A stretch of 55,281 nt of DNA from Chloroflexota bacterium. GTDB taxonomy: Bacteria > Chloroflexota > UBA6077 > FW602-bin22 > JAMCYS01. Shown here piece by piece: positions 1 to 55,281 of the stretch. Location: positions 1 through 55,281 of the forward strand of contig JAMCYS010000095.1 of the NCBI GenBank assembly GCA_023473795.1, read 5' to 3'. A model generated the notes under the pieces. That model saw nothing but the letters and a program-made list of their open reading frames with translations, made no database searches and was not told where the DNA came from. How positions within the stretch are numbered: the first letter of the stretch is position 1; each line of letters opens with the position of its first letter. A program made the position numbers and the translations under genes.

Positions 1-1
1 G

Positions 2-795
2 CAGCTGCTGCCGCTTCTTCTTCTGTACGTGGCCTGGCGGTGGCAATGGGCGGCTTTGGCCTGGTTCGCCGTGGTGGCAGCCACGATAGGGGCGCTCTCG
101 TCGGCGTTGGTTGGCCTGGGGGGTCTCCACAACTACGCGGCGCTGCTGCTCGGTGGCAACATCGGCTTCTGGTACCCCTGGAGCCACACTCTCATGGGGT
201 TGGCCCAATCCGGCCTGGGCCCTGACTACGCCTGGCCGGGATACATCCTGCTCTGCCTAGTGCAGCCTCAGAACAGGTCGTCGGTAATGCCCGTTGTCCA
301 CAGATGCGCGGATCACCGTCCCTGATGGGCGGCTGCCAACGTCCCTCGGTCCGACGATCCCCGAAGAGGTCATCTGTTCGTGCACTAGTTGTGCTGACCG
401 TTCTGGCGGCGAGCCTGGGATGGCGGCGGCATCTGCCTGCGGAGGAAAGCCAGCTGGCCCTCGCCGCCGTCGTTCTCGCCGCCTTGCTGGTTGCCAACTA
501 TTTGTTGATCTATGATCTGACCCTCTGGGCGGTGCCGTTGGCCCTGGCCTGGCCGGGCGCGGGCCAGCCGAAGAGCCGCAGGTTGGTGTTGTTGGCCTTC
601 TTGGCGCCTTGGCCGGTGCTGTTCCTGGCCAGCGGCGAGAGACCGTTCGTCTGGACAACTGTCCTCACCGAGCTAGTGGTCTTCGCGCTGCTTTGCCGGC
701 ACTTCTGGCTCGGGCGACTAGGCTCGGCGAGTAGCGGGCCCGGTCTGGGCGGGAACGGACCAACCGGACTGATCCACCCAGACGGAGGGCGATAA
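2..795 (+). pseudogene. GT87/DUF2029-like membrane protein, 5' partial, disrupted by a MITE
   Basis: C-terminal part of a polytopic membrane protein that begins before the window. Frame 2 runs open from base 2 with hydrophobic segments to about base 256. The 132-bp element at 257-388 interrupts it, and the protein resumes in frame 1 (about 389-795). Removing 128 bp (element plus one CTAG) rejoins the frames exactly and rebuilds a continuous hydrophobic helix. The distal part (YDLTLW, APWPVLFL, LCRHFWLG) aligns by eye with the end of the next gene (YDLTLW, APWLSVAL, LCRRYWLG), so the two are tandem paralogues. DUF2029/GT87 proteins are polyprenyl-phosphate-sugar-dependent mannosyltransferase-like enzymes; the substrate here is unknown. 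Family assignment is moderately sure, disruption very sure. Confidence 0.7.
257..388 (+). mobile_element. MITE-like non-autonomous element, copy 1
   Basis: 132 bp bounded by CTAG on both sides, with inner ends TGCA...TGCA. Ends are imperfect inverted repeats: the left end reads TGCAGCCTCAGAACAG and the right end, reverse-complemented, TGCACGAACAG. An identical copy lies at 20621-20752. Here it sits inside a coding frame and adds 128 bp net, so CTAG (or its central TA) is a target duplication. It has no coding capacity for a transposase. Short CTAG/TA duplications fit mobilisation in trans by an IS5-group or IS630-type enzyme; that is inference, since no such transposase is in the window. Confidence 0.8.
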
Positions 796-798
796 GGA

Positions 799-2015
799 AT
801 GCCAGTGTTGGTTTCCGGGGTGCGCGGCAATGCTGGCCGACGGCGTCTCCTCGCCGCGCTAGCCGGCCTGCTGCTCGGGCAGATCGGCGTGGTTGCCTTC
901 TTGGCTCTTCCCCTCTGGTTGGCGCCAGCCGATACCTCCGGCTGGGAAGCGGGCGTAGACTGGCGGACTTACCTTTCCGCCGTGGCCATCCTGCGCGGCG
1001 GCCAGGGCACCTTACTCTACGATCTACCCTCGCTGGGGGCAGTGCAGGCGGCGATGGGAGTAGACAGGGTGATTGCCTACCCTTACCATCCCGCCTTCTT
1101 GCTGCTGGTCTACCCTTTCACCCTTCTGCCGCTCGGCATATCCTTCTTGGCCTAGCTGCTGTTCAGTTTGGTGCTGCTGGCGCTGAGCCTGCGCGGGCCT
1201 TCGTGGGGCAGTCCGACCGGCTTCTCTTCGCGCTGCTGTTGGCGAGTATGCTGCCAGTGTTCATCGCGTTCCTGATGGGGCAGTCTACGATGATCCTCCT
1301 GCTCGGCCTGACTCTGGTCGCCACCGGTCTGAGGGGCCGCAACGATGCTGCGGCCGGGCTGGGATTGGCCATGCTGCTGATAAAGCCCCAACTGGTAGTG
1401 ATCCCGGTGGCTTTACTGGTCTGGCGGGGCAGACTGCGTGGGCTGGCTTACTTTGCCGTTGGTTGTCTGGCGGCGACGCGATTCTGGCTGGTTGGCTATG
1501 GCGGCGTGGCTGCCCATCTGGGCTTTCTGTCTTCAGGGGCGATGGCGCCTGAGTATCACGTCAGTCACACGCTGCTGGGTCTGGCGCTATCGATAGCCGG
1601 CGATAATGAGGGCTGGCAGGCATACCTGGCAATGGCTGGCGCTGTGTTGGTCGGCGGTGGAGCCGTTCTCTGGCGGCGACGCGATTCTGGCTCGTTCGAA
1701 CTGACGGATCAGCTGGCAATCGTGGTTCTGGCTTCGCTGCTGGTATCCCCCTACTTGCGACCGTACGATCTAACGCTGTGGAGCCTGCCGCTGGCAACGG
1801 CCTGGTCCTGGGCAAGCACGGGCAGGGGGCGTTGGCTGCTGGCAGCCTGTTTCATCGCCCCCTGGCTGAGCGTGGCTCTCTCGGGCCTCGGTCCCATTTC
1901 GCTGTGGCCGACCGTAGTTGCCGAGTTGCTTCTCTTCACGGCGCTTTGCCGTCGCTACTGGCTTGGGCTGCCGCACACGGCAGCTGCGGCAGTCCCCGCG
2001 GGCACGAATGGATGA
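799..2015 (+). pseudogene. GT87/DUF2029-like membrane glycosyltransferase, stop plus frameshift
   Basis: Second tandem paralogue, about 405 codons in total, a normal length for the family. The first part (799-1155, frame 1) ends at an in-frame TAG at 1153-1155, followed by more hydrophobic codons in the same frame. Near 1200 the homology moves to frame 3, which stays open to 2015 (an isolated GTG start lies at 1203). Many transmembrane stretches and the YLRPYDLTLW motif near the C-terminus match the gene upstream. Two independent lesions suggest decay, although sequencing error could explain either. It follows the upstream gene by 3 bp, consistent with one former operon. The product would work at the membrane on a lipid-linked sugar donor; substrate unknown. 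Confidence 0.6.
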
Positions 2016-2202
2016 GCAGCTGCTCATCTAGTTGAAGATCTCCGGCGGGCGGACATTGGCGGAGCGCAGACTCCAGATGGGCGAAGCAAAGCCGAGCGAC
2101 ACGCCTGGCAGCGCGGAGGCAGGCGTGCCCGGGTTGGGACCTGGACGTTAGGCGGCTACTGAGGTCGCCCGGGCGATTGTAGACCGCCCGGAAAGGGCTT
2201 GG

Positions 2203-3582
2203 CTAGCTCGGCGGCTCGGCAGCGTTGTTGCCGAGCACTATGCGAATGTCGACGTCGCTGCCGGCGGGGCGAGCGCTGTTGTGAATCTGGGCGGCGCCGA
2301 CGTGGAAGACCGTCGCCAGTTGCCGCACGGTGTAGTCCTTGCCGGCGTAGCTCCAAATCTCGGTCTGGCCGTACGTCGTCTGCTCGGCCTGGCGAAACCT
2401 TGCCACGCTGAAGCCGCGCTGTTCGAGGGCTTGGGCCCAGGCGGTGGCCAGGCCGTCGTGCGCGGTGCCGTTTTGTACTTCCAGCCTCGCCGCTTCTTCT
2501 TTGAGAACGGGGTCGAAGAAGACCTTGGTAACCAGCTTCTGGATCTCCGCGAGCTTGGGCAAGAGCGCGCCATAGACCGGCTGGTCGGGGACGACTATCT
2601 TGGCGTCGATGGCGTGGCTGGTTATGGCCTCCGCCTTGATCCCCCGCACGATGTTGGCCAGGTTCAGCATCTGGTCGAGCGGCATATCGGTGTCCAGGGA
2701 ATCGCGCAGCACGCCCAGGAGCTGCGGCAGGCGCGGCAGCACGTCGAGCCGCAGCGCCTTGTCGCGCAGGGCCAGCAGGACCTGACGCTGGCGGGCCATA
2801 CGACCGAAATCGCTGTCGGCGTGGCGGGTGCGGGCGTAGCGCAGGGCCGTCTGCCCGTCCATATGCTGGCGGCCGGCGGGGAAGCGCACAGTGGTCACAC
2901 CCGTATCGTTCTCGAGGGGATACTCGGTGTCGATAATCTCCGTGGGCACGTCCACGTCGATGCCGTCCACTAGGTCTACCGCCTTCTCGAAACCCTTGAA
3001 GTCGATGCGAGCGTAGTAGTGGATGGGTATGCCCAGGTTGTACTCCACCGTGCGCTTGGCCAGCTCCGGCCCGCCGTTGGGATTCTTGCCGTCCGGAAAA
3101 CGCCAAGCTTGACCGAAGAAGTGGGCCGTGTTGATCTTGTTGTTGATCACGCCGCCTTCGTTATTGGGTATGGTCACCCAGAGGTCGCGCGGTATGGAGA
3201 GGAGCGCCGCGGTCTGAGAGCGCGGCTCGATGGTGGCCACTATCATGGTGTCGGAGCGGGACGGTTGCCCATCCTCGACGGGGCGTTGGTCCAGCCCGAG
3301 GAGTAGTACGTTTACCCTGCCGCCGGCCGTAGGCTGGAGGACGAGGGGCTGGGGCGCGGCCGGCGCCGGGCTAGAGGCCGCAACAACTACCAGTGGCGGC
3401 GCCGGCGGGTTGGGCAGGTCAGCGCCCGTCTGCAGTTCCAGCAGGCCAACGGCGATTGACACGAATATGTAGCCAAAGTACAATCCGCCGGCCACGTAGG
3501 CGACGAAGCCGATGACTAGCGCCCGCAGGCGCCAGTCGACCGTCGGTTTGGCGTGGGATTGGAAGTTTACGTCGCGGCTCAT
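2203..3582 (-). CDS. LytR-CpsA-Psr (LCP) family protein with LytR_C domain
   Basis: 459 residues. A single membrane anchor lies at about 20-48, followed by a Pro/Ala-rich linker. The LCP domain spans about 88-270, with RSDTMIVATIEP, the SIPRDLWV motif near 129-136 and the Arg-rich YARTRHADSDFGRMARQRQ block near 249-267. A LytR_C-like domain covers about 365-455. LCP proteins transfer undecaprenyl-linked glycopolymers to the cell wall or other acceptors outside the membrane. The downstream position of two lipid-sugar-dependent glycosyltransferase relics fits a cell-surface glycan role, but the genes are convergent and not one operon. The ATG start leaves a short cytoplasmic tail before the anchor, as usual for the family. 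The true acceptor in this organism is unknown. Confidence 0.9.
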   Translation of the reverse strand: MSRDVNFQSHAKPTVDWRLRALVIGFVAYVAGGLYFGYIFVSIAVGLLELQTGADLPNPPAPPLVVVAASSPAPAAPQPLVLQPTAGGRVNVLLLGLDQRPVEDGQPSRSDTMIVATIEPRSQTAALLSIPRDLWVTIPNNEGGVINNKINTAHFFGQAWRFPDGKNPNGGPELAKRTVEYNLGIPIHYYARIDFKGFEKAVDLVDGIDVDVPTEIIDTEYPLENDTGVTTVRFPAGRQHMDGQTALRYARTRHADSDFGRMARQRQVLLALRDKALRLDVLPRLPQLLGVLRDSLDTDMPLDQMLNLANIVRGIKAEAITSHAIDAKIVVPDQPVYGALLPKLAEIQKLVTKVFFDPVLKEEAARLEVQNGTAHDGLATAWAQALEQRGFSVARFRQAEQTTYGQTEIWSYAGKDYTVRQLATVFHVGAAQIHNSARPAGSDVDIRIVLGNNAAEPPS

Positions 3583-3698
3583 CTGGATCCGTGTGACCCC
3601 TCTCTAAAAGAGAACGCCCCGCCGTCTCGCGGGCGGCGGTGCACCGGGGATTATAACATGCTCTCCGGGCAAGGCAAAGCAACAGATACGGTGAAGCA

Positions 3699-4370
3699 AT
3701 GCGCGAGCGACCGATTTTGCTGTTGGATATCTATAGGCGGCTCTTGTCCTGCCACGGTCCGCAAGGGTGGTGGCCCGGCGAAAGCGCGTTCGAAGTAGTG
3801 GTGGGGGCGATCCTGACCCAAGCCACTGCCTGGAGCAACGTGGAGCGCGCCATTGCCAATTTGCAGGCCGCCGGCGCCCTCTCGCCGGCAGGGCTGTATG
3901 ACCTGGGCGAGGAGCGGCTGGCGGAGCTGGTGAGGCCCTCGGGCTACTTCAACCAGAAGGCGCGCAAGCTGCGCGCCTTCCTGGCGGTACTATGGCAGGA
4001 ATACGGCGGCGATCTGGAGCGGTTGTGGTCCCTGCCGGCTGGCGAGCTGCGAGAGCGGCTGCTGGTCATTCACGGGGTGGGCCCGGAGACGGCGGATTCG
4101 ATTTGCCTGTACGCGGCCGGCAAGCCGTCTTTCGTCGTCGATGCCTATACCCGCCGCGTCTTCAGTCGGCTGGGGCTGGTGGCAGAGGCGGCGACCTACG
4201 ACCAGATGCGGGGGCTATTCATGGAGAACTTGCCGGCGGAGGCGCCGCTGTTCAACGAGTTCCATGCCCTCGTGGTCAAGCAGGGCAAGGATGTCTGCCG
4301 CAAACGAGCCCCACGGTGTGGCGATTGTTGCCTGGTGGACTGCTGCGGACAGGCGGTCGTGAATGACTAG
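3699..4370 (+). CDS. HhH-GPD DNA glycosylase, endonuclease III-like, with [4Fe-4S] cluster
   Basis: 223 residues. The helix-hairpin-helix is near 121-145 (HGVGPETAD), the catalytic aspartate is D148 in VVDAYTRR, and a C-x6-C-x2-C-x5-C cluster lies at C200, C207, C210 and C216. The position that is lysine in bifunctional endonuclease III (GVGRKTA) is glutamate here (GVGPETA), so a monofunctional base-excision glycosylase is more likely, as in the endonuclease III-related 3-methyladenine glycosylase branch. Damaged-base specificity cannot be read from sequence. The stop overlaps the ATG of the next gene by 8 bp, so the two are probably translationally coupled. Confidence 0.85.
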   Translation: MRERPILLLDIYRRLLSCHGPQGWWPGESAFEVVVGAILTQATAWSNVERAIANLQAAGALSPAGLYDLGEERLAELVRPSGYFNQKARKLRAFLAVLWQEYGGDLERLWSLPAGELRERLLVIHGVGPETADSICLYAAGKPSFVVDAYTRRVFSRLGLVAEAATYDQMRGLFMENLPAEAPLFNEFHALVVKQGKDVCRKRAPRCGDCCLVDCCGQAVVND

Positions 4371-5892
4371 GCAGGAGATCATCCGCGACCTGGGCGAGGG
4401 GCTGGTGCTGCGCCGAGCCAGCGCGGCCGATGCCGAAGCCTTGGCCGCCTTTAATGCCGACCTGCACCGGGACGAGGGCACGGCCCAGCCCGACGAAGGC
4501 ATCGCCGTCTGGACGCGAGACCTGCTGTTGCGGCCACACCCGACCATGTCGGCCGGCGGCGTCACGGTTGTCGAGGACAGGCGCAGCGGCGCCATCGTCT
4601 CCAGCCTGTCTCTCATCCCCCAGACCTGGGCCTATGCCGGGCGGGAGTTCGGCGTCGGCCGAATGGAGCTGGTGGGCACCAATTCGGGCTACCGCCAACG
4701 CGGTCTGGTGCGGGCCCAGTTCGCAGTGGCCCACGCCTGGAGTGCCGCCCGGGGCCAGGCCGCGCAGATAGTCACGGGCATTCCCTATTTCTATCGCCAG
4801 TTTGGCTACGAGATGGTGCTGACTTTGGGCGCCGGTCGAGCTGGAAGCAAGTTGGACGTGCCGGCGTTGAAGGAGGGGGAGACCGAGCCCTACATGGTGC
4901 GCCCGGCCCCCGCGGCGGACGCGCCGTTCATTGCCCGGACCTACGCAGCTGGCCAGCGCCGGCACCTGGTGAGGGACGTGCGCTCGGCGGCGGTGTGGCG
5001 GTACGAAATCGAGGGCTACAGCGAGGGCAGCATTGTGCGCGTGGAAACTCGCATCCTGGAGACGCCCGGGGGCGAACCCGTCGGCTTTCTGGCTCACCTG
5101 CCGCGCCTGGAGCGAGGCCGAGTGGTGCTGGTGTCCTACGAGTTGGCAGGCAAGGTTTCCTGGGCGACGGTGACGCCGACGGTACTGCGTTATGTCTATG
5201 CGGTTGGCGAAGACTACGCCAGGCGGCAGGGAGGCGAAATCGGCGGCCACTTCTCCTGGCGGGGAACCGACCATCCCTGCTACCGGGTGGCCGAGCGCTG
5301 CCTGCCGGTGGTGCGCCGTCCCTACGCCCACTACGTGCGCGTGGCCGACCTGCCGGGCTTTCTGCGTCTCATCGGTCCGGTCCTGGAGGACCGCCTGCTG
5401 GCGGCCGGCTTGGCGGGCCACGATGGGGGACTGAAGCTGGGCTTCTTCCGCTCCGGCTGCCGCCTGGTCTTCGCCGGCGGCAGGCTGGTGGTCAGCGAAC
5501 CCTGGCTGCCAGGTCCGGGGAACTACGGCGATGCCACCTTTCCGGACCTCACCTTTTTGCAGCTGCTCTTCGGCTACCGCGACCTCTCGGAGCTGGAGTA
5601 CGCCTTCCCCGATTGCGGCGCGCGGGCGGATACCAGCCACGCTCTGCTGATGGCGCTCTTTCCCAAACAGGCCTCGGACGTCTGGGCGCTCATTCGAGCG
5701 CCCAGACGCTTCTCTACCTTGCCAGCAGCGAGCGCCTCAGCAGGGCCAGACCGTAGAGGACGGCCCGGCGCCGTACTTCGGCGGGGGTGGTGCGCCACTC
5801 CGAGGTCTCGCCGAGCAACGTGCCGCGGTTGTCTACGGCAACGTGGTACGTGCCCCAGGGTTGACCGTTGGTCAGGCCGATGGCGCCAGTGA
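4363..5892 (+). CDS. GNAT N-acetyltransferase, Eis-like
   Basis: The N-terminal GNAT fold (residues about 5-150) has the acetyl-CoA loop region MELVGTNSGYRQRGLVRAQF and the FYRQFGYE motif. A long second half resembles the second GNAT plus sterol-carrier-like region of Eis/DUF4135-type acetyltransferases. Typical proteins would end near PKQASDVW, about residue 445. Here the frame continues another ~60 Arg/Pro-rich residues through a perfect hairpin and into the 3' end of the convergent cinA gene, overlapping it by 179 bp. That tail looks like readthrough of a lost stop rather than real domain sequence. The start overlaps the glycosylase stop. Substrate unknown. Confidence 0.8.
   Translation: MTRQEIIRDLGEGLVLRRASAADAEALAAFNADLHRDEGTAQPDEGIAVWTRDLLLRPHPTMSAGGVTVVEDRRSGAIVSSLSLIPQTWAYAGREFGVGRMELVGTNSGYRQRGLVRAQFAVAHAWSAARGQAAQIVTGIPYFYRQFGYEMVLTLGAGRAGSKLDVPALKEGETEPYMVRPAPAADAPFIARTYAAGQRRHLVRDVRSAAVWRYEIEGYSEGSIVRVETRILETPGGEPVGFLAHLPRLERGRVVLVSYELAGKVSWATVTPTVLRYVYAVGEDYARRQGGEIGGHFSWRGTDHPCYRVAERCLPVVRRPYAHYVRVADLPGFLRLIGPVLEDRLLAAGLAGHDGGLKLGFFRSGCRLVFAGGRLVVSEPWLPGPGNYGDATFPDLTFLQLLFGYRDLSELEYAFPDCGARADTSHALLMALFPKQASDVWALIRAPRRFSTLPAASASAGPDRRGRPGAVLRRGWCATPRSRRATCRGCLRQRGTCPRVDRWSGRWRQ
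5679..5708. terminator. Perfect hairpin between convergent genes
   Basis: 13-bp perfect stem (CGTCTGGGCGCTC, loop ATTC, then its complement) directly after the cinA stop on the minus strand. It is an ideal bidirectional terminator, except that the acetyltransferase frame on the plus strand still reads through it. The T-tract is weak on both sides. Confidence 0.6.
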
Positions 5893-6937
5893 GGCCGATG
5901 CCGATGTCGGTTCCTAGGCGCTCGCGGGCCGCCAGAGCCAGGGCGCGGCTGGCCTGCGGGCTGCTCAGGGCCGCCTCGGTCGGGCCAAGGGAGCGCATGC
6001 CCCAGGTGGCGGCCGCCGCGGCGGAGGCGACTACTCCGCCGCCCCGGAAGAAGACGCCACTGCCCGGCGCAGCCGCCAGGGCGGCGGAGAGCAGGCCGCC
6101 CGTGAAGCCCTCCAGGGTGCCGATGGTAAACTCGTGCTCCTCCAGCAGCCGGGCCACTATCACATCCAGAGTCTCGTCGTCGACTCCGTAGACCGTGTCG
6201 CCCAGCAGGCGGCGGACCTCGGCCTCGGGCACGGCGATGAGTTCCTGAGCCTGCTTCACGTCTGCCGCCTTGGCCGTGATGCGCACGTGGATGCCGTCGC
6301 TCTTAGCGTAGGTGGCCAGGGTGGGGTTGGGCGAGTCGAGCAGGGGCGCGATCATCTCGCCCACCGTGGATTCGCCGAGGCCGATGATCTTGAGGATCTT
6401 CGAGAGAATGACGGCGCCGCCGAGGCGCGGGCAGAGGTGGGGCACGACCTCTTCCTGCCACATCCGTCGCATCTCCACGGGCACGCCCGGCATGGCGACG
6501 ATCACGTGGCCGTTCTTCTCCACCCACCAGCCGGGCGCGGTGCCGATGGGGTTGGCCAAGGCCAGAGCGGAGGGGATGAGCGTCGCTTGTTTGATGTTGC
6601 GCTCCGGCATGGCTACGCCCCGGCGGGCGAAAAACGCGCGCAGGTCGCGCTCGAGCTCGGGAACCACGACCATCTCCTCGGCCAGTACCGCGCAGATCGC
6701 TTCGCGGGTCAGGTCATCTTCGGTGGGGCCCAGGCCGCCGCTGATGATGGTGAGGTCGGAGCGGGCGAAGGCGCGTCCGATCACTTCGCTGAGGCGGCCC
6801 AGGTTGTCGCCAGCGGCCGAGACCCAGTAGTTATCGATGCCCAGGGGCGGCAGCTGCTGGGCCAGCCAGGAGGCGTTAGTATCGGTGATCTGGCCGAGAA
6901 GAAGCTCGGTGCCCACCGAAATGATCTCCGCTTTCAT
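5714..6937 (-). CDS. cinA: CinA-like protein (MoCF domain plus degenerate PncC domain)
   Basis: 407 residues. The N-terminal MoCF/MoaB-like domain (about 1-170) contains SVGTELLLGQITDTN and ISGGLGPTEDD. The middle COG1058 region follows, and the C-terminal CinA/PncC domain runs from about 258. Active nicotinamide-nucleotide amidohydrolases carry ESCTGG, whose serine is the nucleophile. This protein has E276-G-F-T-G-G, so that serine is glycine, and the following catalytic-lysine segment is alanine-rich (VASAAAAA). The pyrophosphatase half looks intact and would act on ADP-ribose-like substrates. The deamidase half is probably inactive, which is inference from the motif. The ATG start has a reasonable upstream purine-rich site. 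Confidence 0.88.
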   Translation of the reverse strand: MKAEIISVGTELLLGQITDTNASWLAQQLPPLGIDNYWVSAAGDNLGRLSEVIGRAFARSDLTIISGGLGPTEDDLTREAICAVLAEEMVVVPELERDLRAFFARRGVAMPERNIKQATLIPSALALANPIGTAPGWWVEKNGHVIVAMPGVPVEMRRMWQEEVVPHLCPRLGGAVILSKILKIIGLGESTVGEMIAPLLDSPNPTLATYAKSDGIHVRITAKAADVKQAQELIAVPEAEVRRLLGDTVYGVDDETLDVIVARLLEEHEFTIGTLEGFTGGLLSAALAAAPGSGVFFRGGGVVASAAAAATWGMRSLGPTEAALSSPQASRALALAARERLGTDIGIGLTGAIGLTNGQPWGTYHVAVDNRGTLLGETSEWRTTPAEVRRRAVLYGLALLRRSLLAR

Positions 6938-7142
6938 AGTACCTCCGGGAGCAGAACGTGGGCCGGCCGGACGAGCGGCAGGCGATAGGCATAATAGAGC
7001 CGGAGAGTCAAGAGCGTCAAGCGAGACGCCGGGCGCCGGTGCTGGGAGCAGGTGGCCGCCACGGAGGTCTACCCGGCGAGAATGCGCCCCGGCGCCTTCG
7101 TCGGAGCCGATGTAGTTCGCTTCGAGACTGCCGGTTACTAGG

Positions 7143-7171
7143 TTGACTGGGAAGGGGCCGTGACGTAGAAT
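7143..7171 (+). promoter_or_regulatory. Sigma70-like promoter for the sugar ABC operon
   Basis: TTGACT, 17-bp spacer, TAGAAT. It lies about 220 bp upstream of the binding-protein gene. The 6938-7391 gap otherwise shows no gene I can support; the remaining long leader holds several purine-rich stretches but no clear operator. Confidence 0.6.
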
Positions 7172-7391
7172 AGTTCAGTCGATCGTCGTGAAGGAAGGCT
7201 GAGGGAGTAAGTGCGAAGGAGGCGATGCGGGTAGGGAAGGGGAGTGGCCCTCGGGCCAGCATGCTGTCTGTGGCGTCACCAAGTCGATTCGTGGTCGGAT
7301 TACGGCTTTGGGCCGGCGGCAGTTCGGTTGGTGGGCGAAAGGACTAGCGCCGGCCGGTCTTGCACGTAGATGCAGGAAAGGAGTGCCGAGC

Positions 7392-8804
7392 GTGGTGGAC
7401 CTTACTATCGGTGCCAGCAGTGCCAAGCTCACGCGACGTGACCTATTGAGGGCGTTGGCAGCCGTAGGTGCCGGGCTGGCGATGGGGGCCTGTGCTGCGC
7501 CGCAATCGCAACCAACCCAACCGGCCAAGCTGGCGGACGCCCCGAAGGCTGAGATCCAACCCGCTGAGACCAAGGCCCAAGCGGCAACGCAGCCGGCGAC
7601 GGCCGCGCCGGCTACCAAGGGCGCGGTGACTGTGGTGTTCTGGGGCCACAACAGCCAGCAATCGGTCGATGCCTACAAGGCCAACATCCCACTGTTCGAG
7701 AAGAAGTACCCCAGCATCAAGATCGACTACCAGATCAAGGCCGGCAATGAGTACGCACAACTGGTCCTCACGGCCATGGCGGCCAACAACGCCCCAGACG
7801 TCTTCCGCGTGGGCGACTGGCAGATCCTCGAGTACATCCGCGACAAGGCGGTGCGGCCCTTGGCGCCCGAGGCCTTCGAGGCCAAAGATGCCAACGAGGT
7901 CTTAACTAAATGGTTCAGCCCCAGCTTCCCCAAGAAGTTCCTCGTCGACAACGGCCTGTACGCCGTGCCTGAGGACGTGGCCGGTTTGCTCCTCCTGGCC
8001 AACATGGATGTCCTGAACGAAGCCGGCATCGACAAGTTCCCGGACACGGTGGACAAGATAATCGAGGCGGCGAAGAAGGGAACCAAGAGCGAAAGTGGTC
8101 GGTGGGTGCGTTCGGGGTTCGAGTGGTACTACAACCACGAGTTGTGGGAAACCGAGCAGTTTAGTCACCTCATTCGCACCTTCGGCGGCTCTATCTACGA
8201 CCAGGACGCCAAGCTGGTGATGGACAAGGGTGACGCCGCACTCAAAGCCCTGACCTACTACTTCGACACCATCTTCACCTGGAAAGTGTCCAACCCGGCC
8301 TTCGCGCTCACGTTCGGCCAGCCGACGCCGACCCACTTCGAGACTGCCAACTCCGTATTACACCCGGCCGGCTCGTTCAAGATCCCCTCGATCAAGAATG
8401 CCGGCAAGATCAAAAAGTGGGACTCGGGGCTGTGGCGCACCGGGCCCCAGGACCACGTGCTGGCCTGGGCCTGGTCGCTAGGGCTCAGCGCGGCCAGCAA
8501 AGTCCCACTGGAGGCGAGCCAGTGGATCGCCTTCCTGCAGTCCCCCGAAGCGGTGGAGAACCGCGGCAAGATAGGCGGCGCGATGGCGCCCGTCAAGGAT
8601 ATCGAGAAGACCGAGTTCGTCAAGCAAACGCCCGCGCTGCAGAACTGGGTCAAGCTGGGCGCCTCTGCCCGCTACCAGGACCCCTACCCGAGCTATCCTA
8701 AGGTCTCCAAGTCCATCGCCAAGATGATGCAGTCGGTAGCGCAGTCGGGCGTTAAGCCGGCCGATGCGCTGGAGCAGTGCTTCAAGGAGCTGCGGGCGAT
8801 ATAG
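7392..8804 (+). CDS. ABC transporter sugar-binding lipoprotein (family 1)
   Basis: 470 residues from GTG 7392, chosen because AGGAAAGGAG lies 8 nt upstream; the frame is open further 5' (ATG 7308) but without a good site. The N-terminus has a twin-arginine motif (LTRRDLLRAL), a hydrophobic core and a lipobox ending in MGAC, so it is probably a Tat-exported lipoprotein. A Pro/Ala/Gln linker follows. The mature domain begins TVVFWGHNSQQSVDAY and matches extracellular solute-binding protein family 1 (MalE/UgpB-like). Two permease genes follow in the same direction, so it delivers a carbohydrate or related solute to that transporter. Ligand unknown. Confidence 0.9.
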   Translation: MVDLTIGASSAKLTRRDLLRALAAVGAGLAMGACAAPQSQPTQPAKLADAPKAEIQPAETKAQAATQPATAAPATKGAVTVVFWGHNSQQSVDAYKANIPLFEKKYPSIKIDYQIKAGNEYAQLVLTAMAANNAPDVFRVGDWQILEYIRDKAVRPLAPEAFEAKDANEVLTKWFSPSFPKKFLVDNGLYAVPEDVAGLLLLANMDVLNEAGIDKFPDTVDKIIEAAKKGTKSESGRWVRSGFEWYYNHELWETEQFSHLIRTFGGSIYDQDAKLVMDKGDAALKALTYYFDTIFTWKVSNPAFALTFGQPTPTHFETANSVLHPAGSFKIPSIKNAGKIKKWDSGLWRTGPQDHVLAWAWSLGLSAASKVPLEASQWIAFLQSPEAVENRGKIGGAMAPVKDIEKTEFVKQTPALQNWVKLGASARYQDPYPSYPKVSKSIAKMMQSVAQSGVKPADALEQCFKELRAI

Positions 8805-8817
8805 ACACGGTGGAAGA

Positions 8818-8848
8818 TGCCGGCAGCGGGCCTCTCCTGCTGCCGGCA
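8818..8848 (+). terminator. Intercistronic hairpin after the binding-protein gene
   Basis: 10-bp perfect stem TGCCGGCAGC with an 11-nt loop, 14 bp after the stop and 65 bp before the first permease. No T-tract follows, so it more likely stabilises the upstream mRNA or attenuates readthrough, as commonly found between the binding protein and permeases in sugar ABC operons. Confidence 0.55.
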
Positions 8849-8912
8849 ACATGACGAAGAAGTGAGTCGCCGTTCGCCGACACGTCTGCCGCAGGCTGGG
8901 GAGTGAGACGAG

Positions 8913-9854
8913 ATGGGTCTTGACGGTGCCGAAGTGCCCCTGTCCCCTACTACGCTCCAGGGTAGGCCACTGTGGCGCCGGCTGCATTTGCCTGACCGTT
9001 ACTCCCTGTTCGGCATGGCCATTATCCTACCGGCGTTGGTTTTCTTCCTAGTCTTTCGCGTCATTCCGCTCGCCTACGCCCTCTGGGTCAGCTTCCACGA
9101 GTGGAACCTGATTAGGCCGATGCAGTGGGTCGGACTGCAGAACTACTGGCGAGCCTTCAGCGATGAGGCGTTTCTGGAGTCCCTCTGGCACAGCTTCCTG
9201 TATGCGGCCGTGGTAGTGGCGTTTGCCCTTAGCCTGGCCCTGCTCGTTGCCGTCCTGTTGGACCAGAAGCTGCGCTTCGCGGCCGTGTACCGCGGCATCT
9301 TCTTCATGCCCGTGGTGATGTCCTGGGTGGTGATCTCCATCGTCTGGCGGGTCATGTATGCCCCCACGTTTGGACTCGTGTCCAACGTGTTGGGTTGGTT
9401 CGGGTTGCCGGACGTGCCGATCCTAACCAACGGCGCTCTGGCGCTGTTCGGCATCATGATAATGGGCACCTGGCACGCGTTGGGTTTCTACATGGTCGTG
9501 TTCCTCGCGGGCCTGCAGACCATCCCCGTGCACCTTTACGAGGCCGCCCTCATCGACGGCGCCGGCAAACTGCAGACCTTCACCAAGATTACCCTGCCTT
9601 TGCTCAGGCCTACTATGCTGTTTGCGATGGTGATGTGCACCATCGACACCCTGCAGGTGTTTGTCCAGGTCTACTTGATGACGCGCGGCGGTCCGGCGGA
9701 CAGCACGATGGTGGCCGTGTACTACATCTATCGAACCGCCTTCTACTTGCAGGAGATGGGCTATGGCGCCGCCCTGGGCATGATTCTGCTCTTGCTCGTC
9801 CTGGGGGTCACCTTGTTATACCTGCGCTTCGTTAAGGTGGAAGCGTACTATTGA
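8913..9854 (+). CDS. Sugar ABC transporter permease, MalF/UgpA type
   Basis: 313 residues with about six membrane helices. The cytoplasmic EAA loop reads EAALIDGAGKLQTFTKITLP near residues 210-230 and is the contact site for the ATPase. The start ATG has GGGAGTGAG upstream. It is the second gene of the binding-protein/permease/permease operon. The next gene begins a few bases beyond its TGA, or overlaps it if the TTG at 9851 is used. It forms the membrane channel with the MalG-type partner. Confidence 0.92.
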   Translation: MGLDGAEVPLSPTTLQGRPLWRRLHLPDRYSLFGMAIILPALVFFLVFRVIPLAYALWVSFHEWNLIRPMQWVGLQNYWRAFSDEAFLESLWHSFLYAAVVVAFALSLALLVAVLLDQKLRFAAVYRGIFFMPVVMSWVVISIVWRVMYAPTFGLVSNVLGWFGLPDVPILTNGALALFGIMIMGTWHALGFYMVVFLAGLQTIPVHLYEAALIDGAGKLQTFTKITLPLLRPTMLFAMVMCTIDTLQVFVQVYLMTRGGPADSTMVAVYYIYRTAFYLQEMGYGAALGMILLLLVLGVTLLYLRFVKVEAYY

Positions 9855-9871
9855 GCTGTTGGAGTACTGCC

Positions 9872-10744
9872 ATGGGAGAAGCTAGCCGCACGGCGGCGCG
9901 GGCGGGGAGAAGTACGGCGGGCTTGCTGGGTAGACCGGAGCGATGGCTGCTGTACGGTCTGGCCACGATGGGCGCGTTGCTCATGCTTATCCCGGTCTAC
10001 TGGATGGTCGTCACCTCCTTTAAAGCGCCCGGCGACATCTTGCATTACCCCATGCAGTGGCTACCCGCGCCGTGGTACTTGGGCAACTACGCCAGGGTTT
10101 TCGAGGTCATCCCCTTCTTCCTGTACTTCTTCAACTCGCTCCTGGTGGCTGGGGCGGTGGCCCTGAGCAACCTCGCCTTGTGCTCGCTGGCCGGCTACAG
10201 CCTGGCCAATTTCCACTATCCCGGCAGAGACGTAGTGTTCGTCGCCATCATTGCCACGATGATGATTCCGGTGCAGCTGCTGTTCATCCCCTTGTTCCTG
10301 GTGGTCAAGACGCTCGATCTCACCAATACTTACTGGTCGCTGATTTTACCGGCGGCGATGAACCCGATGGCGGTCTTCCTGATGCGGCAGGGGATGTTAG
10401 GCATGCCGCGCGAGCTAGCGGAGGCTGCGCGCATCGATGGGGCAGGCGAGCTGCGAATCTTCCTGCGCATCGTCATGCCTTTGATGACGCCGACCCTCGT
10501 GACTTTGCTGATCTTCACCTTCACCTGGAGCTGGAATGCCTTCCTCTGGCCGCTTATCGTCATCAAGTCCTCGGAGCTTTTCACCCTGCCGCTGGGCCTC
10601 TCGGCCTTCCAGGACCTGTACGGCATAGAATACGGGCCGCTGATGGCCGCTATGACGATCACCGTGTTACCGATGTTTATCGCCTTCGCTACCCTGCAAA
10701 GGTACTTCATTAAGGGTATGGCGCTGACGGGGTTGAAGGTGTAA
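9872..10744 (+). CDS. Sugar ABC transporter permease, MalG/UgpE type
   Basis: 290 residues from ATG 9872, preferred because GGAG lies 8 nt upstream; a TTG at 9851 overlapping the previous stop would add seven residues. Six membrane helices are visible. The EAA loop EAARIDGAGELRIFLRIVMP is near residues 180-200. It is the third gene of the operon. No ATP-binding gene follows, so the transporter must borrow an ATPase encoded elsewhere, as many family 1 sugar transporters share an MsmK-like ATPase. Confidence 0.92.
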   Translation: MGEASRTAARAGRSTAGLLGRPERWLLYGLATMGALLMLIPVYWMVVTSFKAPGDILHYPMQWLPAPWYLGNYARVFEVIPFFLYFFNSLLVAGAVALSNLALCSLAGYSLANFHYPGRDVVFVAIIATMMIPVQLLFIPLFLVVKTLDLTNTYWSLILPAAMNPMAVFLMRQGMLGMPRELAEAARIDGAGELRIFLRIVMPLMTPTLVTLLIFTFTWSWNAFLWPLIVIKSSELFTLPLGLSAFQDLYGIEYGPLMAAMTITVLPMFIAFATLQRYFIKGMALTGLKV

Positions 10745-10764
10745 TAGGGGAGGCCGGCCGACCT

Positions 10765-11619
10765 GTGGGGTATTCGTGTGCGGTGGTTCGCACCATTGTT
10801 CTTTTAACCGACTTCGGGCCTGGCAGCCCCTACATCGGGCAGATGAAGGGGGTGCTGGCCAGTATCGCGCCGGGGGCGCCCCTGCTCGACCTCTGCCACG
10901 ACGTGCGGCCGCGGAATGTGGCGGAGGCGGCTTTTGTGTTGGGCGGAAGCTGGCGCCGCTTTCCCAAGGAGAGCGTCTTCGTGGCGGTCGTAGACCCCGG
11001 CGTGGGCAGCGAACGGGCCATCGTCGCCCTGGAGACGCCGAGGGCCATCTTTCTGGCCTCGGACAACGGTCTGCTGACCTACGTCTGGGAGGGGATTGTA
11101 AAACGTGAAACAGTCGGCTCACAGGGCCCTGTAAAACGTGAAACACTTTACCGCCTGCGCTCCGTCACCGCTCGCCGGCTCTTCCTGCCGCGAGTCAGTA
11201 ACACCTTCCACGGTCGCGACATCTTCGCCCCCGTGGCGGCGCGGCTGGCGCGCGGTTTCCCGGTGACGCTGCTCGGCCCCCGCCTGCCGGGTCTGAGGAC
11301 GCTGCCGCTCTCGCGGCCGGAGGCGCTGCCAGACGGCTCCCTACGCTGCCACGTGCTCTTTGTCGACCGTTTCGGCAATCTGGTGACGGACGCCGCCGCC
11401 GCCGACCTGCCGGCTGGGGAGCTGGTGGTAGAGGTGGCGGATCGCGTGATCAGGGGGCTCAGCCCCTCTTACGCGGCCGCCGACGGCCTGCTGGCGCTCG
11501 TCGACAGCTGGGATCGTTTGGAGATAGCCCTGCGCGACGGCGCGGCCGCCGCCGAGCTGGGCCTGGGCGTCGGCGACCTCGTGCTCGTGCGCCCCGTTGG
11601 CCATTGCCCCAAGCTCTAG
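10765..11619 (+). CDS. SAM hydroxide adenosyltransferase (DUF62, chlorinase/fluorinase superfamily)
   Basis: 284 residues. Conserved blocks are LLTDFGPGSPYIGQMKG, DLCHDV, DPGVG, ASDNGLLT, NTFHGRDIFAP and FVDRFGNLVT. The family hydrolyses S-adenosylmethionine to adenosine and methionine in the cytoplasm. Residues about 112-127 carry an in-frame duplication: the bases TGTAAAACGTGAAACA occur twice, 33 bp apart, giving VKRET twice within a surface-loop region. GTG 10765 has AGGGGAGG 11 nt upstream; a second GTG at 10783 would place the start just before TIVLLTDFG. The preceding operon ends 20 bp upstream, so co-transcription is possible. Confidence 0.85.
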   Translation: MGYSCAVVRTIVLLTDFGPGSPYIGQMKGVLASIAPGAPLLDLCHDVRPRNVAEAAFVLGGSWRRFPKESVFVAVVDPGVGSERAIVALETPRAIFLASDNGLLTYVWEGIVKRETVGSQGPVKRETLYRLRSVTARRLFLPRVSNTFHGRDIFAPVAARLARGFPVTLLGPRLPGLRTLPLSRPEALPDGSLRCHVLFVDRFGNLVTDAAAADLPAGELVVEVADRVIRGLSPSYAAADGLLALVDSWDRLEIALRDGAAAAELGLGVGDLVLVRPVGHCPKL

Positions 11620-11728
11620 CGGGCTGCCGTTTGGCCTGTTATGATGCACCCTGAGGCGCGCGCTCGTTTCGCTCGCCGGCTGGGTAGCGGCTGAGCGCAG
11701 TTGATTGCGCGCGGGGAAGGGAGTTGCC

Positions 11729-12073
11729 GTGGAGAAGATGATTGCCTACTGCGGTCTCGATTGCGCCGTTTGCCCGGCGTACGTGGCGACGCAGGCCTCT
11801 GACCTGCCGGCTCAAGAGCGGCTACTTGCGCAGTGGCGGGTGGAGTTCAAGGCGCCGGAGATGCAGCTCGCCGACGTGCTTTGCGACGGTTGCGCCGCCG
11901 CCGGCCGGCATTGCGGCTACTGCGCCGGCTGCGAAGTGCGGGCCTGCGCCGCGCCACGCGGGGTGGCCAATTGCGCCTACTGCCCGGACTACGGTTGCGC
12001 CAAGCTGGCGTCCTTCTGGGCGATGGCCCCGGCAGCCCGCGAAAACCTGGAAGCCATTAGGGGCGGACTGTAA
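11729..12073 (+). CDS. DUF3795 family cysteine-rich protein
   Basis: 114 residues from GTG 11729 (GGGAAGGGAG 6 nt upstream). It starts KMIAYCGLDCAVCPAYVAT, the signature of DUF3795, and contains paired-cysteine motifs CDGC, CGYCAGC and CAYCPDYGC, probably metal-binding (zinc or Fe-S). Function of the family is unknown. The next gene is convergent and unrelated. Residues 75-92 resemble ferredoxin-like cysteine spacing, but no complete C-x2-C-x2-C-x3-C is present. Confidence 0.8.
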   Translation: MEKMIAYCGLDCAVCPAYVATQASDLPAQERLLAQWRVEFKAPEMQLADVLCDGCAAAGRHCGYCAGCEVRACAAPRGVANCAYCPDYGCAKLASFWAMAPAARENLEAIRGGL

Positions 12074-12303
12074 TCGACCGGCGGGCGCCCCGGTTCGAAG
12101 GCAGGCACACCACTCGGTGGCTTTCATTGGCCGTGCGAGAAGGCGGTCGGCGGTGTGAATGCGGGTAGGAGGGCCGCGGCTAGGACGGTTGGTGTGAGTT
12201 AGGAAAAGCGCCGCTCAGTCCAGAGGGGACCCCTACCCACGTCTTTCAAGGCGAGGAGTGCTACCTCCGCCGGAGACGCACGTTTCGCGCATCTTCTCGG
12301 CGT

Positions 12304-13518
12304 CTAGCTCGTGGTAAGGAAGTCGATGGCACCCGCGGCCAGCAGGGCCGCGCCCACCGGCAGGGCATCCTCGTCGATGTCGAATAGAGAATGGTGCGAC
12401 GAGTAGGTCGTGCCCTTGGCCGGGTTGCCGGTGCCGAGGAAGGCATAGACACCCGGCACGCGCTTCAGGTATTCGTGGAACGTCTCGCCGGCTAGGCGCG
12501 GCCGGTCGAGCCAAACCACCTTGTCTTCTCCCAACAACTGCCCCGCGGCACGGGCGAAGCGCTGCGCCAGCGCCGGGTCGTTGCAGGTGGCCGGGTAGGT
12601 GTAGGGCTCGTACTGCAGCTCGTATTCTGCCCCGTGAGCGGCGCATATACCCCGCACGACCCGCTCGACGTCCTCGCGGAAGCGAGGGCGCCGCTCCTCG
12701 TCGCCCGTGCGCACCGAGCCCACCATCTCCACCCGGGCCGGCACCAGGTTGTAGGCCGTACCCCCCTTGATCAGGCCCACGCTCAGAGTGAAGGCGTCCC
12801 CCGGATCGACGATGCGTCCGGCCAGGGTGTACAGCGCCTGCAGCACCTCTGCCGCCACCAGGCCGGCGTCCACGCCCAGCTGGGGGGTGGTGGGGTGAGC
12901 CTCGTGGCCCAGGATCGCCAGGCGGAACTTGCTGTGCCCGGCCATGATCGAGCCCACACGCAAAGCGACGCTGCCCGTGGGCCACTCGGGGAAGACGTGC
13001 AGGGCCAATACGGCGTCCACGTCCGGATTGACCAGCGCGCCGTCCTCGACCATGGCTCTGGCGCCGGAGGTGCCGCTGGCGTTGGCCATCTCCTCGGCCG
13101 GCTCGAAGAGGAACTTGACGTGGCCCGGCCACTCGCCGTGCAGTTCCTGGAGGATGGCCGCCGCTCCCAGGGCCATCGCCGCGTGGGCATCGTGGCCGCA
13201 AAGGTGGCCCACGCCCGGGTTCTGCGAGGCATAGGGGACCTTCTTCAAGTCGGCCAGCGGCAGGGCGTCTATGTCGGCCCGCAAGGCCACCGTCTTGCCC
13301 GCTCCGCTGCCCGCCAGCAGGGCGACGATACCGGTGCCGGCCACCCCGGTGCGCGCCGGCAGGCCCAGTTTCTCGACCTCGTTGGCTAGCAAGCGCGCGG
13401 TCTGGACTTCCTGGTAGGCTAGTTCGGGGTGGGCGTGGATTTGTCGCCGTACGGAGACCATGTGCTCGCGCTGCCGCTCGGCGGCAGCCAGGATGCGCTC
13501 GGTCAGACCGGGGTTCAT
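12304..13518 (-). CDS. M20 family amidohydrolase (IAA-amino acid/hippurate hydrolase type)
   Basis: 404 residues from ATG 13518, preceded by GGAGG 6 nt upstream; the frame extends ten codons further but without a site. Key blocks are RRQIHAHPELAYQEVQTA, ALRADIDALPL, CGHDAHAAMAL and EPAEEMANASG (catalytic glutamates), with H(E)AHPTTPQ in the lid domain. These define M20D carboxypeptidase-like amidohydrolases that cleave N-acyl amino acids in the cytoplasm using two metal ions. Substrate cannot be chosen. It is the downstream member of a possible two-gene minus-strand unit with the uncharacterised gene at 13580-14281. Confidence 0.9.
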   Translation of the reverse strand: MNPGLTERILAAAERQREHMVSVRRQIHAHPELAYQEVQTARLLANEVEKLGLPARTGVAGTGIVALLAGSGAGKTVALRADIDALPLADLKKVPYASQNPGVGHLCGHDAHAAMALGAAAILQELHGEWPGHVKFLFEPAEEMANASGTSGARAMVEDGALVNPDVDAVLALHVFPEWPTGSVALRVGSIMAGHSKFRLAILGHEAHPTTPQLGVDAGLVAAEVLQALYTLAGRIVDPGDAFTLSVGLIKGGTAYNLVPARVEMVGSVRTGDEERRPRFREDVERVVRGICAAHGAEYELQYEPYTYPATCNDPALAQRFARAAGQLLGEDKVVWLDRPRLAGETFHEYLKRVPGVYAFLGTGNPAKGTTYSSHHSLFDIDEDALPVGAALLAAGAIDFLTTS

Positions 13519-13579
13519 GGGATACCTCCACTGTGCTTCTGCCAACACCGACCAACCTATGGGGCGGCGCGCTTGCCTG

Positions 13580-14281
13580 CTACCCGCGCCTGCGGAAGAG
13601 ACCGAGGAAGCGGTCCTCGTACTCCTCGAAGACCCCCCAGCGGTCGAGTTCGGCTTTCAACTCCTGGGCTGCCAACTCGCCCCGGCCCACAGCGGCGAAC
13701 ATCTCTTCGATCTTGGCTCTGGCCGCCCGGGGCAGGCCGCGCTCGCTGCCCAGCAGGCCGCGGCGTCCCAGTTCCATCAGGTTGTGGCCCAGCGAGCTCA
13801 CGGTGAGTTCGTGGATGAATTTCATCAAAGAGATGTCCCAGAGGTGGTCCACCCCCCTGATGACGGCCGCCAGGTGCTGCTGGCGTTCGTCTAGATCGGC
13901 CGCGAGACGCTCGGCGACGGCCGGCAGCGGGTCGGAGACGACGCTCGTCTCCTGCAGCTCGTTACGATAGGAGTACATCAAGCCGGGCGAGTTGGGGCCG
14001 TGCTCCTGCACCAGGTAGCGCGCGTACTCCTGCCCGTGCTCGAAGCCGCGGAACAGGCTCAGCAAGTAGTAGGGGGTGACGATCTGGGGCCGTTCGGCCA
14101 TCACCTTGCCCTGCCTGATGACGGTCTCCTCTGGACTGAGCGGCACGTCGGCGTAGGCCGGCTCGCTCAATATGAAATAGTCTACGGTGGTATGGCCGAA
14201 GGTCGCCAGCATCTGCTGGGGCGCGCGCAGCACTTCGGTGAGGCGGGCGACTTTAGCGATCGTTTCTGGATCTACTGGCAT
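13580..14281 (-). CDS. Conserved-looking protein of unknown function
   Basis: 233 residues from ATG 14281 (GAGGGGAAC just upstream); the frame runs open to 14485 without a better start. I do not recognise the family. It is mostly helical by eye, rich in Glu, Leu and Arg, with no signal peptide or membrane segment. Distinct blocks include FGHTTVDYFILSEPAY, GKVMAERPQIVTPYYL and HDLWDISLMKFIHEL-like text near residues 130-145. Good start site, codon use like its neighbours and an opposing promoter region support a real gene. It lies 61 bp upstream of the M20 amidohydrolase in the same direction and may be co-transcribed. Confidence 0.7.
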   Translation of the reverse strand: MPVDPETIAKVARLTEVLRAPQQMLATFGHTTVDYFILSEPAYADVPLSPEETVIRQGKVMAERPQIVTPYYLLSLFRGFEHGQEYARYLVQEHGPNSPGLMYSYRNELQETSVVSDPLPAVAERLAADLDERQQHLAAVIRGVDHLWDISLMKFIHELTVSSLGHNLMELGRRGLLGSERGLPRAARAKIEEMFAAVGRGELAAQELKAELDRWGVFEEYEDRFLGLFRRRG

Positions 14282-14342
14282 TGTTCCCCTCTGAGCAGAA
14301 CCCACGGCTCTGCCCTTTGACGAATCATAATCCCGCCGCCCC

Positions 14343-14371
14343 TTGGCCGCAAGCTCGCCCCGCGCTATACT
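14343..14371 (+). promoter_or_regulatory. Promoter for zinc-ribbon/OYE gene pair
   Basis: TTGGCC, 17-bp spacer, TATACT, about 45 bp upstream of the zinc-ribbon start in a divergent intergenic region. Confidence 0.5.
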
Positions 14372-14419
14372 GGCGGCGAGCAACCGCGTTCTCGTGGAAT
14401 CGTTCGCTGGGAGAGCCAT

Positions 14420-14647
14420 ATGACCGAAGGTAACGAGAAGTCCCCGCTGGAGCCTTGCCCCAAGTGCGGCGGCGAGGTGGTGCAAGCAGAGACCCTAGCC
14501 GGCAACACCTGGCTGTTGTTGATGAAGTCGCGCAGCGCAGCCGCCCTTTCATTGGGCCTGCTGCGCGGCACCCCGGTCACGGCCCGCGTCTGCCTCGCCT
14601 GCGGCTACACCGAACTCTATGCCACCAATCCAGACGTGCTCAAGTGA
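14420..14647 (+). CDS. Small zinc-ribbon protein
   Basis: 75 residues. One CPKCGG pair near the N-terminus and one CLACGYTELY pair near the C-terminus form a typical treble-clef/zinc-ribbon arrangement. The C-terminal block is common to small proteins annotated as nucleic acid-binding zinc ribbons, though its role is unknown. It has its own upstream promoter and lies 39 bp before the OYE-family gene with no terminator between, so the two are likely co-transcribed. Confidence 0.75.
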   Translation: MTEGNEKSPLEPCPKCGGEVVQAETLAGNTWLLLMKSRSAAALSLGLLRGTPVTARVCLACGYTELYATNPDVLK

Positions 14648-14686
14648 GGAGGGATTCATTACTCATCACTTCTCAGGAGGTGACCG

Positions 14687-15685
14687 ATGCCAACCCTGTT
14701 TGATCCCCTGGCGATCCAGGGGTTGACCCTGGGCAACAGAATTGTCGTGCCGCCCATGGGCACGCAGCTGTCGACGCCGGAGGGCGCGGTCACCGACCGC
14801 CAGCTGGCGCATTACGTCGCTCTGGCGAAGGGCGGCCCGGGCCTGATCATCGTCGAGCACGCCTACGTCTCCCTGCCGGGCCGCTATCGCACCAAGCAGC
14901 TAGGCGCCTGGCAAGACGCACTCCTGCCCAGCCTGCGCCGTCTGGTGGAGGGGGCGCACGCCGAGGGCGTGGCGATCTGCCTGCAGATCAATCACGCCGG
15001 CTCGATGGCCTCGCCAGAGGTCACCGGCCAGCAACCACTCGGCGCCTCGCCAGTGCCGCACCCGCGCTCGGGCAACGTGCCTCGCCCCGCCAGTAAGGAT
15101 GATCTGGCCGAGATAGCGCAGCAGTTCGCCGACGCCGCCGGCCGGGCGCAAGCGGCAGGCTTCGACGCGGTCGAGGTGCACGGCTGCCATGGCTACCTGC
15201 TCTCCCAGTTCTCCTCGCCGCTCACCAACCGGCGGGAGGACGAATACGGCGGCGACCTTGCCGGCCGGTTTCGCCTGCCGCTGGCCGTGGTGGGCGCCGT
15301 GCGCGCAAAGCTGGGTCCGGGCTACCCGCTCTTCTATCGCCTCCCCGGAGACGACATGCTGGCGGGCGGTTGGACGCTGGCCGACGCTGTCGCCGTGGCC
15401 CCTTGGCTGCTGGCGGCTGGAGTGAACGTGCTGGATATCTCGGGCGGGCTGGGCGGGGATGGCCGCGGCCGTTTGGAGGACAGGGTCGGCTGGTGGGTGG
15501 AGGCGGCGCATCGGATCAAGGAGGCGACTGGGGCGGTGGTGGTCGGCGTGGGCCGGATCACCGAGCCGGGCTACGCCGACCGGGTCGTGCGCGAGGGGCT
15601 GGTGGATCTGGTGGCCGTCGGCCGGGAGCACCTGAAGAACCCGAACTGGGCGAAGGACGCCAGGCGCGAGCTGGGGGCGAACTAG
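14687..15685 (+). CDS. NADH:flavin oxidoreductase, Old Yellow Enzyme family
   Basis: 332 residues, a TIM-barrel only; the C-terminal FAD/Fe-S extension of dienoyl-CoA-reductase-type members is absent. Signature blocks are LFDPLAIQGLTLGNRIVVPPM, QINHAGSMA, EVHGCHGYLLSQF and PLTNRREDEYGGDLAGRF, with FMN phosphate contacts near VVGVGRIT. It would reduce activated C=C bonds using NAD(P)H in the cytoplasm. AGGAGG lies 7 nt upstream of the ATG. The physiological substrate is unknown. Confidence 0.9.
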   Translation: MPTLFDPLAIQGLTLGNRIVVPPMGTQLSTPEGAVTDRQLAHYVALAKGGPGLIIVEHAYVSLPGRYRTKQLGAWQDALLPSLRRLVEGAHAEGVAICLQINHAGSMASPEVTGQQPLGASPVPHPRSGNVPRPASKDDLAEIAQQFADAAGRAQAAGFDAVEVHGCHGYLLSQFSSPLTNRREDEYGGDLAGRFRLPLAVVGAVRAKLGPGYPLFYRLPGDDMLAGGWTLADAVAVAPWLLAAGVNVLDISGGLGGDGRGRLEDRVGWWVEAAHRIKEATGAVVVGVGRITEPGYADRVVREGLVDLVAVGREHLKNPNWAKDARRELGAN

Positions 15686-15709
15686 GGACAGGCACGCAGG
15701 GCTGAAGCC

Positions 15710-15818
15710 CTCACTACAAACATAGACGCTTCGGTTCGTAGTGAGCGGGTGCAGCCAGTCCTTGATGCTCTGGACGAAGGCCTCACTACGAACATAGACG
15801 CTTCGGTTCGTAGTGAGG
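15710..15818. repeat. Two near-identical hairpin repeats (REP/BIME-like)
   Basis: Two hairpins, at 15710-15745 and 15781-15818. The second has a perfect 13-bp stem CCTCACTACGAAC with loop ATAGACGCTTCG; the first has one stem mismatch and the same loop. They lie between convergent genes, so they may also act as a bidirectional terminator. No coding sequence spans them convincingly. Confidence 0.75.
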
Positions 15819-15872
15819 CCTCACTTGCCCCCGCGGCTAGGGGGTCAGCCCTTTCCGGTTCCCTCCCGGCCT

Positions 15873-16319
15873 CTATTGCTTCTGGGGCAGCTGCATCAGT
15901 TCGATGCTGATGTCGTCGGGGTCGTAGACGTAGAAAGCGTAGCCTCCCTCGTGGGGACCGTACTCCATTCGCACGGGCTCGCTCGACCGGGTCCGGTAGC
16001 CGTTGGCCCGCAGCTTCTGACACAGCTCGTGGACATTGTCCACCTCGAAGGCCAGGTGGGCCGTGCCGGCGTTGTAGCTCTCCGCGTCGATCGGCGTGCC
16101 CTGGGGTGAGACGTACTGGATCAGTTCCAGTTTCTCCCCGCCCAGTCGCACCCAGCTCTGCAGCTGGTGCAGTTCGGGATAGCCGACGATCTTGGCCACG
16201 TAGCCCTTGACCAGGTCGCGGTCGAACATGTGCTCGCCGCCGAGCATGTCGACGTAGAACTTGAGCGATTCCTTGAGGTCGCGCACGGTGAAAGAGGCAT
16301 GATGGAAATCGGTGATCAC
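15873..16319 (-). CDS. VOC (glyoxalase/dioxygenase-like) family protein
   Basis: 148 residues. Two beta-alpha-beta-beta-beta modules carry candidate metal ligands: HHASFTV (N-terminal His), EKLELIQY (Glu), TAHLAFEV (His) and DISIELMQ (Glu). Similar proteins are lactoylglutathione lyase or methylmalonyl-CoA epimerase-like. GTG start with AGGAGAGA just upstream. It begins 10 bp after the stop of the 2-hydroxyacid dehydrogenase gene, so the two form an operon, perhaps acting on related hydroxy- or oxo-acids; that link is inference. Confidence 0.85.
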   Translation of the reverse strand: MITDFHHASFTVRDLKESLKFYVDMLGGEHMFDRDLVKGYVAKIVGYPELHQLQSWVRLGGEKLELIQYVSPQGTPIDAESYNAGTAHLAFEVDNVHELCQKLRANGYRTRSSEPVRMEYGPHEGGYAFYVYDPDDISIELMQLPQKQ

Positions 16320-16329
16320 CGGCTCTCTC

Positions 16330-17316
16330 CTACTTCTTCTCGTAGACCTCGGGATTGACCACGAGGTACGGCTTGCGGCCCTCCAGCACGTCGACCACGG
16401 ACTTGGTGGCCTGGGCGAATAGCGAATCGGTGGCTTGCAGGCTCAGCCCGCCGACGTGCGGCGTGCCGACGAAGTTGTCGAGCTTCAGCAACGGGTTGTG
16501 CGGCTCGACCGGCTCTTTCTGGAAGACGTCGCTGGCGGCCCCGGCGATGACCTTGTTGTCGAGGGCCCAGTACAGCGCCTCCTCGTCCACCACCGGCCCG
16601 CGCGAGGTATTTACCAGATAGGCGGTCGGCTTCATGTGGCGCAGGCGCTCGCGGTTGATCAGGCCTCGGGTCTCCGGCGTCAGCGGGGTGTGGATCGTGA
16701 CGTAGTCGGCCTCGCGCAGCAGTTCGGGCAGGTCGACGTAGGTGATGCCCCACTCCTTGGCGAAGGCGTCGTCGTGGTAGACGTCGAAGCAGAGGATCTG
16801 CATGTGGAAGGCGCGGGCCAGCTTGGCTACTTCCTTGCCGATCCGCCCTAATCCGACGATGCCCAGCGTCTGGTGAAAAATGCTGGGGGCGAAGCTGCGG
16901 GTCCACTTGCCGTTCTTCAGCTGGCGGTCGGAGAAGCAGATTGCCCGGCTGACGGCGATCATCGAGCCGATGGTCTGCTCGGCCATGGCCTCGAAGAGCT
17001 CTTGCGTCGGCGAGGTAGTGACGACGATGCCCTTGGCGGTGGCGGCCGGCACGTCGATGGCGTCGAAGCCGACGCCGACGCGCGAAATGACCTTGAGATT
17101 GTCGGCAGCCGCGAGCGCTTTGGCGGTGAACTTGTCGCTGCCGGCGATGGCGGCGGAGACGCCGGGTAGGGTTTCGATAAGGTCGGCCTCGGTGAGGTTG
17201 CCGCCGGTCTTGTTGAAGACGACTTCCCAGCCACGCTCGCGCAGCGTCGCGATGGCGGCGGGGGCGGCGGCTATCTTGCCCGCCCAGGAGAGGGCCACGA
17301 GGATCTTTTCGCTCAA
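16330..17316 (-). CDS. D-isomer-specific 2-hydroxyacid dehydrogenase
   Basis: 328 residues. The Rossmann motif is GIVGLGRIG near 150-158, followed by the catalytic triad region: NTSRGPVVDEEAL (Arg), DVFQKEPVEP (Glu) and GTPHVGG (His). It resembles SerA-like phosphoglycerate dehydrogenases and hydroxypyruvate/lactate reductases, but without an ACT domain, so biosynthetic SerA is not certain. It would reduce a 2-keto acid with NAD(P)H in the cytoplasm. AAGGAGG lies upstream of the ATG. First gene of the pair with the VOC protein. The divergence from typical GxGxxG plus acidic residue (CFDVY) suggests NAD preference. Confidence 0.9.
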   Translation of the reverse strand: MSEKILVALSWAGKIAAAPAAIATLRERGWEVVFNKTGGNLTEADLIETLPGVSAAIAGSDKFTAKALAAADNLKVISRVGVGFDAIDVPAATAKGIVVTTSPTQELFEAMAEQTIGSMIAVSRAICFSDRQLKNGKWTRSFAPSIFHQTLGIVGLGRIGKEVAKLARAFHMQILCFDVYHDDAFAKEWGITYVDLPELLREADYVTIHTPLTPETRGLINRERLRHMKPTAYLVNTSRGPVVDEEALYWALDNKVIAGAASDVFQKEPVEPHNPLLKLDNFVGTPHVGGLSLQATDSLFAQATKSVVDVLEGRKPYLVVNPEVYEKK

Positions 17317-17427
17317 AGTATCTCCTCCTTGCAGGTTTGTTTCTCAGCAGCAGGCCGCCCGCTGTGGACGGCTGTTCCAGCATAGGCCAAGCGAGGTGAG
17401 GGTGTCAAGCAAGAGTGAAGGGCTGGC

Positions 17428-18108
17428 TCAGCCGCGAACGGCCGTGCCGAAGCGCAGGGGCCTGGCGTTGGCGACCCGCTGCTCGGCCGCCAGCAGGTGC
17501 GTCCGCAAGGCCTCCTCGGCGGCCCGCCGGTCGCCCAGGCAGTAGGCGCCCACGATGGCGGCGTGCTCCTGCAGCGCCTTGGCCAGGTCGATGTAGGCGG
17601 CGATGCGTACCAAAGCCAGTTCGAGCTGGCAGCTGAGGAGCGTGTACTCCTCCGCCAGGACGCGGTTGCCGGCGCTGTCCACCAGCGTGGTGTGGAAATC
17701 GCGGTCCAGGCCCACGAACGCCCGCCGACCGGCGGCGTCGCAAGGGTCGAGGGCCTCCATCTGCTGCAGGATTTCCTCTAGACGACGGAGCACGGCGGGG
17801 TCGCGCCGGGCCGCGCCCAGGCGTACGCCGTAGGTCTCCAGCAACAGGCGCACGTCGAAGAGGTCGTCCAGCCAGGCGGCGTCGGGCGGGGGCATCACCC
17901 GATAGCCTTTGTTGGCGGCGAAACAAACCAGACGCTCGGTCACGAGGCGAGCCAGCCCTTCGCGGACGGGCGTTGTGCTCACGCCCAGGTCGGACGCCAG
18001 GCGGTCGATATTCAGCCGCTCGCCGGGCCGGTACTGCCCGGCCACGATACGCTCGCGCACCGCTTCCGCGATTTGCTCCGGCAGTCCGGCCAAGTTCAAG
18101 ACGCTCAA
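17428..18108 (-). CDS. GntR family transcriptional regulator, FadR/FCD subfamily
   Basis: 226 residues from a TTG start. The winged helix (about 8-70) includes RIVAGQYRPGERLNIDRLASDL and STTPVREGLARL. The C-terminal FCD effector domain (about 78-205) has the DVRLLLETYGVRL start and ligand/metal-like residues in DRDFHTTLVDSAGN. FCD regulators bind small carboxylates and usually repress adjacent catabolic genes. The neighbouring dehydrogenase-VOC pair transcribed in the same direction is the obvious target (inference). Confidence 0.9.
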   Translation of the reverse strand: MSVLNLAGLPEQIAEAVRERIVAGQYRPGERLNIDRLASDLGVSTTPVREGLARLVTERLVCFAANKGYRVMPPPDAAWLDDLFDVRLLLETYGVRLGAARRDPAVLRRLEEILQQMEALDPCDAAGRRAFVGLDRDFHTTLVDSAGNRVLAEEYTLLSCQLELALVRIAAYIDLAKALQEHAAIVGAYCLGDRRAAEEALRTHLLAAEQRVANARPLRFGTAVRG

Positions 18109-18220
18109 GGCGCTTCCCTGCTCGCTATCTGGAGAAAACGATCATCCGTGTGCTTCGATCATAGCCCGGGCATCGGGTCGCGTCAATCGCACGGGGAGAG
18201 CGTATGTGGGATAGAGCAAA

Positions 18221-18257
18221 CAGAACCTCCCAGCGGCAAACGCTGCCGGGAGGTTCT
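18221..18257 (-). terminator. Intrinsic terminator
   Basis: Stem CAGAACCTCCCAGCG with a small bulge and GCAAA loop. On the minus strand it is followed by TTTGCTCTAT. It lies 60 bp after the stop of the small gene 18317-18559 and separates it from the GntR gene. Confidence 0.7.
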
Positions 18258-18316
18258 GCTCGGCCAGGCACTCTGCCGGAGACAAGGCAGGGCCAGCCAG
18301 AGGTGTTTTCGACGGG

Positions 18317-18559
18317 TCAGTTCGCGGTCACCCGCCTGCCGACGACGAGGCCGCGGCCATTCCTTACCTCGGTAACCAGACCGCGACCGGCGCTGTTGCC
18401 CACTATCTCGAAGGCCGCTTCGCAGTAGCCATCGTCGTCCTGGAAGAGGAAGAGACTGAAGCCCCCGTCCGCCTGCCGGGGCGCGATTTCCAGGGGCGCG
18501 GGTTCGCCGTCCACGAATACCATCAGGCGAAAGCCACCGGGAGCAGTCTGCTGAGCCAA
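18317..18559 (-). CDS. Small hypothetical protein
   Basis: 80 residues from TTG 18559, with GGGAGGA about 10 nt upstream. Beta-rich composition (LMVFVDGEPAPLEI, FSLFLFQDDDGYCEAAFEI) with no membrane segment or recognised domain. Support comes from its ribosome site, a well-formed terminator just downstream, and the lack of a better alternative on the other strand. Function unknown. Confidence 0.5.
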   Translation of the reverse strand: MAQQTAPGGFRLMVFVDGEPAPLEIAPRQADGGFSLFLFQDDDGYCEAAFEIVGNSAGRGLVTEVRNGRGLVVGRRVTAN

Positions 18560-18770
18560 GTGCTGATTATCCTCCCGCCCTCTTCAGTGGCAGCCGGCGC
18601 CAGCACGACCGCCCTCTACTCAGAAGTATCACACGAACGGGGCTTCTACTCAGTAGCCAATCGGTGAAGGGGACGCGATGAAATGGTTGAGGAAAGTAGC
18701 CAATATTGGCTCCAGCCCGCCGCGGGTGGCCGGCCGCCGGGCGGGTGGCCTAACCGGAACGAGGATTAGC

Positions 18771-20408
18771 TCATTGGTTGGCTGCAAAATTGTCGCTGCG
18801 GTTGTCGGGACCGGCGGGCGGCAGGGTGAAACAGAACCTGCTGCCCTTGCCCACTTCGCTCTCGACCCAGATGCGGCCACCATGGGCCTCGACCAGGGCT
18901 TTAGTAATGTAGAGGCCGAGCCCAAGGCCCTCCCGACGGTCACGAGCAGCCGCGGCTCGGTAGTAGCGCTGGAACAGACGGCCTAGTTGCTCGGCGGGTA
19001 TGCCGGGGCCACGGTCGACTACCGCAGCCACAACCCCTTCGGGGCCAGGGTTCACGACCAGAGCAACCTCGCTGCCTGCCGCCGAGTATTTGAGCGCGTT
19101 CGACAGGAGGTTGATCAGGATGCGCTCAAGACCGTCCGGGTCCGCCAGTACGGGCAGCGGCCGCTCCGGCAACTGGAGACTGATGCGTTCGGTATCCAGA
19201 ACGCCGGCCAAACGGTCTATGAGCTGGCGGCAGAACGATCGCAGGTCCAAAGCGGCGGGCCGAATTCTCAGCTGCCCACTCTCCAAACGGGCGGAGTCGA
19301 CCAGGTCCTGAATCATCGTCTGCATGCGCCGGGCGCTGGTGATGATGGCGCCGAGCGAGGTCTGGGTCCGCGCCGAAGAGGGACGCTTGCCCAGCACGCG
19401 TTCTAGAGACTGGGCTTGGCCGAGGACGATGGTCACCGGTGCGCGCAGATCGTGCGAAATGGCGCGGACGTAGTCTTCCTTGGCTTGTTCCAGCTCGTGC
19501 AGGCGAGTCACGTCCCGGAAGATACAGATGGCGAGGGCCACCTTGCCTTCCGAGTTGCGGACCGCGCTACCGGCGAAGGCCAGCCAGCGCTGGGAACCGT
19601 CGGCGTGGGCCAGGACGACCTGGACTTCACTGAAGCGGTCGCCACGTAGGGTGCGGCTGATTGGCCATTCGGCTGGAGCCAGTGGTGTGCCGTCCGGCCG
19701 GCGGAAGTTGAGAAAACGGTAGCCCTCCGGCGGCAAGGCTTCCTTGGTCTCGGGCAGACGCAGGATGTCCCTGGCTGCCTGGTTCAGCAGGGTGAGGGCG
19801 CCGTCTCCGGCCAAGATGAGGACCCCGGCGGTCATGCTCTCGAGCACCGCCTGCATTTGGACCACTTGCTGCTCGGCCCTCTGCCGGCAGGCGCGCTCGC
19901 TGGCGAGGAGGTCCGCTTGCTCGTCACCCACCTGCTGGCGCTCGCGCGCTATCCAGACTACCCCGACTGTGCTGCCGTCTTCGTCCCTCAGCGGTGAGAC
20001 GCTCAAGGATACGGCGACGCGCCGGCCGTTCTTGCGGACTCGTTCTGTCTCGAAGGGAGGGACATTTTCACCCTGCCGAACGCTCGCTAGCAGCCGTCCC
20101 AGCTCGTCGGTCAGCTCCCGGGGGATGAGGATAGAGAGGGACTTGCCCGCGACTTCGCTGGCGCTGAAGCCGAAGAGGCGTTCCGCGGCTGGGTTCCAGG
20201 TGTGGATGGTGCCCGTCAGTGACGCACTGAGGATGGCTTCCTGAGCGCTGGCAACGATGGCCGCGGCAGGTGCGGCAAGGGCATTCGGTGACCCGGCCTC
20301 ATGGAAACCATGCCCGGACCCCGAGCGCTGCCGCCGGCTCTGCTTCTGAGCCACGGACTGATTGAGGCCGCTGTTCGCGGTAGGCTCGGGTGACGAATCA
20401 CCTTCCAT
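18771..20408 (-). CDS. PAS-domain sensor histidine kinase (cytoplasmic)
   Basis: 545 residues with no membrane segment. PAS 1 spans about 45-160 ([14 protein letters not shown]), PAS 2 about 185-305. The HisKA H-box [11 protein letters not shown] has His at 319. The HATPase domain has the N-box LLSNALKYS, the G1 motif DRGPGIP and the G2 motif GLGLGLYI, all intact. It would autophosphorylate in response to a signal sensed by the PAS domains. No response regulator is adjacent, so it is an orphan kinase. A second orphan PAS kinase lies at 48257-49735. Confidence 0.9.
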
Positions 20409-20620
20409 CCGGCATCACTCCGACGGCACAAGCTTCCCGGCGCCTCTCGACAGTGTGCGGTTCAGGTCACGGTGGCGAACCTCAGCGCCATTACCCTTGA
20501 GACAGCCTATCGAATCCGGCGGGCGACTTGGTCGGCAAGCGAAGAGTCGCCTTGGCCCGTTGCCAGCCCTATAGTAGCGACTGAAGCCAGCCTCTACAAC
20601 TAGGGGAAACCCTAGTCTTT

Positions 20621-20752
20621 CTAGTGCAGCCTCAGAACAGGTCGTCGGTAATGCCCGTTGTCCACAGATGCGCGGATCACCGTCCCTGATGGGCGGCTGC
20701 CAACGTCCCTCGGTCCGACGATCCCCGAAGAGGTCATCTGTTCGTGCACTAG
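20621..20752 (+). mobile_element. MITE-like element, copy 2
   Basis: Base-for-base identical to the element at 257-388, in the same orientation, again bordered by CTAG on both sides. It lies in the 20409-20875 gap between the histidine kinase and rfbB, about 80 bp upstream of the rfbB promoter. Identity of the two copies indicates recent movement. Confidence 0.8.
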
Positions 20753-20829
20753 GATAATGGTCGTGCTCAATCCACCCAGGCGCCTGCTCCACCCAGAGTT
20801 ATGGGGTCGCGGGCGCCTGCCCGTCCTCC

Positions 20830-20859
20830 TTGACACTGCCTTGTGGCCAAATCTATAAT
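20830..20859 (+). promoter_or_regulatory. Strong sigma70-like promoter of rfbB
   Basis: TTGACA, 18-bp spacer, TATAAT. The predicted transcript starts near 20866. Confidence 0.75.
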
Positions 20860-20875
20860 CGCCTAGCCGGATGGC

Positions 20876-21955
20876 GTGCGGCTGTCCCGGCGTGCCCATC
20901 CTTCCCCCTGGAGGCGAGCCATCACTACCATTCTGGTTACAGGCGGCGCCGGCTTCATCGGCAGCGAGTTCGTGCGCTACACCCTCGCCAACCACGCCGA
21001 TTACGATGTGGTCGTGCTCGATAAGCTCACCTACGCGGGCAACCTGGACAACCTGCGGCCGGTGTCGGAGAGCCCTCGTTACCGCTTCGTGCAGGGCGAT
21101 ATCGGCGAGGCTACGACCGTCGAGCCGCTCGTGGATGGCGCCGACGCCATAGTCAACTTCGCGGCCGAGACGCACGTCGACCGCTCGCTGCTGGACCCGG
21201 GCAGTTTCATCAACACCGACGTGTACGGTGTGCACGTGCTGCTGGAAGCCGTGCGCCGCACGGGCGGCAAAGCGCGCTTCCTGCAGGTCAGCACCGACGA
21301 GGTCTATGGCTCGATCGAGCAGGGCTCGTTCCAGGAGTCCGACCGTCTGCAGCCCCGCAGCCCCTACTCTGCCAGCAAGGCTGGGGGCGAGCTGATGGCG
21401 CAGGCCTACTTCGAGACCTACCGCCTGCACGTCGTCAGCACGCGCGGCTCCAACACCTTTGGCCCTTACCAGTACCCCGAGAAGATCATCCCGCTCTTCG
21501 TCACCAACGCTTTAGACAACCTGCCCCTACCCCTATACGGCGACGGGCTCAACGTGCGGGACTGGCTCTACGTCGGCGACCATTGCTCTGCCATCGACCT
21601 CGTGCTGCACGAAGGACGGGCCGGCGAGGCCTACAACGTGGGGGGCGGCAACGAACGCACGAATTTGTACGTGACGGAGACGATTCTGCAGCTGCTGGGT
21701 AAGCCCAGGAGTCTGATCAAGCCCGTGGCCGATCGTCCCGGGCACGACCGGCGCTACAGTCTGGACTGCGCCAAGGTGCGCCGGCTTGGCTGGCAACCCC
21801 AGCGCGACTTCCTGGCCGCGCTACGGGAGACGGTGGACTGGTACGCGGCCAACGAGTGGTGGTGGCGCCAGCTGAAGTCGGGCGAGTATCTGGACTACTA
21901 CAAGCAGAACTACGGGCAGAGAGACACGGCGGCGGCTGAGTCAGCCCGACCGTGA
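20876..21955 (+). CDS. rfbB: dTDP-glucose 4,6-dehydratase
   Basis: Extended SDR enzyme. NAD site LVTGGAGFIGSEFVRY; then DKLTYAGNL, STDEVYG (catalytic Thr-Asp-Glu), YSASKAGGELM (Tyr-Lys) and RGSNTFGPYQYPEKIIPLF. It converts dTDP-glucose to dTDP-4-keto-6-deoxyglucose for deoxysugar synthesis. No other rml genes are nearby. Start problem: the GTG at 20876 lies only ~10 nt from the predicted transcript start, has no Shine-Dalgarno, and adds 15 non-family residues. Family length would put the start at 20921, where GGAGG sits 6 nt upstream, but that codon is ATC. The canonical-codon coordinate is given here. Confidence 0.9.
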   Translation: MRLSRRAHPSPWRRAITTILVTGGAGFIGSEFVRYTLANHADYDVVVLDKLTYAGNLDNLRPVSESPRYRFVQGDIGEATTVEPLVDGADAIVNFAAETHVDRSLLDPGSFINTDVYGVHVLLEAVRRTGGKARFLQVSTDEVYGSIEQGSFQESDRLQPRSPYSASKAGGELMAQAYFETYRLHVVSTRGSNTFGPYQYPEKIIPLFVTNALDNLPLPLYGDGLNVRDWLYVGDHCSAIDLVLHEGRAGEAYNVGGGNERTNLYVTETILQLLGKPRSLIKPVADRPGHDRRYSLDCAKVRRLGWQPQRDFLAALRETVDWYAANEWWWRQLKSGEYLDYYKQNYGQRDTAAAESARP

Positions 21956-21991
21956 ACGGTCGGGCTCATACACAAAGCCCCCGCGGGGGCT
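21943..21991 (+). terminator. Double hairpin after rfbB
   Basis: Stem AGCCCGACCG, loop TGAA (the rfbB stop), and its complement at 21957-21966; then a palindrome AGCCCCCGCGGGGGCT at 21976-21991. The pair resembles the two-hairpin repeat at 32491-32542 and serves as the likely rfbB terminator. Confidence 0.65.
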
Positions 21992-22143
21992 GAGCCGCTT
22001 CTAATGGCGATTCGTAGCCCCCGAAGCGGCTTCGCAAATGAGCGCGGCGCTGAAGCACCGCGCGGTGGGCCGGTGTGCGACCGCTATCTTTGCCAGACGG
22101 CATACGGTGCGACGCACGACGGGCCTACATAAGGAGAGCCACG

Positions 22144-23430
22144 ATGCAATTCGAGAACTCCAAACGCCTCTTCGCCGAGGCCCAGCGGTATATCCCCGGC
22201 GGTGTCGACAGCCCGGTGCGGGCTTTTCGCTCCGTGGGCGGGCAGCCCCTCTTCATCGCCCGCGGCCAGGGCTCGCGCCTCTACGACGTGGACGGCAACG
22301 AATTCATCGACTACGTCATGTCCTGGGGGCCCCTCATCGCCGGGCACGCCCACCCCGAGGTGGTCGCCGCCGTCCAGGATGCCGCCACAAGGGGCACGAG
22401 CTACGGCGCCCCTACCGAGTTGGAGACGGAGTTGGCCAAGGTTGTGGTGGACGCCGTGCCCTCCGTCGAGATGGTGCGCTTCGTCAACTCGGGCACCGAG
22501 GCGACGATGACCGCCCTGCGGCTGGCGCGGGGCTACACCAAGCGAGAGAAGATCGTCAAGTTCGAGGGCAACTACCACGGCCACGCCGACATGCTGCTGG
22601 TCAAGGCCGGCTCGGGCCAGCTGACCCTGGGCGCCCCCGATAGCCCGGGCGTGCCGGCCGGCGCCGCTGCCAACACCATCTCCGCCCCCTACAACGACCT
22701 CGCGGCCGTGGGCGAGGTCTTCCGGCGCTATCCCGAGGAGATCGCGGCGGTGATCGTCGAGCCCGTGGGCGGCAACATGGGCGTCTTGCCGCCGGCCGAG
22801 GGTTTCCTCCAGGGTCTGCGCGATCTCACGCGGCAGCACGGGGCAGTGCTCATCTTCGACGAGGTGATTACGGGCTTCCGGTTGAGCTACGGCGGGGCGC
22901 AGGCGCTGTACGGCGTGACGCCCGACCTCACCTGCCTGGGCAAGATCATCGGCGGCGGCCTGCCGGTGGGCGCTTACGGTGGCCCGACCCGCATAATGGA
23001 ACAGATGGCCCCCACGGGGCCGGTTTACCAGGCCGGCACCTTGTCTGGCAACCCGCTGGCGATGGCCGCGGGGTTGGCCACGCTCAGCTTGTTGCGGCGT
23101 CCGGGCGTGTACGAGGAGCTGGAGCGCAAGTCGGCGCGCCTGGCCGCCGGCATTGCCAGGGCGGCGAAAGCGACGGGGGTGCCCATCTACCAGACGCGCG
23201 TCGGCTCGATGATGTGCACCTTCTTTAACGAGCAGCCTGTCACCGACTATGTGAGCGCCAAGGCAGTGGACACCTGTACCTACGGCCGTTTCTTCCACGC
23301 CATGTTGCAGAACGGGGTCTACCTGGCGCCGTCTCAGTTCGAGACTGCCTTCATGTCGCTGGCGCACAGCGACGAGGACGTGGAGAAGACCATCGTCGCC
23401 ACCGAGGCCGCCCTGGAGGCGGTGAGCTAG
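22144..23430 (+). CDS. hemL: Glutamate-1-semialdehyde 2,1-aminomutase
   Basis: 428 residues from ATG 22144 (AAGGAG upstream; the open frame extends 69 bp further). Class III aminotransferase fold. Blocks are [56 protein letters not shown], and the PLP lysine in [16 protein letters not shown]. It makes 5-aminolevulinate from glutamate-1-semialdehyde in the C5 tetrapyrrole pathway in the cytoplasm. No other hem genes are adjacent. Length and motifs are standard. Confidence 0.96.
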
Positions 23431-23522
23431 GCGGCGGCCAGTCAAAGGGCAGCGACGGGGTTTGGCGGCTGGGCGTGGCGCCGATGCCAATAGTCACGGT
23501 CGGCCGGATTCTGAGCTGAGGC

Positions 23523-24401
23523 TCAGGCCGATTTGCCCTCGTCCGCCGCCATCTCCTCGCCCTGGGCGAGCGCCTTGGCGGCCGCGATGTCCCTTTTTTC
23601 GGGCCCGCTGCGCTCGCGCCCCGGCACCTCGAGGAGAAACGGCTGCTTGGCGAGCGCCGGGTGGGCGAAGAAGGGCCGCAGGCCGGCGGCTCCCAGCCGG
23701 CCCTCGCCCAGGTTGGCGTGGCGGTCCACCCGCGAGCCGAAAGCCGACTTGCTATCGTTGAAGTGAATGGCGGCGAGCCGGTCCAAGCCGATTTCGGCGT
23801 CAAAAGCGGCTAGCAGCTCGTCCAGACCCGCGGGCGTGCCGTCGTAGAGACCGCTGGCGAAGACGTGGGCCGTGTCCAAGCACACCCGCAGGCGCGGCGG
23901 CCCGCCCAGGCCCTGGATCACGGCCCCCAGTTCGGCGAACGTGCTGCCGAAGGTCGCCCCCGGCCCGGCCGTGGTCTCGAGCAGTAACCGCGCTTCCTCC
24001 GGCGAGTCCGCCAGAGCCCGGCCGACGGTCTCCGTGATCAGGCGCTGGGCTTCCTCGGGTCCGACGTCGCGAGCGGAACCCAGGTGGGTGATCACGCCCG
24101 CCGCTCCCAGCCTGGCCGCCCATTGCAGATAGGTGACGAGCGAGCGCAGCGAGCGCTCGCGCAGGGCCTCGTCGCCCGAGGCCAGGTTGATCAGGTAGAT
24201 GCTGTGCAGGAACTGGGGTGTGGCGCCGCCGTCGGCTCGCCGGGCCAGGTACTCGGCCACTTCCGTCTCACCGTGAAAGGGTGAACGCCAGCTCTGGGGA
24301 GGGCTGGCAAAGAACTGGACGCAATCGGCCCCGATCTCTGCCGCGCGCTCGAACACCTTAGGTAGGCCGCCCTCACTGGAGACGTGAGCCCCGATCCGCA
24401 A
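23523..24401 (-). CDS. nfo: Endonuclease IV (AP endonuclease)
   Basis: 292 residues from a TTG start. TIM-barrel with the trinuclear zinc ligands in order: LHSIYLINLAS (His), LLLETTAG (Glu), CLDTAHVFASGLY (Asp, His), IHFNDSK (His), DRHANLGEG (Asp, His) and LEVPG (Glu). It cleaves DNA at abasic sites in base-excision repair. Opposes hemL across a short gap. A basic/acidic tail (EEMAADEGKSA) follows the barrel. Together with the HhH glycosylase at 3.7 kb it supplies base-excision functions, but they are not linked. Confidence 0.95.
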   Translation of the reverse strand: MRIGAHVSSEGGLPKVFERAAEIGADCVQFFASPPQSWRSPFHGETEVAEYLARRADGGATPQFLHSIYLINLASGDEALRERSLRSLVTYLQWAARLGAAGVITHLGSARDVGPEEAQRLITETVGRALADSPEEARLLLETTAGPGATFGSTFAELGAVIQGLGGPPRLRVCLDTAHVFASGLYDGTPAGLDELLAAFDAEIGLDRLAAIHFNDSKSAFGSRVDRHANLGEGRLGAAGLRPFFAHPALAKQPFLLEVPGRERSGPEKRDIAAAKALAQGEEMAADEGKSA

Positions 24402-24462
24402 CTAGCCTGTCCTCCGCCCCAGCACTATAACCAACCGGGCCCCTACTGTCTAGCGCTGTCGC

Positions 24463-24822
24463 CTACTGGCCGGCCGGAATCAGCAGCATCCCCACCCCGA
24501 CGACGACCAGGACCGCCGGCCAGAACAGGGTCCAGCTGAGGCCGAAGAGGAAGACCAAGGCTACCAGAAGCAAGACCAGCCCGCCCGTGAGCGGCCCACG
24601 CATCGCCGGCGTCAGCGTCCCCGACTGCTGGTAAAGTAGCCGAGCCTGGTTCAAGGAGGCGACCGCCGGGATCAGAATGAATAGGGCCCACCAGTTGCCC
24701 GGCACCCAGCCGGTGAAGTTCTGATAAAGGAACATAAGTCCAAGGCCGATGAGAATGGCGCCGCCCACCCACTGGTTGTGAACATCGTGGCTGCGCAGAC
24801 GGGGCTCGTGCGCGCGGTACAT
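24463..24822 (-). CDS. Small membrane protein of unknown function
   Basis: 119 residues from ATG 24822 (GGAGGG 7 nt upstream). Four hydrophobic segments: about 22-38 (GGAILIGLGLMFLYQN), 42-58, 81-100 and 102-117 (LFWPAVLVVVGVGMLLI). The pattern resembles DUF5668/LiaF-type N-terminal membrane modules, though I do not assign a family firmly. No enzymatic motif is visible. It lies between nfo (61 bp downstream) and the RidA gene. Confidence 0.7.
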   Translation of the reverse strand: MYRAHEPRLRSHDVHNQWVGGAILIGLGLMFLYQNFTGWVPGNWWALFILIPAVASLNQARLLYQQSGTLTPAMRGPLTGGLVLLLVALVFLFGLSWTLFWPAVLVVVGVGMLLIPAGQ

Positions 24823-24918
24823 CTTGTTTCCCTCCGTGCGTTGCACCTGCTGGCTATAGGATAGTGCCCAGGAAATTGGGGCACATCCGCTAGCAGGCTG
24901 GGCTTTGGCCCCACTGAG

Positions 24919-24952
24919 CTCCCAACCTCGCCCGGGAGGGCGAGGTTGGGAG
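24919..24952 (-). terminator. Hairpin terminator after the RidA gene
   Basis: 14-bp perfect stem CTCCCAACCTCGCC with a 6-nt loop, starting 9 bp after the RidA stop on the minus strand. The T-tract is poor. Confidence 0.65.
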
Positions 24953-24960
24953 CCTCTTCA

Positions 24961-25425
24961 CTAATCGTCGACCTCGAGGACCATCTCGACTTCCACCGCG
25001 ATGCCTGTGGGGAGCTCGGCCATGCCGACGGCGGAGCGGGCGTGGCGGCCCTTGTCGCCGAAGATGGCCACCAGCAGGTCGGAGGCCCCGTTGATCACCC
25101 GGGGCTGGTCGGTGAAACCGGGGGCGCTGTTGACGAAGCCCAGTAGCTTCACTACCCGGCGCACCTTGTCCAGGTCGCCGATGGTTGCCTTGACGGTGGC
25201 CAGGCAGGCCAGACAGGTCACGCGCGCCGCCTCGTAGGCCTGTGCGGCGTCGAGGTCGCGGCCGACCTTGCCGATATAGCCCATCGTGCCATCGGCCAGG
25301 CGCGGCCCGTGGCCGGAGACGAAGAGCAGGTTGCCTGTTCGCACCGCACCCACATAGTTGGCCAGCGGCGCCCCGGCCGCCGACAGCTCCAGGCCCAGTT
25401 CCTTGATCTTGGCTTCCGCGTTCAC
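24961..25425 (-). CDS. RidA/YjgF/YER057c family protein
   Basis: 154 residues from GTG 25425 (GGAGGGACAA upstream). Typical blocks are YVGAVRTGNLLFVSGHGP, GKVGRDLDAAQAYEAARVTCL, VVKLLGFVNSAPGFTDQPRV and ARSAVGMAELPTGIAVEVEMV. The arginine in HARSAVG equals the RidA substrate-binding arginine. This longer YjgF-like subgroup may not be a 2-iminoacid deaminase; many members bind small metabolites. The gene lies 39 bp downstream of the ABC-2 permease gene and may share its transcript. Confidence 0.88.
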   Translation of the reverse strand: MNAEAKIKELGLELSAAGAPLANYVGAVRTGNLLFVSGHGPRLADGTMGYIGKVGRDLDAAQAYEAARVTCLACLATVKATIGDLDKVRRVVKLLGFVNSAPGFTDQPRVINGASDLLVAIFGDKGRHARSAVGMAELPTGIAVEVEMVLEVDD

Positions 25426-25464
25426 TTGTCCCTCCTTAGCCGCGAGCGTTCGCGCTGCGCGCCT

Positions 25465-26316
25465 TCACAGGTCCCGCCGGTTGAAGATAAGGACGGCGAG
25501 AACCACGGCGACCGCCGTGTAGACGATAGCATACACTATCATCGCCGAGCTGGGGGCCGAGCTGCCGAAGAAGGGCGTGGTGACGGCCTGGGCCAGCAGC
25601 GCCTGCGACTGCATCACGTAGGAAGCCATCTTCCAGAGCACGTCGCTGGGGATGATCAGGCTGGTGACAATGCCCACGTTCACCATCGTATCGTTGCTCA
25701 GCAGCTTGCCGATTTGCTCGACGAAGCCCCCCATCAGCCCCACGCCGTAGAGCATAAAGACCACGATGCCGTTGGCTAGGACGCCGAAGACCGTGCCGCC
25801 CAGGATGGTGAGGGAGAGCAGGAGTAAAGTGGAGAGTGACATCAGAGCCATGCCCAGCAGTGGCTGGGGCTGCGCCTGGCCCCAGGTAACGTAGATGATC
25901 AACAGCACGCCCGTCGCCATCAGCGCCAGGTAGATCACCAGCATGATGGCGTAGCCCAACCACTTGCCGAGTACGACGTCGCGTCTGTGGATCGGCTTGG
26001 GTAGAATGGCGTGCAGGGTACCGGAGTCGATTTCGCTGGCGATGGTGCCGACGGCCGTGAAGATGGCCAGGGCCCCGGCCAGAAAGTTGACGACGTAGAG
26101 GCCCGCCAATGACAGGGCGGAGGCGATCACCGGCTTGAGCGAGCCCACCCCGGCCGGCCCGCGCATCGTCGGGTTATGGATGGCGAAGTCGTTGTAGGAG
26201 AGCTGCGCCCCCAGGGCGTAGACCACCAGGAACCCGACGCTCAGCACCAGGGCACCGAGCAGCACCTTTTTGCGCACCGCCTCGCGGAAAGTGAAACGCG
26301 CTACCGCCCAGGTCAT
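25465..26316 (-). CDS. ABC-2 type transporter permease
   Basis: 283 residues with about six membrane helices: an N-terminal TM after FTFREAVRKKVLLGAL, a large extracytoplasmic loop, then LAGALAIFTAVGTIASEIDSGT and the KPIHRRDVVLGKW coupling-helix region typical of NosY-like permeases. Its ATG overlaps the TGA of the ATPase gene (ATGA, 4 bp), so the two are translationally coupled and form one exporter. Cargo unknown. Confidence 0.88.
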   Translation of the reverse strand: MTWAVARFTFREAVRKKVLLGALVLSVGFLVVYALGAQLSYNDFAIHNPTMRGPAGVGSLKPVIASALSLAGLYVVNFLAGALAIFTAVGTIASEIDSGTLHAILPKPIHRRDVVLGKWLGYAIMLVIYLALMATGVLLIIYVTWGQAQPQPLLGMALMSLSTLLLLSLTILGGTVFGVLANGIVVFMLYGVGLMGGFVEQIGKLLSNDTMVNVGIVTSLIIPSDVLWKMASYVMQSQALLAQAVTTPFFGSSAPSSAMIVYAIVYTAVAVVLAVLIFNRRDL

Positions 26317-27236
26317 CGCTCCGCCTCCTCGATCACGCGTACGAAGAGGTCCTCCAGCGAGCGCCGGCGCGGTGTCAATTCGTAGAGGTGCGCGCCGCTG
26401 CTCACCACTGCCTCGACCAGGCGGGGGATGTCCTCTTCCTGACGCACCGCCGCCTGCAGCCGGTCACCCGTGACACTCAGCGACGCGCTCAGAGCCTGGA
26501 GGGCCGCCAGACCCTCCGCACTCAAGCCTTCTACCCGCAGATCCACTTCCAGCTGGCTGGCGAGCAAGTCGTTCAACCTCCCCTGGCTAACTACCCGGCC
26601 GTGGTCGATGATGGCCACCCGGTCGCAGACCATCTCGATTTCACTGAGCAGGTGGGAGTTGAGAAAGACCGTTACGCCCTCCGCTTTGACCTGCTTGATC
26701 AGGTCGCGCACATCGCGCCGGCCGAGGGGGTCCAGGGCGGAGGTGGGCTCGTCGAGGAACACCACCGCCGGGTGGTTGAGCAGGGCCTGGGCGAGACCGA
26801 TGCGCTGCAGCATGCCCTTGGAGAAGGTGTGCAGGCGCTGGTGCGGCACGTCGGCCAGACCGACGGCGGCCAGGACCTCCGGGATTCGCTTCCGCCGTTC
26901 CGCCGGGCTCATGCCGTACAACTCGCCGTGCCAATCCAGAAACTCAGTCGCCTGCAACCAGTCGTGGAAGCGGAAATGCTCCGGCAGGAAGCCGATGTGG
27001 CGGCGCATGCTCAGGTCGGTCACGGGGCGACCGAGGATGCGCGCCTGGCCGGCGGTGGGCTGGACGAGGCCCATCAACATCTTGATGGCCGTCGTCTTGC
27101 CGGCGCCGTTGGGCCCCAGAAAACCGAAAACCTCGCCGCGTTCGACAGTCAGGGTCAGACTATCGACGGCGACCTTGCTGCCAAAGACCTTGCGCAAACC
27201 GACGGTCTCGACCGCCGGCGCTGCCGCCCAATCCAT
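26313..27236 (-). CDS. ABC transporter ATP-binding protein
   Basis: 307 residues from ATG 27236. Walker A GPNGAGKTT, Q-loop region HIGFLPEHFRF, signature TFSKGMLQRIGLAQALL, Walker B VVFLDEP, and H-loop LNSHLLSEIE. A C-terminal DUF4162-like domain of ABC-2 exporters follows from about 220. The signature starts FSKGM rather than LSGGQ, which is usual for this group. It energises the adjacent permease. The frame is open about 230 bp further upstream but that stretch is a dispersed repeat, so the short start is preferred. Confidence 0.92.
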   Translation of the reverse strand: MDWAAAPAVETVGLRKVFGSKVAVDSLTLTVERGEVFGFLGPNGAGKTTAIKMLMGLVQPTAGQARILGRPVTDLSMRRHIGFLPEHFRFHDWLQATEFLDWHGELYGMSPAERRKRIPEVLAAVGLADVPHQRLHTFSKGMLQRIGLAQALLNHPAVVFLDEPTSALDPLGRRDVRDLIKQVKAEGVTVFLNSHLLSEIEMVCDRVAIIDHGRVVSQGRLNDLLASQLEVDLRVEGLSAEGLAALQALSASLSVTGDRLQAAVRQEEDIPRLVEAVVSSGAHLYELTPRRRSLEDLFVRVIEEAER

Positions 27237-27301
27237 AGCTACTTGCGTACCCTCAAGTTTCCTTTCCGCTGACTCTGATCGATGCTCTGAAAGATGGCTA
27301 A

Positions 27302-27336
27302 TGTCATTCTGAGCGGCCTGCCGGCCGCGAAGAATC
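27302..27336. repeat. Palindromic REP-like unit (CATTCTGAG family)
   Basis: TGTCATTCTGAG, a short GC hairpin, then GAAGAATC. The same architecture occurs at 27579-27612 (inverted, variant), 32598-32732 and 35324-35466. Confidence 0.6.
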
Positions 27337-27513
27337 GTCCATTGCCCTGGCGGGCCACCACCGAGAATGAAAATGGGCATTCCTCGTAGAGGCGGTCGGT
27401 GGCGCCGGGCCCTGGACTGCGCAGGTTTGCCTGCGCCCTGGAAGGCGGCGGCTTGCCGCCGCACTCCACGTTGCCCCCACGGTCCCTCAGCAAGTGCCCA
27501 TTTTCATAGGAAT
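27329..27513 (-). repeat. Structured dispersed repeat, copy C
   Basis: Read on the minus strand it matches the repeats at 51605-51776 and 51836-52010: shared flank text (AAATGGGCACTTGC..., CGCCTCTACGAGGAATGCCC, AGGGCAATGGACGATTCTT) around a core (27413-27468) that folds as an outer stem TGGAGTGC/GCAGTCCA with two inner hairpins. This copy has a shortened second arm. It fills much of the 27237-27698 gap, which holds no gene I can support. Confidence 0.7.
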
Positions 27514-27578
27514 CTCCTGGCGCCCGCAGGCGATGTCCCCCGCAAGGGGGAGCAAGGTTGCCGCTGCGGCGGCCGAGA

Positions 27579-27612
27579 GATGCTTCGCTCGCTATGCGAG
27601 CTCAGCATGACA
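27579..27612. repeat. REP-like unit, inverted variant
   Basis: GATGCTTCG, a CTCGC/GCGAG hairpin, then CTCAGCATGACA: the reverse-oriented counterpart of the unit at 27302 with a few substitutions. Confidence 0.5.
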
Positions 27613-27698
27613 GCCATTGTCATTCCCCTTCGGTTCCTAGACCGAATTCCACCCGCGAGCCCGGCTCGTTTACTAGGACGCGGGAGCCGAGCGCTCGG

Positions 27699-28577
27699 TT
27701 ACGGGACGATCTTGGAGATAGGTAGTTCGAGGATGTCCTCCGCCCCCCGGCGCTTGAGCTCGGGGATTAGGAGATTGATCTCGGCTTTCACCGCCACCGC
27801 CTCGACGGCGTAGTAGCCAGAGCCAAAGAGACGCGAGACGGTTGGCGCCTTCATCCCCGGCAACACGTCGATGATGCTTTGCAGATTCTCCTCGGCCACG
27901 TTGAGCTTGATCAGCACCTTGCCCCGCGCCGCCAGGACGCCGCCAAGGAGGGTCGAGAGCTCATTCATCGCCTGCCGCTTGGCCTCGTCGGCGTAGGACT
28001 CCTTGTTGGCGATGAGCTTGGTGCGCGACTCGAGAAGCACATCCACGACGCGCATCCGGTTCGCCCGCAGCGAAGTGCCGGTCTCGGTGACGTCCACGAT
28101 GCAATCGGCGATCTCGGGCACCTTGGACTCGGTGGCGCCATAGGAGGGCAGCACCTCCACGGCGATGCCCAGGCGCTGGAAGTAGCGGCGCGTAAGGCCT
28201 GGGTACTCGGTGGAGACGCGGGTTCCGGGCGGCAGTTGGCGGCCGTTGATAATGCCGGATTCCTCGGGCACGGCAAGCACGATCTTGACCGGCCGGCCGA
28301 TGCTCATCTTGTTGTAGCCGAGGTCCATGACGTCCACTACGTCACTGTTGGTCTCCTCGATCCAATCCAAGCCGGTGATGCCCAAGTCGAAAAGGCCGCG
28401 AGCAATGTACACCGGTATCTCTTGCGGGCGTAGGATCTTCACGAGGCTGACCCGCGGGTCGTCTATTTTGGCATCGTAGTTGCGCTCGCCGCCCCGCCGC
28501 ACCGGCAGGTCGGCTTCCTCGAACAATTTGAGTGTATTCTGCTCCAAGCTGCCCTTCGGCAGAACCAGACGCAGCAT
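27699..28577 (-). CDS. hisG: ATP phosphoribosyltransferase, long form
   Basis: 292 residues from ATG 28577 (AAAGGAG upstream). Catalytic core: LRLVLPKGSLEQNTLKLF, LRPQEIPVYIARGLFDLGITGLDW, PRPP-loop VDVTETGTSLRANRM. A C-terminal regulatory HisG_C domain (about 220-290, LLGGVLAARGKVLIKLNV...) makes it the long form that works as a homohexamer without HisZ and is feedback-inhibited by histidine. It starts histidine biosynthesis by joining ATP to PRPP. No other his gene is nearby, so the pathway is scattered. Confidence 0.95.
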   Translation of the reverse strand: MLRLVLPKGSLEQNTLKLFEEADLPVRRGGERNYDAKIDDPRVSLVKILRPQEIPVYIARGLFDLGITGLDWIEETNSDVVDVMDLGYNKMSIGRPVKIVLAVPEESGIINGRQLPPGTRVSTEYPGLTRRYFQRLGIAVEVLPSYGATESKVPEIADCIVDVTETGTSLRANRMRVVDVLLESRTKLIANKESYADEAKRQAMNELSTLLGGVLAARGKVLIKLNVAEENLQSIIDVLPGMKAPTVSRLFGSGYYAVEAVAVKAEINLLIPELKRRGAEDILELPISKIVP

Positions 28578-28608
28578 GGGCGCTCCTTTCCCATAGCGAA
28601 CATAGCAA

Positions 28609-28633
28609 GCCCGCCGCATTCGTAACGGCGGGC
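28609..28633 (-). other. Leader hairpin of hisG
   Basis: 8-bp GCCCGCCG stem with a 9-nt loop, followed on the minus strand by TTGCTATGTT. It lies immediately downstream of the predicted hisG transcript start, so every transcript would begin with it. Role (stability or attenuation) is open. Confidence 0.45.
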
Positions 28634-28644
28634 GCCTAGTAAGA

Positions 28645-28674
28645 AGTCTAGGCCAGGCAAGGACGACTTGTCAA
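28645..28674 (-). promoter_or_regulatory. hisG promoter
   Basis: Minus strand TTGACA, 18-bp spacer, TAGACT, about 65 bp upstream of the hisG start. A TAAGAT at 28682-28687 on the plus strand, seven bases before GTG 28695, could serve a leaderless transcript of the divergent EamA gene. Confidence 0.6.
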
Positions 28675-28694
28675 TCTGTGCTAAGATTGCCGCC

Positions 28695-29567
28695 GTGCGC
28701 AATCGGACTCTGGCTCTTATCGCCCTCAGCGCTACCGTTCTGATCTGGGGCACCACGTTCGTCGCCACCAAAGTGGCCCTGCGCGAGCTGCAGCCGTTCA
28801 CGCTGTCGCTGCTGCGCTTTCTCCTGGGCTTGCTCGTGCTGCTACCGCTGGCCTGGTGGGAGCAGCGCCGGACGCGGGGCGCGCTCGCCTGGCGGCAGCT
28901 GGCGTTGGCGGGGCTGCTGGGTGGCTTCCTCTTCTTCGCCCTGCAGAACGTCGGCCTGGTCTACACCACGGCTGCCAAGGGCTCCTTGATCGTGGGCAGC
29001 GTGCCCGCTCTCACCGCCATCGTTTCGTTTCTCGTTCTGGGCGAACGCAGCGGCCGGGCGCGGCTGGCCGGGGTGGCGGCCTCGGTGCTGGGCGTGGCAG
29101 TGATCGTGGTCGGCAGTGGCGAGGACCTGTGGCAGGGCGGCAGCCTGCTGGGGGACCTGATGATGCTGGGCAGCGCCCTCACCTGGGCGCTCTACACCGT
29201 GCAGGTCAAGGGCCTGGAGAAGCGCGTGACGCCCGCGGTGCTTTCGGCCGCCAGCGTGGGTTTCGGGGCGCTGTTCCTGGTGCCGTTTGCCGGCTACGAG
29301 CTGCTGGCTGGCCCCTGGCGCGCGCCGGGGTCGACGGCCTGGCTCTCTGTGGCGTACCTGGGCCTGGTGGCCTCGGCGGTGCCCTTCCTTCTCTGGAATC
29401 TCGCCCTGAAGCACGTGGACGCGAGCGAGGCGGCAGTGTACACGAACGTGGTGCCGGTAGTGGCCGTGGCCGGCGCGGTCCTCCTCCTGGGGGAGAGCCT
29501 GGCGCCGCTGCAGCTGCTGGGTGGGGCCTTCGTCTTGGGCGGCGTCTGGGCGGCGGGCAAGGGGTAA
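28695..29567 (+). CDS. EamA/DMT superfamily transporter
   Basis: 290 residues from GTG 28695; an in-frame TTG at 28668 is also possible. Ten hydrophobic segments in two EamA repeats: the first starts LIALSATVLIWGTTFVATKVAL and includes FALQNVGLVYTTAAKGSLIVG, the second starts GSALTWALYTVQVKG and includes LWNLALKHVDASEAAVYTNVVPV. These are signatures of the RhaT/YdcZ-type drug/metabolite transporters of the cytoplasmic membrane. Substrate unknown. Divergent from hisG, and directly followed by an acetyltransferase relic. Confidence 0.92.
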   Translation: MRNRTLALIALSATVLIWGTTFVATKVALRELQPFTLSLLRFLLGLLVLLPLAWWEQRRTRGALAWRQLALAGLLGGFLFFALQNVGLVYTTAAKGSLIVGSVPALTAIVSFLVLGERSGRARLAGVAASVLGVAVIVVGSGEDLWQGGSLLGDLMMLGSALTWALYTVQVKGLEKRVTPAVLSAASVGFGALFLVPFAGYELLAGPWRAPGSTAWLSVAYLGLVASAVPFLLWNLALKHVDASEAAVYTNVVPVVAVAGAVLLLGESLAPLQLLGGAFVLGGVWAAGKG

Positions 29568-29743
29568 CGGCAGCCGCCGCGCTAGAGCAAGCCCTGGCCG
29601 CCCGGGGCGTAGGCAAACTGAACCTGCAGGTGCGCGCCGACAATCTGGCCATCGCCGGCTTCTACGAGCGCTTGGGCTACCAGGACGAGCACCTGGTCAG
29701 CTTCGGCAAGAGACTACGCTCGCCTTCTGCCGAGAATTCCTAG
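29568..29743 (+). pseudogene. C-terminal fragment of a GNAT acetyltransferase
   Basis: Immediately after the EamA stop, frame 2 encodes ALEQALAARGVGKLNLQVR followed by DNLAIAGFYERLGYQDE and FGKRL, ending at TAG 29741-29743. This is the typical C-terminal half of a RimI/YpeA-like acetyltransferase (V-R-x-x-N-x-x-A-x-x-F-Y-E-x-L-G-Y). The N-terminal half and a start codon are missing, so it is a remnant. Confidence 0.65.
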
Positions 29744-29759
29744 CCGGTCGGGCTAGACC

Positions 29760-29936
29760 TTAGAACCCCTCTTTGGACGCGTTCAGCACGCGGCACGTTT
29801 GGGGCGTGCAGACGTTGCCACAAACGGGGCACTGCGCCTCGTCCTGCCCGTCCTTGTCGAATATGCTGCCGCAGCGAGAGCACTTGTAGTCCTCTTCGAC
29901 TGAGGCGTCTATGCGCGCGAAGTTATTCTCGGGCAT
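29760..29936 (-). CDS. Small zinc-ribbon/rubredoxin-like protein
   Basis: 58 residues from ATG 29936 (GGAGGTAGGAG upstream). Two CxxC pairs, YKCSRCGSIF and AQCPVCGNVC, plus a third cysteine TPQTCRVLN. It resembles small FmdB/rubredoxin-like knuckle proteins that bind zinc or iron. Role unknown. It opposes the EamA/GNAT-relic pair and lies next to the MoaD-like gene. Confidence 0.7.
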   Translation of the reverse strand: MPENNFARIDASVEEDYKCSRCGSIFDKDGQDEAQCPVCGNVCTPQTCRVLNASKEGF

Positions 29937-30088
29937 TGCGCTCCTACCTCCCCCATTTACTCGGCTTATGCGAGGCGCAGGAGCCGTGCCGACAGGTCTC
30001 GCCTGGCCGCTTCTGGCATATGTCCTGCGCCGCTGGGGGCAGCGGGTAAGGCAGGAGTGGCTGCCGGGCAAGGGGGTCAAGGACGAGA

Positions 30089-30478
30089 ATGCGGGTTGAG
30101 GTGACGACAATCGGCCTTCCTTTCGAGCACGAGAACGCCGAGAGAGAGGCCATGGCCCAGGAGCAGGGTCGGAGGAAGTTCGTGGAGTTGCCGGACGGCG
30201 CCACGGTGAAGGACCTGCTGGGCAAGGTGGAGGGGGCAGCCCAGCAGGTGCAGAAGATTCTGGTCAACGGCGCCGATGCCGGCGAGCAGGACCGCCTGCA
30301 CGACGGCGACGCGGTGGCGCTGGTGGGCCAAGTGAGCGGGATATATAGAGCAACCTTCCTTTACGCCAAAGCGTCGGCCACTATCATGCCCTCACACTGG
30401 GAGGGGGGTTCGATCCCCAGCAGGTGCGCCAAAGTGGGCGCCACGTCCGCCTGGGTGATGGGATGGGGCCGCCGGTAG
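30089..30478 (+). CDS. MoaD/ThiS-like ubiquitin-fold protein with abnormal C-terminus
   Basis: The first ~92 residues match the beta-grasp fold of MoaD/ThiS: RVEVTTIGLPFEH, VELPDGATVKDLLGKV, KILVNGADAG, LHDGDAVALVGQVSG. Functional members end with a Gly-Gly tail activated for sulfur transfer at about this point. Here the frame continues GIYRATFLYAKA and on to 30478, overlapping the 3' end of the convergent phosphatase-family gene by 118 bp. Either the stop has been lost by a small indel in the TATATAG stretch near 30340, or this is a MoaD-like protein without sulfur-carrier activity. AAGGACGAG precedes the ATG. Confidence 0.6.
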   Translation: MRVEVTTIGLPFEHENAEREAMAQEQGRRKFVELPDGATVKDLLGKVEGAAQQVQKILVNGADAGEQDRLHDGDAVALVGQVSGIYRATFLYAKASATIMPSHWEGGSIPSRCAKVGATSAWVMGWGRR

Positions 30479-32304
30479 GCCTGCTTCACACCCGGTCCCG
30501 CCAGGAAGAAGACCGCCGCCACCTTCCAAATGCCATGCTCGGCGGACGGCAGGTACAGGTGGTGGGCGCAGCCGATATCCGTCGGCCCTGCGTCCGGCTT
30601 GGTGTAGGGATCGAACTCTACCGCGTAGTAGTCGAGCTCCGAGTCGGCGTAGCGGGGGGCCATGAAGTAGGGTACGTCGCCCACGGCGTTGCCCCACTGG
30701 CCGAGGAAGCTCGCCTCCTCTTTGCGTAAAGCCGCCGCCATGCAGGAAGCCCCGTTCTCCGGGTCGCGCATGCCTAGCAGCGCCTGAATGACCTGCTCCT
30801 GCACCTTGGCGTATTCCAGCGGCTCGACGATGCCCTCGGGGTCGCGGCCCTTGAGGTTCAGCCAGAGCTGGCCGCGGCGGGGGAAGGCCTTGGTGCGCGA
30901 CCAATCCACCACCCACTTGCCCTTGGCGGCGTCGAAGTTGTAGTTCAGCAGCCCGGCGCGGACCAGAGGTACGTTGACGTAACAAGTGCGGAAGGTGGGC
31001 AAGGCGCCGTGGTCGGAGACGACGCAGACTATCGTCTCGTCGTCGGCAGCTGCCTCCAGCAGTCCTGCCACCAGCTGGTCGCAGGCCACGTAGCAGGCCT
31101 CGAAGGCAGGCCAGGCCTTGGCGGCCTTTGCCGGCTGGTATTCCGCTTCATCCTCCATGATGTCGCGGGCCAGCACGTGGTTGATGCCGTCCTGGGTGTG
31201 CCACTGGATGGCCAGCACGTCCCAGGGCTCCTTCTGAGTCAGGTAGCGGGCGGCCTGCACGTACCACTCGCGGGTCCAAGCCAGCTGTTCCTTATAGGTC
31301 TGCCAATCGTCGAGCACGCGCGCGGTGGCCGGCGGCAGCTCGCTGCCCTCGGTGAAGGGCCCCACCGCTTGGCGCAGTTCGGCGCAGAGCTCGGCCGGCC
31401 GGGCCCAGCCATCGCCGGTCCAGATGTCGGTGCGATAGAGCGCGATGCGGCTGGCGTCGGGCGCCAGGGCGAGCAACTTGCAGCGAAAGACCCCTTCGAC
31501 TTCGGGGCCATGTTCGGCGTAGGTGCGGTCGAGCACGCGCTCGCGGGTGAAGCGGTCCGTCAGCCAGTCGCTCCACTGGCCCACGCCCAACGAGCAGATG
31601 GCCCGCGCCGCGTCCGGCACGTGGGCGACGAGCACACGGTCGTAGCCCTGGCCGGCGCTATCCACAACCAGCAGGTGGTATGTGTACTGGCCCTTCTCCT
31701 CACCCGCTTTGCCATCTACCAGGCTGAAGCTGGCCGCCAGCGGCGGCTGGTGGGAGGGCGGCAGGTTGGTCCAGCCCTCGGCCGGAGCCAGGGACAGCGG
31801 CGCCGCCATGCCGCCGGTCTTCTTGACGATGGCCGGGTCGAGGGTGCGCCGTTCGAACTGGCCCTGGAGAAAGATTTGCCCGTAGCTGATCCGCCAGGAA
31901 GGTGTGTAGGGGCCGGTGCCGTCCACCTGCCAGCCCTCCTTGAGTCGCGAGGGCCAGGAACAGGGCCAATTGAGGACGATGCACTTCTTGCCCTGGCGTT
32001 CGGCAGCTTCCCAGAAGAGCTCGGCTTTCACCGCGCCGGAATGGGTGTTGGAGTGGGCGACGTTCAGAGGCTCGCCCGGCACGTGGGTGAAGAACGATAC
32101 CACCTCGGTCGTGCCCGTGTGGGCGCCGGTCTGTAGCGACGACCAGTTGGTGGGGGTGTCGCAGGGCGGGATGGGATGGGAGATGCTGCAGACGCCCCTC
32201 TCCATCAGACGCTTGAACGTGGGCAGCTTGCCCTCGGCCACGAACTTGTCGATGAAGCCGAGCGAGGCGCCGTCCATGCCGATCCAGAGTAGCCGTTTAG
32301 CCAC
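30361..32304 (-). CDS. Alkaline phosphatase superfamily protein (type I phosphodiesterase-like)
   Basis: 647 residues. It begins RLLWIGMDGASLGFIDKF (first metal Asp), with the nucleophile region CDTPTNWSSLQTGAHTG, then VVSDHGALPTF (Asp-His) and a distal HHLYLPSAEHGIW, LAGPGVK and ADVAPTLAHLLGIEPP. This is the nucleotide pyrophosphatase/phosphodiesterase branch, which hydrolyses phosphoesters with two metal ions. No signal peptide is evident, so it is probably cytoplasmic. The ~280-residue insert between the nucleophile and DHG blocks is typical. Substrate unknown. Confidence 0.88.
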   Translation of the reverse strand: MAKRLLWIGMDGASLGFIDKFVAEGKLPTFKRLMERGVCSISHPIPPCDTPTNWSSLQTGAHTGTTEVVSFFTHVPGEPLNVAHSNTHSGAVKAELFWEAAERQGKKCIVLNWPCSWPSRLKEGWQVDGTGPYTPSWRISYGQIFLQGQFERRTLDPAIVKKTGGMAAPLSLAPAEGWTNLPPSHQPPLAASFSLVDGKAGEEKGQYTYHLLVVDSAGQGYDRVLVAHVPDAARAICSLGVGQWSDWLTDRFTRERVLDRTYAEHGPEVEGVFRCKLLALAPDASRIALYRTDIWTGDGWARPAELCAELRQAVGPFTEGSELPPATARVLDDWQTYKEQLAWTREWYVQAARYLTQKEPWDVLAIQWHTQDGINHVLARDIMEDEAEYQPAKAAKAWPAFEACYVACDQLVAGLLEAAADDETIVCVVSDHGALPTFRTCYVNVPLVRAGLLNYNFDAAKGKWVVDWSRTKAFPRRGQLWLNLKGRDPEGIVEPLEYAKVQEQVIQALLGMRDPENGASCMAAALRKEEASFLGQWGNAVGDVPYFMAPRYADSELDYYAVEFDPYTKPDAGPTDIGCAHHLYLPSAEHGIWKVAAVFFLAGPGVKQAYRRPHPITQADVAPTLAHLLGIEPPSQCEGMIVADALA

Positions 32305-32490
32305 GAATGCCTCCTTGAAACCGACCGCCTGCGGGACCGGCGGAGCCGGTCGCGGGAAGGCGAGATGGCCTTATAGTAACCGCAAGGGGGCTCGTCTACA
32401 AGGCTCCTGGCGAGCGGCGGCGCCGGCGGGATACCCGACTGTTGCCGCCAACAAGGCAAACTGGTCAAGCCGACGGTCGTTCCGGTCGCC

Positions 32491-32542
32491 AGCCCGGGGC
32501 TGAACCCCCGGGCTGAAGAAACGAAGCCCCCGGATGGGGGCT
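32491..32542. repeat. Two-hairpin intergenic repeat
   Basis: AGCCCGGGG/CCCCGGGCT hairpin followed by AGCCCCC-GGAT-GGGGGCT. Same two-hairpin layout as 21943-21991, with a degenerate third copy at 51479-51530. Confidence 0.55.
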
Positions 32543-32597
32543 GGGAAGTTCTCAGTTTCGGTAGACGTGCAAGGCGGACAGGTACCGGGCGCCAACC

Positions 32598-32732
32598 TTG
32601 TCATCCCGAGCGTAGCGAGGGATCTGCTTGCCCGAGCGCTGATCTCAACACATAGGAGCGGGGCTAAGGTGCAGACACCCTGCTGACACCCCTCAGACCC
32701 CTCGCCGGCTGGAAGCCGACTCGGGGTGACAA
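32598..32732. repeat. Inverted pair of REP-like units (CATCCCGAG variant)
   Basis: TTGTCATCCCGAG...GGGATCTGC at 32598-32627 and the opposing AGACCCCTCG...CTCGGGGTGACAA at 32696-32732. The rest of the 32305-33060 gap (notably 32733-33060) holds no supported gene. Confidence 0.55.
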
Positions 32733-33060
32733 TTCCGAGTCGCTCGGTACAAGCCCGATTGCCGATGTTCAAGGGGCTAGGACGTTCTCAGCCTCGACCT
32801 GGCCGAGGTTTTGTAGTCTAAGCGCGGGCGTTTAGCCCCGCACGAGGAGGAGGGATATCGCCTGGATGTCACCCTCCGGGTGGCGACCCCGCGCTACCAA
32901 CGTGGAGCTACGAACGACGAAGAACCCGCGCTCGGGGTGAGGCCTCTGGTCCTCTTCGATTGGCCGGCCGGCAACCAGAACCGCGGCAAGGCGTGCTCGA
33001 CGCGTTTGCCCGCGGCCGCGGGCACATAGTCCACGCGGAGTTATCGGGGCTGACCTGGCG

Positions 33061-33168
33061 CTAGGAGAGGGCGCCGATGCCCAGCTGGCGAAACACCTCC
33101 AGCATGAGCGGCGTCAGGAACATCAACACAAGCAGGAGCAAAGTAGGAAGGCGATTGGAGTCCGACAT
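33061..33168 (-). CDS. 35-residue single-span membrane peptide
   Basis: MSDSNRLP, then a hydrophobic core (TLLLLVLMFLTPLMLEVF) and RQLGIGALS, ending in TAG. GAGAGGAAATACC precedes the ATG at 33168. It has one strong transmembrane helix and a short polar N-terminus. It is divergent from the fructose bisphosphatase gene. Shape resembles small regulatory membrane peptides; no family is recognised. The frame could be chance, but start site, composition and clean boundaries favour a gene. Confidence 0.5.
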   Translation of the reverse strand: MSDSNRLPTLLLLVLMFLTPLMLEVFRQLGIGALS

Positions 33169-33291
33169 GGTATTTCCTCTCTAGCTCTGCCTGGGCGCGA
33201 CGGCCGTCGCCGTCTTTGCTAGTAGAACGCGCCAGGACTGAAAAAGTGACGCAACGTCTTGCTGGTCCCCTAGTCGCCGATTGGCAGTGAC

Positions 33292-33330
33292 GATGCCTTG
33301 TGGTACCCTTTTAGATAGTGACAAGGCGTC
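33292..33330. promoter_or_regulatory. Inverted repeat between divergent genes
   Basis: GATGCCTTGT at 33292-33301 pairs with ACAAGGCGTC at 33321-33330 (10 bp, one G-U). It lies between the small membrane peptide and glpX, about 95 bp upstream of glpX. It may be an operator or a leader hairpin. Confidence 0.4.
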
Positions 33331-33425
33331 GGCGGAACTAGCCGAAGCACTCGCCCAGCCATACCGCAGGAGTTGGGCCACGGGCCCGGCTGAACGCCGG
33401 CAATATGCTGAAGAGGTGGCAGAAG

Positions 33426-34415
33426 ATGCGCAAACCGATGGATCGCAACCTGGCTTTCGAGCTGGTGCGCGTCACCGAAGCGGCCGCCCTCAACGCGGCT
33501 CACTGGATGGGCCGGGGCGACCGCGAGGCTGCCGACAAAGCAGCAGTCGACGCCATGCGCTTCGCCCTCCAGTCCGTGGACATGGACGGCATCGTCGTTA
33601 TCGGCGAGGGCGAGAAGGACGAGGCGCCTATGCTCTTCAACGGCGAGATAATCGGCAACGGCTCTCCGCCGCTGGTGGACGTGGCGGTCGACCCCGTGGA
33701 TGGCACTACCCTCCTCGCCAAGGGCCTCCCCAATGCCATCTCGGCCATCGCCATCGCCGAACGAGGCGCGATGTTCAAGCCCGTCAACGTCTTTTACATG
33801 AACAAGATAGCCGTGGGTCCGGAGGCTCGCGGGGCTATCGACATTCGGCTCTCGGTGGCCGAGAACCTGCACCGCATCGCCGAAGCTAAAGGCTACCGGG
33901 TGGAAGACATCACCGTGGTCGTGCTGGACCGCGAACGCCACGCGAATCTGGTGCAGGAGATCCGTGACGTCGGCGCGCGCATCAAGATGATTTCCCACGG
34001 CGACATCGCCGGCGGCCTGATGCCCGCCCTGGAGAACACCGGCACCGACGTCCTGATGGGCATCGGCGGCGCTCCCGAGGCCGTGATCACCGGCTGTGCT
34101 CTCAAGTGCCTGGGGGGTGAAATCCAGTGCCAGCTCTACCCCCGCGATGAGGAGGAGAAGCGCCGGGCGGAGGAGGTGGGCATGGACTTCGACCGAATTC
34201 TCTACACCGACGACCTGGTCTCCGGCGACGACATCTTCTTCGCCGCCACCGGCGTGACTGAGGGCGAGTTGCTGCGGGCCGTCCGCTACACCGCCAGCGG
34301 CGCCAAGACCTCCTCGTTGGCGGTTCGCGCCCGCTCCGGCACTATGCGCTTCATCGAGTCGACTCACAACTTCGGCAAGCTGCTACGCATCTCGTCACTG
34401 AAGTACGAAAGCTGA
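33426..34415 (+). CDS. glpX: Fructose-1,6-bisphosphatase class II
   Basis: 329 residues from ATG 33426 (AGAGGTGG upstream); alternatives are ATG 33438 and 33405. Characteristic GlpX blocks: RNLAFELVRVTEAAALNAA, VVIGEGEKDEAPML, VAVDPVDGTTLLAKGLPNAI, DRERHANL, HGDIAGGLMPA and GIGGAPEAVITGCALKCLGGEIQ. It dephosphorylates fructose-1,6-bisphosphate in gluconeogenesis, and possibly sedoheptulose bisphosphate, in the cytoplasm using Mn2+ or Mg2+. A strong terminator follows the stop, so it is a monocistronic unit. Confidence 0.95.
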   Translation: MRKPMDRNLAFELVRVTEAAALNAAHWMGRGDREAADKAAVDAMRFALQSVDMDGIVVIGEGEKDEAPMLFNGEIIGNGSPPLVDVAVDPVDGTTLLAKGLPNAISAIAIAERGAMFKPVNVFYMNKIAVGPEARGAIDIRLSVAENLHRIAEAKGYRVEDITVVVLDRERHANLVQEIRDVGARIKMISHGDIAGGLMPALENTGTDVLMGIGGAPEAVITGCALKCLGGEIQCQLYPRDEEEKRRAEEVGMDFDRILYTDDLVSGDDIFFAATGVTEGELLRAVRYTASGAKTSSLAVRARSGTMRFIESTHNFGKLLRISSLKYES

Positions 34416-34435
34416 TGGCTCGCGCCGGCTCGTCA

Positions 34436-34471
34436 GCGCCCCGGTCAGGCGCTAGCGCTTGGCCGGGGCGC
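34436..34471 (+). terminator. Intrinsic terminator after glpX
   Basis: GCGCCCCGG / CCGGGGCGC stem with an inner GGCGC-TA-GCGCT extension, followed by TTGTAGTATAATT. It separates glpX from pspA. Confidence 0.7.
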
Positions 34472-34477
34472 TTGTAG

Positions 34478-34483
34478 TATAAT
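34478..34483 (+). promoter_or_regulatory. Candidate -10 element for pspA
   Basis: Perfect TATAAT 68 bp upstream of the pspA start, just after the glpX terminator. No good -35 at 16-18 bp, so an activator-dependent or alternative promoter is possible. Confidence 0.4.
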
Positions 34484-34551
34484 TGTCTAATCTCGCTTCC
34501 GGGCGCGCCGCGCCTCGAGGGAGTGGGCTATCTTACGAGGGAGGCTACGCA

Positions 34552-35259
34552 ATGGGGATCCTCGACCGCGTCTCCACGATCCTGAAGGCCAACGTCAACG
34601 CGATGTTGGACTCGGCGGAAGACCCGGAAAAGATGATCGACCAGATCATCCGCGACCAGGCCGAGGGCCTGAGCCAGCTGCGGGGCCAGGTGGCCGAGAC
34701 CATCGCCGAAGAGAAGCGCCTGCGCGCCGAAGCCGACCGCAACCGGCAGCTGGGCACGGAGTGGGGCCAGAAGGCCGAACTGGCCGTGCGCAAGAGCGCC
34801 GACGACCTGGCCCGAGAGGCCCTACACCGACAGGTGGACTACGAAGACAACGCCCGGGTCTACGAGCAGCAGTGGGTCGCCCAGAAAGACGTCGTCGACA
34901 AGATGAAGGCCCAGCTGCACGCCCTGGATGAGAAGTACGAGGAGACGCGCCGCAACCGCGACATGCTGCTGGCGCGCTACCGGCGGGCCAAGACCCAGGA
35001 GCAGATCAGCAAGGTCGCGGCGACCGTCTCCACGATGGATCCCACGGCCGACCTGGCGCGAATGGAAGAGCGCATCCGCCGGCAGGAGGCGCTGGCCGCG
35101 GCCCACCAGGAGCTGGCCGGGGAGACCCTGGACGCGCGCTTTGAGGCGCTGGAGACTTCCGACCCGCAGCTCGAGGAGCGTCTGCAGGCGCTCAAAGAGA
35201 AAGTCACCGCCGGCGAGCTGCCCGCGCCGAAGGAAGAAGGCGAGGAGCAGTCCCAGTAG
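34552..35259 (+). CDS. pspA: PspA/IM30 family protein
   Basis: 235 residues from ATG 34552 (GAGGGAGGC upstream). N-terminal amphipathic helix MGILDRVSTILKANVNAML then the PspA signature DPEKMIDQIIRDQAEGL. Long coiled coils run from about 25 to 215, rich in Arg, Glu and Ala. ESCRT-III-like membrane-remodelling proteins of this family protect the cytoplasmic membrane under stress. A charged tail (APKEEGEEQSQ) closes the protein. Transcribed alone; no PspB/C or LiaRS partner is in view. Confidence 0.93.
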   Translation: MGILDRVSTILKANVNAMLDSAEDPEKMIDQIIRDQAEGLSQLRGQVAETIAEEKRLRAEADRNRQLGTEWGQKAELAVRKSADDLAREALHRQVDYEDNARVYEQQWVAQKDVVDKMKAQLHALDEKYEETRRNRDMLLARYRRAKTQEQISKVAATVSTMDPTADLARMEERIRRQEALAAAHQELAGETLDARFEALETSDPQLEERLQALKEKVTAGELPAPKEEGEEQSQ

Positions 35260-35323
35260 GGCGTGTGCTAGGGTCGGCGCTATCGCAAGTCGGAGGGCTG
35301 GCAGGGAAAGATTCCTTCTGCCG

Positions 35324-35466
35324 TGTCATTCTGAGGCCGCTTTTAGCGGCCGAAGAATCCGACGAGTACCGGGACGGATCTCTCCCGCCAGGCCAATGGC
35401 ATTAGTAGGCCGCCGGCGTGGCACCGAGCAGATTCTTCGTCCCGCTCCGCGGGACTCAGAATGACA
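35324..35466. repeat. Inverted pair of REP-like CATTCTGAG units
   Basis: Left unit TGTCATTCTGAG + GGCCGC-TTTTA-GCGGCC + GAAGAATCC (35324-35360). Right unit is the mirror: GATTCTTCG + TCCCGC-TCC-GCGGGA + CTCAGAATGACA (35431-35466). About 70 bp separate them. This BIME-like structure fills the convergent pspA/otsA gap. Confidence 0.7.
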
Positions 35467-35558
35467 AGCTGCTTGCCAACACGGCAGGTTACCCACCGAT
35501 CGATGGTAGAAACGGACGGGCCGGCGCGCAGCCGGCCCTAGTGGTCTCGCCGGTCTGG

Positions 35559-37133
35559 CTAGGCGCTGCGAGCCGCGGCCTCGCGTTCAGTTTCGTCGCG
35601 CCCCGAGCCCGCCACGGCCCTCAGATCGGCCAGCTGGGCTTGCAGCCAGTCGGCGATGTCGTTGCGCTCCACGGCGTTGCGCAGCACCCGGGCCCGCAGG
35701 CGGCGCTCGAAGGTAGGCATTTCGAGGGCGTACTCCAGTGCTCTGCTGGTGTCGCCCACATCGTACGGTCTTACTCCTAATGCCCCCTCGGCTAGCTGTT
35801 CGTATGAGCCAGCGCCTCGCGATAGCACCAGCGCGCCATCGCGCGTGTTGACTATCGGTCCCTCTTTGGAGACGAGGTTCATGCCGTCCAAGCCGGAGTT
35901 GACCATCAGCACATCGTAGAGACGCATGCCGGCGATGGCCTGGTGATAGTTGTTTTCGTAGAAGACCTCAATCGGTCGCCAACCATCGCGGCCATAGGCG
36001 CCGTTGATGGTCTCGATTAGTTCGAACACCTGGCGCGCGTAGCGCTGGTATTCGGCGATGCCTGTGCGCGAAGGCACCAGGAAAGACAGGAACCTTACCT
36101 TCTCACGCAGATCAGGTCGTCTCTCCAGGAGCTTGGCGAATGCCTGGAAGCCAGTGAGCAGATTCTTGCTGGGGTCGAGCCGGTCGACCCTGACAATTGT
36201 CCGCTCGCCGCAGAGGGCTCGCAGCCGCCGTTCGTGGCGCAGCACAGCCTCTGACTCGGCCAGTTGACGCAGCGCGCCGACGTGCACCGAAATGGGGTAG
36301 GAACGCACGGCCGTGGTCCGCCCCGCGCAGAATACCTCGCCCGTCTCGCCATCCAGCCTTACCTCCGGCAAGTACGCCTCGCAGGTGGTCAGGAAGTTGG
36401 CGGCGTCACGGTTGGTCTGGAAGCCGATGATGTCGTTGGCGAGCAACCCTCGGCAGATGCCGCGTACGATGACGGACGGTAGGGTGCGCCAACTGCTCGG
36501 CTCGGGCCAGGGGATGTGGATGAACTGCTGCAAGATCACCGAAGGTGCCCGGTCGCGGATGAAGCCGGCGGCCAGGTAGAACTGATAGTCGTGCAACATC
36601 ACCACCGGCGCCACGTCGTCGCGCCGCAGTTCCGCCAGAACCGCGTCGGCGAAGGCACGGTTCACGGGGCGGTAGCCCTTATGCCAGGCAAGCGCTACCA
36701 GCGAAGTCAAGCCGCTGTACGGCAGCAGGTGATGCAGATTGTGCTGGACGAACCAGAGCACGGGGTTGGCGAAAACGTTGTAAAAGAGGTCGTATTCCTC
36801 TGCCGGCGAGACGACAAAACGCACTCGGGCGTTGAGGCATTCACCTTGTCCCGGCACGCTGCCGTCGAGGCAGCCCATACCGACCAAGCGGTCGGCCTCG
36901 GTGAGGGCACTGGCTACCCAGGACAGCTTGGCGTGGTGCCCCAAGGCCGAGAGCGCGGTGACGACACCACCGCTACCCCGGCGGGCCTGCAGTGCGCCGT
37001 CCTCATCCCAGTAGTACTCGAGAGGGCCGCGGTTGCTCGCCAGAACGAGACGGCGGCCCTGCAACAAGTCATCTACGTCAGCGGCCGTTGCGGGACCGCT
37101 TAGCTGTTTGGAGCGTTGTTCGGTAGTCGTCAA
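35559..37133 (-). CDS. otsA: Trehalose-6-phosphate synthase (GT20)
   Basis: 524 residues from TTG 37133, with AGGAGGTGAC upstream. GT20 blocks: RLVLASNRGPLEYYW, VMLHDYQFYLAAGFIRD, FIHIPWPEPSSWRTLP, DIIGFQTNRDAANFL, RVDRLDPSKNLLTGF and NSGLDGMNLVSKEGPIVN. It joins glucose from a nucleotide sugar to glucose-6-phosphate. otsB (38912) on the opposite strand completes the pathway to trehalose. A ydaO-type riboswitch, a terminator and a further hairpin lie in its leader, so expression is probably shut off when c-di-AMP is high. The two genes are separated by the small riboswitch-controlled unit. Confidence 0.95.
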   Translation of the reverse strand: MTTTEQRSKQLSGPATAADVDDLLQGRRLVLASNRGPLEYYWDEDGALQARRGSGGVVTALSALGHHAKLSWVASALTEADRLVGMGCLDGSVPGQGECLNARVRFVVSPAEEYDLFYNVFANPVLWFVQHNLHHLLPYSGLTSLVALAWHKGYRPVNRAFADAVLAELRRDDVAPVVMLHDYQFYLAAGFIRDRAPSVILQQFIHIPWPEPSSWRTLPSVIVRGICRGLLANDIIGFQTNRDAANFLTTCEAYLPEVRLDGETGEVFCAGRTTAVRSYPISVHVGALRQLAESEAVLRHERRLRALCGERTIVRVDRLDPSKNLLTGFQAFAKLLERRPDLREKVRFLSFLVPSRTGIAEYQRYARQVFELIETINGAYGRDGWRPIEVFYENNYHQAIAGMRLYDVLMVNSGLDGMNLVSKEGPIVNTRDGALVLSRGAGSYEQLAEGALGVRPYDVGDTSRALEYALEMPTFERRLRARVLRNAVERNDIADWLQAQLADLRAVAGSGRDETEREAAARSA

Positions 37134-37155
37134 GAGTCACCTCCTGGTCAGGGGA

Positions 37156-37189
37156 TGGGATCGGCCGGAGCAATAGTCGGCCGATCCCA
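37156..37189 (-). promoter_or_regulatory. Hairpin just upstream of the otsA ribosome site
   Basis: Stem TGGGATCGGCCG with a ~10-nt loop and its complement, ending about ten bases before AGGAGGTGAC. It could block or insulate translation initiation, or protect the 5' end of a processed otsA mRNA. Confidence 0.5.
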
Positions 37190-37358
37190 CTGTGGCCTAG
37201 TTGGGCGGCGGGAAGCAGCGAGTCTCTTTTGGCCACCCTGGCTGGGCGTTGCTCGACGGCGCTGCACGTCGGGCCGTGCAGCACGGCTTTGGAGTCCTCA
37301 ATTTGGATGGACTCCTTAGCAGCACGGCGATGGGCCGGTAGGGTCCAGCACGCAAACA

Positions 37359-37381
37359 AGCCCAGGCAATAGCCCGGGGCT
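37359..37381 (-). terminator. Riboswitch expression-platform terminator (otsA side)
   Basis: Minus-strand AGCCCCGGGC-TATT-GCCTGGGCT stem with one bulge, followed by TTGTTTGCG. It lies about 30 nt after the riboswitch 3' end and about 225 nt before otsA. Confidence 0.65.
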
Positions 37382-37409
37382 GCTGGCAGTCCGCTCGTGC
37401 TACTCCCTC

Positions 37410-37540
37410 TCGAATGCCTACGAGGTTAGCTGACGGGTTCGGGCCGAAAGAGCTGCCCTGCGCCGGCCCAAGCCGGCGATTCACCCCTCTGAATGGTTCC
37501 CCCGTTCCCCCTTGCCGGGGGATTCGGCTGCGCTATTCAC
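37410..37540 (-). promoter_or_regulatory. ydaO-yuaA (c-di-AMP) riboswitch, copy 1, upstream of otsA
   Basis: Read on the minus strand: GTGAATAGCGCAGCCGAATC, a C/G hairpin, GGGGGAACCA, GGGGTGAATC, a CCGGC/GCCGG hairpin, then GGGCAGCTC, CCCGAACCCGTCAGCTAACC and TCGTAGGC. These are the conserved ydaO elements in the right order. The last ~50 nt are identical to copy 2. ydaO aptamers bind cyclic di-AMP and normally promote termination. No own promoter with good spacing is visible, so it may be transcribed from the copy 2 promoter. Confidence 0.88.
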
Positions 37541-37581
37541 TTGTCAAAGGGCGGTAACCGCAACCTGGCAGGTATGCCGAC

Positions 37582-38079
37582 CTAGGCGCTGATCGCCTGG
37601 TCGAATTGACGCGGGGCGCGGCCACTGTCACCTTGCCCCTTGAGAGTACGGGCCCGGGCCTCGCTCTTGGCGAGCGAACGCAGGGCCAGCGAGCGCAGTA
37701 GGCGCTCGTTACAGCCCGGCACCCGGGCCGCTGCCAGCAACCTGGTGACCCAGCGGCAAACGCTGAGGTCCCCGGGCCAGCGGTAGTACGGGCCCTGCGG
37801 GCCCATCTTCTTGTCCGCGCTGATGACATTGGCTTGGGCCAGCTCGGCCAACAGCTCGTCGGTGAGCTCGGCGGAGCGTAGCCCCAGGTCGGCCGCGCAG
37901 ATTTGGGCGTTCAATGGGGCACCCTGATTGCGCAGAAACAACTGAACAATGCGATACTTCGCCAGGTCATCTATCCCTACCGATATGAGATTTCGTACGG
38001 CTGCCGTTTCAGAGGCGGTCTTGCCTGGGCCGACCGCCGAATTGCCTTCGCCGCATTCCGCAACGCTGACAGCCAACAA
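37582..38079 (-). CDS. Small winged-helix-like protein in a riboswitch-controlled unit
   Basis: 165 residues from TTG 38079, with GGAGG 5-6 nt upstream. Residues about 38-100 (DLAKYRIVQLFLRNQGAPLN ... ELTDELLAELAQANVI) have the helix spacing of an MarR/ArsR-type winged helix; ADKKMGPQGPYYRW could be the wing. The C-terminal part is Arg/Ala-rich. No effector domain is obvious. It stops ~40 bp before the otsA riboswitch and starts 29 bp after the tiny ORF. Its position suggests a regulator of trehalose or osmotic genes that is itself under c-di-AMP control; this is inference. I do not recognise the family. Confidence 0.65.
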   Translation of the reverse strand: MLAVSVAECGEGNSAVGPGKTASETAAVRNLISVGIDDLAKYRIVQLFLRNQGAPLNAQICAADLGLRSAELTDELLAELAQANVISADKKMGPQGPYYRWPGDLSVCRWVTRLLAAARVPGCNERLLRSLALRSLAKSEARARTLKGQGDSGRAPRQFDQAISA

Positions 38080-38108
38080 CCCTGCCTCCTCAGCTTGGGG
38101 CGCCCGGC

Positions 38109-38243
38109 TTAGTTGGTGCCACGGCGCACCTTCTTCTCCTGGGTGGACCGGGCCATCCGGTCCACCGCTCCCTCGATCGAGCCGCTTGGCTTGTACTTGA
38201 GGGCGACGCTGCCCCGACCCTTTTGGCGGGCGTCGCTGCCCAC
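38109..38243 (-). CDS. Small basic protein downstream of riboswitch 2
   Basis: 44 residues from GTG 38243 (AAGGAAG about ten bases upstream). Very basic C-terminal half: ALKYKPSGSIEGAVDRMA followed by RSTQEKKVRRGTN. An overlapping upstream frame ends with TAG sharing a base with this GTG (TAGTG). The same frame is open to 38420, but that stretch looks non-coding. Possibly a DNA- or RNA-binding peptide; not recognised. Confidence 0.4.
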   Translation of the reverse strand: MGSDARQKGRGSVALKYKPSGSIEGAVDRMARSTQEKKVRRGTN

Positions 38244-38451
38244 TAGTGAGCAGCTTCCTTGCCGCCCGCTGCAGTTGTCGGTCCCAGCTTCGGGCCCGAC
38301 TGCGTCACGACTCCGTGACCACCGGCCAACCTCGCCAGGCCCATCGGCGGGCGCCGGAACCCTATGGGCCGCAAGTTGATCTTCTTCTCTCACCTCCTGC
38401 GACTCCGGTCCACTTCGCACCGGGATGGCAGGCGATTGCTCGGCAACGCAA

Positions 38452-38477
38452 ACGCCCGAGGCGTCGGCCTCGGGCGT
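38452..38477 (-). terminator. Riboswitch expression-platform terminator (copy 2)
   Basis: 10-bp perfect stem ACGCCCGAGG with a 6-nt loop, followed on the minus strand by TTTGCGTTG. It begins about 30 nt after the aptamer 3' end, a textbook transcription-terminating platform. Confidence 0.75.
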
Positions 38478-38505
38478 ATGTTAGCTCCGGCTGCGCCTCT
38501 CTCGA

Positions 38506-38633
38506 ATGCCTACGAGGTTAGCTGACGGGTTCGGGCCGAAAGAGCTGCCCTACCTCGGCCTAGGCCGAGGATTCACCCCACCGATTGGGTCCCCCGCTTC
38601 CTCCCCAAGGAGGAATTCGGCTCAACGCTATTC
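38506..38633 (-). promoter_or_regulatory. ydaO-yuaA (c-di-AMP) riboswitch, copy 2
   Basis: Minus strand: GTGAATAGCGTTGAGCCGAATT, hairpin CCTCC/GGAGG, GGGGGACCC, GGGGTGAATC, CCTCGGCC/GGCCGAGG, GGGCAGCTC, CCCGAACCCGTCAGCTAACC, TCGTAGGC. Core helices differ from copy 1 by paired, compensatory changes while the 3' third is identical, indicating duplicated but functional aptamers. It controls the small ORF and winged-helix gene. Confidence 0.88.
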
Positions 38634-38690
38634 ACTTGTTTGCACCGGCTGGGATGGCAAGCAGCCGCCCCGAAACCGATTGCTGTTGGC

Positions 38691-38719
38691 ATGTTAGCAG
38701 CGCCAGGAAGGATTGTCAA
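38691..38719 (-). promoter_or_regulatory. Consensus promoter driving riboswitch 2
   Basis: Minus strand TTGACA, 17-bp spacer, TAACAT. Predicted start near 38684, some 50 nt before the aptamer. Confidence 0.75.
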
Positions 38720-38911
38720 GCACTGTTCTGCCCCCGCCTGACGCTGCCTGGCCGAACGAGCCCAGGGATGCAGCCACGGTTCAGTTGCTGGGCGCCCCCG
38801 TGGACCATCCGGCGCATTGTTCCAGCAGGAAATGTGCCTGACAGACAGCTCGACGGCTGTCTTGACGAGGGCGCCGTACGGCGGTTAGAGTGGGGGTGGG
38901 GAGGCACGAGA

Positions 38912-39715
38912 ATGGAACAGGCAGCGGATCTGGCTGTGCGCGCGGCGCTGGAAGTGTTGCGCGAGCCGCCCGTGGCGCTGCTTACGGATGTGGACGGCAC
39001 CATCAGCCCCATCGCCGACCGGCCGGAGGCCGCGCGAGTCTCCCCGCTCTGCCGGCGTGCCCTGGCGGTGCTGGCCGGGCGCTTGGCTCTGGTGGCGGTA
39101 GTATCGGGGCGTCCGGCGCGGGAGGCCCAGCAGTTGCTGGACCTGCCGGGCATCGCCTACGTCGGCAATCACGGCTTCGAGGTCTGGCGCGAGGGCGTGC
39201 TCCAGATTCTGCCGGAGGCCGTTCCGTTCGTGCCGCTGCTGGGCCAGGTGCTGCGCGACCTGCCGGCGAGGCTGCCTGGCCTACTCGGGGTCATCTTCGA
39301 GGAAAAGGGCGCCACCGCCTCGATCCACTACCGCCTGGCCGCCGACCCCGCGCTGGCCAGGCGGGAGATACTGGCGGCGCTGGCCAGCCTACCCAGCGCC
39401 GGCCAGCTGCGCTGGACCGAGGGCCGAATGGTGGTCGAGCTGCGGCCACCCTTGGCGGTGGACAAGGGAACGGCCGTGGGCGCGTTGCTGCGGGCGCAGG
39501 AGCTGCGGGGAGCGGTCTACCTGGGCGACGACACGACCGACGTCGACGCCTTCAAGGCGCTGCGCCTCTGGGCGGCGGAGCGGTCCGGGCGAGCTCTGAA
39601 CCTGGCGGTGCTGGCCGTCGAAACCCCGCCCGAGGTCGTGGCCCAGGCCGACTATGCGCTGCCGGGTGTCGACGCCGTGGAGCGATTCCTCGACCGACTG
39701 GCTGCTCTAGCCTGA
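38912..39715 (+). CDS. otsB: Trehalose-6-phosphate phosphatase (HAD family)
   Basis: 267 residues from ATG 38912 (GGGGAGG upstream; the frame is open to 38585 without a site). HAD motif I LLTDVDGTISPIADRP, motif II AVVSGRPAREAQQLL, NHGFEVW, and motif III/IV region VYLGDDTTDVDAF. It dephosphorylates trehalose-6-phosphate made by OtsA. It is divergent from the riboswitch-controlled unit and shares the ~280-bp intergenic region, but no riboswitch is visible on its strand. It could escape c-di-AMP control, so flux would be set by OtsA. Confidence 0.94.
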   Translation: MEQAADLAVRAALEVLREPPVALLTDVDGTISPIADRPEAARVSPLCRRALAVLAGRLALVAVVSGRPAREAQQLLDLPGIAYVGNHGFEVWREGVLQILPEAVPFVPLLGQVLRDLPARLPGLLGVIFEEKGATASIHYRLAADPALARREILAALASLPSAGQLRWTEGRMVVELRPPLAVDKGTAVGALLRAQELRGAVYLGDDTTDVDAFKALRLWAAERSGRALNLAVLAVETPPEVVAQADYALPGVDAVERFLDRLAALA

Positions 39716-39727
39716 GCAGCCCCTCCT

Positions 39728-39865
39728 TCAGACCCTCTCGGCCGCCAGTACCTCGCTCGGCACTGCCAACTGCACGACGACCTCCCTCTGGCGGACGGCC
39801 AGGCCGGCGTCGCGCGCCAGGTCGGTCATCAGCAGTTGTGGCGACTTCAACTTGACTTTTCCCAT
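39728..39865 (-). CDS. Possible 45-residue protein
   Basis: ATG 39865 with AGAAGGCAGG directly upstream and TATACT about 15 bp before that. It encodes MGKVKLKSPQLLMTDLARDA, followed by a hydrophobic-charged alternation ending LAAERV. No family is recognised. It is convergent with otsB and divergent from the PucR gene; weakly supported. Confidence 0.35.
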   Translation of the reverse strand: MGKVKLKSPQLLMTDLARDAGLAVRQREVVVQLAVPSEVLAAERV

Positions 39866-39962
39866 CCTGCCTTCTAGTATAGCCTACGGCGCGAGCGAGC
39901 CGGAAGTTGCCTTGGTCGCGGTCTGCTCGCGCCGGCGCCGCCTCGCCGCGGCCGGCAATGGT

Positions 39963-39998
39963 GCTCACCAGGGGCTCGCCCCGAAGGTGGGCTTTTTT
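39963..39998 (+). terminator. Intrinsic terminator with T6, 18 bp before a start codon
   Basis: GCTCACC/GGTGGGC outer stem enclosing GGGG-CTCG-CCCC, then TTTTTT. It may end the otsB transcript, or act as an attenuator in the PucR-gene leader. Confidence 0.75.
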
Positions 39999-40016
39999 CT
40001 TCCGTCTTGGGAGTTT

Positions 40017-41702
40017 ATGGTCACCGTTCGCGAAGTGCTCAACTTAGCGCTGTCCCCGGATACTCGGGTGGCTGGCGGCAGCACCGGCCTGGGCAAAGAG
40101 ATAGCCTGGGCCCGCGTGGTGCGCACCCAGGCCCCTGCCTTCGAGGAGTTGGAGGAGGGCGACCTGGCGCTGCTCTCCCTGGAGATAATCGGCCTGGTGG
40201 ACGAACTGCTCTCTCCCGCCACGGTGGTGCGCGAGCTGGCGCAAATTGGAGTGGCGGCGCTGGGGGTTAGCGGCGACGTGCCCCCGGCGGCGGCCGCCGC
40301 CGCCGACGAAACCGGCCTGGCTTTGCTGGAGCTGCCGCGGGGGCTGAGCCTGCGCGAGGTCGAGAAGACGGTGATTCGCCTGGTCCTCAACCGGCGGGCT
40401 GAGATGGAACAGCGCGGCGTGCAGATGTACCGCCAGCTGGCCCAGTGCATCACCGCGGGCAAGGGCCTGGACGCCATCGTCGCCACCCTCAGCGAGATCA
40501 CCGGCAAGACGGTTGCCCTGCAGGACCATACTTTCTCCCTGCGGCTGGGGGTCTGCCCGCCGGGCGCTACTCCCAGGCAGGAGGAGCTGTCGCAGCTGCT
40601 GCACCCGGCCGGCTGGGTGGGCGAGTGGCCCCAGGGCCAGGCGCTGGTTAGCACCGCGCCGCCCATCGCCAAGTTCAGCCTGCCCGACCTGGAGATCGCC
40701 CGCTACTCGGCCCCCATCATCGTCTACGACTCCGTCGTGGGTTACATCTCTGTTCTGGCGCCCGATCTGGAGCTGGGGGAAATCGACCGGGTGGCAGTGG
40801 GCCGCGCCGCCTCCGTCTGTGCCATCGAGATGGCTAAAGAGCACGCCGTGGTGGAGGCCGAGAACCGTAGTCGGGGCGAGTTCGTGGATAGCCTTCTCTC
40901 TAACGACCAGGTGGCCGAGGAGGCGCTGTCGCGGCGGGCGGCGAGCCTGGGCTACAACCTGGCGGCGCCGGCCGTGGTGCTCGTCTTCGGCCGCGACCCG
41001 GCGGGGCCGCTGGCGGGCGTGGCCACGCCCAGCGAACGCGGCCTGGCCAGCGTGCTGCGCGAGGAGATGGCGGCGCGCACCCAGCGCGCCCTCGTCAAGC
41101 CGCGGGCGGGCAGCGTCGTGATGGTGCTGCCGCTGCCCGAGGAGTCGCTTGCCGGCGAAGCGGGGGTCGGCGGGCACCACGACGGCGCGGCCGAAGTTCT
41201 GGCGGTCGATCGGCTGCACCGCCGGGCTGAAGAGGCGCGCCAACAGGCAATGCGCCGCCTGCGCTGCCAGCTCTCGGTGGGCATCGGTCGCGTCGGCTGC
41301 GGCGTGGCCGGCATTCGCAGGAGCTTCCGCGAGGCGGAGCACGCCCTTTCGATAGCCCAGAGGCTCCTGGGGGGCAACCGCAGCACGGCCTTCGACCAGC
41401 TACGCGTCTATCGTCTGCTCTTTCCGCTGGCGGGCACCGGCGAGCTGCGCTCCTTCTACGAGGAGACGCTGGGTCGTCTGGTGGAGTACGACGCCAAGCA
41501 TTCCGGCGAGCTGGTGAAAACGTTGGTGGTGTTTTTCGCCAACGACGGCAACCTGCAGCGGGCGGCCGACGCCCTCTTCCTGCACCGCAACACCCTGGCC
41601 TATCGCCTGGAGCGCATCGAGGACATCTCCGGTCTCTCCCTCCACGACCCCGAGGACCGCCTCTGCCTGCAGCTCGCCCTCAAGATCAAGGACCTGAGCT
41701 AG
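40017..41702 (+). CDS. PucR family transcriptional regulator
   Basis: 561 residues from ATG 40017 (GGGAG upstream; the open frame upstream crosses the terminator). N-terminal PucR domain about 1-125 (TVREVLNLALSPDTRVAGG), a middle GAF/GGDEF-like region, and the C-terminal PucR HTH (HTH_30) about 495-560: FFANDGNLQRAADALFLHRN, TLAYRLERIEDISGL. Such proteins activate genes for purine, proline or other nitrogen compounds. The downstream glutamate synthase operon makes nitrogen control attractive, though a DUF4386 gene intervenes. Ligand unknown. Confidence 0.88.
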   Translation: MVTVREVLNLALSPDTRVAGGSTGLGKEIAWARVVRTQAPAFEELEEGDLALLSLEIIGLVDELLSPATVVRELAQIGVAALGVSGDVPPAAAAAADETGLALLELPRGLSLREVEKTVIRLVLNRRAEMEQRGVQMYRQLAQCITAGKGLDAIVATLSEITGKTVALQDHTFSLRLGVCPPGATPRQEELSQLLHPAGWVGEWPQGQALVSTAPPIAKFSLPDLEIARYSAPIIVYDSVVGYISVLAPDLELGEIDRVAVGRAASVCAIEMAKEHAVVEAENRSRGEFVDSLLSNDQVAEEALSRRAASLGYNLAAPAVVLVFGRDPAGPLAGVATPSERGLASVLREEMAARTQRALVKPRAGSVVMVLPLPEESLAGEAGVGGHHDGAAEVLAVDRLHRRAEEARQQAMRRLRCQLSVGIGRVGCGVAGIRRSFREAEHALSIAQRLLGGNRSTAFDQLRVYRLLFPLAGTGELRSFYEETLGRLVEYDAKHSGELVKTLVVFFANDGNLQRAADALFLHRNTLAYRLERIEDISGLSLHDPEDRLCLQLALKIKDLS

Positions 41703-41737
41703 GCGACAGCCTTAACCTCTTTGCCCGCCACCATTGG

Positions 41738-41809
41738 TCAGACTGATCCGGCCAGGGTGATTGCCACTCCTTTGACGAAGCCACGGCGGGAGACGCGCTT
41801 GCCAGGCAT
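41738..41809 (-). pseudogene. Orphan Tat signal peptide fragment
   Basis: 23 codons from ATG 41809 with CAGGAGGGAACA just upstream: PGKRVSRRGFVKGVAITLAG then SV and TGA at 41738-41740. SRRGFVKG is a textbook twin-arginine motif and the hydrophobic core begins, but the protein stops. The frame continues 12 more codons after the TGA, then stops. It looks like the surviving 5' end of a Tat-exported protein gene. Confidence 0.55.
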
Positions 41810-41897
41810 TGTTCCCTCCTGAGGACAACGGTGAGCACGGTTGCCGCCCTGGCGAGCCGTGCCGCCGTCGCTACTTCGGTCCAGCGTCGCCCCTTTC

Positions 41898-42638
41898 CTA
41901 GAGGCGCCCTGAACCTAGCTGGAAGAGCCTGCGGGCCACGAGGATGTACCATATCCACAAGAACACGACAGAGACGAGTGCGAGGTAGATACCTATCGTC
42001 GGCACGAAAAGGCCCATGCCGAGCACGTTCCCCAGAATTCCCAAATAGGCGATTGCTTTGCCGAAGATACTGCTCCGCAGCATGACGACCGAGATTACGA
42101 TCATGGCGACGGAGCCGACGAGGTTGCTCACGATGAAAGCAGTGCCACTGTACATCGCGAGCATGGCCTCTCCCGCCGCCAAGAGCGCAGCCCTCCGCGC
42201 CTCCGTCGTGGCCACCGCGTATTGGTCGCTGAGGGTAAGCATATTGAAGGCTGTGTTGGAGGCGAAGTAGGCCGCTATCCCTACCAGGCCAAGGGTCGTG
42301 CCGATTGCCATCAGAGATTCACTGGCTCGCCTCAGGGCAACGTAGATGGCGAGAAAGATGGGAATGAGGAGAGCGTAGTCAAGGATGTACAAGAGATCGA
42401 GGTCCAACAGTCCGAGGATCTTGTTGCTCTGAAACAGGGTGAGGTAGCCAATGACGCTGCTCGAAGGTGGCCAGGCGACGACGACGATGGCCTGGACTGG
42501 AATAACCACGGCTGTCACCAGGGCAGCCGCGCCGCCGATGTTGAAGAGGCTTTGCCAGTGGGCGTCCGCCGTTGTGGCGGTGGACTCGGCCAGACACTGC
42601 CGACTGGTGGAGTGAGGCCCCAGGTTGGGTGTCTTCAC
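41898..42638 (-). CDS. DUF4386-like membrane protein
   Basis: 246 residues from GTG 42638 (GAGGAG 7 nt upstream; the frame extends 87 bp further). About six membrane helices: GGAAALVTAVVIPVQAIVVV, LLYILDYALLIPIFLAIYVAL, LMAIGTTLGLVGIAAYFASN, an IVSNLVGSVAMIVISVVML segment, and two C-terminal helices. Layout and text match DUF4386 proteins, which have no known function. Not linked in operon with its neighbours. Confidence 0.75.
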   Translation of the reverse strand: MKTPNLGPHSTSRQCLAESTATTADAHWQSLFNIGGAAALVTAVVIPVQAIVVVAWPPSSSVIGYLTLFQSNKILGLLDLDLLYILDYALLIPIFLAIYVALRRASESLMAIGTTLGLVGIAAYFASNTAFNMLTLSDQYAVATTEARRAALLAAGEAMLAMYSGTAFIVSNLVGSVAMIVISVVMLRSSIFGKAIAYLGILGNVLGMGLFVPTIGIYLALVSVVFLWIWYILVARRLFQLGSGRL

Positions 42639-42991
42639 GGCAAGGCTCCTCGCGTGTACTGGGCGATGCACGTCTGCCGCCCGTGTTCCTTCACTCACCT
42701 CCTGGCGCATCCTCGGGCGGACCAACCAGACTGGCTAATGACGTTGGCGGCAGTATAGTCCTCGTCCAAGCCAGGCACGCCAGCCAGGAGGAGAGTCCGC
42801 TACCTGGCCGGTCAGCCGGGATTGAGCTCGGTCGGATGACCAGGACTGGTCGCCCCTTGTGCCTCCTGCACAGGAAAGAGGCCCCTCTTTTCGTACAAAC
42901 TCCCGTGGTTTGCGTCGCCGGCAGCCCGTACATTTAGCTTGAAAAGCAGCCGCAGCGATGCTGCGCAGCAAGGTCCCCAGCCAAGGCGAAG

Positions 42992-43029
42992 AAGCCCTCG
43001 ACGGCGGCACCTACCGCCGTCGAGGGCTT
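42992..43029 (+). terminator. Leader terminator of the glutamate synthase operon
   Basis: 16-bp perfect stem (AAGCCCTCGACGGCGG and its complement) with loop CACCTA, then GTCGTTTCTC. It ends ~20 bp before the TTG start of the first gene. There is no upstream gene on this strand for it to terminate (PucR gene ends 1.3 kb away), so an attenuator or regulated leader is likely. The 42726-43049 gap contains no other supported feature. Confidence 0.7.
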
Positions 43030-43049
43030 GTCGTTTCTCGGAGGCAACG

Positions 43050-43493
43050 TTGAAAAGGATTGTCGCCCGCGAGGAGTACTGCATCGGCTGCCGCCTCTGC
43101 GAGGTCCATTGCGTCGTGCAGCACTCGCGCACCAAGAACATAATCAAGGCTTTCAAGAAGGAGCGCGTGCGGCCCACGGCCCGCATCCACGTGGAGGAAA
43201 GCGGCCCCGAGTCGTTCTCCCTGCAGTGCCGCCATTGCGACGAGCCTTCTTGTGTTTACGCTTGCCTCACCGGGGCGATGCATAAGGACGAGCTGACCGG
43301 CGCCGTGGTCCACGACCCCGAGCGCTGCATTGGCTGTTGGACCTGTCTGCTCTTCTGCCCCAACGGCGCCATTGCCAAGGACGCCGCCCACGGCAAAGTG
43401 GTGGCCAAGTGCGACCTCTGCGGCGGCCAGGGCACGCCCGCCTGCGTGGAGAACTGCCCGAACGAGGCGCTCGTGCTCGAGGAGGTGCCGTAG
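43050..43493 (+). CDS. Polyferredoxin subunit of split glutamate synthase
   Basis: 147 residues from TTG 43050 (GGAGG 5 nt upstream). Four cysteine clusters of the HycB/PsrB type: CIGCRLCEVHC, CRHCDEPSCVYAC, CIGCWTCLLFCPNGA and CDLCGGQGTPACVENCP, for up to four [4Fe-4S] centres. Its TAG is directly followed by the ATG of the FAD oxidoreductase. It probably wires electrons from the reductase to the FMN/Fe-S synthase subunit. First gene of a five-gene operon. Confidence 0.85.
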   Translation: MKRIVAREEYCIGCRLCEVHCVVQHSRTKNIIKAFKKERVRPTARIHVEESGPESFSLQCRHCDEPSCVYACLTGAMHKDELTGAVVHDPERCIGCWTCLLFCPNGAIAKDAAHGKVVAKCDLCGGQGTPACVENCPNEALVLEEVP

Positions 43494-44789
43494 ATGGCCA
43501 GACGCTACGTTATCGTCGGCAACTCCGCGGGCGGCGTCGGCGCGGCCGAGGGCATCCGCCAAGTCGACCGCGAGGGGCAGATCACCATCGTCTCCGACGA
43601 GCCCTATCCGGCCTACTCGCGGCCGATGATCTCCAAGTACCTGGCCGGCGAGGCTGACCTGGCGCACATGCTCTACCGCCCGGCCGACTTCTACGCCAAA
43701 CAGGGTATCGAGCTGCTCACTGGCACCGCCGCCAGCGCTCTGGACCTGCAGGCCCACACGCTGACCCTGGCCGACGGTCGCCGCCTGGCCTGGGACCAGC
43801 TGCTGCTGGCCACCGGCGGCACGCCTTTCGTGCCCCGCACGGAGGGGCTGGACCGGGAGGGCGTCTTCACCTTCACCACCCTGGACGACGCCAAGCGCCT
43901 GGCGGCCAAGCTGAGCGCGGCGCGGCGCGCCGTCGTCATCGGCGGTGGCCTCATCGGCATCAGCGTTGCCGAAGCCCTGGCCAAGAAGAACCTCGCCGTT
44001 AGCGTGGTCGAGCTGAAAGATCGCATCCTCAACATGGTTCTGGACGAGCCCGCCTCCGTCATCGCCGAAGAGGCGGTGCGCCGCGCCGGGGTCGAAGTCC
44101 TCTGCAACACCACCGTGGCCTCGGTGGTGGGGCGACCGCAGAACGGCGGCGCGGTGGTTAGCGTCTTCCTGGACAACGGGCGCGAGGTGCCCTGCGACCT
44201 GCTGGTGGTGGCCATCGGCGTCGTGCCGCGCACCGACCTGGCCAAGGCCGCCGGCCTCAAGGTCAACCGGGGCATTGTCGTGGACGAGCATATGGCCACC
44301 GATGCTCCGGGAGTCTACGCCTGCGGCGACTGCGTGGAGGCTTACGACTTCGCCGCCGACGTGGTGCGTCCGACGCCCGTCTGGCCCAACGCTTACCTCG
44401 GCGGTCGCACGGCCGGCCGCAACATGGCCGGCGACGCGGCTGTCTACCCGGGCGGCACCGCCTGCAGCTCGCTCAACTACTTCGGCCTCTCGCTCGTCTC
44501 GGCCGGCGTGCTGTTGCCGCCCGCCAACGACGGCTTCCAGGTGCTGAGCCGCGTCGAGCCCGAGCGGGGGCTGTACCGCAAGCTGGTTCTCAGAGGCGAG
44601 CAACTGGCCGGCCTCATCTACGTGGGCGATATCAACCGCGCCGGCATCGCCTTCGGCTTGATGCGCGAGGGCGCCGCCGTCGCCGGTTTCGCCGAAGAGC
44701 TGCTGGCCGACGGCTTTGGCCTCATCTCGCTGCCGCGCGAACTGCGCCAGAGCAGACTGGAGGGGAAGTTCAATGGAGTCCACCCGTAA
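43494..44789 (+). CDS. FAD-dependent pyridine nucleotide-disulfide oxidoreductase
   Basis: 431 residues. FAD site YVIVGNSAGGVGAAEGIR, NAD(P)H site AVVIGGGLIGISVAEALAKK, and the C-terminal FAD contact GVYACGDCVEAYD. It lacks a redox-active CxxC pair, like NADH oxidase/nitrite-reductase-type reductases. In split glutamate synthases such a protein supplies electrons from NAD(P)H in place of GltD. Its 3' end overlaps the amidotransferase start by 17 bp. Confidence 0.88.
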   Translation: MARRYVIVGNSAGGVGAAEGIRQVDREGQITIVSDEPYPAYSRPMISKYLAGEADLAHMLYRPADFYAKQGIELLTGTAASALDLQAHTLTLADGRRLAWDQLLLATGGTPFVPRTEGLDREGVFTFTTLDDAKRLAAKLSAARRAVVIGGGLIGISVAEALAKKNLAVSVVELKDRILNMVLDEPASVIAEEAVRRAGVEVLCNTTVASVVGRPQNGGAVVSVFLDNGREVPCDLLVVAIGVVPRTDLAKAAGLKVNRGIVVDEHMATDAPGVYACGDCVEAYDFAADVVRPTPVWPNAYLGGRTAGRNMAGDAAVYPGGTACSSLNYFGLSLVSAGVLLPPANDGFQVLSRVEPERGLYRKLVLRGEQLAGLIYVGDINRAGIAFGLMREGAAVAGFAEELLADGFGLISLPRELRQSRLEGKFNGVHP

Positions 44790-45909
44790 TCGCAACAACC
44801 CCTATGGCGACGACAAGGTGATCGCCGCCTGCTGCCTCTTCGGCATGCTCGACACTACCGGCAAGCGCATCGGCGGCCGCGACTCCATCGAGGCCATTGC
44901 CAACATGCACGACCGGGGCAACGGTCTGGGCGGCGGCTTCGCCATCTACGGCCTCTATCCCGACTGGCCCGACCATTACGCCTTCCACGTAATGTACACC
45001 AGCCAGGCCGGGCGCAAAGAGGTCGAGGCTACGCTGCGAAGCAACTTCCACGTGGCCCACGGCGAAGAAGTGCCCACCCGCCAGGCGGCGGTGAGCAACC
45101 CGCCCACCGTCTGGCGCTACTTCCTGCAACCGGAAGAGCGAGCGCTGATCGGCCAATCGGCCGACGACTACGTGGTCGAGCGGGTGATGGAGATCAACAC
45201 CGGCCACCGCGACGCCTTCGTCTTCTCCAGTGGCAAGAACATGGGCGTCTTCAAGGGCGTGGGCTATCCCGAAGACGTGGCCGATTTCTTCAAGCTGGAC
45301 GACTACCGGGCCTACCTCTGGACGGCCCACGGCCGCTTTCCGACCAATACCCAGGCCTGGTGGGGCGGCGCCCATCCCTTCAGCATCCTGGACTGGACGG
45401 TGGTGCACAACGGCGAAATCTCGTCCTACGGCATCAACCGTCGCTACCTGGAGATGTACGGCTACCACTGCACCATGCACACGGACACCGAGGTGATCGC
45501 CTACGCGGTGGACCTGCTGGCGCGGCGGCACAACCTGCCGCTGAACCTCGTCTGCAAGGTGCTTTCGGCGCCGCTCTGGGCGGACATCGACCGAATGGAA
45601 GGCGAGGAGCAAGATCTGTATAGGACCTTGCGCCAGGTGTACGGCAGCCTCCTGCTCAACGGCCCGTTCACCATCATCATCGCTCACCAGAACGAGATGA
45701 TTGGCCTGACCGATCGCATTCGCCTGCGGCCGCTGACCGCCGCCACCAAGGGCGACGTGCTTTTCCTTTCTTCCGAGGAGGCCGCCATCCGGTTGGTCTC
45801 GCCGGAGCTGGACAAGGTCTGGACGCCGCTGGGCGGCGAGCCGGTGGTGGGCAGGGTGAAGAGCGAAGCGGCGGTCGTGGCGCCGACCGGCCAGGTGCTG
45901 GTGGCGTAG
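44773..45909 (+). CDS. Glutamate synthase class II glutamine amidotransferase subunit
   Basis: 378 residues from ATG 44773. Amidotransferase blocks: ACCLFGMLDTTGKR, NMHDRGNGLGGGFAIYGLYP, TAHGRFPTN, HNGEIS and MHTDTEVIAY. The nucleophile by alignment is C20, followed by an unusual C21 in place of glycine; so a 19-residue propeptide must be removed to expose the N-terminal cysteine. It releases ammonia from glutamine for the FMN subunit. Equivalent to the N-terminal domain of GltB and to archaeal GlxB. Confidence 0.88.
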   Translation: MESTRNRNNPYGDDKVIAACCLFGMLDTTGKRIGGRDSIEAIANMHDRGNGLGGGFAIYGLYPDWPDHYAFHVMYTSQAGRKEVEATLRSNFHVAHGEEVPTRQAAVSNPPTVWRYFLQPEERALIGQSADDYVVERVMEINTGHRDAFVFSSGKNMGVFKGVGYPEDVADFFKLDDYRAYLWTAHGRFPTNTQAWWGGAHPFSILDWTVVHNGEISSYGINRRYLEMYGYHCTMHTDTEVIAYAVDLLARRHNLPLNLVCKVLSAPLWADIDRMEGEEQDLYRTLRQVYGSLLLNGPFTIIIAHQNEMIGLTDRIRLRPLTAATKGDVLFLSSEEAAIRLVSPELDKVWTPLGGEPVVGRVKSEAAVVAPTGQVLVA

Positions 45910-47415
45910 ATGAAGACATATCTACCTGCCAGGTTTAGAGTGAGGCGCGACGACGAGCGCTGCATCAGGTGCCGCGTCTGCGAGCGCCAGTGCGGCTTTG
46001 ACGTGCACCACTATGACGAGGAAGACGATAGCCTTTATTGCGACGACGAGAAGTGCGTCGCTTGCCACCGCTGTGTCGTCTTCTGCCCCACCGGCGCCCT
46101 CACCGTCGAGAAGAACCCGCTCTCCTACCGCGAGAACTACTCCTGGCGGCCCGAGGCGATCGAAGACCTGATGAAGCAGGCGGAGACGGGCGGCATTCTG
46201 CTCACCGGCATGGGCAACGACAAGCCTTACCCCATCTACTGGGACAAGCTGCTGCTCAACGCCAGTCAGGTGACAAACCCCTCCATCGACCCGCTGCGCG
46301 AGCCGATGGAGCTGCGCACCTACCTGGGGCGCAAGCCGGACCGGATCGACCTGGCCGCCGGCAATATCGGCCGTTGGACCCGCCGCGCCCCGCAGGTGGC
46401 CATAGAGACGCCCATCATGTTCTCCGCCATCTCCTACGGCGCCATCAGCCTCAACGTGCAGGAGTCGTTGGCCCGCGCGGCGACCGAGTACGGCACCTTC
46501 TTCAACACAGGCGAGGGTGGCCTGCACAAGAGCCTTTACAAGTACAGCGACAACGCCATCGTCCAGGTGGCCTCGGGGCGCTTCGGCGTGCACCAGGAAT
46601 ATCTGGACGCCGCTCGGGTGGTGGAGATCAAGATCGGCCAGGGGGCCAAGCCGGGCATCGGCGGCCACCTGCCGGGCGAGAAAGTATCGGCCGAGGTCGC
46701 GGCCACGCGCATGATCCCGCGCGGCACCGACGCCCTTTCGCCAGCGCCGCACCACGACATCTACTCGATCGAGGACCTCTCGCAGCTGATCTACGCCCTG
46801 AAGGAAGCCACCAACTACACCAAGCCGATTTCGGTCAAGATCGCCGCGGTGCACAACTCGGCGGCCATCGCCAGCGGCATCGTCCGCGCCGGCGCCGACA
46901 TCGTGGCCATCGACGGCATCCGCGGCGCCACCGGCGCGGCGCCCAAGATCATCCGCGACAACGTGGGCATCCCTATCGAGCTGGCCATCGCCGCCGTGGA
47001 CTCGCGCCTGCGGGCGGAGGGCATTCGCAACCAGGCCTCGCTCGTGGCGGCCGGCGGCGTCCGTAACAGCGCCGACGTGATCAAGGCCATCGCCCTGGGC
47101 GCCGACGCCGTCTACATCGGCAGCGCGGCCCTCATCGCCATGGGCTGCCACGTCTGCCAGGCCTGCTACACGGGGCGCTGCTCGTGGGGCATCGCCACCA
47201 CCGACGACTACCTGATGAAGCGCATCAATCCCAACATTGCCTCGCGCCGCCTGACGAACCTCCTGCGGGGCTGGAGCCTGGAGATCAAGGAGATGCTCGG
47301 CGGGATGGGCATCAACGCCCTGGAGAGCCTCCGTGGCAACCGGCACCACCTGCGCGGCGTCGGCCTGAGCGACACCGAGCTGGAGATTCTTGGCGTGCGC
47401 ATGGCGGGGAGCTAA
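45910..47415 (+). CDS. Glutamate synthase FMN/3Fe-4S domain subunit with N-terminal ferredoxin
   Basis: 501 residues. N-terminal two-cluster ferredoxin (about 15-65: CIRCRVCERQC and CVACHRCVVFCP). The FMN barrel from about 95 has ETPIMFSAISYGAISLNV, TGEGGLHKSLYKY, IGQGAKPGIGGHLPG, APHHDIYSIEDL, DGIRGATGAAPK and AAGGVRNSADVIKA. The 3Fe-4S loop CHVCQACYTGRCSWGIATTD follows. It condenses ammonia with 2-oxoglutarate. Matches the central GltB domain, and archaeal/Thermotoga GltB. It starts directly at the stop of the amidotransferase gene. Confidence 0.93.
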   Translation: MKTYLPARFRVRRDDERCIRCRVCERQCGFDVHHYDEEDDSLYCDDEKCVACHRCVVFCPTGALTVEKNPLSYRENYSWRPEAIEDLMKQAETGGILLTGMGNDKPYPIYWDKLLLNASQVTNPSIDPLREPMELRTYLGRKPDRIDLAAGNIGRWTRRAPQVAIETPIMFSAISYGAISLNVQESLARAATEYGTFFNTGEGGLHKSLYKYSDNAIVQVASGRFGVHQEYLDAARVVEIKIGQGAKPGIGGHLPGEKVSAEVAATRMIPRGTDALSPAPHHDIYSIEDLSQLIYALKEATNYTKPISVKIAAVHNSAAIASGIVRAGADIVAIDGIRGATGAAPKIIRDNVGIPIELAIAAVDSRLRAEGIRNQASLVAAGGVRNSADVIKAIALGADAVYIGSAALIAMGCHVCQACYTGRCSWGIATTDDYLMKRINPNIASRRLTNLLRGWSLEIKEMLGGMGINALESLRGNRHHLRGVGLSDTELEILGVRMAGS

Positions 47416-47418
47416 ACT

Positions 47419-48183
47419 ATGATACTTCTAGACGAAGCCGAGCAGGTACTGACCATCGACGCCAAGGGCGTCTACTACCGCGAGCTGAACGCGCGGCTGC
47501 GAGACGCGGTGGAGAACGGCGTCAAGAAAGTAGTGCTGAATAACATCACCGGCCAGCGCTATCTGGGTACCGACCTGCCGGGAGAGGTCGAGCTGGAGGT
47601 GCATGGCACGCCGGGCAACGACCTGGGCGCCTTCATGAACGGGCCCACCGTCACCATCCACGGCAACTTGCAGGATGGCTGCGGCAACACGATGAACGCC
47701 GGCACCATAGTCGCCCACGGCCGGGCGGGCGATGCCCTGGGTTACGCCATGCGCGGCGGCAAGATCTTCGTGCGCGACGACGTGGGCTACCGCGTGGGCA
47801 TCCACATGAAGCAGTACGAGGGCAAGGTGCCGGCGATAGTTGTCGGCGGCACGGCCCAGCCCTTCCTGGGCGAGTACATGGCCGGCGGGGTGCTGGTGGT
47901 GCTGGGGATGGGGCTGCAAGAAGGCGAGCGCCATCGCGCCAACTTCATCGGCACGGGCATGCACAACGGGGTCATCTTCCTGCGGGGCTCGGTGGAGCAG
48001 CACCAGCTGGGCAAAGAGGTGGGCGTGCGCGAGCCGGACGAGGCCGATTGGCAGCTGCTGCGCTCGCTGGTGGGGGAGTTCGCCGGCCACTTCGGCTTTG
48101 CCACCGAGGAGCTGCTGCGCGGCCGGTTCTTGAAGCTGCTGCCGCTCTCCCTGCGCCCCTACGGGCGCCTCTACGCGTACTAG
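47419..48183 (+). CDS. Glutamate synthase GXGXG-domain subunit
   Basis: 254 residues forming a right-handed beta-helix with repeated glycine motifs (GTPGNDLGAFMNGPTVTIHG, GDALGYAMRGGKIFV, GTGMHNGVIFLRG). It equals the C-terminal GltB domain/GlxC, which holds the domains of the enzyme together. Last gene of the operon, 3 bp after the FMN subunit; a 21-bp hairpin terminator follows. Confidence 0.92.
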   Translation: MILLDEAEQVLTIDAKGVYYRELNARLRDAVENGVKKVVLNNITGQRYLGTDLPGEVELEVHGTPGNDLGAFMNGPTVTIHGNLQDGCGNTMNAGTIVAHGRAGDALGYAMRGGKIFVRDDVGYRVGIHMKQYEGKVPAIVVGGTAQPFLGEYMAGGVLVVLGMGLQEGERHRANFIGTGMHNGVIFLRGSVEQHQLGKEVGVREPDEADWQLLRSLVGEFAGHFGFATEELLRGRFLKLLPLSLRPYGRLYAY

Positions 48184-48205
48184 ACTTAAGACTCTTCCCT
48201 TCCTC

Positions 48206-48249
48206 CTCACAAGTCTAGGCAGCCCCGTGGGGCTGCCTAGACTTGTGAG
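48206..48249. terminator. Strong bidirectional terminator
   Basis: 21-bp perfect stem CTCACAAGTCTAGGCAGCCCC with a 2-nt formal loop, between the convergent glutamate synthase operon and the histidine kinase gene. Confidence 0.8.
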
Positions 48250-48256
48250 AGCAACT

Positions 48257-49735
48257 TCACTTCGCGACCGGCAGAGAAAACGAGAACGTCGCTCCCCGGC
48301 CGGGCTCGCTGACCACCCAGATGCGGCCGCCGTGCCTCTCCACGATCAGCCGCGCCAGGTACACGCCTAGCCCCAGCCCCTGGCGCCCGCTGCCGCTGGT
48401 GGCCCGGCGGTGGCGCTCGAAGACGTGGGTCAGCTCCGCCGGCGGGATGCCGGCACCATTGCCGCGCACGGCGACGACCACCAACTCGTCCCGCTCTTCG
48501 GTTGTGACGGTGACCGGCAGGTGGGCGGGCGTGAAGCGTAGGGCGTTGTCCACTAACGTGTGGATTACCCTGGTGATGAGCTCGCGGTCGCCGCAAGCGG
48601 CCGGCGGCCGGCCGACCACCACCAGACGCACTCGGCCCGCCTCCATGCGCGAGTACCGTTCGTCCAGCACCCGCGCTGCCAGGCGGTCTAGCGGGAGTGG
48701 CTGGCATTCCAGTTCCGCCTGGCCGATTTCCAGCTGCATCGACAGAACCAGGTCGTCGATCATCCGTTCCAGGCGGCGCGTGCTCTGCACGATGGCGCGC
48801 ATGCTCAGGCGCAGCCTGCCATCAGCGTCGGCGGGGCCCTCGTTTCGGTCGGCGGCCGCGTTGAGCAGCTGGACGTGACCGCGCAGGGCGGTGAGTGGTT
48901 GGCGAAGGTCGTGGGCCAAGGCGAGGGAGAAGTCCTCCCGTTGGCGTTCGACCTCCCGCTCGGCAGTGACGTCACGCAGCGTGAGCACCGCCCCCAGCAG
49001 ATTGCCATCCGCCAGGCAGATCGGCGCGGCGCTGACCGAGACCGCCACCGCGACGTCGGGTTCCGGGTGGATCACGAGGTTCATACTCCGCACCAGTTCC
49101 CCGCGCAACGCCCGGGCCGGCGGTGACTCCTCCGTCGCCAGCGGCTCGCCGCCGGGGGTCTCCAGGTGCAGCCGCGCCAGGCGCTCGCCAAAGGGCAAGC
49201 GGCATGACTCGAGCGAGTAGCGGAGGATCTCCAGGGCCCGCTCGTTGGCGCGCACGACATCCCCGGCCCGGTTGTACACGATCAGCCCGTCGGGCACCGA
49301 GTTGACGGTGGCCTCCAGCAATGCAAGCAGGCGCTCGCGTTCGGCCTCCGCCTGCTTGCGCTCCCCGATGTCGCGCACCAGGCTCAGCAGGACGCGCTCG
49401 TCCCGGAAGGCCGCCCCCTGGGAGCTCACCTCCACCGGGAACGGCGTGCCGTCCTTGCGGCGGTGGATGCCCTCGAAGAGGATACCGCCCGCTTCAGCCT
49501 GGGCCAACTGCGCCTGCGTTAGGGGCCGGGTCTCCGGCGTGCGCAGGTCCTGGATGGTGAGCTCGAGAAGCTCCGCGTGCGAGTAGCCGTAGGCGACGGC
49601 GGCGGCGCGATTAGCCTCGAGCAGCCGGCCGTCGCCGGGGCGGATGAAGAGGATGATGTCGCGCGCGCATTCGAAGAGCAGCCGGTAGGGATCGGAGCCT
49701 TCCCCTTCCCAACAGGAATCAGGCGCTTCCGGCAA
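48257..49735 (-). CDS. PAS-domain histidine kinase with damaged ATP-binding motif
   Basis: 492 residues from TTG 49735 (GAGGG 8 nt upstream; the frame extends to 49858). Two PAS domains (about 12-125 and 138-258), HisKA with ALAHDLRQPLTAL (His 275), N-box LVDNALRFTP, and G2 GRQGLGLGVYL. The G1 box should read DxGxG; it is G425-N-G-A-G, so the adenine-contacting aspartate is glycine (codon GGC instead of GAC). Phosphate-loop residues look normal. Kinase activity may be lost or weak. No membrane segment, no adjacent response regulator. Confidence 0.88.
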   Translation of the reverse strand: MPEAPDSCWEGEGSDPYRLLFECARDIILFIRPGDGRLLEANRAAAVAYGYSHAELLELTIQDLRTPETRPLTQAQLAQAEAGGILFEGIHRRKDGTPFPVEVSSQGAAFRDERVLLSLVRDIGERKQAEAERERLLALLEATVNSVPDGLIVYNRAGDVVRANERALEILRYSLESCRLPFGERLARLHLETPGGEPLATEESPPARALRGELVRSMNLVIHPEPDVAVAVSVSAAPICLADGNLLGAVLTLRDVTAEREVERQREDFSLALAHDLRQPLTALRGHVQLLNAAADRNEGPADADGRLRLSMRAIVQSTRRLERMIDDLVLSMQLEIGQAELECQPLPLDRLAARVLDERYSRMEAGRVRLVVVGRPPAACGDRELITRVIHTLVDNALRFTPAHLPVTVTTEERDELVVVAVRGNGAGIPPAELTHVFERHRRATSGSGRQGLGLGVYLARLIVERHGGRIWVVSEPGRGATFSFSLPVAK

Positions 49736-49948
49736 TCCGTGGTTCCCTCTATCTTTAGTGGGCGACCGCACGGCCGCCCACGAACAACAGTCTCCAACGG
49801 TTAATAGACTAGTGGGCAGCAGGTTCCGTGCCAGGTTGTCCCCTGGTGGGGCCAGCAAGACCGGCGTAGGCTCGGTTTCTCACCCGAAACCGCACAGACG
49901 GTCGGCGCCGCGCCGGCCACACAGCACTTTTCGTTCCCGCGCGGATGC

Positions 49949-49954
49949 TATAAT
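49949..49954 (+). promoter_or_regulatory. -10 element of the dipeptidase gene
   Basis: Perfect TATAAT 33 bp before the ATG, with GGGAGG between. The -35 is weak (CTTTTC at 16 bp). Confidence 0.45.
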
Positions 49955-49986
49955 CGACCAACCACCACCGCGGGAGGGAACCGGCT

Positions 49987-51390
49987 ATGTGCGACACCGC
50001 CGTGGCCCTGGGCGGCGCTACCGCCGACGGCCACACCATCTTCGCCAAGAACTCCGATCGCCACCCCAACGAGTGCCAGCCCCTCTTCTGGGCGCCTCGC
50101 CGCCAGCACGCCCCCGGCGCCAGCGTGCGCTGCCAGTACCTGGAGCTGCCGCAGGCCGAGACGACCTGGGAGGTGGTCGGCTGCCGCCCCTGGTGGCTCT
50201 GGGGCTTCGAGACCGGCCTCAACGAGTGGGGCGTGGCCATCGGCAACGAGGCCGTCTTCTCCAAGGAGCCGCCCGAAGAGACCGGATTGCTGGGCATGGA
50301 CCTCGTGCGCCTGGGCCTGGAACGCGGTCGCGCGGCCCACGAAGCCCTGCGGGTCGTCACCGACCATCTGGAGCGCTACGGCCAGGGCGGCTCGGCCTCC
50401 TTCGCCGAGAGCCGCTACTACGACAATTCGTTTATCATTGCCGACCCCGACGAGGCCTGGGTGCTGGAGACCGCCGGCCGCCGCTGGGCCGCCCAACGCG
50501 TGCGCGGCGCTCGCAACATCTCCAACGTCTACACGATAGAAAGCGAATGGGACGAGGGCTCCCCTGACCTGGTGGAGCACGCCCTGCGCCAGGGCTGGTG
50601 CCGGAGCCGGGGGGACTTCAACTTCGCCCGCGCCTACGGCGACTGGCAGCGCCCCTTCGCCCCGCGCAACTTCCGCTACCAGCGCGGCCGGCAGCTGCTG
50701 GCGCGCGACGCCGGCTGCGTCACCGTGGACAGCATGCTCGCCTACCTACGCGACCACTACGACGGCACCTTCGCCGCGCCCCGCTGGTCGCCCCAGGAGA
50801 CCTTCTTCCCCTCCCTCTGCATGCACGGCTCGGCGCGGAACCCGAGCGAAACGGCCTCCGGCCTGGTGGCGGTGCTGCGCCCGGTCGAGGGGCCCCCGCG
50901 CCCCAGCGAAGCGGTGCCGCGCACCAGCGAAGCGGCGCCGCGCGTCAGCGCCTGGCACTGCTTCTCCTCCCCCTGCCTCAACGCCTTCCACCCCGTCTAC
51001 CTGGGCGGGGTCGGCCTGCCGGAGCGGCTGAACGAGGGCGGGCGGGTCTACGACGCCTCGCCCTGGTGGCTCTGCGAGCGGCTGCAGCGGCGGGCGGACG
51101 CCCAGCCGGCTCTGGCGCCGCTGCTGCGCGGCCTCTGGGACGGCTGGGAGCGGCGCTGGCGGGAGCGGGCAGCAGGGGCCGAGGCGGAGGCGGCCCGCCT
51201 GGTCGCCGGGGGCGACGCGGCCGGGGCCGCGGAAGTCCTGAGGGGGCAGGTGGGGACGGCGGCGGCGGAGCTGCTGGCGGCCGCCGAGGGCGCGGAGGCC
51301 CTGCTGGCGCAGGCCGCCCGGCTCTTGCCGGGCGAGGTCGACCTGCAGCCGGCCTACCACGCCGCCCTCGACGACGCAGCCGGCCTCTAG
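49987..51390 (+). CDS. C69 family dipeptidase
   Basis: 467 residues. Starts MCDTAVALGGATADGHTIFA then KNSDRHPNE: removal of Met exposes Cys2, the Ntn-hydrolase nucleophile of peptidase family C69/U34. Other family blocks are GLNEWGVAIGNEAVF, YDNSFIIADPDEAWVLETAG, RNISNVYTI and the WSPQETFFPSLCMH region. No signal peptide, so cytoplasmic. A Pro/Ser-rich repeat (P-S-E-A/T) of about 30 residues near 300-320 is unusual. GGGAGG and a TATAAT precede it. It cleaves dipeptides; natural substrate unknown. Confidence 0.9.
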   Translation: MCDTAVALGGATADGHTIFAKNSDRHPNECQPLFWAPRRQHAPGASVRCQYLELPQAETTWEVVGCRPWWLWGFETGLNEWGVAIGNEAVFSKEPPEETGLLGMDLVRLGLERGRAAHEALRVVTDHLERYGQGGSASFAESRYYDNSFIIADPDEAWVLETAGRRWAAQRVRGARNISNVYTIESEWDEGSPDLVEHALRQGWCRSRGDFNFARAYGDWQRPFAPRNFRYQRGRQLLARDAGCVTVDSMLAYLRDHYDGTFAAPRWSPQETFFPSLCMHGSARNPSETASGLVAVLRPVEGPPRPSEAVPRTSEAAPRVSAWHCFSSPCLNAFHPVYLGGVGLPERLNEGGRVYDASPWWLCERLQRRADAQPALAPLLRGLWDGWERRWRERAAGAEAEAARLVAGGDAAGAAEVLRGQVGTAAAELLAAAEGAEALLAQAARLLPGEVDLQPAYHAALDDAAGL

Positions 51391-51478
51391 GCGAGCGGCA
51401 GGGTGCTTCTCCCTCTCCCCGTCGAGGAGAGGGAGAGACGTGCCACGGCGCCGCCGCCCGCCTGCCCCAGCCTCGCCC

Positions 51479-51530
51479 GGCGTTGAAGCACCGGGCTCAG
51501 TCAACAAACCCTCCGCGGAGGCTGAGAGGG
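51479..51530. repeat. Degenerate two-hairpin intergenic repeat
   Basis: CCGGGCTCAG and CCTCCGCGGAGG arranged like the repeats at 21943 and 32491, with more mismatches. Confidence 0.35.
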
Positions 51531-51604
51531 TGGGTGAGCACCCCGAGTCCAGCGCCGGTTGCCCTCGCCGCCTTGGAAGACGGGGGTAGGAAGGGTGGTC
51601 ATTG

Positions 51605-51776
51605 TGGAGTGCGGCGGCTTGCCGCCGCCTGCCAGAGCGCAGGCAAGCCCCCCTGTCGGGGGACAATTGCCTGCGCAGTCCAGGACATGGCGCCGCCGAC
51701 CGCCTCTACGAGGAATGCCCGTTTTCATCCTCGTTGGTGGCCCATAGGGCAATGGACGATTCTTATGAAAATGGCT
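51605..51776 (+). repeat. Structured dispersed repeat, copy A
   Basis: Core 51605-51682: outer stem TGGAGTGC / GCAGTCCA, arm 1 GGCGGC-TT-GCCGCC, arm 2 GCAGGCAA...TTGCCTGC enclosing CCCCC/GGGGG. A conserved 3' flank (CGCCTCTACGAGGAATGCCC and AGGGCAATGGACGATTCTT) runs to 51776. Confidence 0.75.
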
Positions 51777-51793
51777 AGACTCGGTTGGCATCC

Positions 51794-51821
51794 GTAGGGG
51801 CGACCGGCCGGTCGCCCCTAC
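51794..51821. repeat. 28-bp perfect palindrome
   Basis: GTAGGGGCGACCGG followed by its exact reverse complement. GTAGGGGCG palindromes of this sort are common intergenic repeats in several phyla. It sits between copies A and B of the structured repeat. Confidence 0.75.
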
Positions 51822-51835
51822 CTGGCGCCGCCGTT

Positions 51836-52010
51836 TTCGTTCCCGTTGGTGGCCCGTAGGGTGATGGACGATTCCTACGGAAATGGGCACTTGCCGAGCG
51901 ACCGTGGGGGCAACGTGGAGTGCGGCGGCAAGCCGCCGCCTGCCAGAGCGCAGGCAAGCCCCCCTGTCGGGGGACAATTGCCTGCGCACTCCAAGACATG
52001 GCGCCGCCGG
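51836..52010 (+). repeat. Structured dispersed repeat, copy B
   Basis: Same unit as copy A, with its 5' flank (GGTGGCCCGTAGGG, AAATGGGCACTTGC, GGGGGCAACG). Core 51916-51993 has a fully paired outer stem TGGAGTGC / GCACTCCA and both inner arms. Copy A differs at one outer-stem base, and copy C has a short arm 2. Confidence 0.75.
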
Positions 52011-52769
52011 TCGCCCCATCCGGCGTTCGTCTCCAGGGCGGTCGCGAACGTTCACCATCCGTCAACGACTTTCTTAACTAAACCTATACGTTTGACCACC
52101 CATGGATTGACAGCAGACTAGCCAGAAAGTACTATACCAGGTGAACGAACGACTGCAGGTTGTTCTTCCCTCCGCGTGACGGTGGCTGCGACCGGTCGCA
52201 CGGGCTCCGTTGCCGTGCTGGTGGGGCAGGGGTAGTCACTGGTTGGGATCGGTTGGCGCCGACCACCGCCTGGTGGGCGGCGTTCGTTGTCTCTGGCGCA
52301 AGGGTCGAGCCGGCCTGGGCCGGCGCGGCCGCGCGATATGCATTACCGGTGCCGGCTGGCGCCCGGGGTTGGCCGGGCGACGGCGCCGGGAGCGTGGTTG
52401 AAGAGAAGCCCGAGCGCGTCCCGTCTGCGCGGGACGAGCCGGCGGTGGTGCCGTTCGTTCCCCCACGACGGTGCGCTGGCCGGCGTGGCGGCTCTTCGAC
52501 GCACTCGCTTACCTTCTGTACCGCTGCCCTGAGGGAATGTCTCCCCCTCTCTGATACTGCGTTGCCCGCTGCCCGCGGGGCCTGGGACGGCCGTGAGGTC
52601 GCCCCGCTGGGGCCGTGCCGGCGGCGGCGAACGAGGAGGTATGGCAGGCGAAGAGACGGCAACACAGGCAAGTGCAACGGGGAGCGACATCTCGCGCTCT
52701 ACCGTGACGGAAGACTGACAAAGGCGCTATCGGTTGAGACGTACTGGATTCTGGAAAGGAGACCAATCC
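52011..52769. other. Gene-free stretch upstream of the surface protein
   Basis: About 750 bp. Several open frames exist on both strands but have Arg/Pro/Gly-rich, low-quality translations without start sites. GGAAAGGAG at its 3' end serves the surface protein. No repeat or promoter could be fixed with confidence. Confidence 0.4.
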
Positions 52770-55151
52770 TTGGCTAGTCATACTACGCGTCCTCTGTTCG
52801 CGCGGCTGGCGCGTTCGCGCGTGCCGACAGTTCTCGCCGTGTTCCTGGCCGTTGTCCTGGCCCTGTCCGGGATCACCTCGGCCCTTGCCGTCTCCGGCCT
52901 CGGTCTGTTCGAACTCGACGGCAACGCTTTCACGGACGGCAACACCATTGCCACTCCCGACGCGGCGCCCGCCGGCCCACCCGACGATTGGGACCGCATC
53001 TACGCTCCGCTAACATACGGAGCCAACTCGGCCAAGGCCACGGAATTCCTTGCCGACGGCGTCGGCGCGGGTGACGATATCTTCACCGGCGGCGGCTCGA
53101 AGGACAACCACGTTATCGCCGATTGGCTCTGAAAGGTCGGCAGCGTTCAGGACAAGGACGACATCACCCACGCCTACGCGGCCGCCTACACCTACAATGG
53201 CGACGATCTCAACAACATCAAAAAGGGCGACCTGATCGTCTATTTCGGAGCCGATAGATTCTCCAACGATGGCTCGGCCCAGATCGCCTTCTGGTTCTTC
53301 CAGAACAAGATCGGCAAGACGGGCGACGGCTCGGGGAGAGGCTCTCCGTTCAGCGGCGAACACAAGGTTGGCGACGTTCTGGTCCAGGCCAACTTCAGCC
53401 GGGGCGGAGACCTCGCCAGCCTCTCCGTCTTCAAGTGGGTGGGAGGGGCCTCCCCACTGGATCTGGTCTACACCGGCGCCGACTGCGTGGGCGGCAGCAG
53501 CAGCGATGTGCTGGCCTGCGCCACGACGAACCAAGGGCCGGTACCCTCCCCCTGGGACTACACCCCCAAGGCCAACATCGGCCCCGCGGGGACTTTCCAG
53601 AAGAACAGCTTCTACGAGGGCGGCATCGACATCACCCAACTGATCCCGGACGCGGGCTGCCTGGAGAGCTTCCTAGGAGAGACACGTAGCTCCACGCCCT
53701 TCGATTCCACGCTCTCCGACTTCGCGCTGGGCGACTTTGACCTCTGCAAGATCGACGTCACGAAGACGCCCTCGGCCACGGACGTCTGCGCGCAGGATGC
53801 TAGTGTCACCTACACGTACGTAGTGAGCAACCCTGGCGCGGTGGCGCTAGACGTCACGGTGACGGACGACAAACTCGGGAGCCTCACGAACGACTTCAAG
53901 GCGGCCAACGGCAACAGCACCATCCTGGCGTCTGGTGCCTCCGCGACCTTCACCGAGACCACGACCTTGACCGCGACCACCACTAACACGGTCACGGCCA
54001 CGGGTTCGGTCGCCGGGGCCTCCGTCAGTGACACGGCGACGGCGACGGTGAACGTGCACGCCTGCACCATCTCGCTGACCAAGACCCCCAACAAGACTGA
54101 CGTCTGTGACGGGGCCAACACGTCGGTGACCTACACCTACGTGGTGAAGAACACCGGCGACTTCTTCAACGCCTCGGGCACCTTGGTCGACGACAATGGC
54201 ACGCCGGGCGATACCAGCGACGACGTGGCCATCGGCAGCTGGGGCCCGCTGGCGCCAGGTGCCGATACGGGCACCACTCTGACCAAGGCCTTCACGGTGA
54301 ATGGCACGCGCACGAACATAGCGACCGCCTCCGGGACGTCTGGAGGCAAGAGCGTGTCGGCGACGGCCGATGCCACCGTGACGGGGCACACCTGCAGCAT
54401 CGCCGTTACCAAGAGCTGCACCGATGCCAGCGGGACTAACCCAATCAACTTCTCTGGCACGATTACCAACACCGGGAACACGCCACTGACTGGCGTGACC
54501 CTGGTGGACGACAAGGCAGGGCCGGTCACCCTCTCCAAGACGACCCTGGCTGTGGGTGAGTCCATTAACTACACTGGCTCGTACGTGCCGACCTCCAGCC
54601 CGAGCACCGACACCGTCACTGCCAGCGGCACGGCGTGGGGCGTAACCGTGACGGCCCAGGCGAGCGCGACCTGCAAGGTGACGAAGGGTGACACGTTCCC
54701 GACTGAGACGACTTGTGGCACCTTCAACGCCGGAACGGCCACGCCGCTCAACCAGATCAACTACAGCGTGAGCGGCAACAAGATCAGTCAGAGCGTGAAT
54801 CCGGGCGTCTTCTTCTACTGGTCGAAATTCACCTCCGGTGGAGGCAGCCTGACAGTCGTTCAGGGGGCTTCCCAGCCCGCCTATCTCTTCAAAGTCGCGT
54901 CGTGGGCCAAGCTTTACGACTCCAACTGCAACTTCATCAGGGATTTGACACTGAACGCGGCGGGAACCGGCGTCCAGGACACGATTGGTGCCGGGACCTT
55001 CATCGTCGGCGTCAAGTACGACAGCAAGAGCGTAGTTGGGCTGACGAAGCCGAACCCGGCCACGGTTACATACACCTTCGAGACGAAGGTCAACGACGTC
55101 GTGGTCGACCAGGCGGCTCCGCCCAACCTGACGCTCGTCAAGACTCCCTGA
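52770..55151 (+). pseudogene. Large secreted repeat protein, interrupted by one in-frame TGA
   Basis: Start TTG 52770 with GGAAAGGAG 8 nt upstream. Signal peptide: RLARSRVPTVLAVFLAVVLA then ALSGITSALA. The frame stops at TGA 53130-53132 (codon 121) and continues in the same frame, still strongly protein-like, to 55151; total about 792 residues. The N-terminal domain (to about 320) has DKDDITHAYAAAY, KGDLIVYFGADRFSNDG and AFWFFQ, as in actinobacterial/Chloroflexota extracellular proteins. Two to three DUF11/Ig-like repeats follow (VTKTPSATDVC, LTKTPNKTDVC, VTKSCTDASG), then a unique C-terminal domain. The TGA lies where Trp (TGG) would fit. TGA is a normal stop elsewhere in this window. Confidence 0.75.
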
Positions 55152-55160
55152 CGCCCGCGC

Positions 55161-55225
55161 TGGGCTAGCCAGCCGCGGACGGCAGGTGACGCAAAGCCAC
55201 CGGCAACGGTGGCAAGGAACCAAGG
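55161..55225 (+). promoter_or_regulatory. c-di-GMP-I (GEMM)-like riboswitch
   Basis: TGGGCTAGCCA, a GCCG-CGGA-CGGC hairpin, GGTGACGCAAAGCC, a CCACC/GGTGG hairpin, then GGCAAGGAACCAAGG. The invariant GACGCAAAGCC and the order of helices match GEMM-I; the first conserved GGGCAAACC is GGGCTAGCC. A terminator follows at once. It begins ten bases after the surface-protein stop and may regulate the next gene, beyond the window. Confidence 0.55.
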
Positions 55226-55248
55226 AGGGACGGCCCCGGGCCGTCCCT
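55226..55248 (+). terminator. Terminator after the GEMM-like element
   Basis: AGGGACGGCCC and its complement with a tight loop, followed by CTGCTTGTCC. Fits an expression platform or the end of the surface-protein transcript. Confidence 0.6.
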
Positions 55249-55281
55249 CTGCTTGTCCGTCGCCGGGGGGTCCCCGGCGAC

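Follow-up and report, generated by a model that had tools for sequence, protein, structure and literature searches.

A CTAG-flanked MITE of a Chloroflexota bacterium and its probable source in a divergent IS630-family clade with a four-base target duplication

The Locus

The stretch of DNA analyzed here (the window) comprises the 55,281 nucleotides of contig JAMCYS010000095.1 (C33) of a Chloroflexota bacterium (GCA_023473795.1). It opens with a membrane glycosyltransferase-like gene that is interrupted by a MITE with CTAG on both sides, and this gene is followed by a paralogue; a second copy of the element lies farther along (Table 1).

Table 1. Features of the MITE insertions and their surroundings in the window
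Feature	Position	Strand	Remarks
Disrupted GT87-like membrane glycosyltransferase gene	1..795	+	5' end off contig; interrupted after base 256
Left target-duplication CTAG	257..260	.	same 4-mer at 385-388
MITE	261..384	+	124 bp, without transposase gene; 100% identical to 20625-20748
MITE left end	261..293	+	homologous to 5' (promoter-side) end of IS630-clade elements
MITE right end	350..384	+	homologous to 3' end of transposase gene
Right target-duplication CTAG	385..388	.	CTAG at every visible copy border; 4-bp duplication in partner clade
Paralogous GT87 gene	799..2000 (end approximate)	+	three-frame translation; Pfam GT87
PAS/histidine-kinase-like gene flanking second MITE copy	18771-20408	-	named by eye
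Second MITE copy with CTAG borders	20621..20752	+	intergenic
dTDP-glucose 4,6-dehydratase-like gene flanking second MITE copy	20876-21955	+	named by eye

The original prediction held that the removal of 128 bp restores the reading frame, and this is what is found: when the element is taken out and one CTAG is kept, the two frames join into 221 open codons that end at the stop at 793-795. In the allele with the MITE, the upstream frame ends at a TGA (323-325) that belongs to the element itself. The downstream paralogue aligns with the joined frame with no gap at the junction (40% identity over 211 residues), and it can therefore stand in, within the same genome, for an empty site. The description of the gene as a membrane glycosyltransferase is fair in the sense of GT87-like, and weak for the joined fragment alone, which reaches 21.4 bits against the Pfam GT87 cut-off of 25; the paralogue reaches 32.2 bits. 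The latter (799-2000) is a pseudogene: it has an in-frame TAG at 1153-1155, shortly followed by a frameshift, and its decay is unrelated to the MITE. The possibility that this TAG is the scar of an excised copy was rejected, given that the frame runs past it without inserted bases.

Elsewhere in the window there are two c-di-AMP riboswitches (RF00379), at 37400-37539 and 38492-38632, both on the minus strand and about 1.1 kb apart, with scores of 100.3 and 104.1 bits.

Copies, Borders and Insertion Sites

The two copies in the window, borders included (257-388 and 20621-20752), have the same sequence throughout their 132 bp, as had been proposed. The search for further copies, also suggested at the outset, covered all 170 contigs of the assembly (4.44 Mb) and gave 26 matches including this pair, with no match for reversed control patterns. 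Fifteen of them are complete: 11 at 100%, which include the window pair, one at 98% (C170) and, at 87%, the copies on C3, C116 and C124. These three copies of the 87% form are identical to one another and show 17 differences from the main form, 16 of these in its middle part. The other 11 matches are cut short, either by the end of a contig or by a run of Ns, the left end being preserved in five and the right in six; since an assembly in 170 contigs may split one insertion into two partial copies, the number of insertions is between 21 and 26. The presence of about 20 identical copies suggests that the burst of copying was recent. Taken together, the identical copies and the disrupted frame support the view that a recent non-autonomous element has broken a GT87-like membrane gene.

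Two lesser matches were set aside. A near-match at C27:48473 (2 mismatches in 21) was dropped because it is without a right end. A 31-bp match at C90:22-52 was at first taken for a longer element diverging inward; it runs on into sequence that recurs, inverted, at C90:1002-1022, and it is probably an assembly fold-back.

CTAG is present at all visible borders of all copies in the genome, which extends to the whole assembly what had been reported for the first copy, and beyond this tetranucleotide the flanks are unrelated to one another. In the window CTAG is under-represented (88 occurrences observed, 142 expected from trinucleotides), and yet it is found at all borders of the MITE; it must therefore reflect the choice of target. 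The ends are imperfect inverted repeats, as described before, with 16 of 30 positions matching (TGCA included). The element thus has the features by which MITEs are recognized: a length of less than 300 bp, dispersed multiple copies, target duplications, terminal inverted repeats and ends in common with an IS.

The MITE lies within genes at no fewer than three sites. Besides the gene in the window, when the flanks are joined, it is found to interrupt a multihaem MtrC/OmcA-like cytochrome gene on C126 (Pfam PF22113, 75.1 bits) and, in its 87% form, an adenylate-forming-enzyme-like gene on C3, whose joined product scores 25.6 bits for AMP-binding, below the 29.9 cut-off. At two other sites the insertion coincides with a stop codon: on C41 it sits exactly at the stop of an hslU-like AAA ATPase gene, which ends ATT CTC TAG, and on C124 (L022, around 1501-1632) at the stop of a csm3-like RAMP gene, with the TAG inside CTAG (hslU and csm3 are names given by eye, whereas the AAA and RAMP domains were assigned by Pfam). 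In both cases the stop codon is kept because the left CTAG is kept, which shows how insertion into CTAG, with four base pairs duplicated, can spare the gene upstream. The copy on C124 precedes a gene that is csm4-like by position only, in what is probably a type III CRISPR operon. On C116 (L023, 194-1181) a CTAG-flanked IS5-family element adjoins an 87% copy of the MITE, with one CTAG in common; each CTAG insertion creates new CTAG targets.

The idea that this sequence is a repeat with a regulatory or structural function, and not a mobile element as such, starts from its capacity to fold (RNA minimum of -48.5 kcal/mol). The fold is only weakly better than that of shuffled sequences (z of -1.9 as DNA and -1.8 as RNA), the repeat is found inside genes at the sites just mentioned, its ends are transposon ends (see below), and it was not found in the other genomes searched: its left-end 20-mer is absent from the genome-contig and viral-contig collections scanned, the 100 relatives gave a single, chance-like match of 24 bp, and the plasmids searched gave none. 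Such a function has next to no probability.

The Ends of the MITE and the Partner Clade

The first lead to a source came from a DDE_3 search, which identified a transposase fragment at the end of contig C15, in an element that terminates in CTAGTGCATGATCAGACAGCATTTTCGGTGATACCC. A second 3'-end fragment of the same IS630 clade lies at the start of C76. Both are cut by the contig end and have the same TGCA-CTAG terminus. The right end of the MITE is identical to the C76 fragment at 25 of 35 positions, and the sequence ATCCCCGAAGAGGTC within it corresponds to the IPEKV codons of the transposase C-terminus in the IS. The best matches to any single element are 25/35 for the right end and 23/33 for the left.

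Relatives of this partner clade were drawn from named Chloroflexi MAGs, from the class and, at the level of the phylum, from 400 genomes; 76 of these have matches (E <= 0.001), not all of which belong to the clade. Where the named relatives fall points to the Chloroflexota as the phylum of the host. Its full elements are about 1.2 kb long, with ends of the form CTAG TGCA...TGCA CTAG, and they are found across the Chloroflexota and also on plasmids of Azotobacter. Near-identical members are carried by pAcX50e and pAcX50f of A. chroococcum NCIMB 8003; these likewise have ends of this kind, CTAG borders and an A7 run.

Position profiles were built for the right end (16 IS sequences) and for the left end (14), from full-length elements or fragments and with no MITE sequence included. 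Over about 110,000 positions of the window, the MITE scores 20.7 on the right-end profile (next best site, 1.7) and 24.3 on the left-end profile (best non-MITE site, 12.4), and both of its copies rank first on both profiles, with left and right in the correct order. When the TGCA columns are removed the MITE is still first, at 12.8 against 3.1 on the right and at 16.8 against 13.1 on the left, the left margin being modest.

The suggested search for an IS with matching ends was successful in part: the ends of the clade match and the genome has two 3' fragments of it, but no complete clade element, and hence no complete parent, is present in the host assembly of 170 contigs. The statement that the window has no parent transposase is correct, as it contains no transposase of the matching clade and no hit to PF13358 or PF01609. 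Two other IS630-type elements were considered as parents and rejected, since their ends, TGGGTCAC on C149 (L050, 546-1908) and GCCGCTC on C122, do not match. The element on C149 is flanked by CTAG and has two frames and a D-to-E spacing of 34. A different MITE-like element, of 116 bp, is found in Chloroflexi FW602_bin.16 (L062, 1529-1644); it is flanked by CTAG, has related end motifs and low end-profile scores, and has a CTAG in common with a full IS630-clade element.

An alternative to be considered here is mobilization by a different family of transposase. MITEPsy1, whose related IS is listed as IS5?, duplicates CTAG or YTAA (PMC3189936), and an IS5-family transposase, of a family that likewise chooses CTAG and duplicates four base pairs, could move the present MITE in the way proposed for that element; the IS5-type neighbor on C116 (DDE_Tnp_1), which is flanked by CTAG and adjoins a copy, speaks for this. 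The ends of the latter, AATCTGTTATGCACTCTG and GGTCTGTTATGCACTTTG, differ from the termini of the MITE, however, and the IS5-like word near its right end is in the opposite orientation, whereas the IS630-clade ends match both ends far above background. Adjacency is what would be expected of two elements that seek CTAG. Mobilization by an IS5 transposase is thus very unlikely.

The Target Duplication

Elements of the Tc1/mariner/IS630 superfamily are taken to duplicate exactly TA. The original prediction left the target as CTAG or TA, and at CTAG targets duplications of TA and of CTAG are indistinguishable; for this reason, full-length copies of the partner clade were examined, namely 29 distinct ones from two related genomes. 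The flanking 4-mers agree on both sides in 29/29: 23 are CTAG, two CTAA, three TTAG and one ATAG, and TA is at the center of the target (nTAn) in every copy. A copy in G357 flanked by CTAA is otherwise identical to its CTAG-flanked sisters, and therefore the bases beside TA come from the target. The clade element at L061 has TTAG on both sides.

These observations bear on the reading of the MITE as a classical IS630 derivative, with a duplication of TA alone within a preference for CTAG. IS630 itself prefers TA in CTAG and ISY100 duplicates TA (PMC2170065), and as long as only CTAG targets are considered this model and a 4-bp one look alike. The six informative copies (6/29), in which the outer bases are not C and G and yet are matched, contradict it, the G357 copy among them, as does the L061 element, and it is likewise very improbable. 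The target duplication of the partner clade is of four bases, nTAn and mostly CTAG, and not of TA alone; in this it departs from the 2-bp TA duplication that serves as a criterion for the IS630 family. All copies of the MITE sit in CTAG, and the 4-bp duplication was measured on the partner clade rather than on the MITE.

The Transposase of the Partner Clade

The two-part transposase belongs to the IS630 type by its matches to NF033545 (NCBIfam IS630; 154.9 bits, cut-off 100) and PF13358 (DDE_3; 47.3, cut-off 28.6), with further Pfam matches to HTH_29 and HTH_23. In most of the elements read, the N-terminal and catalytic parts are encoded in separate frames, with the junction near an A6-A7 run; some distant members have the transposase in one frame. 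Of 30 sequences, 23 have a D-to-E spacing of 45, and in four others it lies within 44-49; the remaining three, other IS630-type sequences found at the same loci, have 34-36. The A. chroococcum NCIMB 8003 members have a spacing of 44. In ISY100 and IS630 this spacing is near 34, and the partner clade departs from this criterion of the family as well. A literature search for DD45E, with ISfinder and most subscription papers outside its reach, found no match.

Proposed Origin, Mechanism and Significance

The homology of both ends and the clade fragments in the same genome point to derivation from the partner clade: the element is very probably a MITE that arose by internal deletion of an IS of this distinct IS630-family clade and was moved in trans into CTAG. 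A full-length relative would supply the transposase, which would recognize the roughly 35-bp ends and, judging from the resemblance of these ends, may act on the MITE in trans. By analogy with ISY100, the transposase would excise the MITE by cut and paste. It would then insert the MITE at CTAG, where the cuts, as follows from the duplication, would be staggered by four bases instead of two, and these four bases would be duplicated.

As a MITE, the element belongs to a known kind, of which it is a new family, and by itself it is ordinary bacterial mobile DNA. Of more interest is the partner clade, which is a divergent IS630 subgroup with matched outer target positions in many independent copies. 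We are somewhat inclined to regard it as a widespread and essentially undescribed subgroup in which lengthening of the D-to-E segment by about 11 residues accompanies the change from a 2-bp to a 4-bp duplication. If this is true, the superfamily rule of TA duplication is not general. The longer catalytic segment makes the cause of the 4-bp duplication testable, and the two near-identical copies in a cultured Azotobacter chroococcum offer a workable laboratory source.

Comparison with Known Systems

The one published precedent found for the partner clade in the accessible literature, and a partial one, is ISHsp2 of Halomonas sp. ZM3. This member of the IS630 family has two ORFs that need a frameshift and duplicates TTAA; its authors considered it distinct and kept it within the family (PMC3606827). 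Both have an IS630-type transposase, two ORFs and a 4-bp duplication with central TA, and they differ in the target (TTAA versus CTAG), a comparison made by description. Similarly by description, the clade can be likened to the IS630 of Roseiflexus, also of the Chloroflexota, which is decoded through transcriptional realignment (PMC5009743).

The classical members, ISY100 and IS630, share with the partner clade the IS630/Tc1/mariner superfamily and the TA at the center of the target, but they duplicate just the two base pairs of TA and encode the transposase in one ORF, as opposed to four base pairs and, mostly, two frames. The transposase of ISY100 by itself excises the element and inserts it at a TA target, and IS630 duplicates TA with a preference for CTAG (Tenzen and Ohtsubo 1991, as cited in PMC2170065).

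With regard to the MITE, the closest parallels are RUP and MITEPsy1. RUP, of Streptococcus pneumoniae, the classic example of a MITE of the IS630 family, is a non-autonomous element of 107 bp whose ends match IS630-Spn1, and its mobilization in trans has been proposed (PMC2229807). Its insertions are of the TA type and intergenic, unlike the 4-bp CTAG insertions described here, at least three of which are genic, and it probably depends on a different IS630 lineage. MITEPsy1, of Pseudomonas syringae, has 100 nt and a 4-nt duplication and has been shown to move (PMC3189936); its ends relate to ISPsy2, whereas those of the present MITE relate to IS630.
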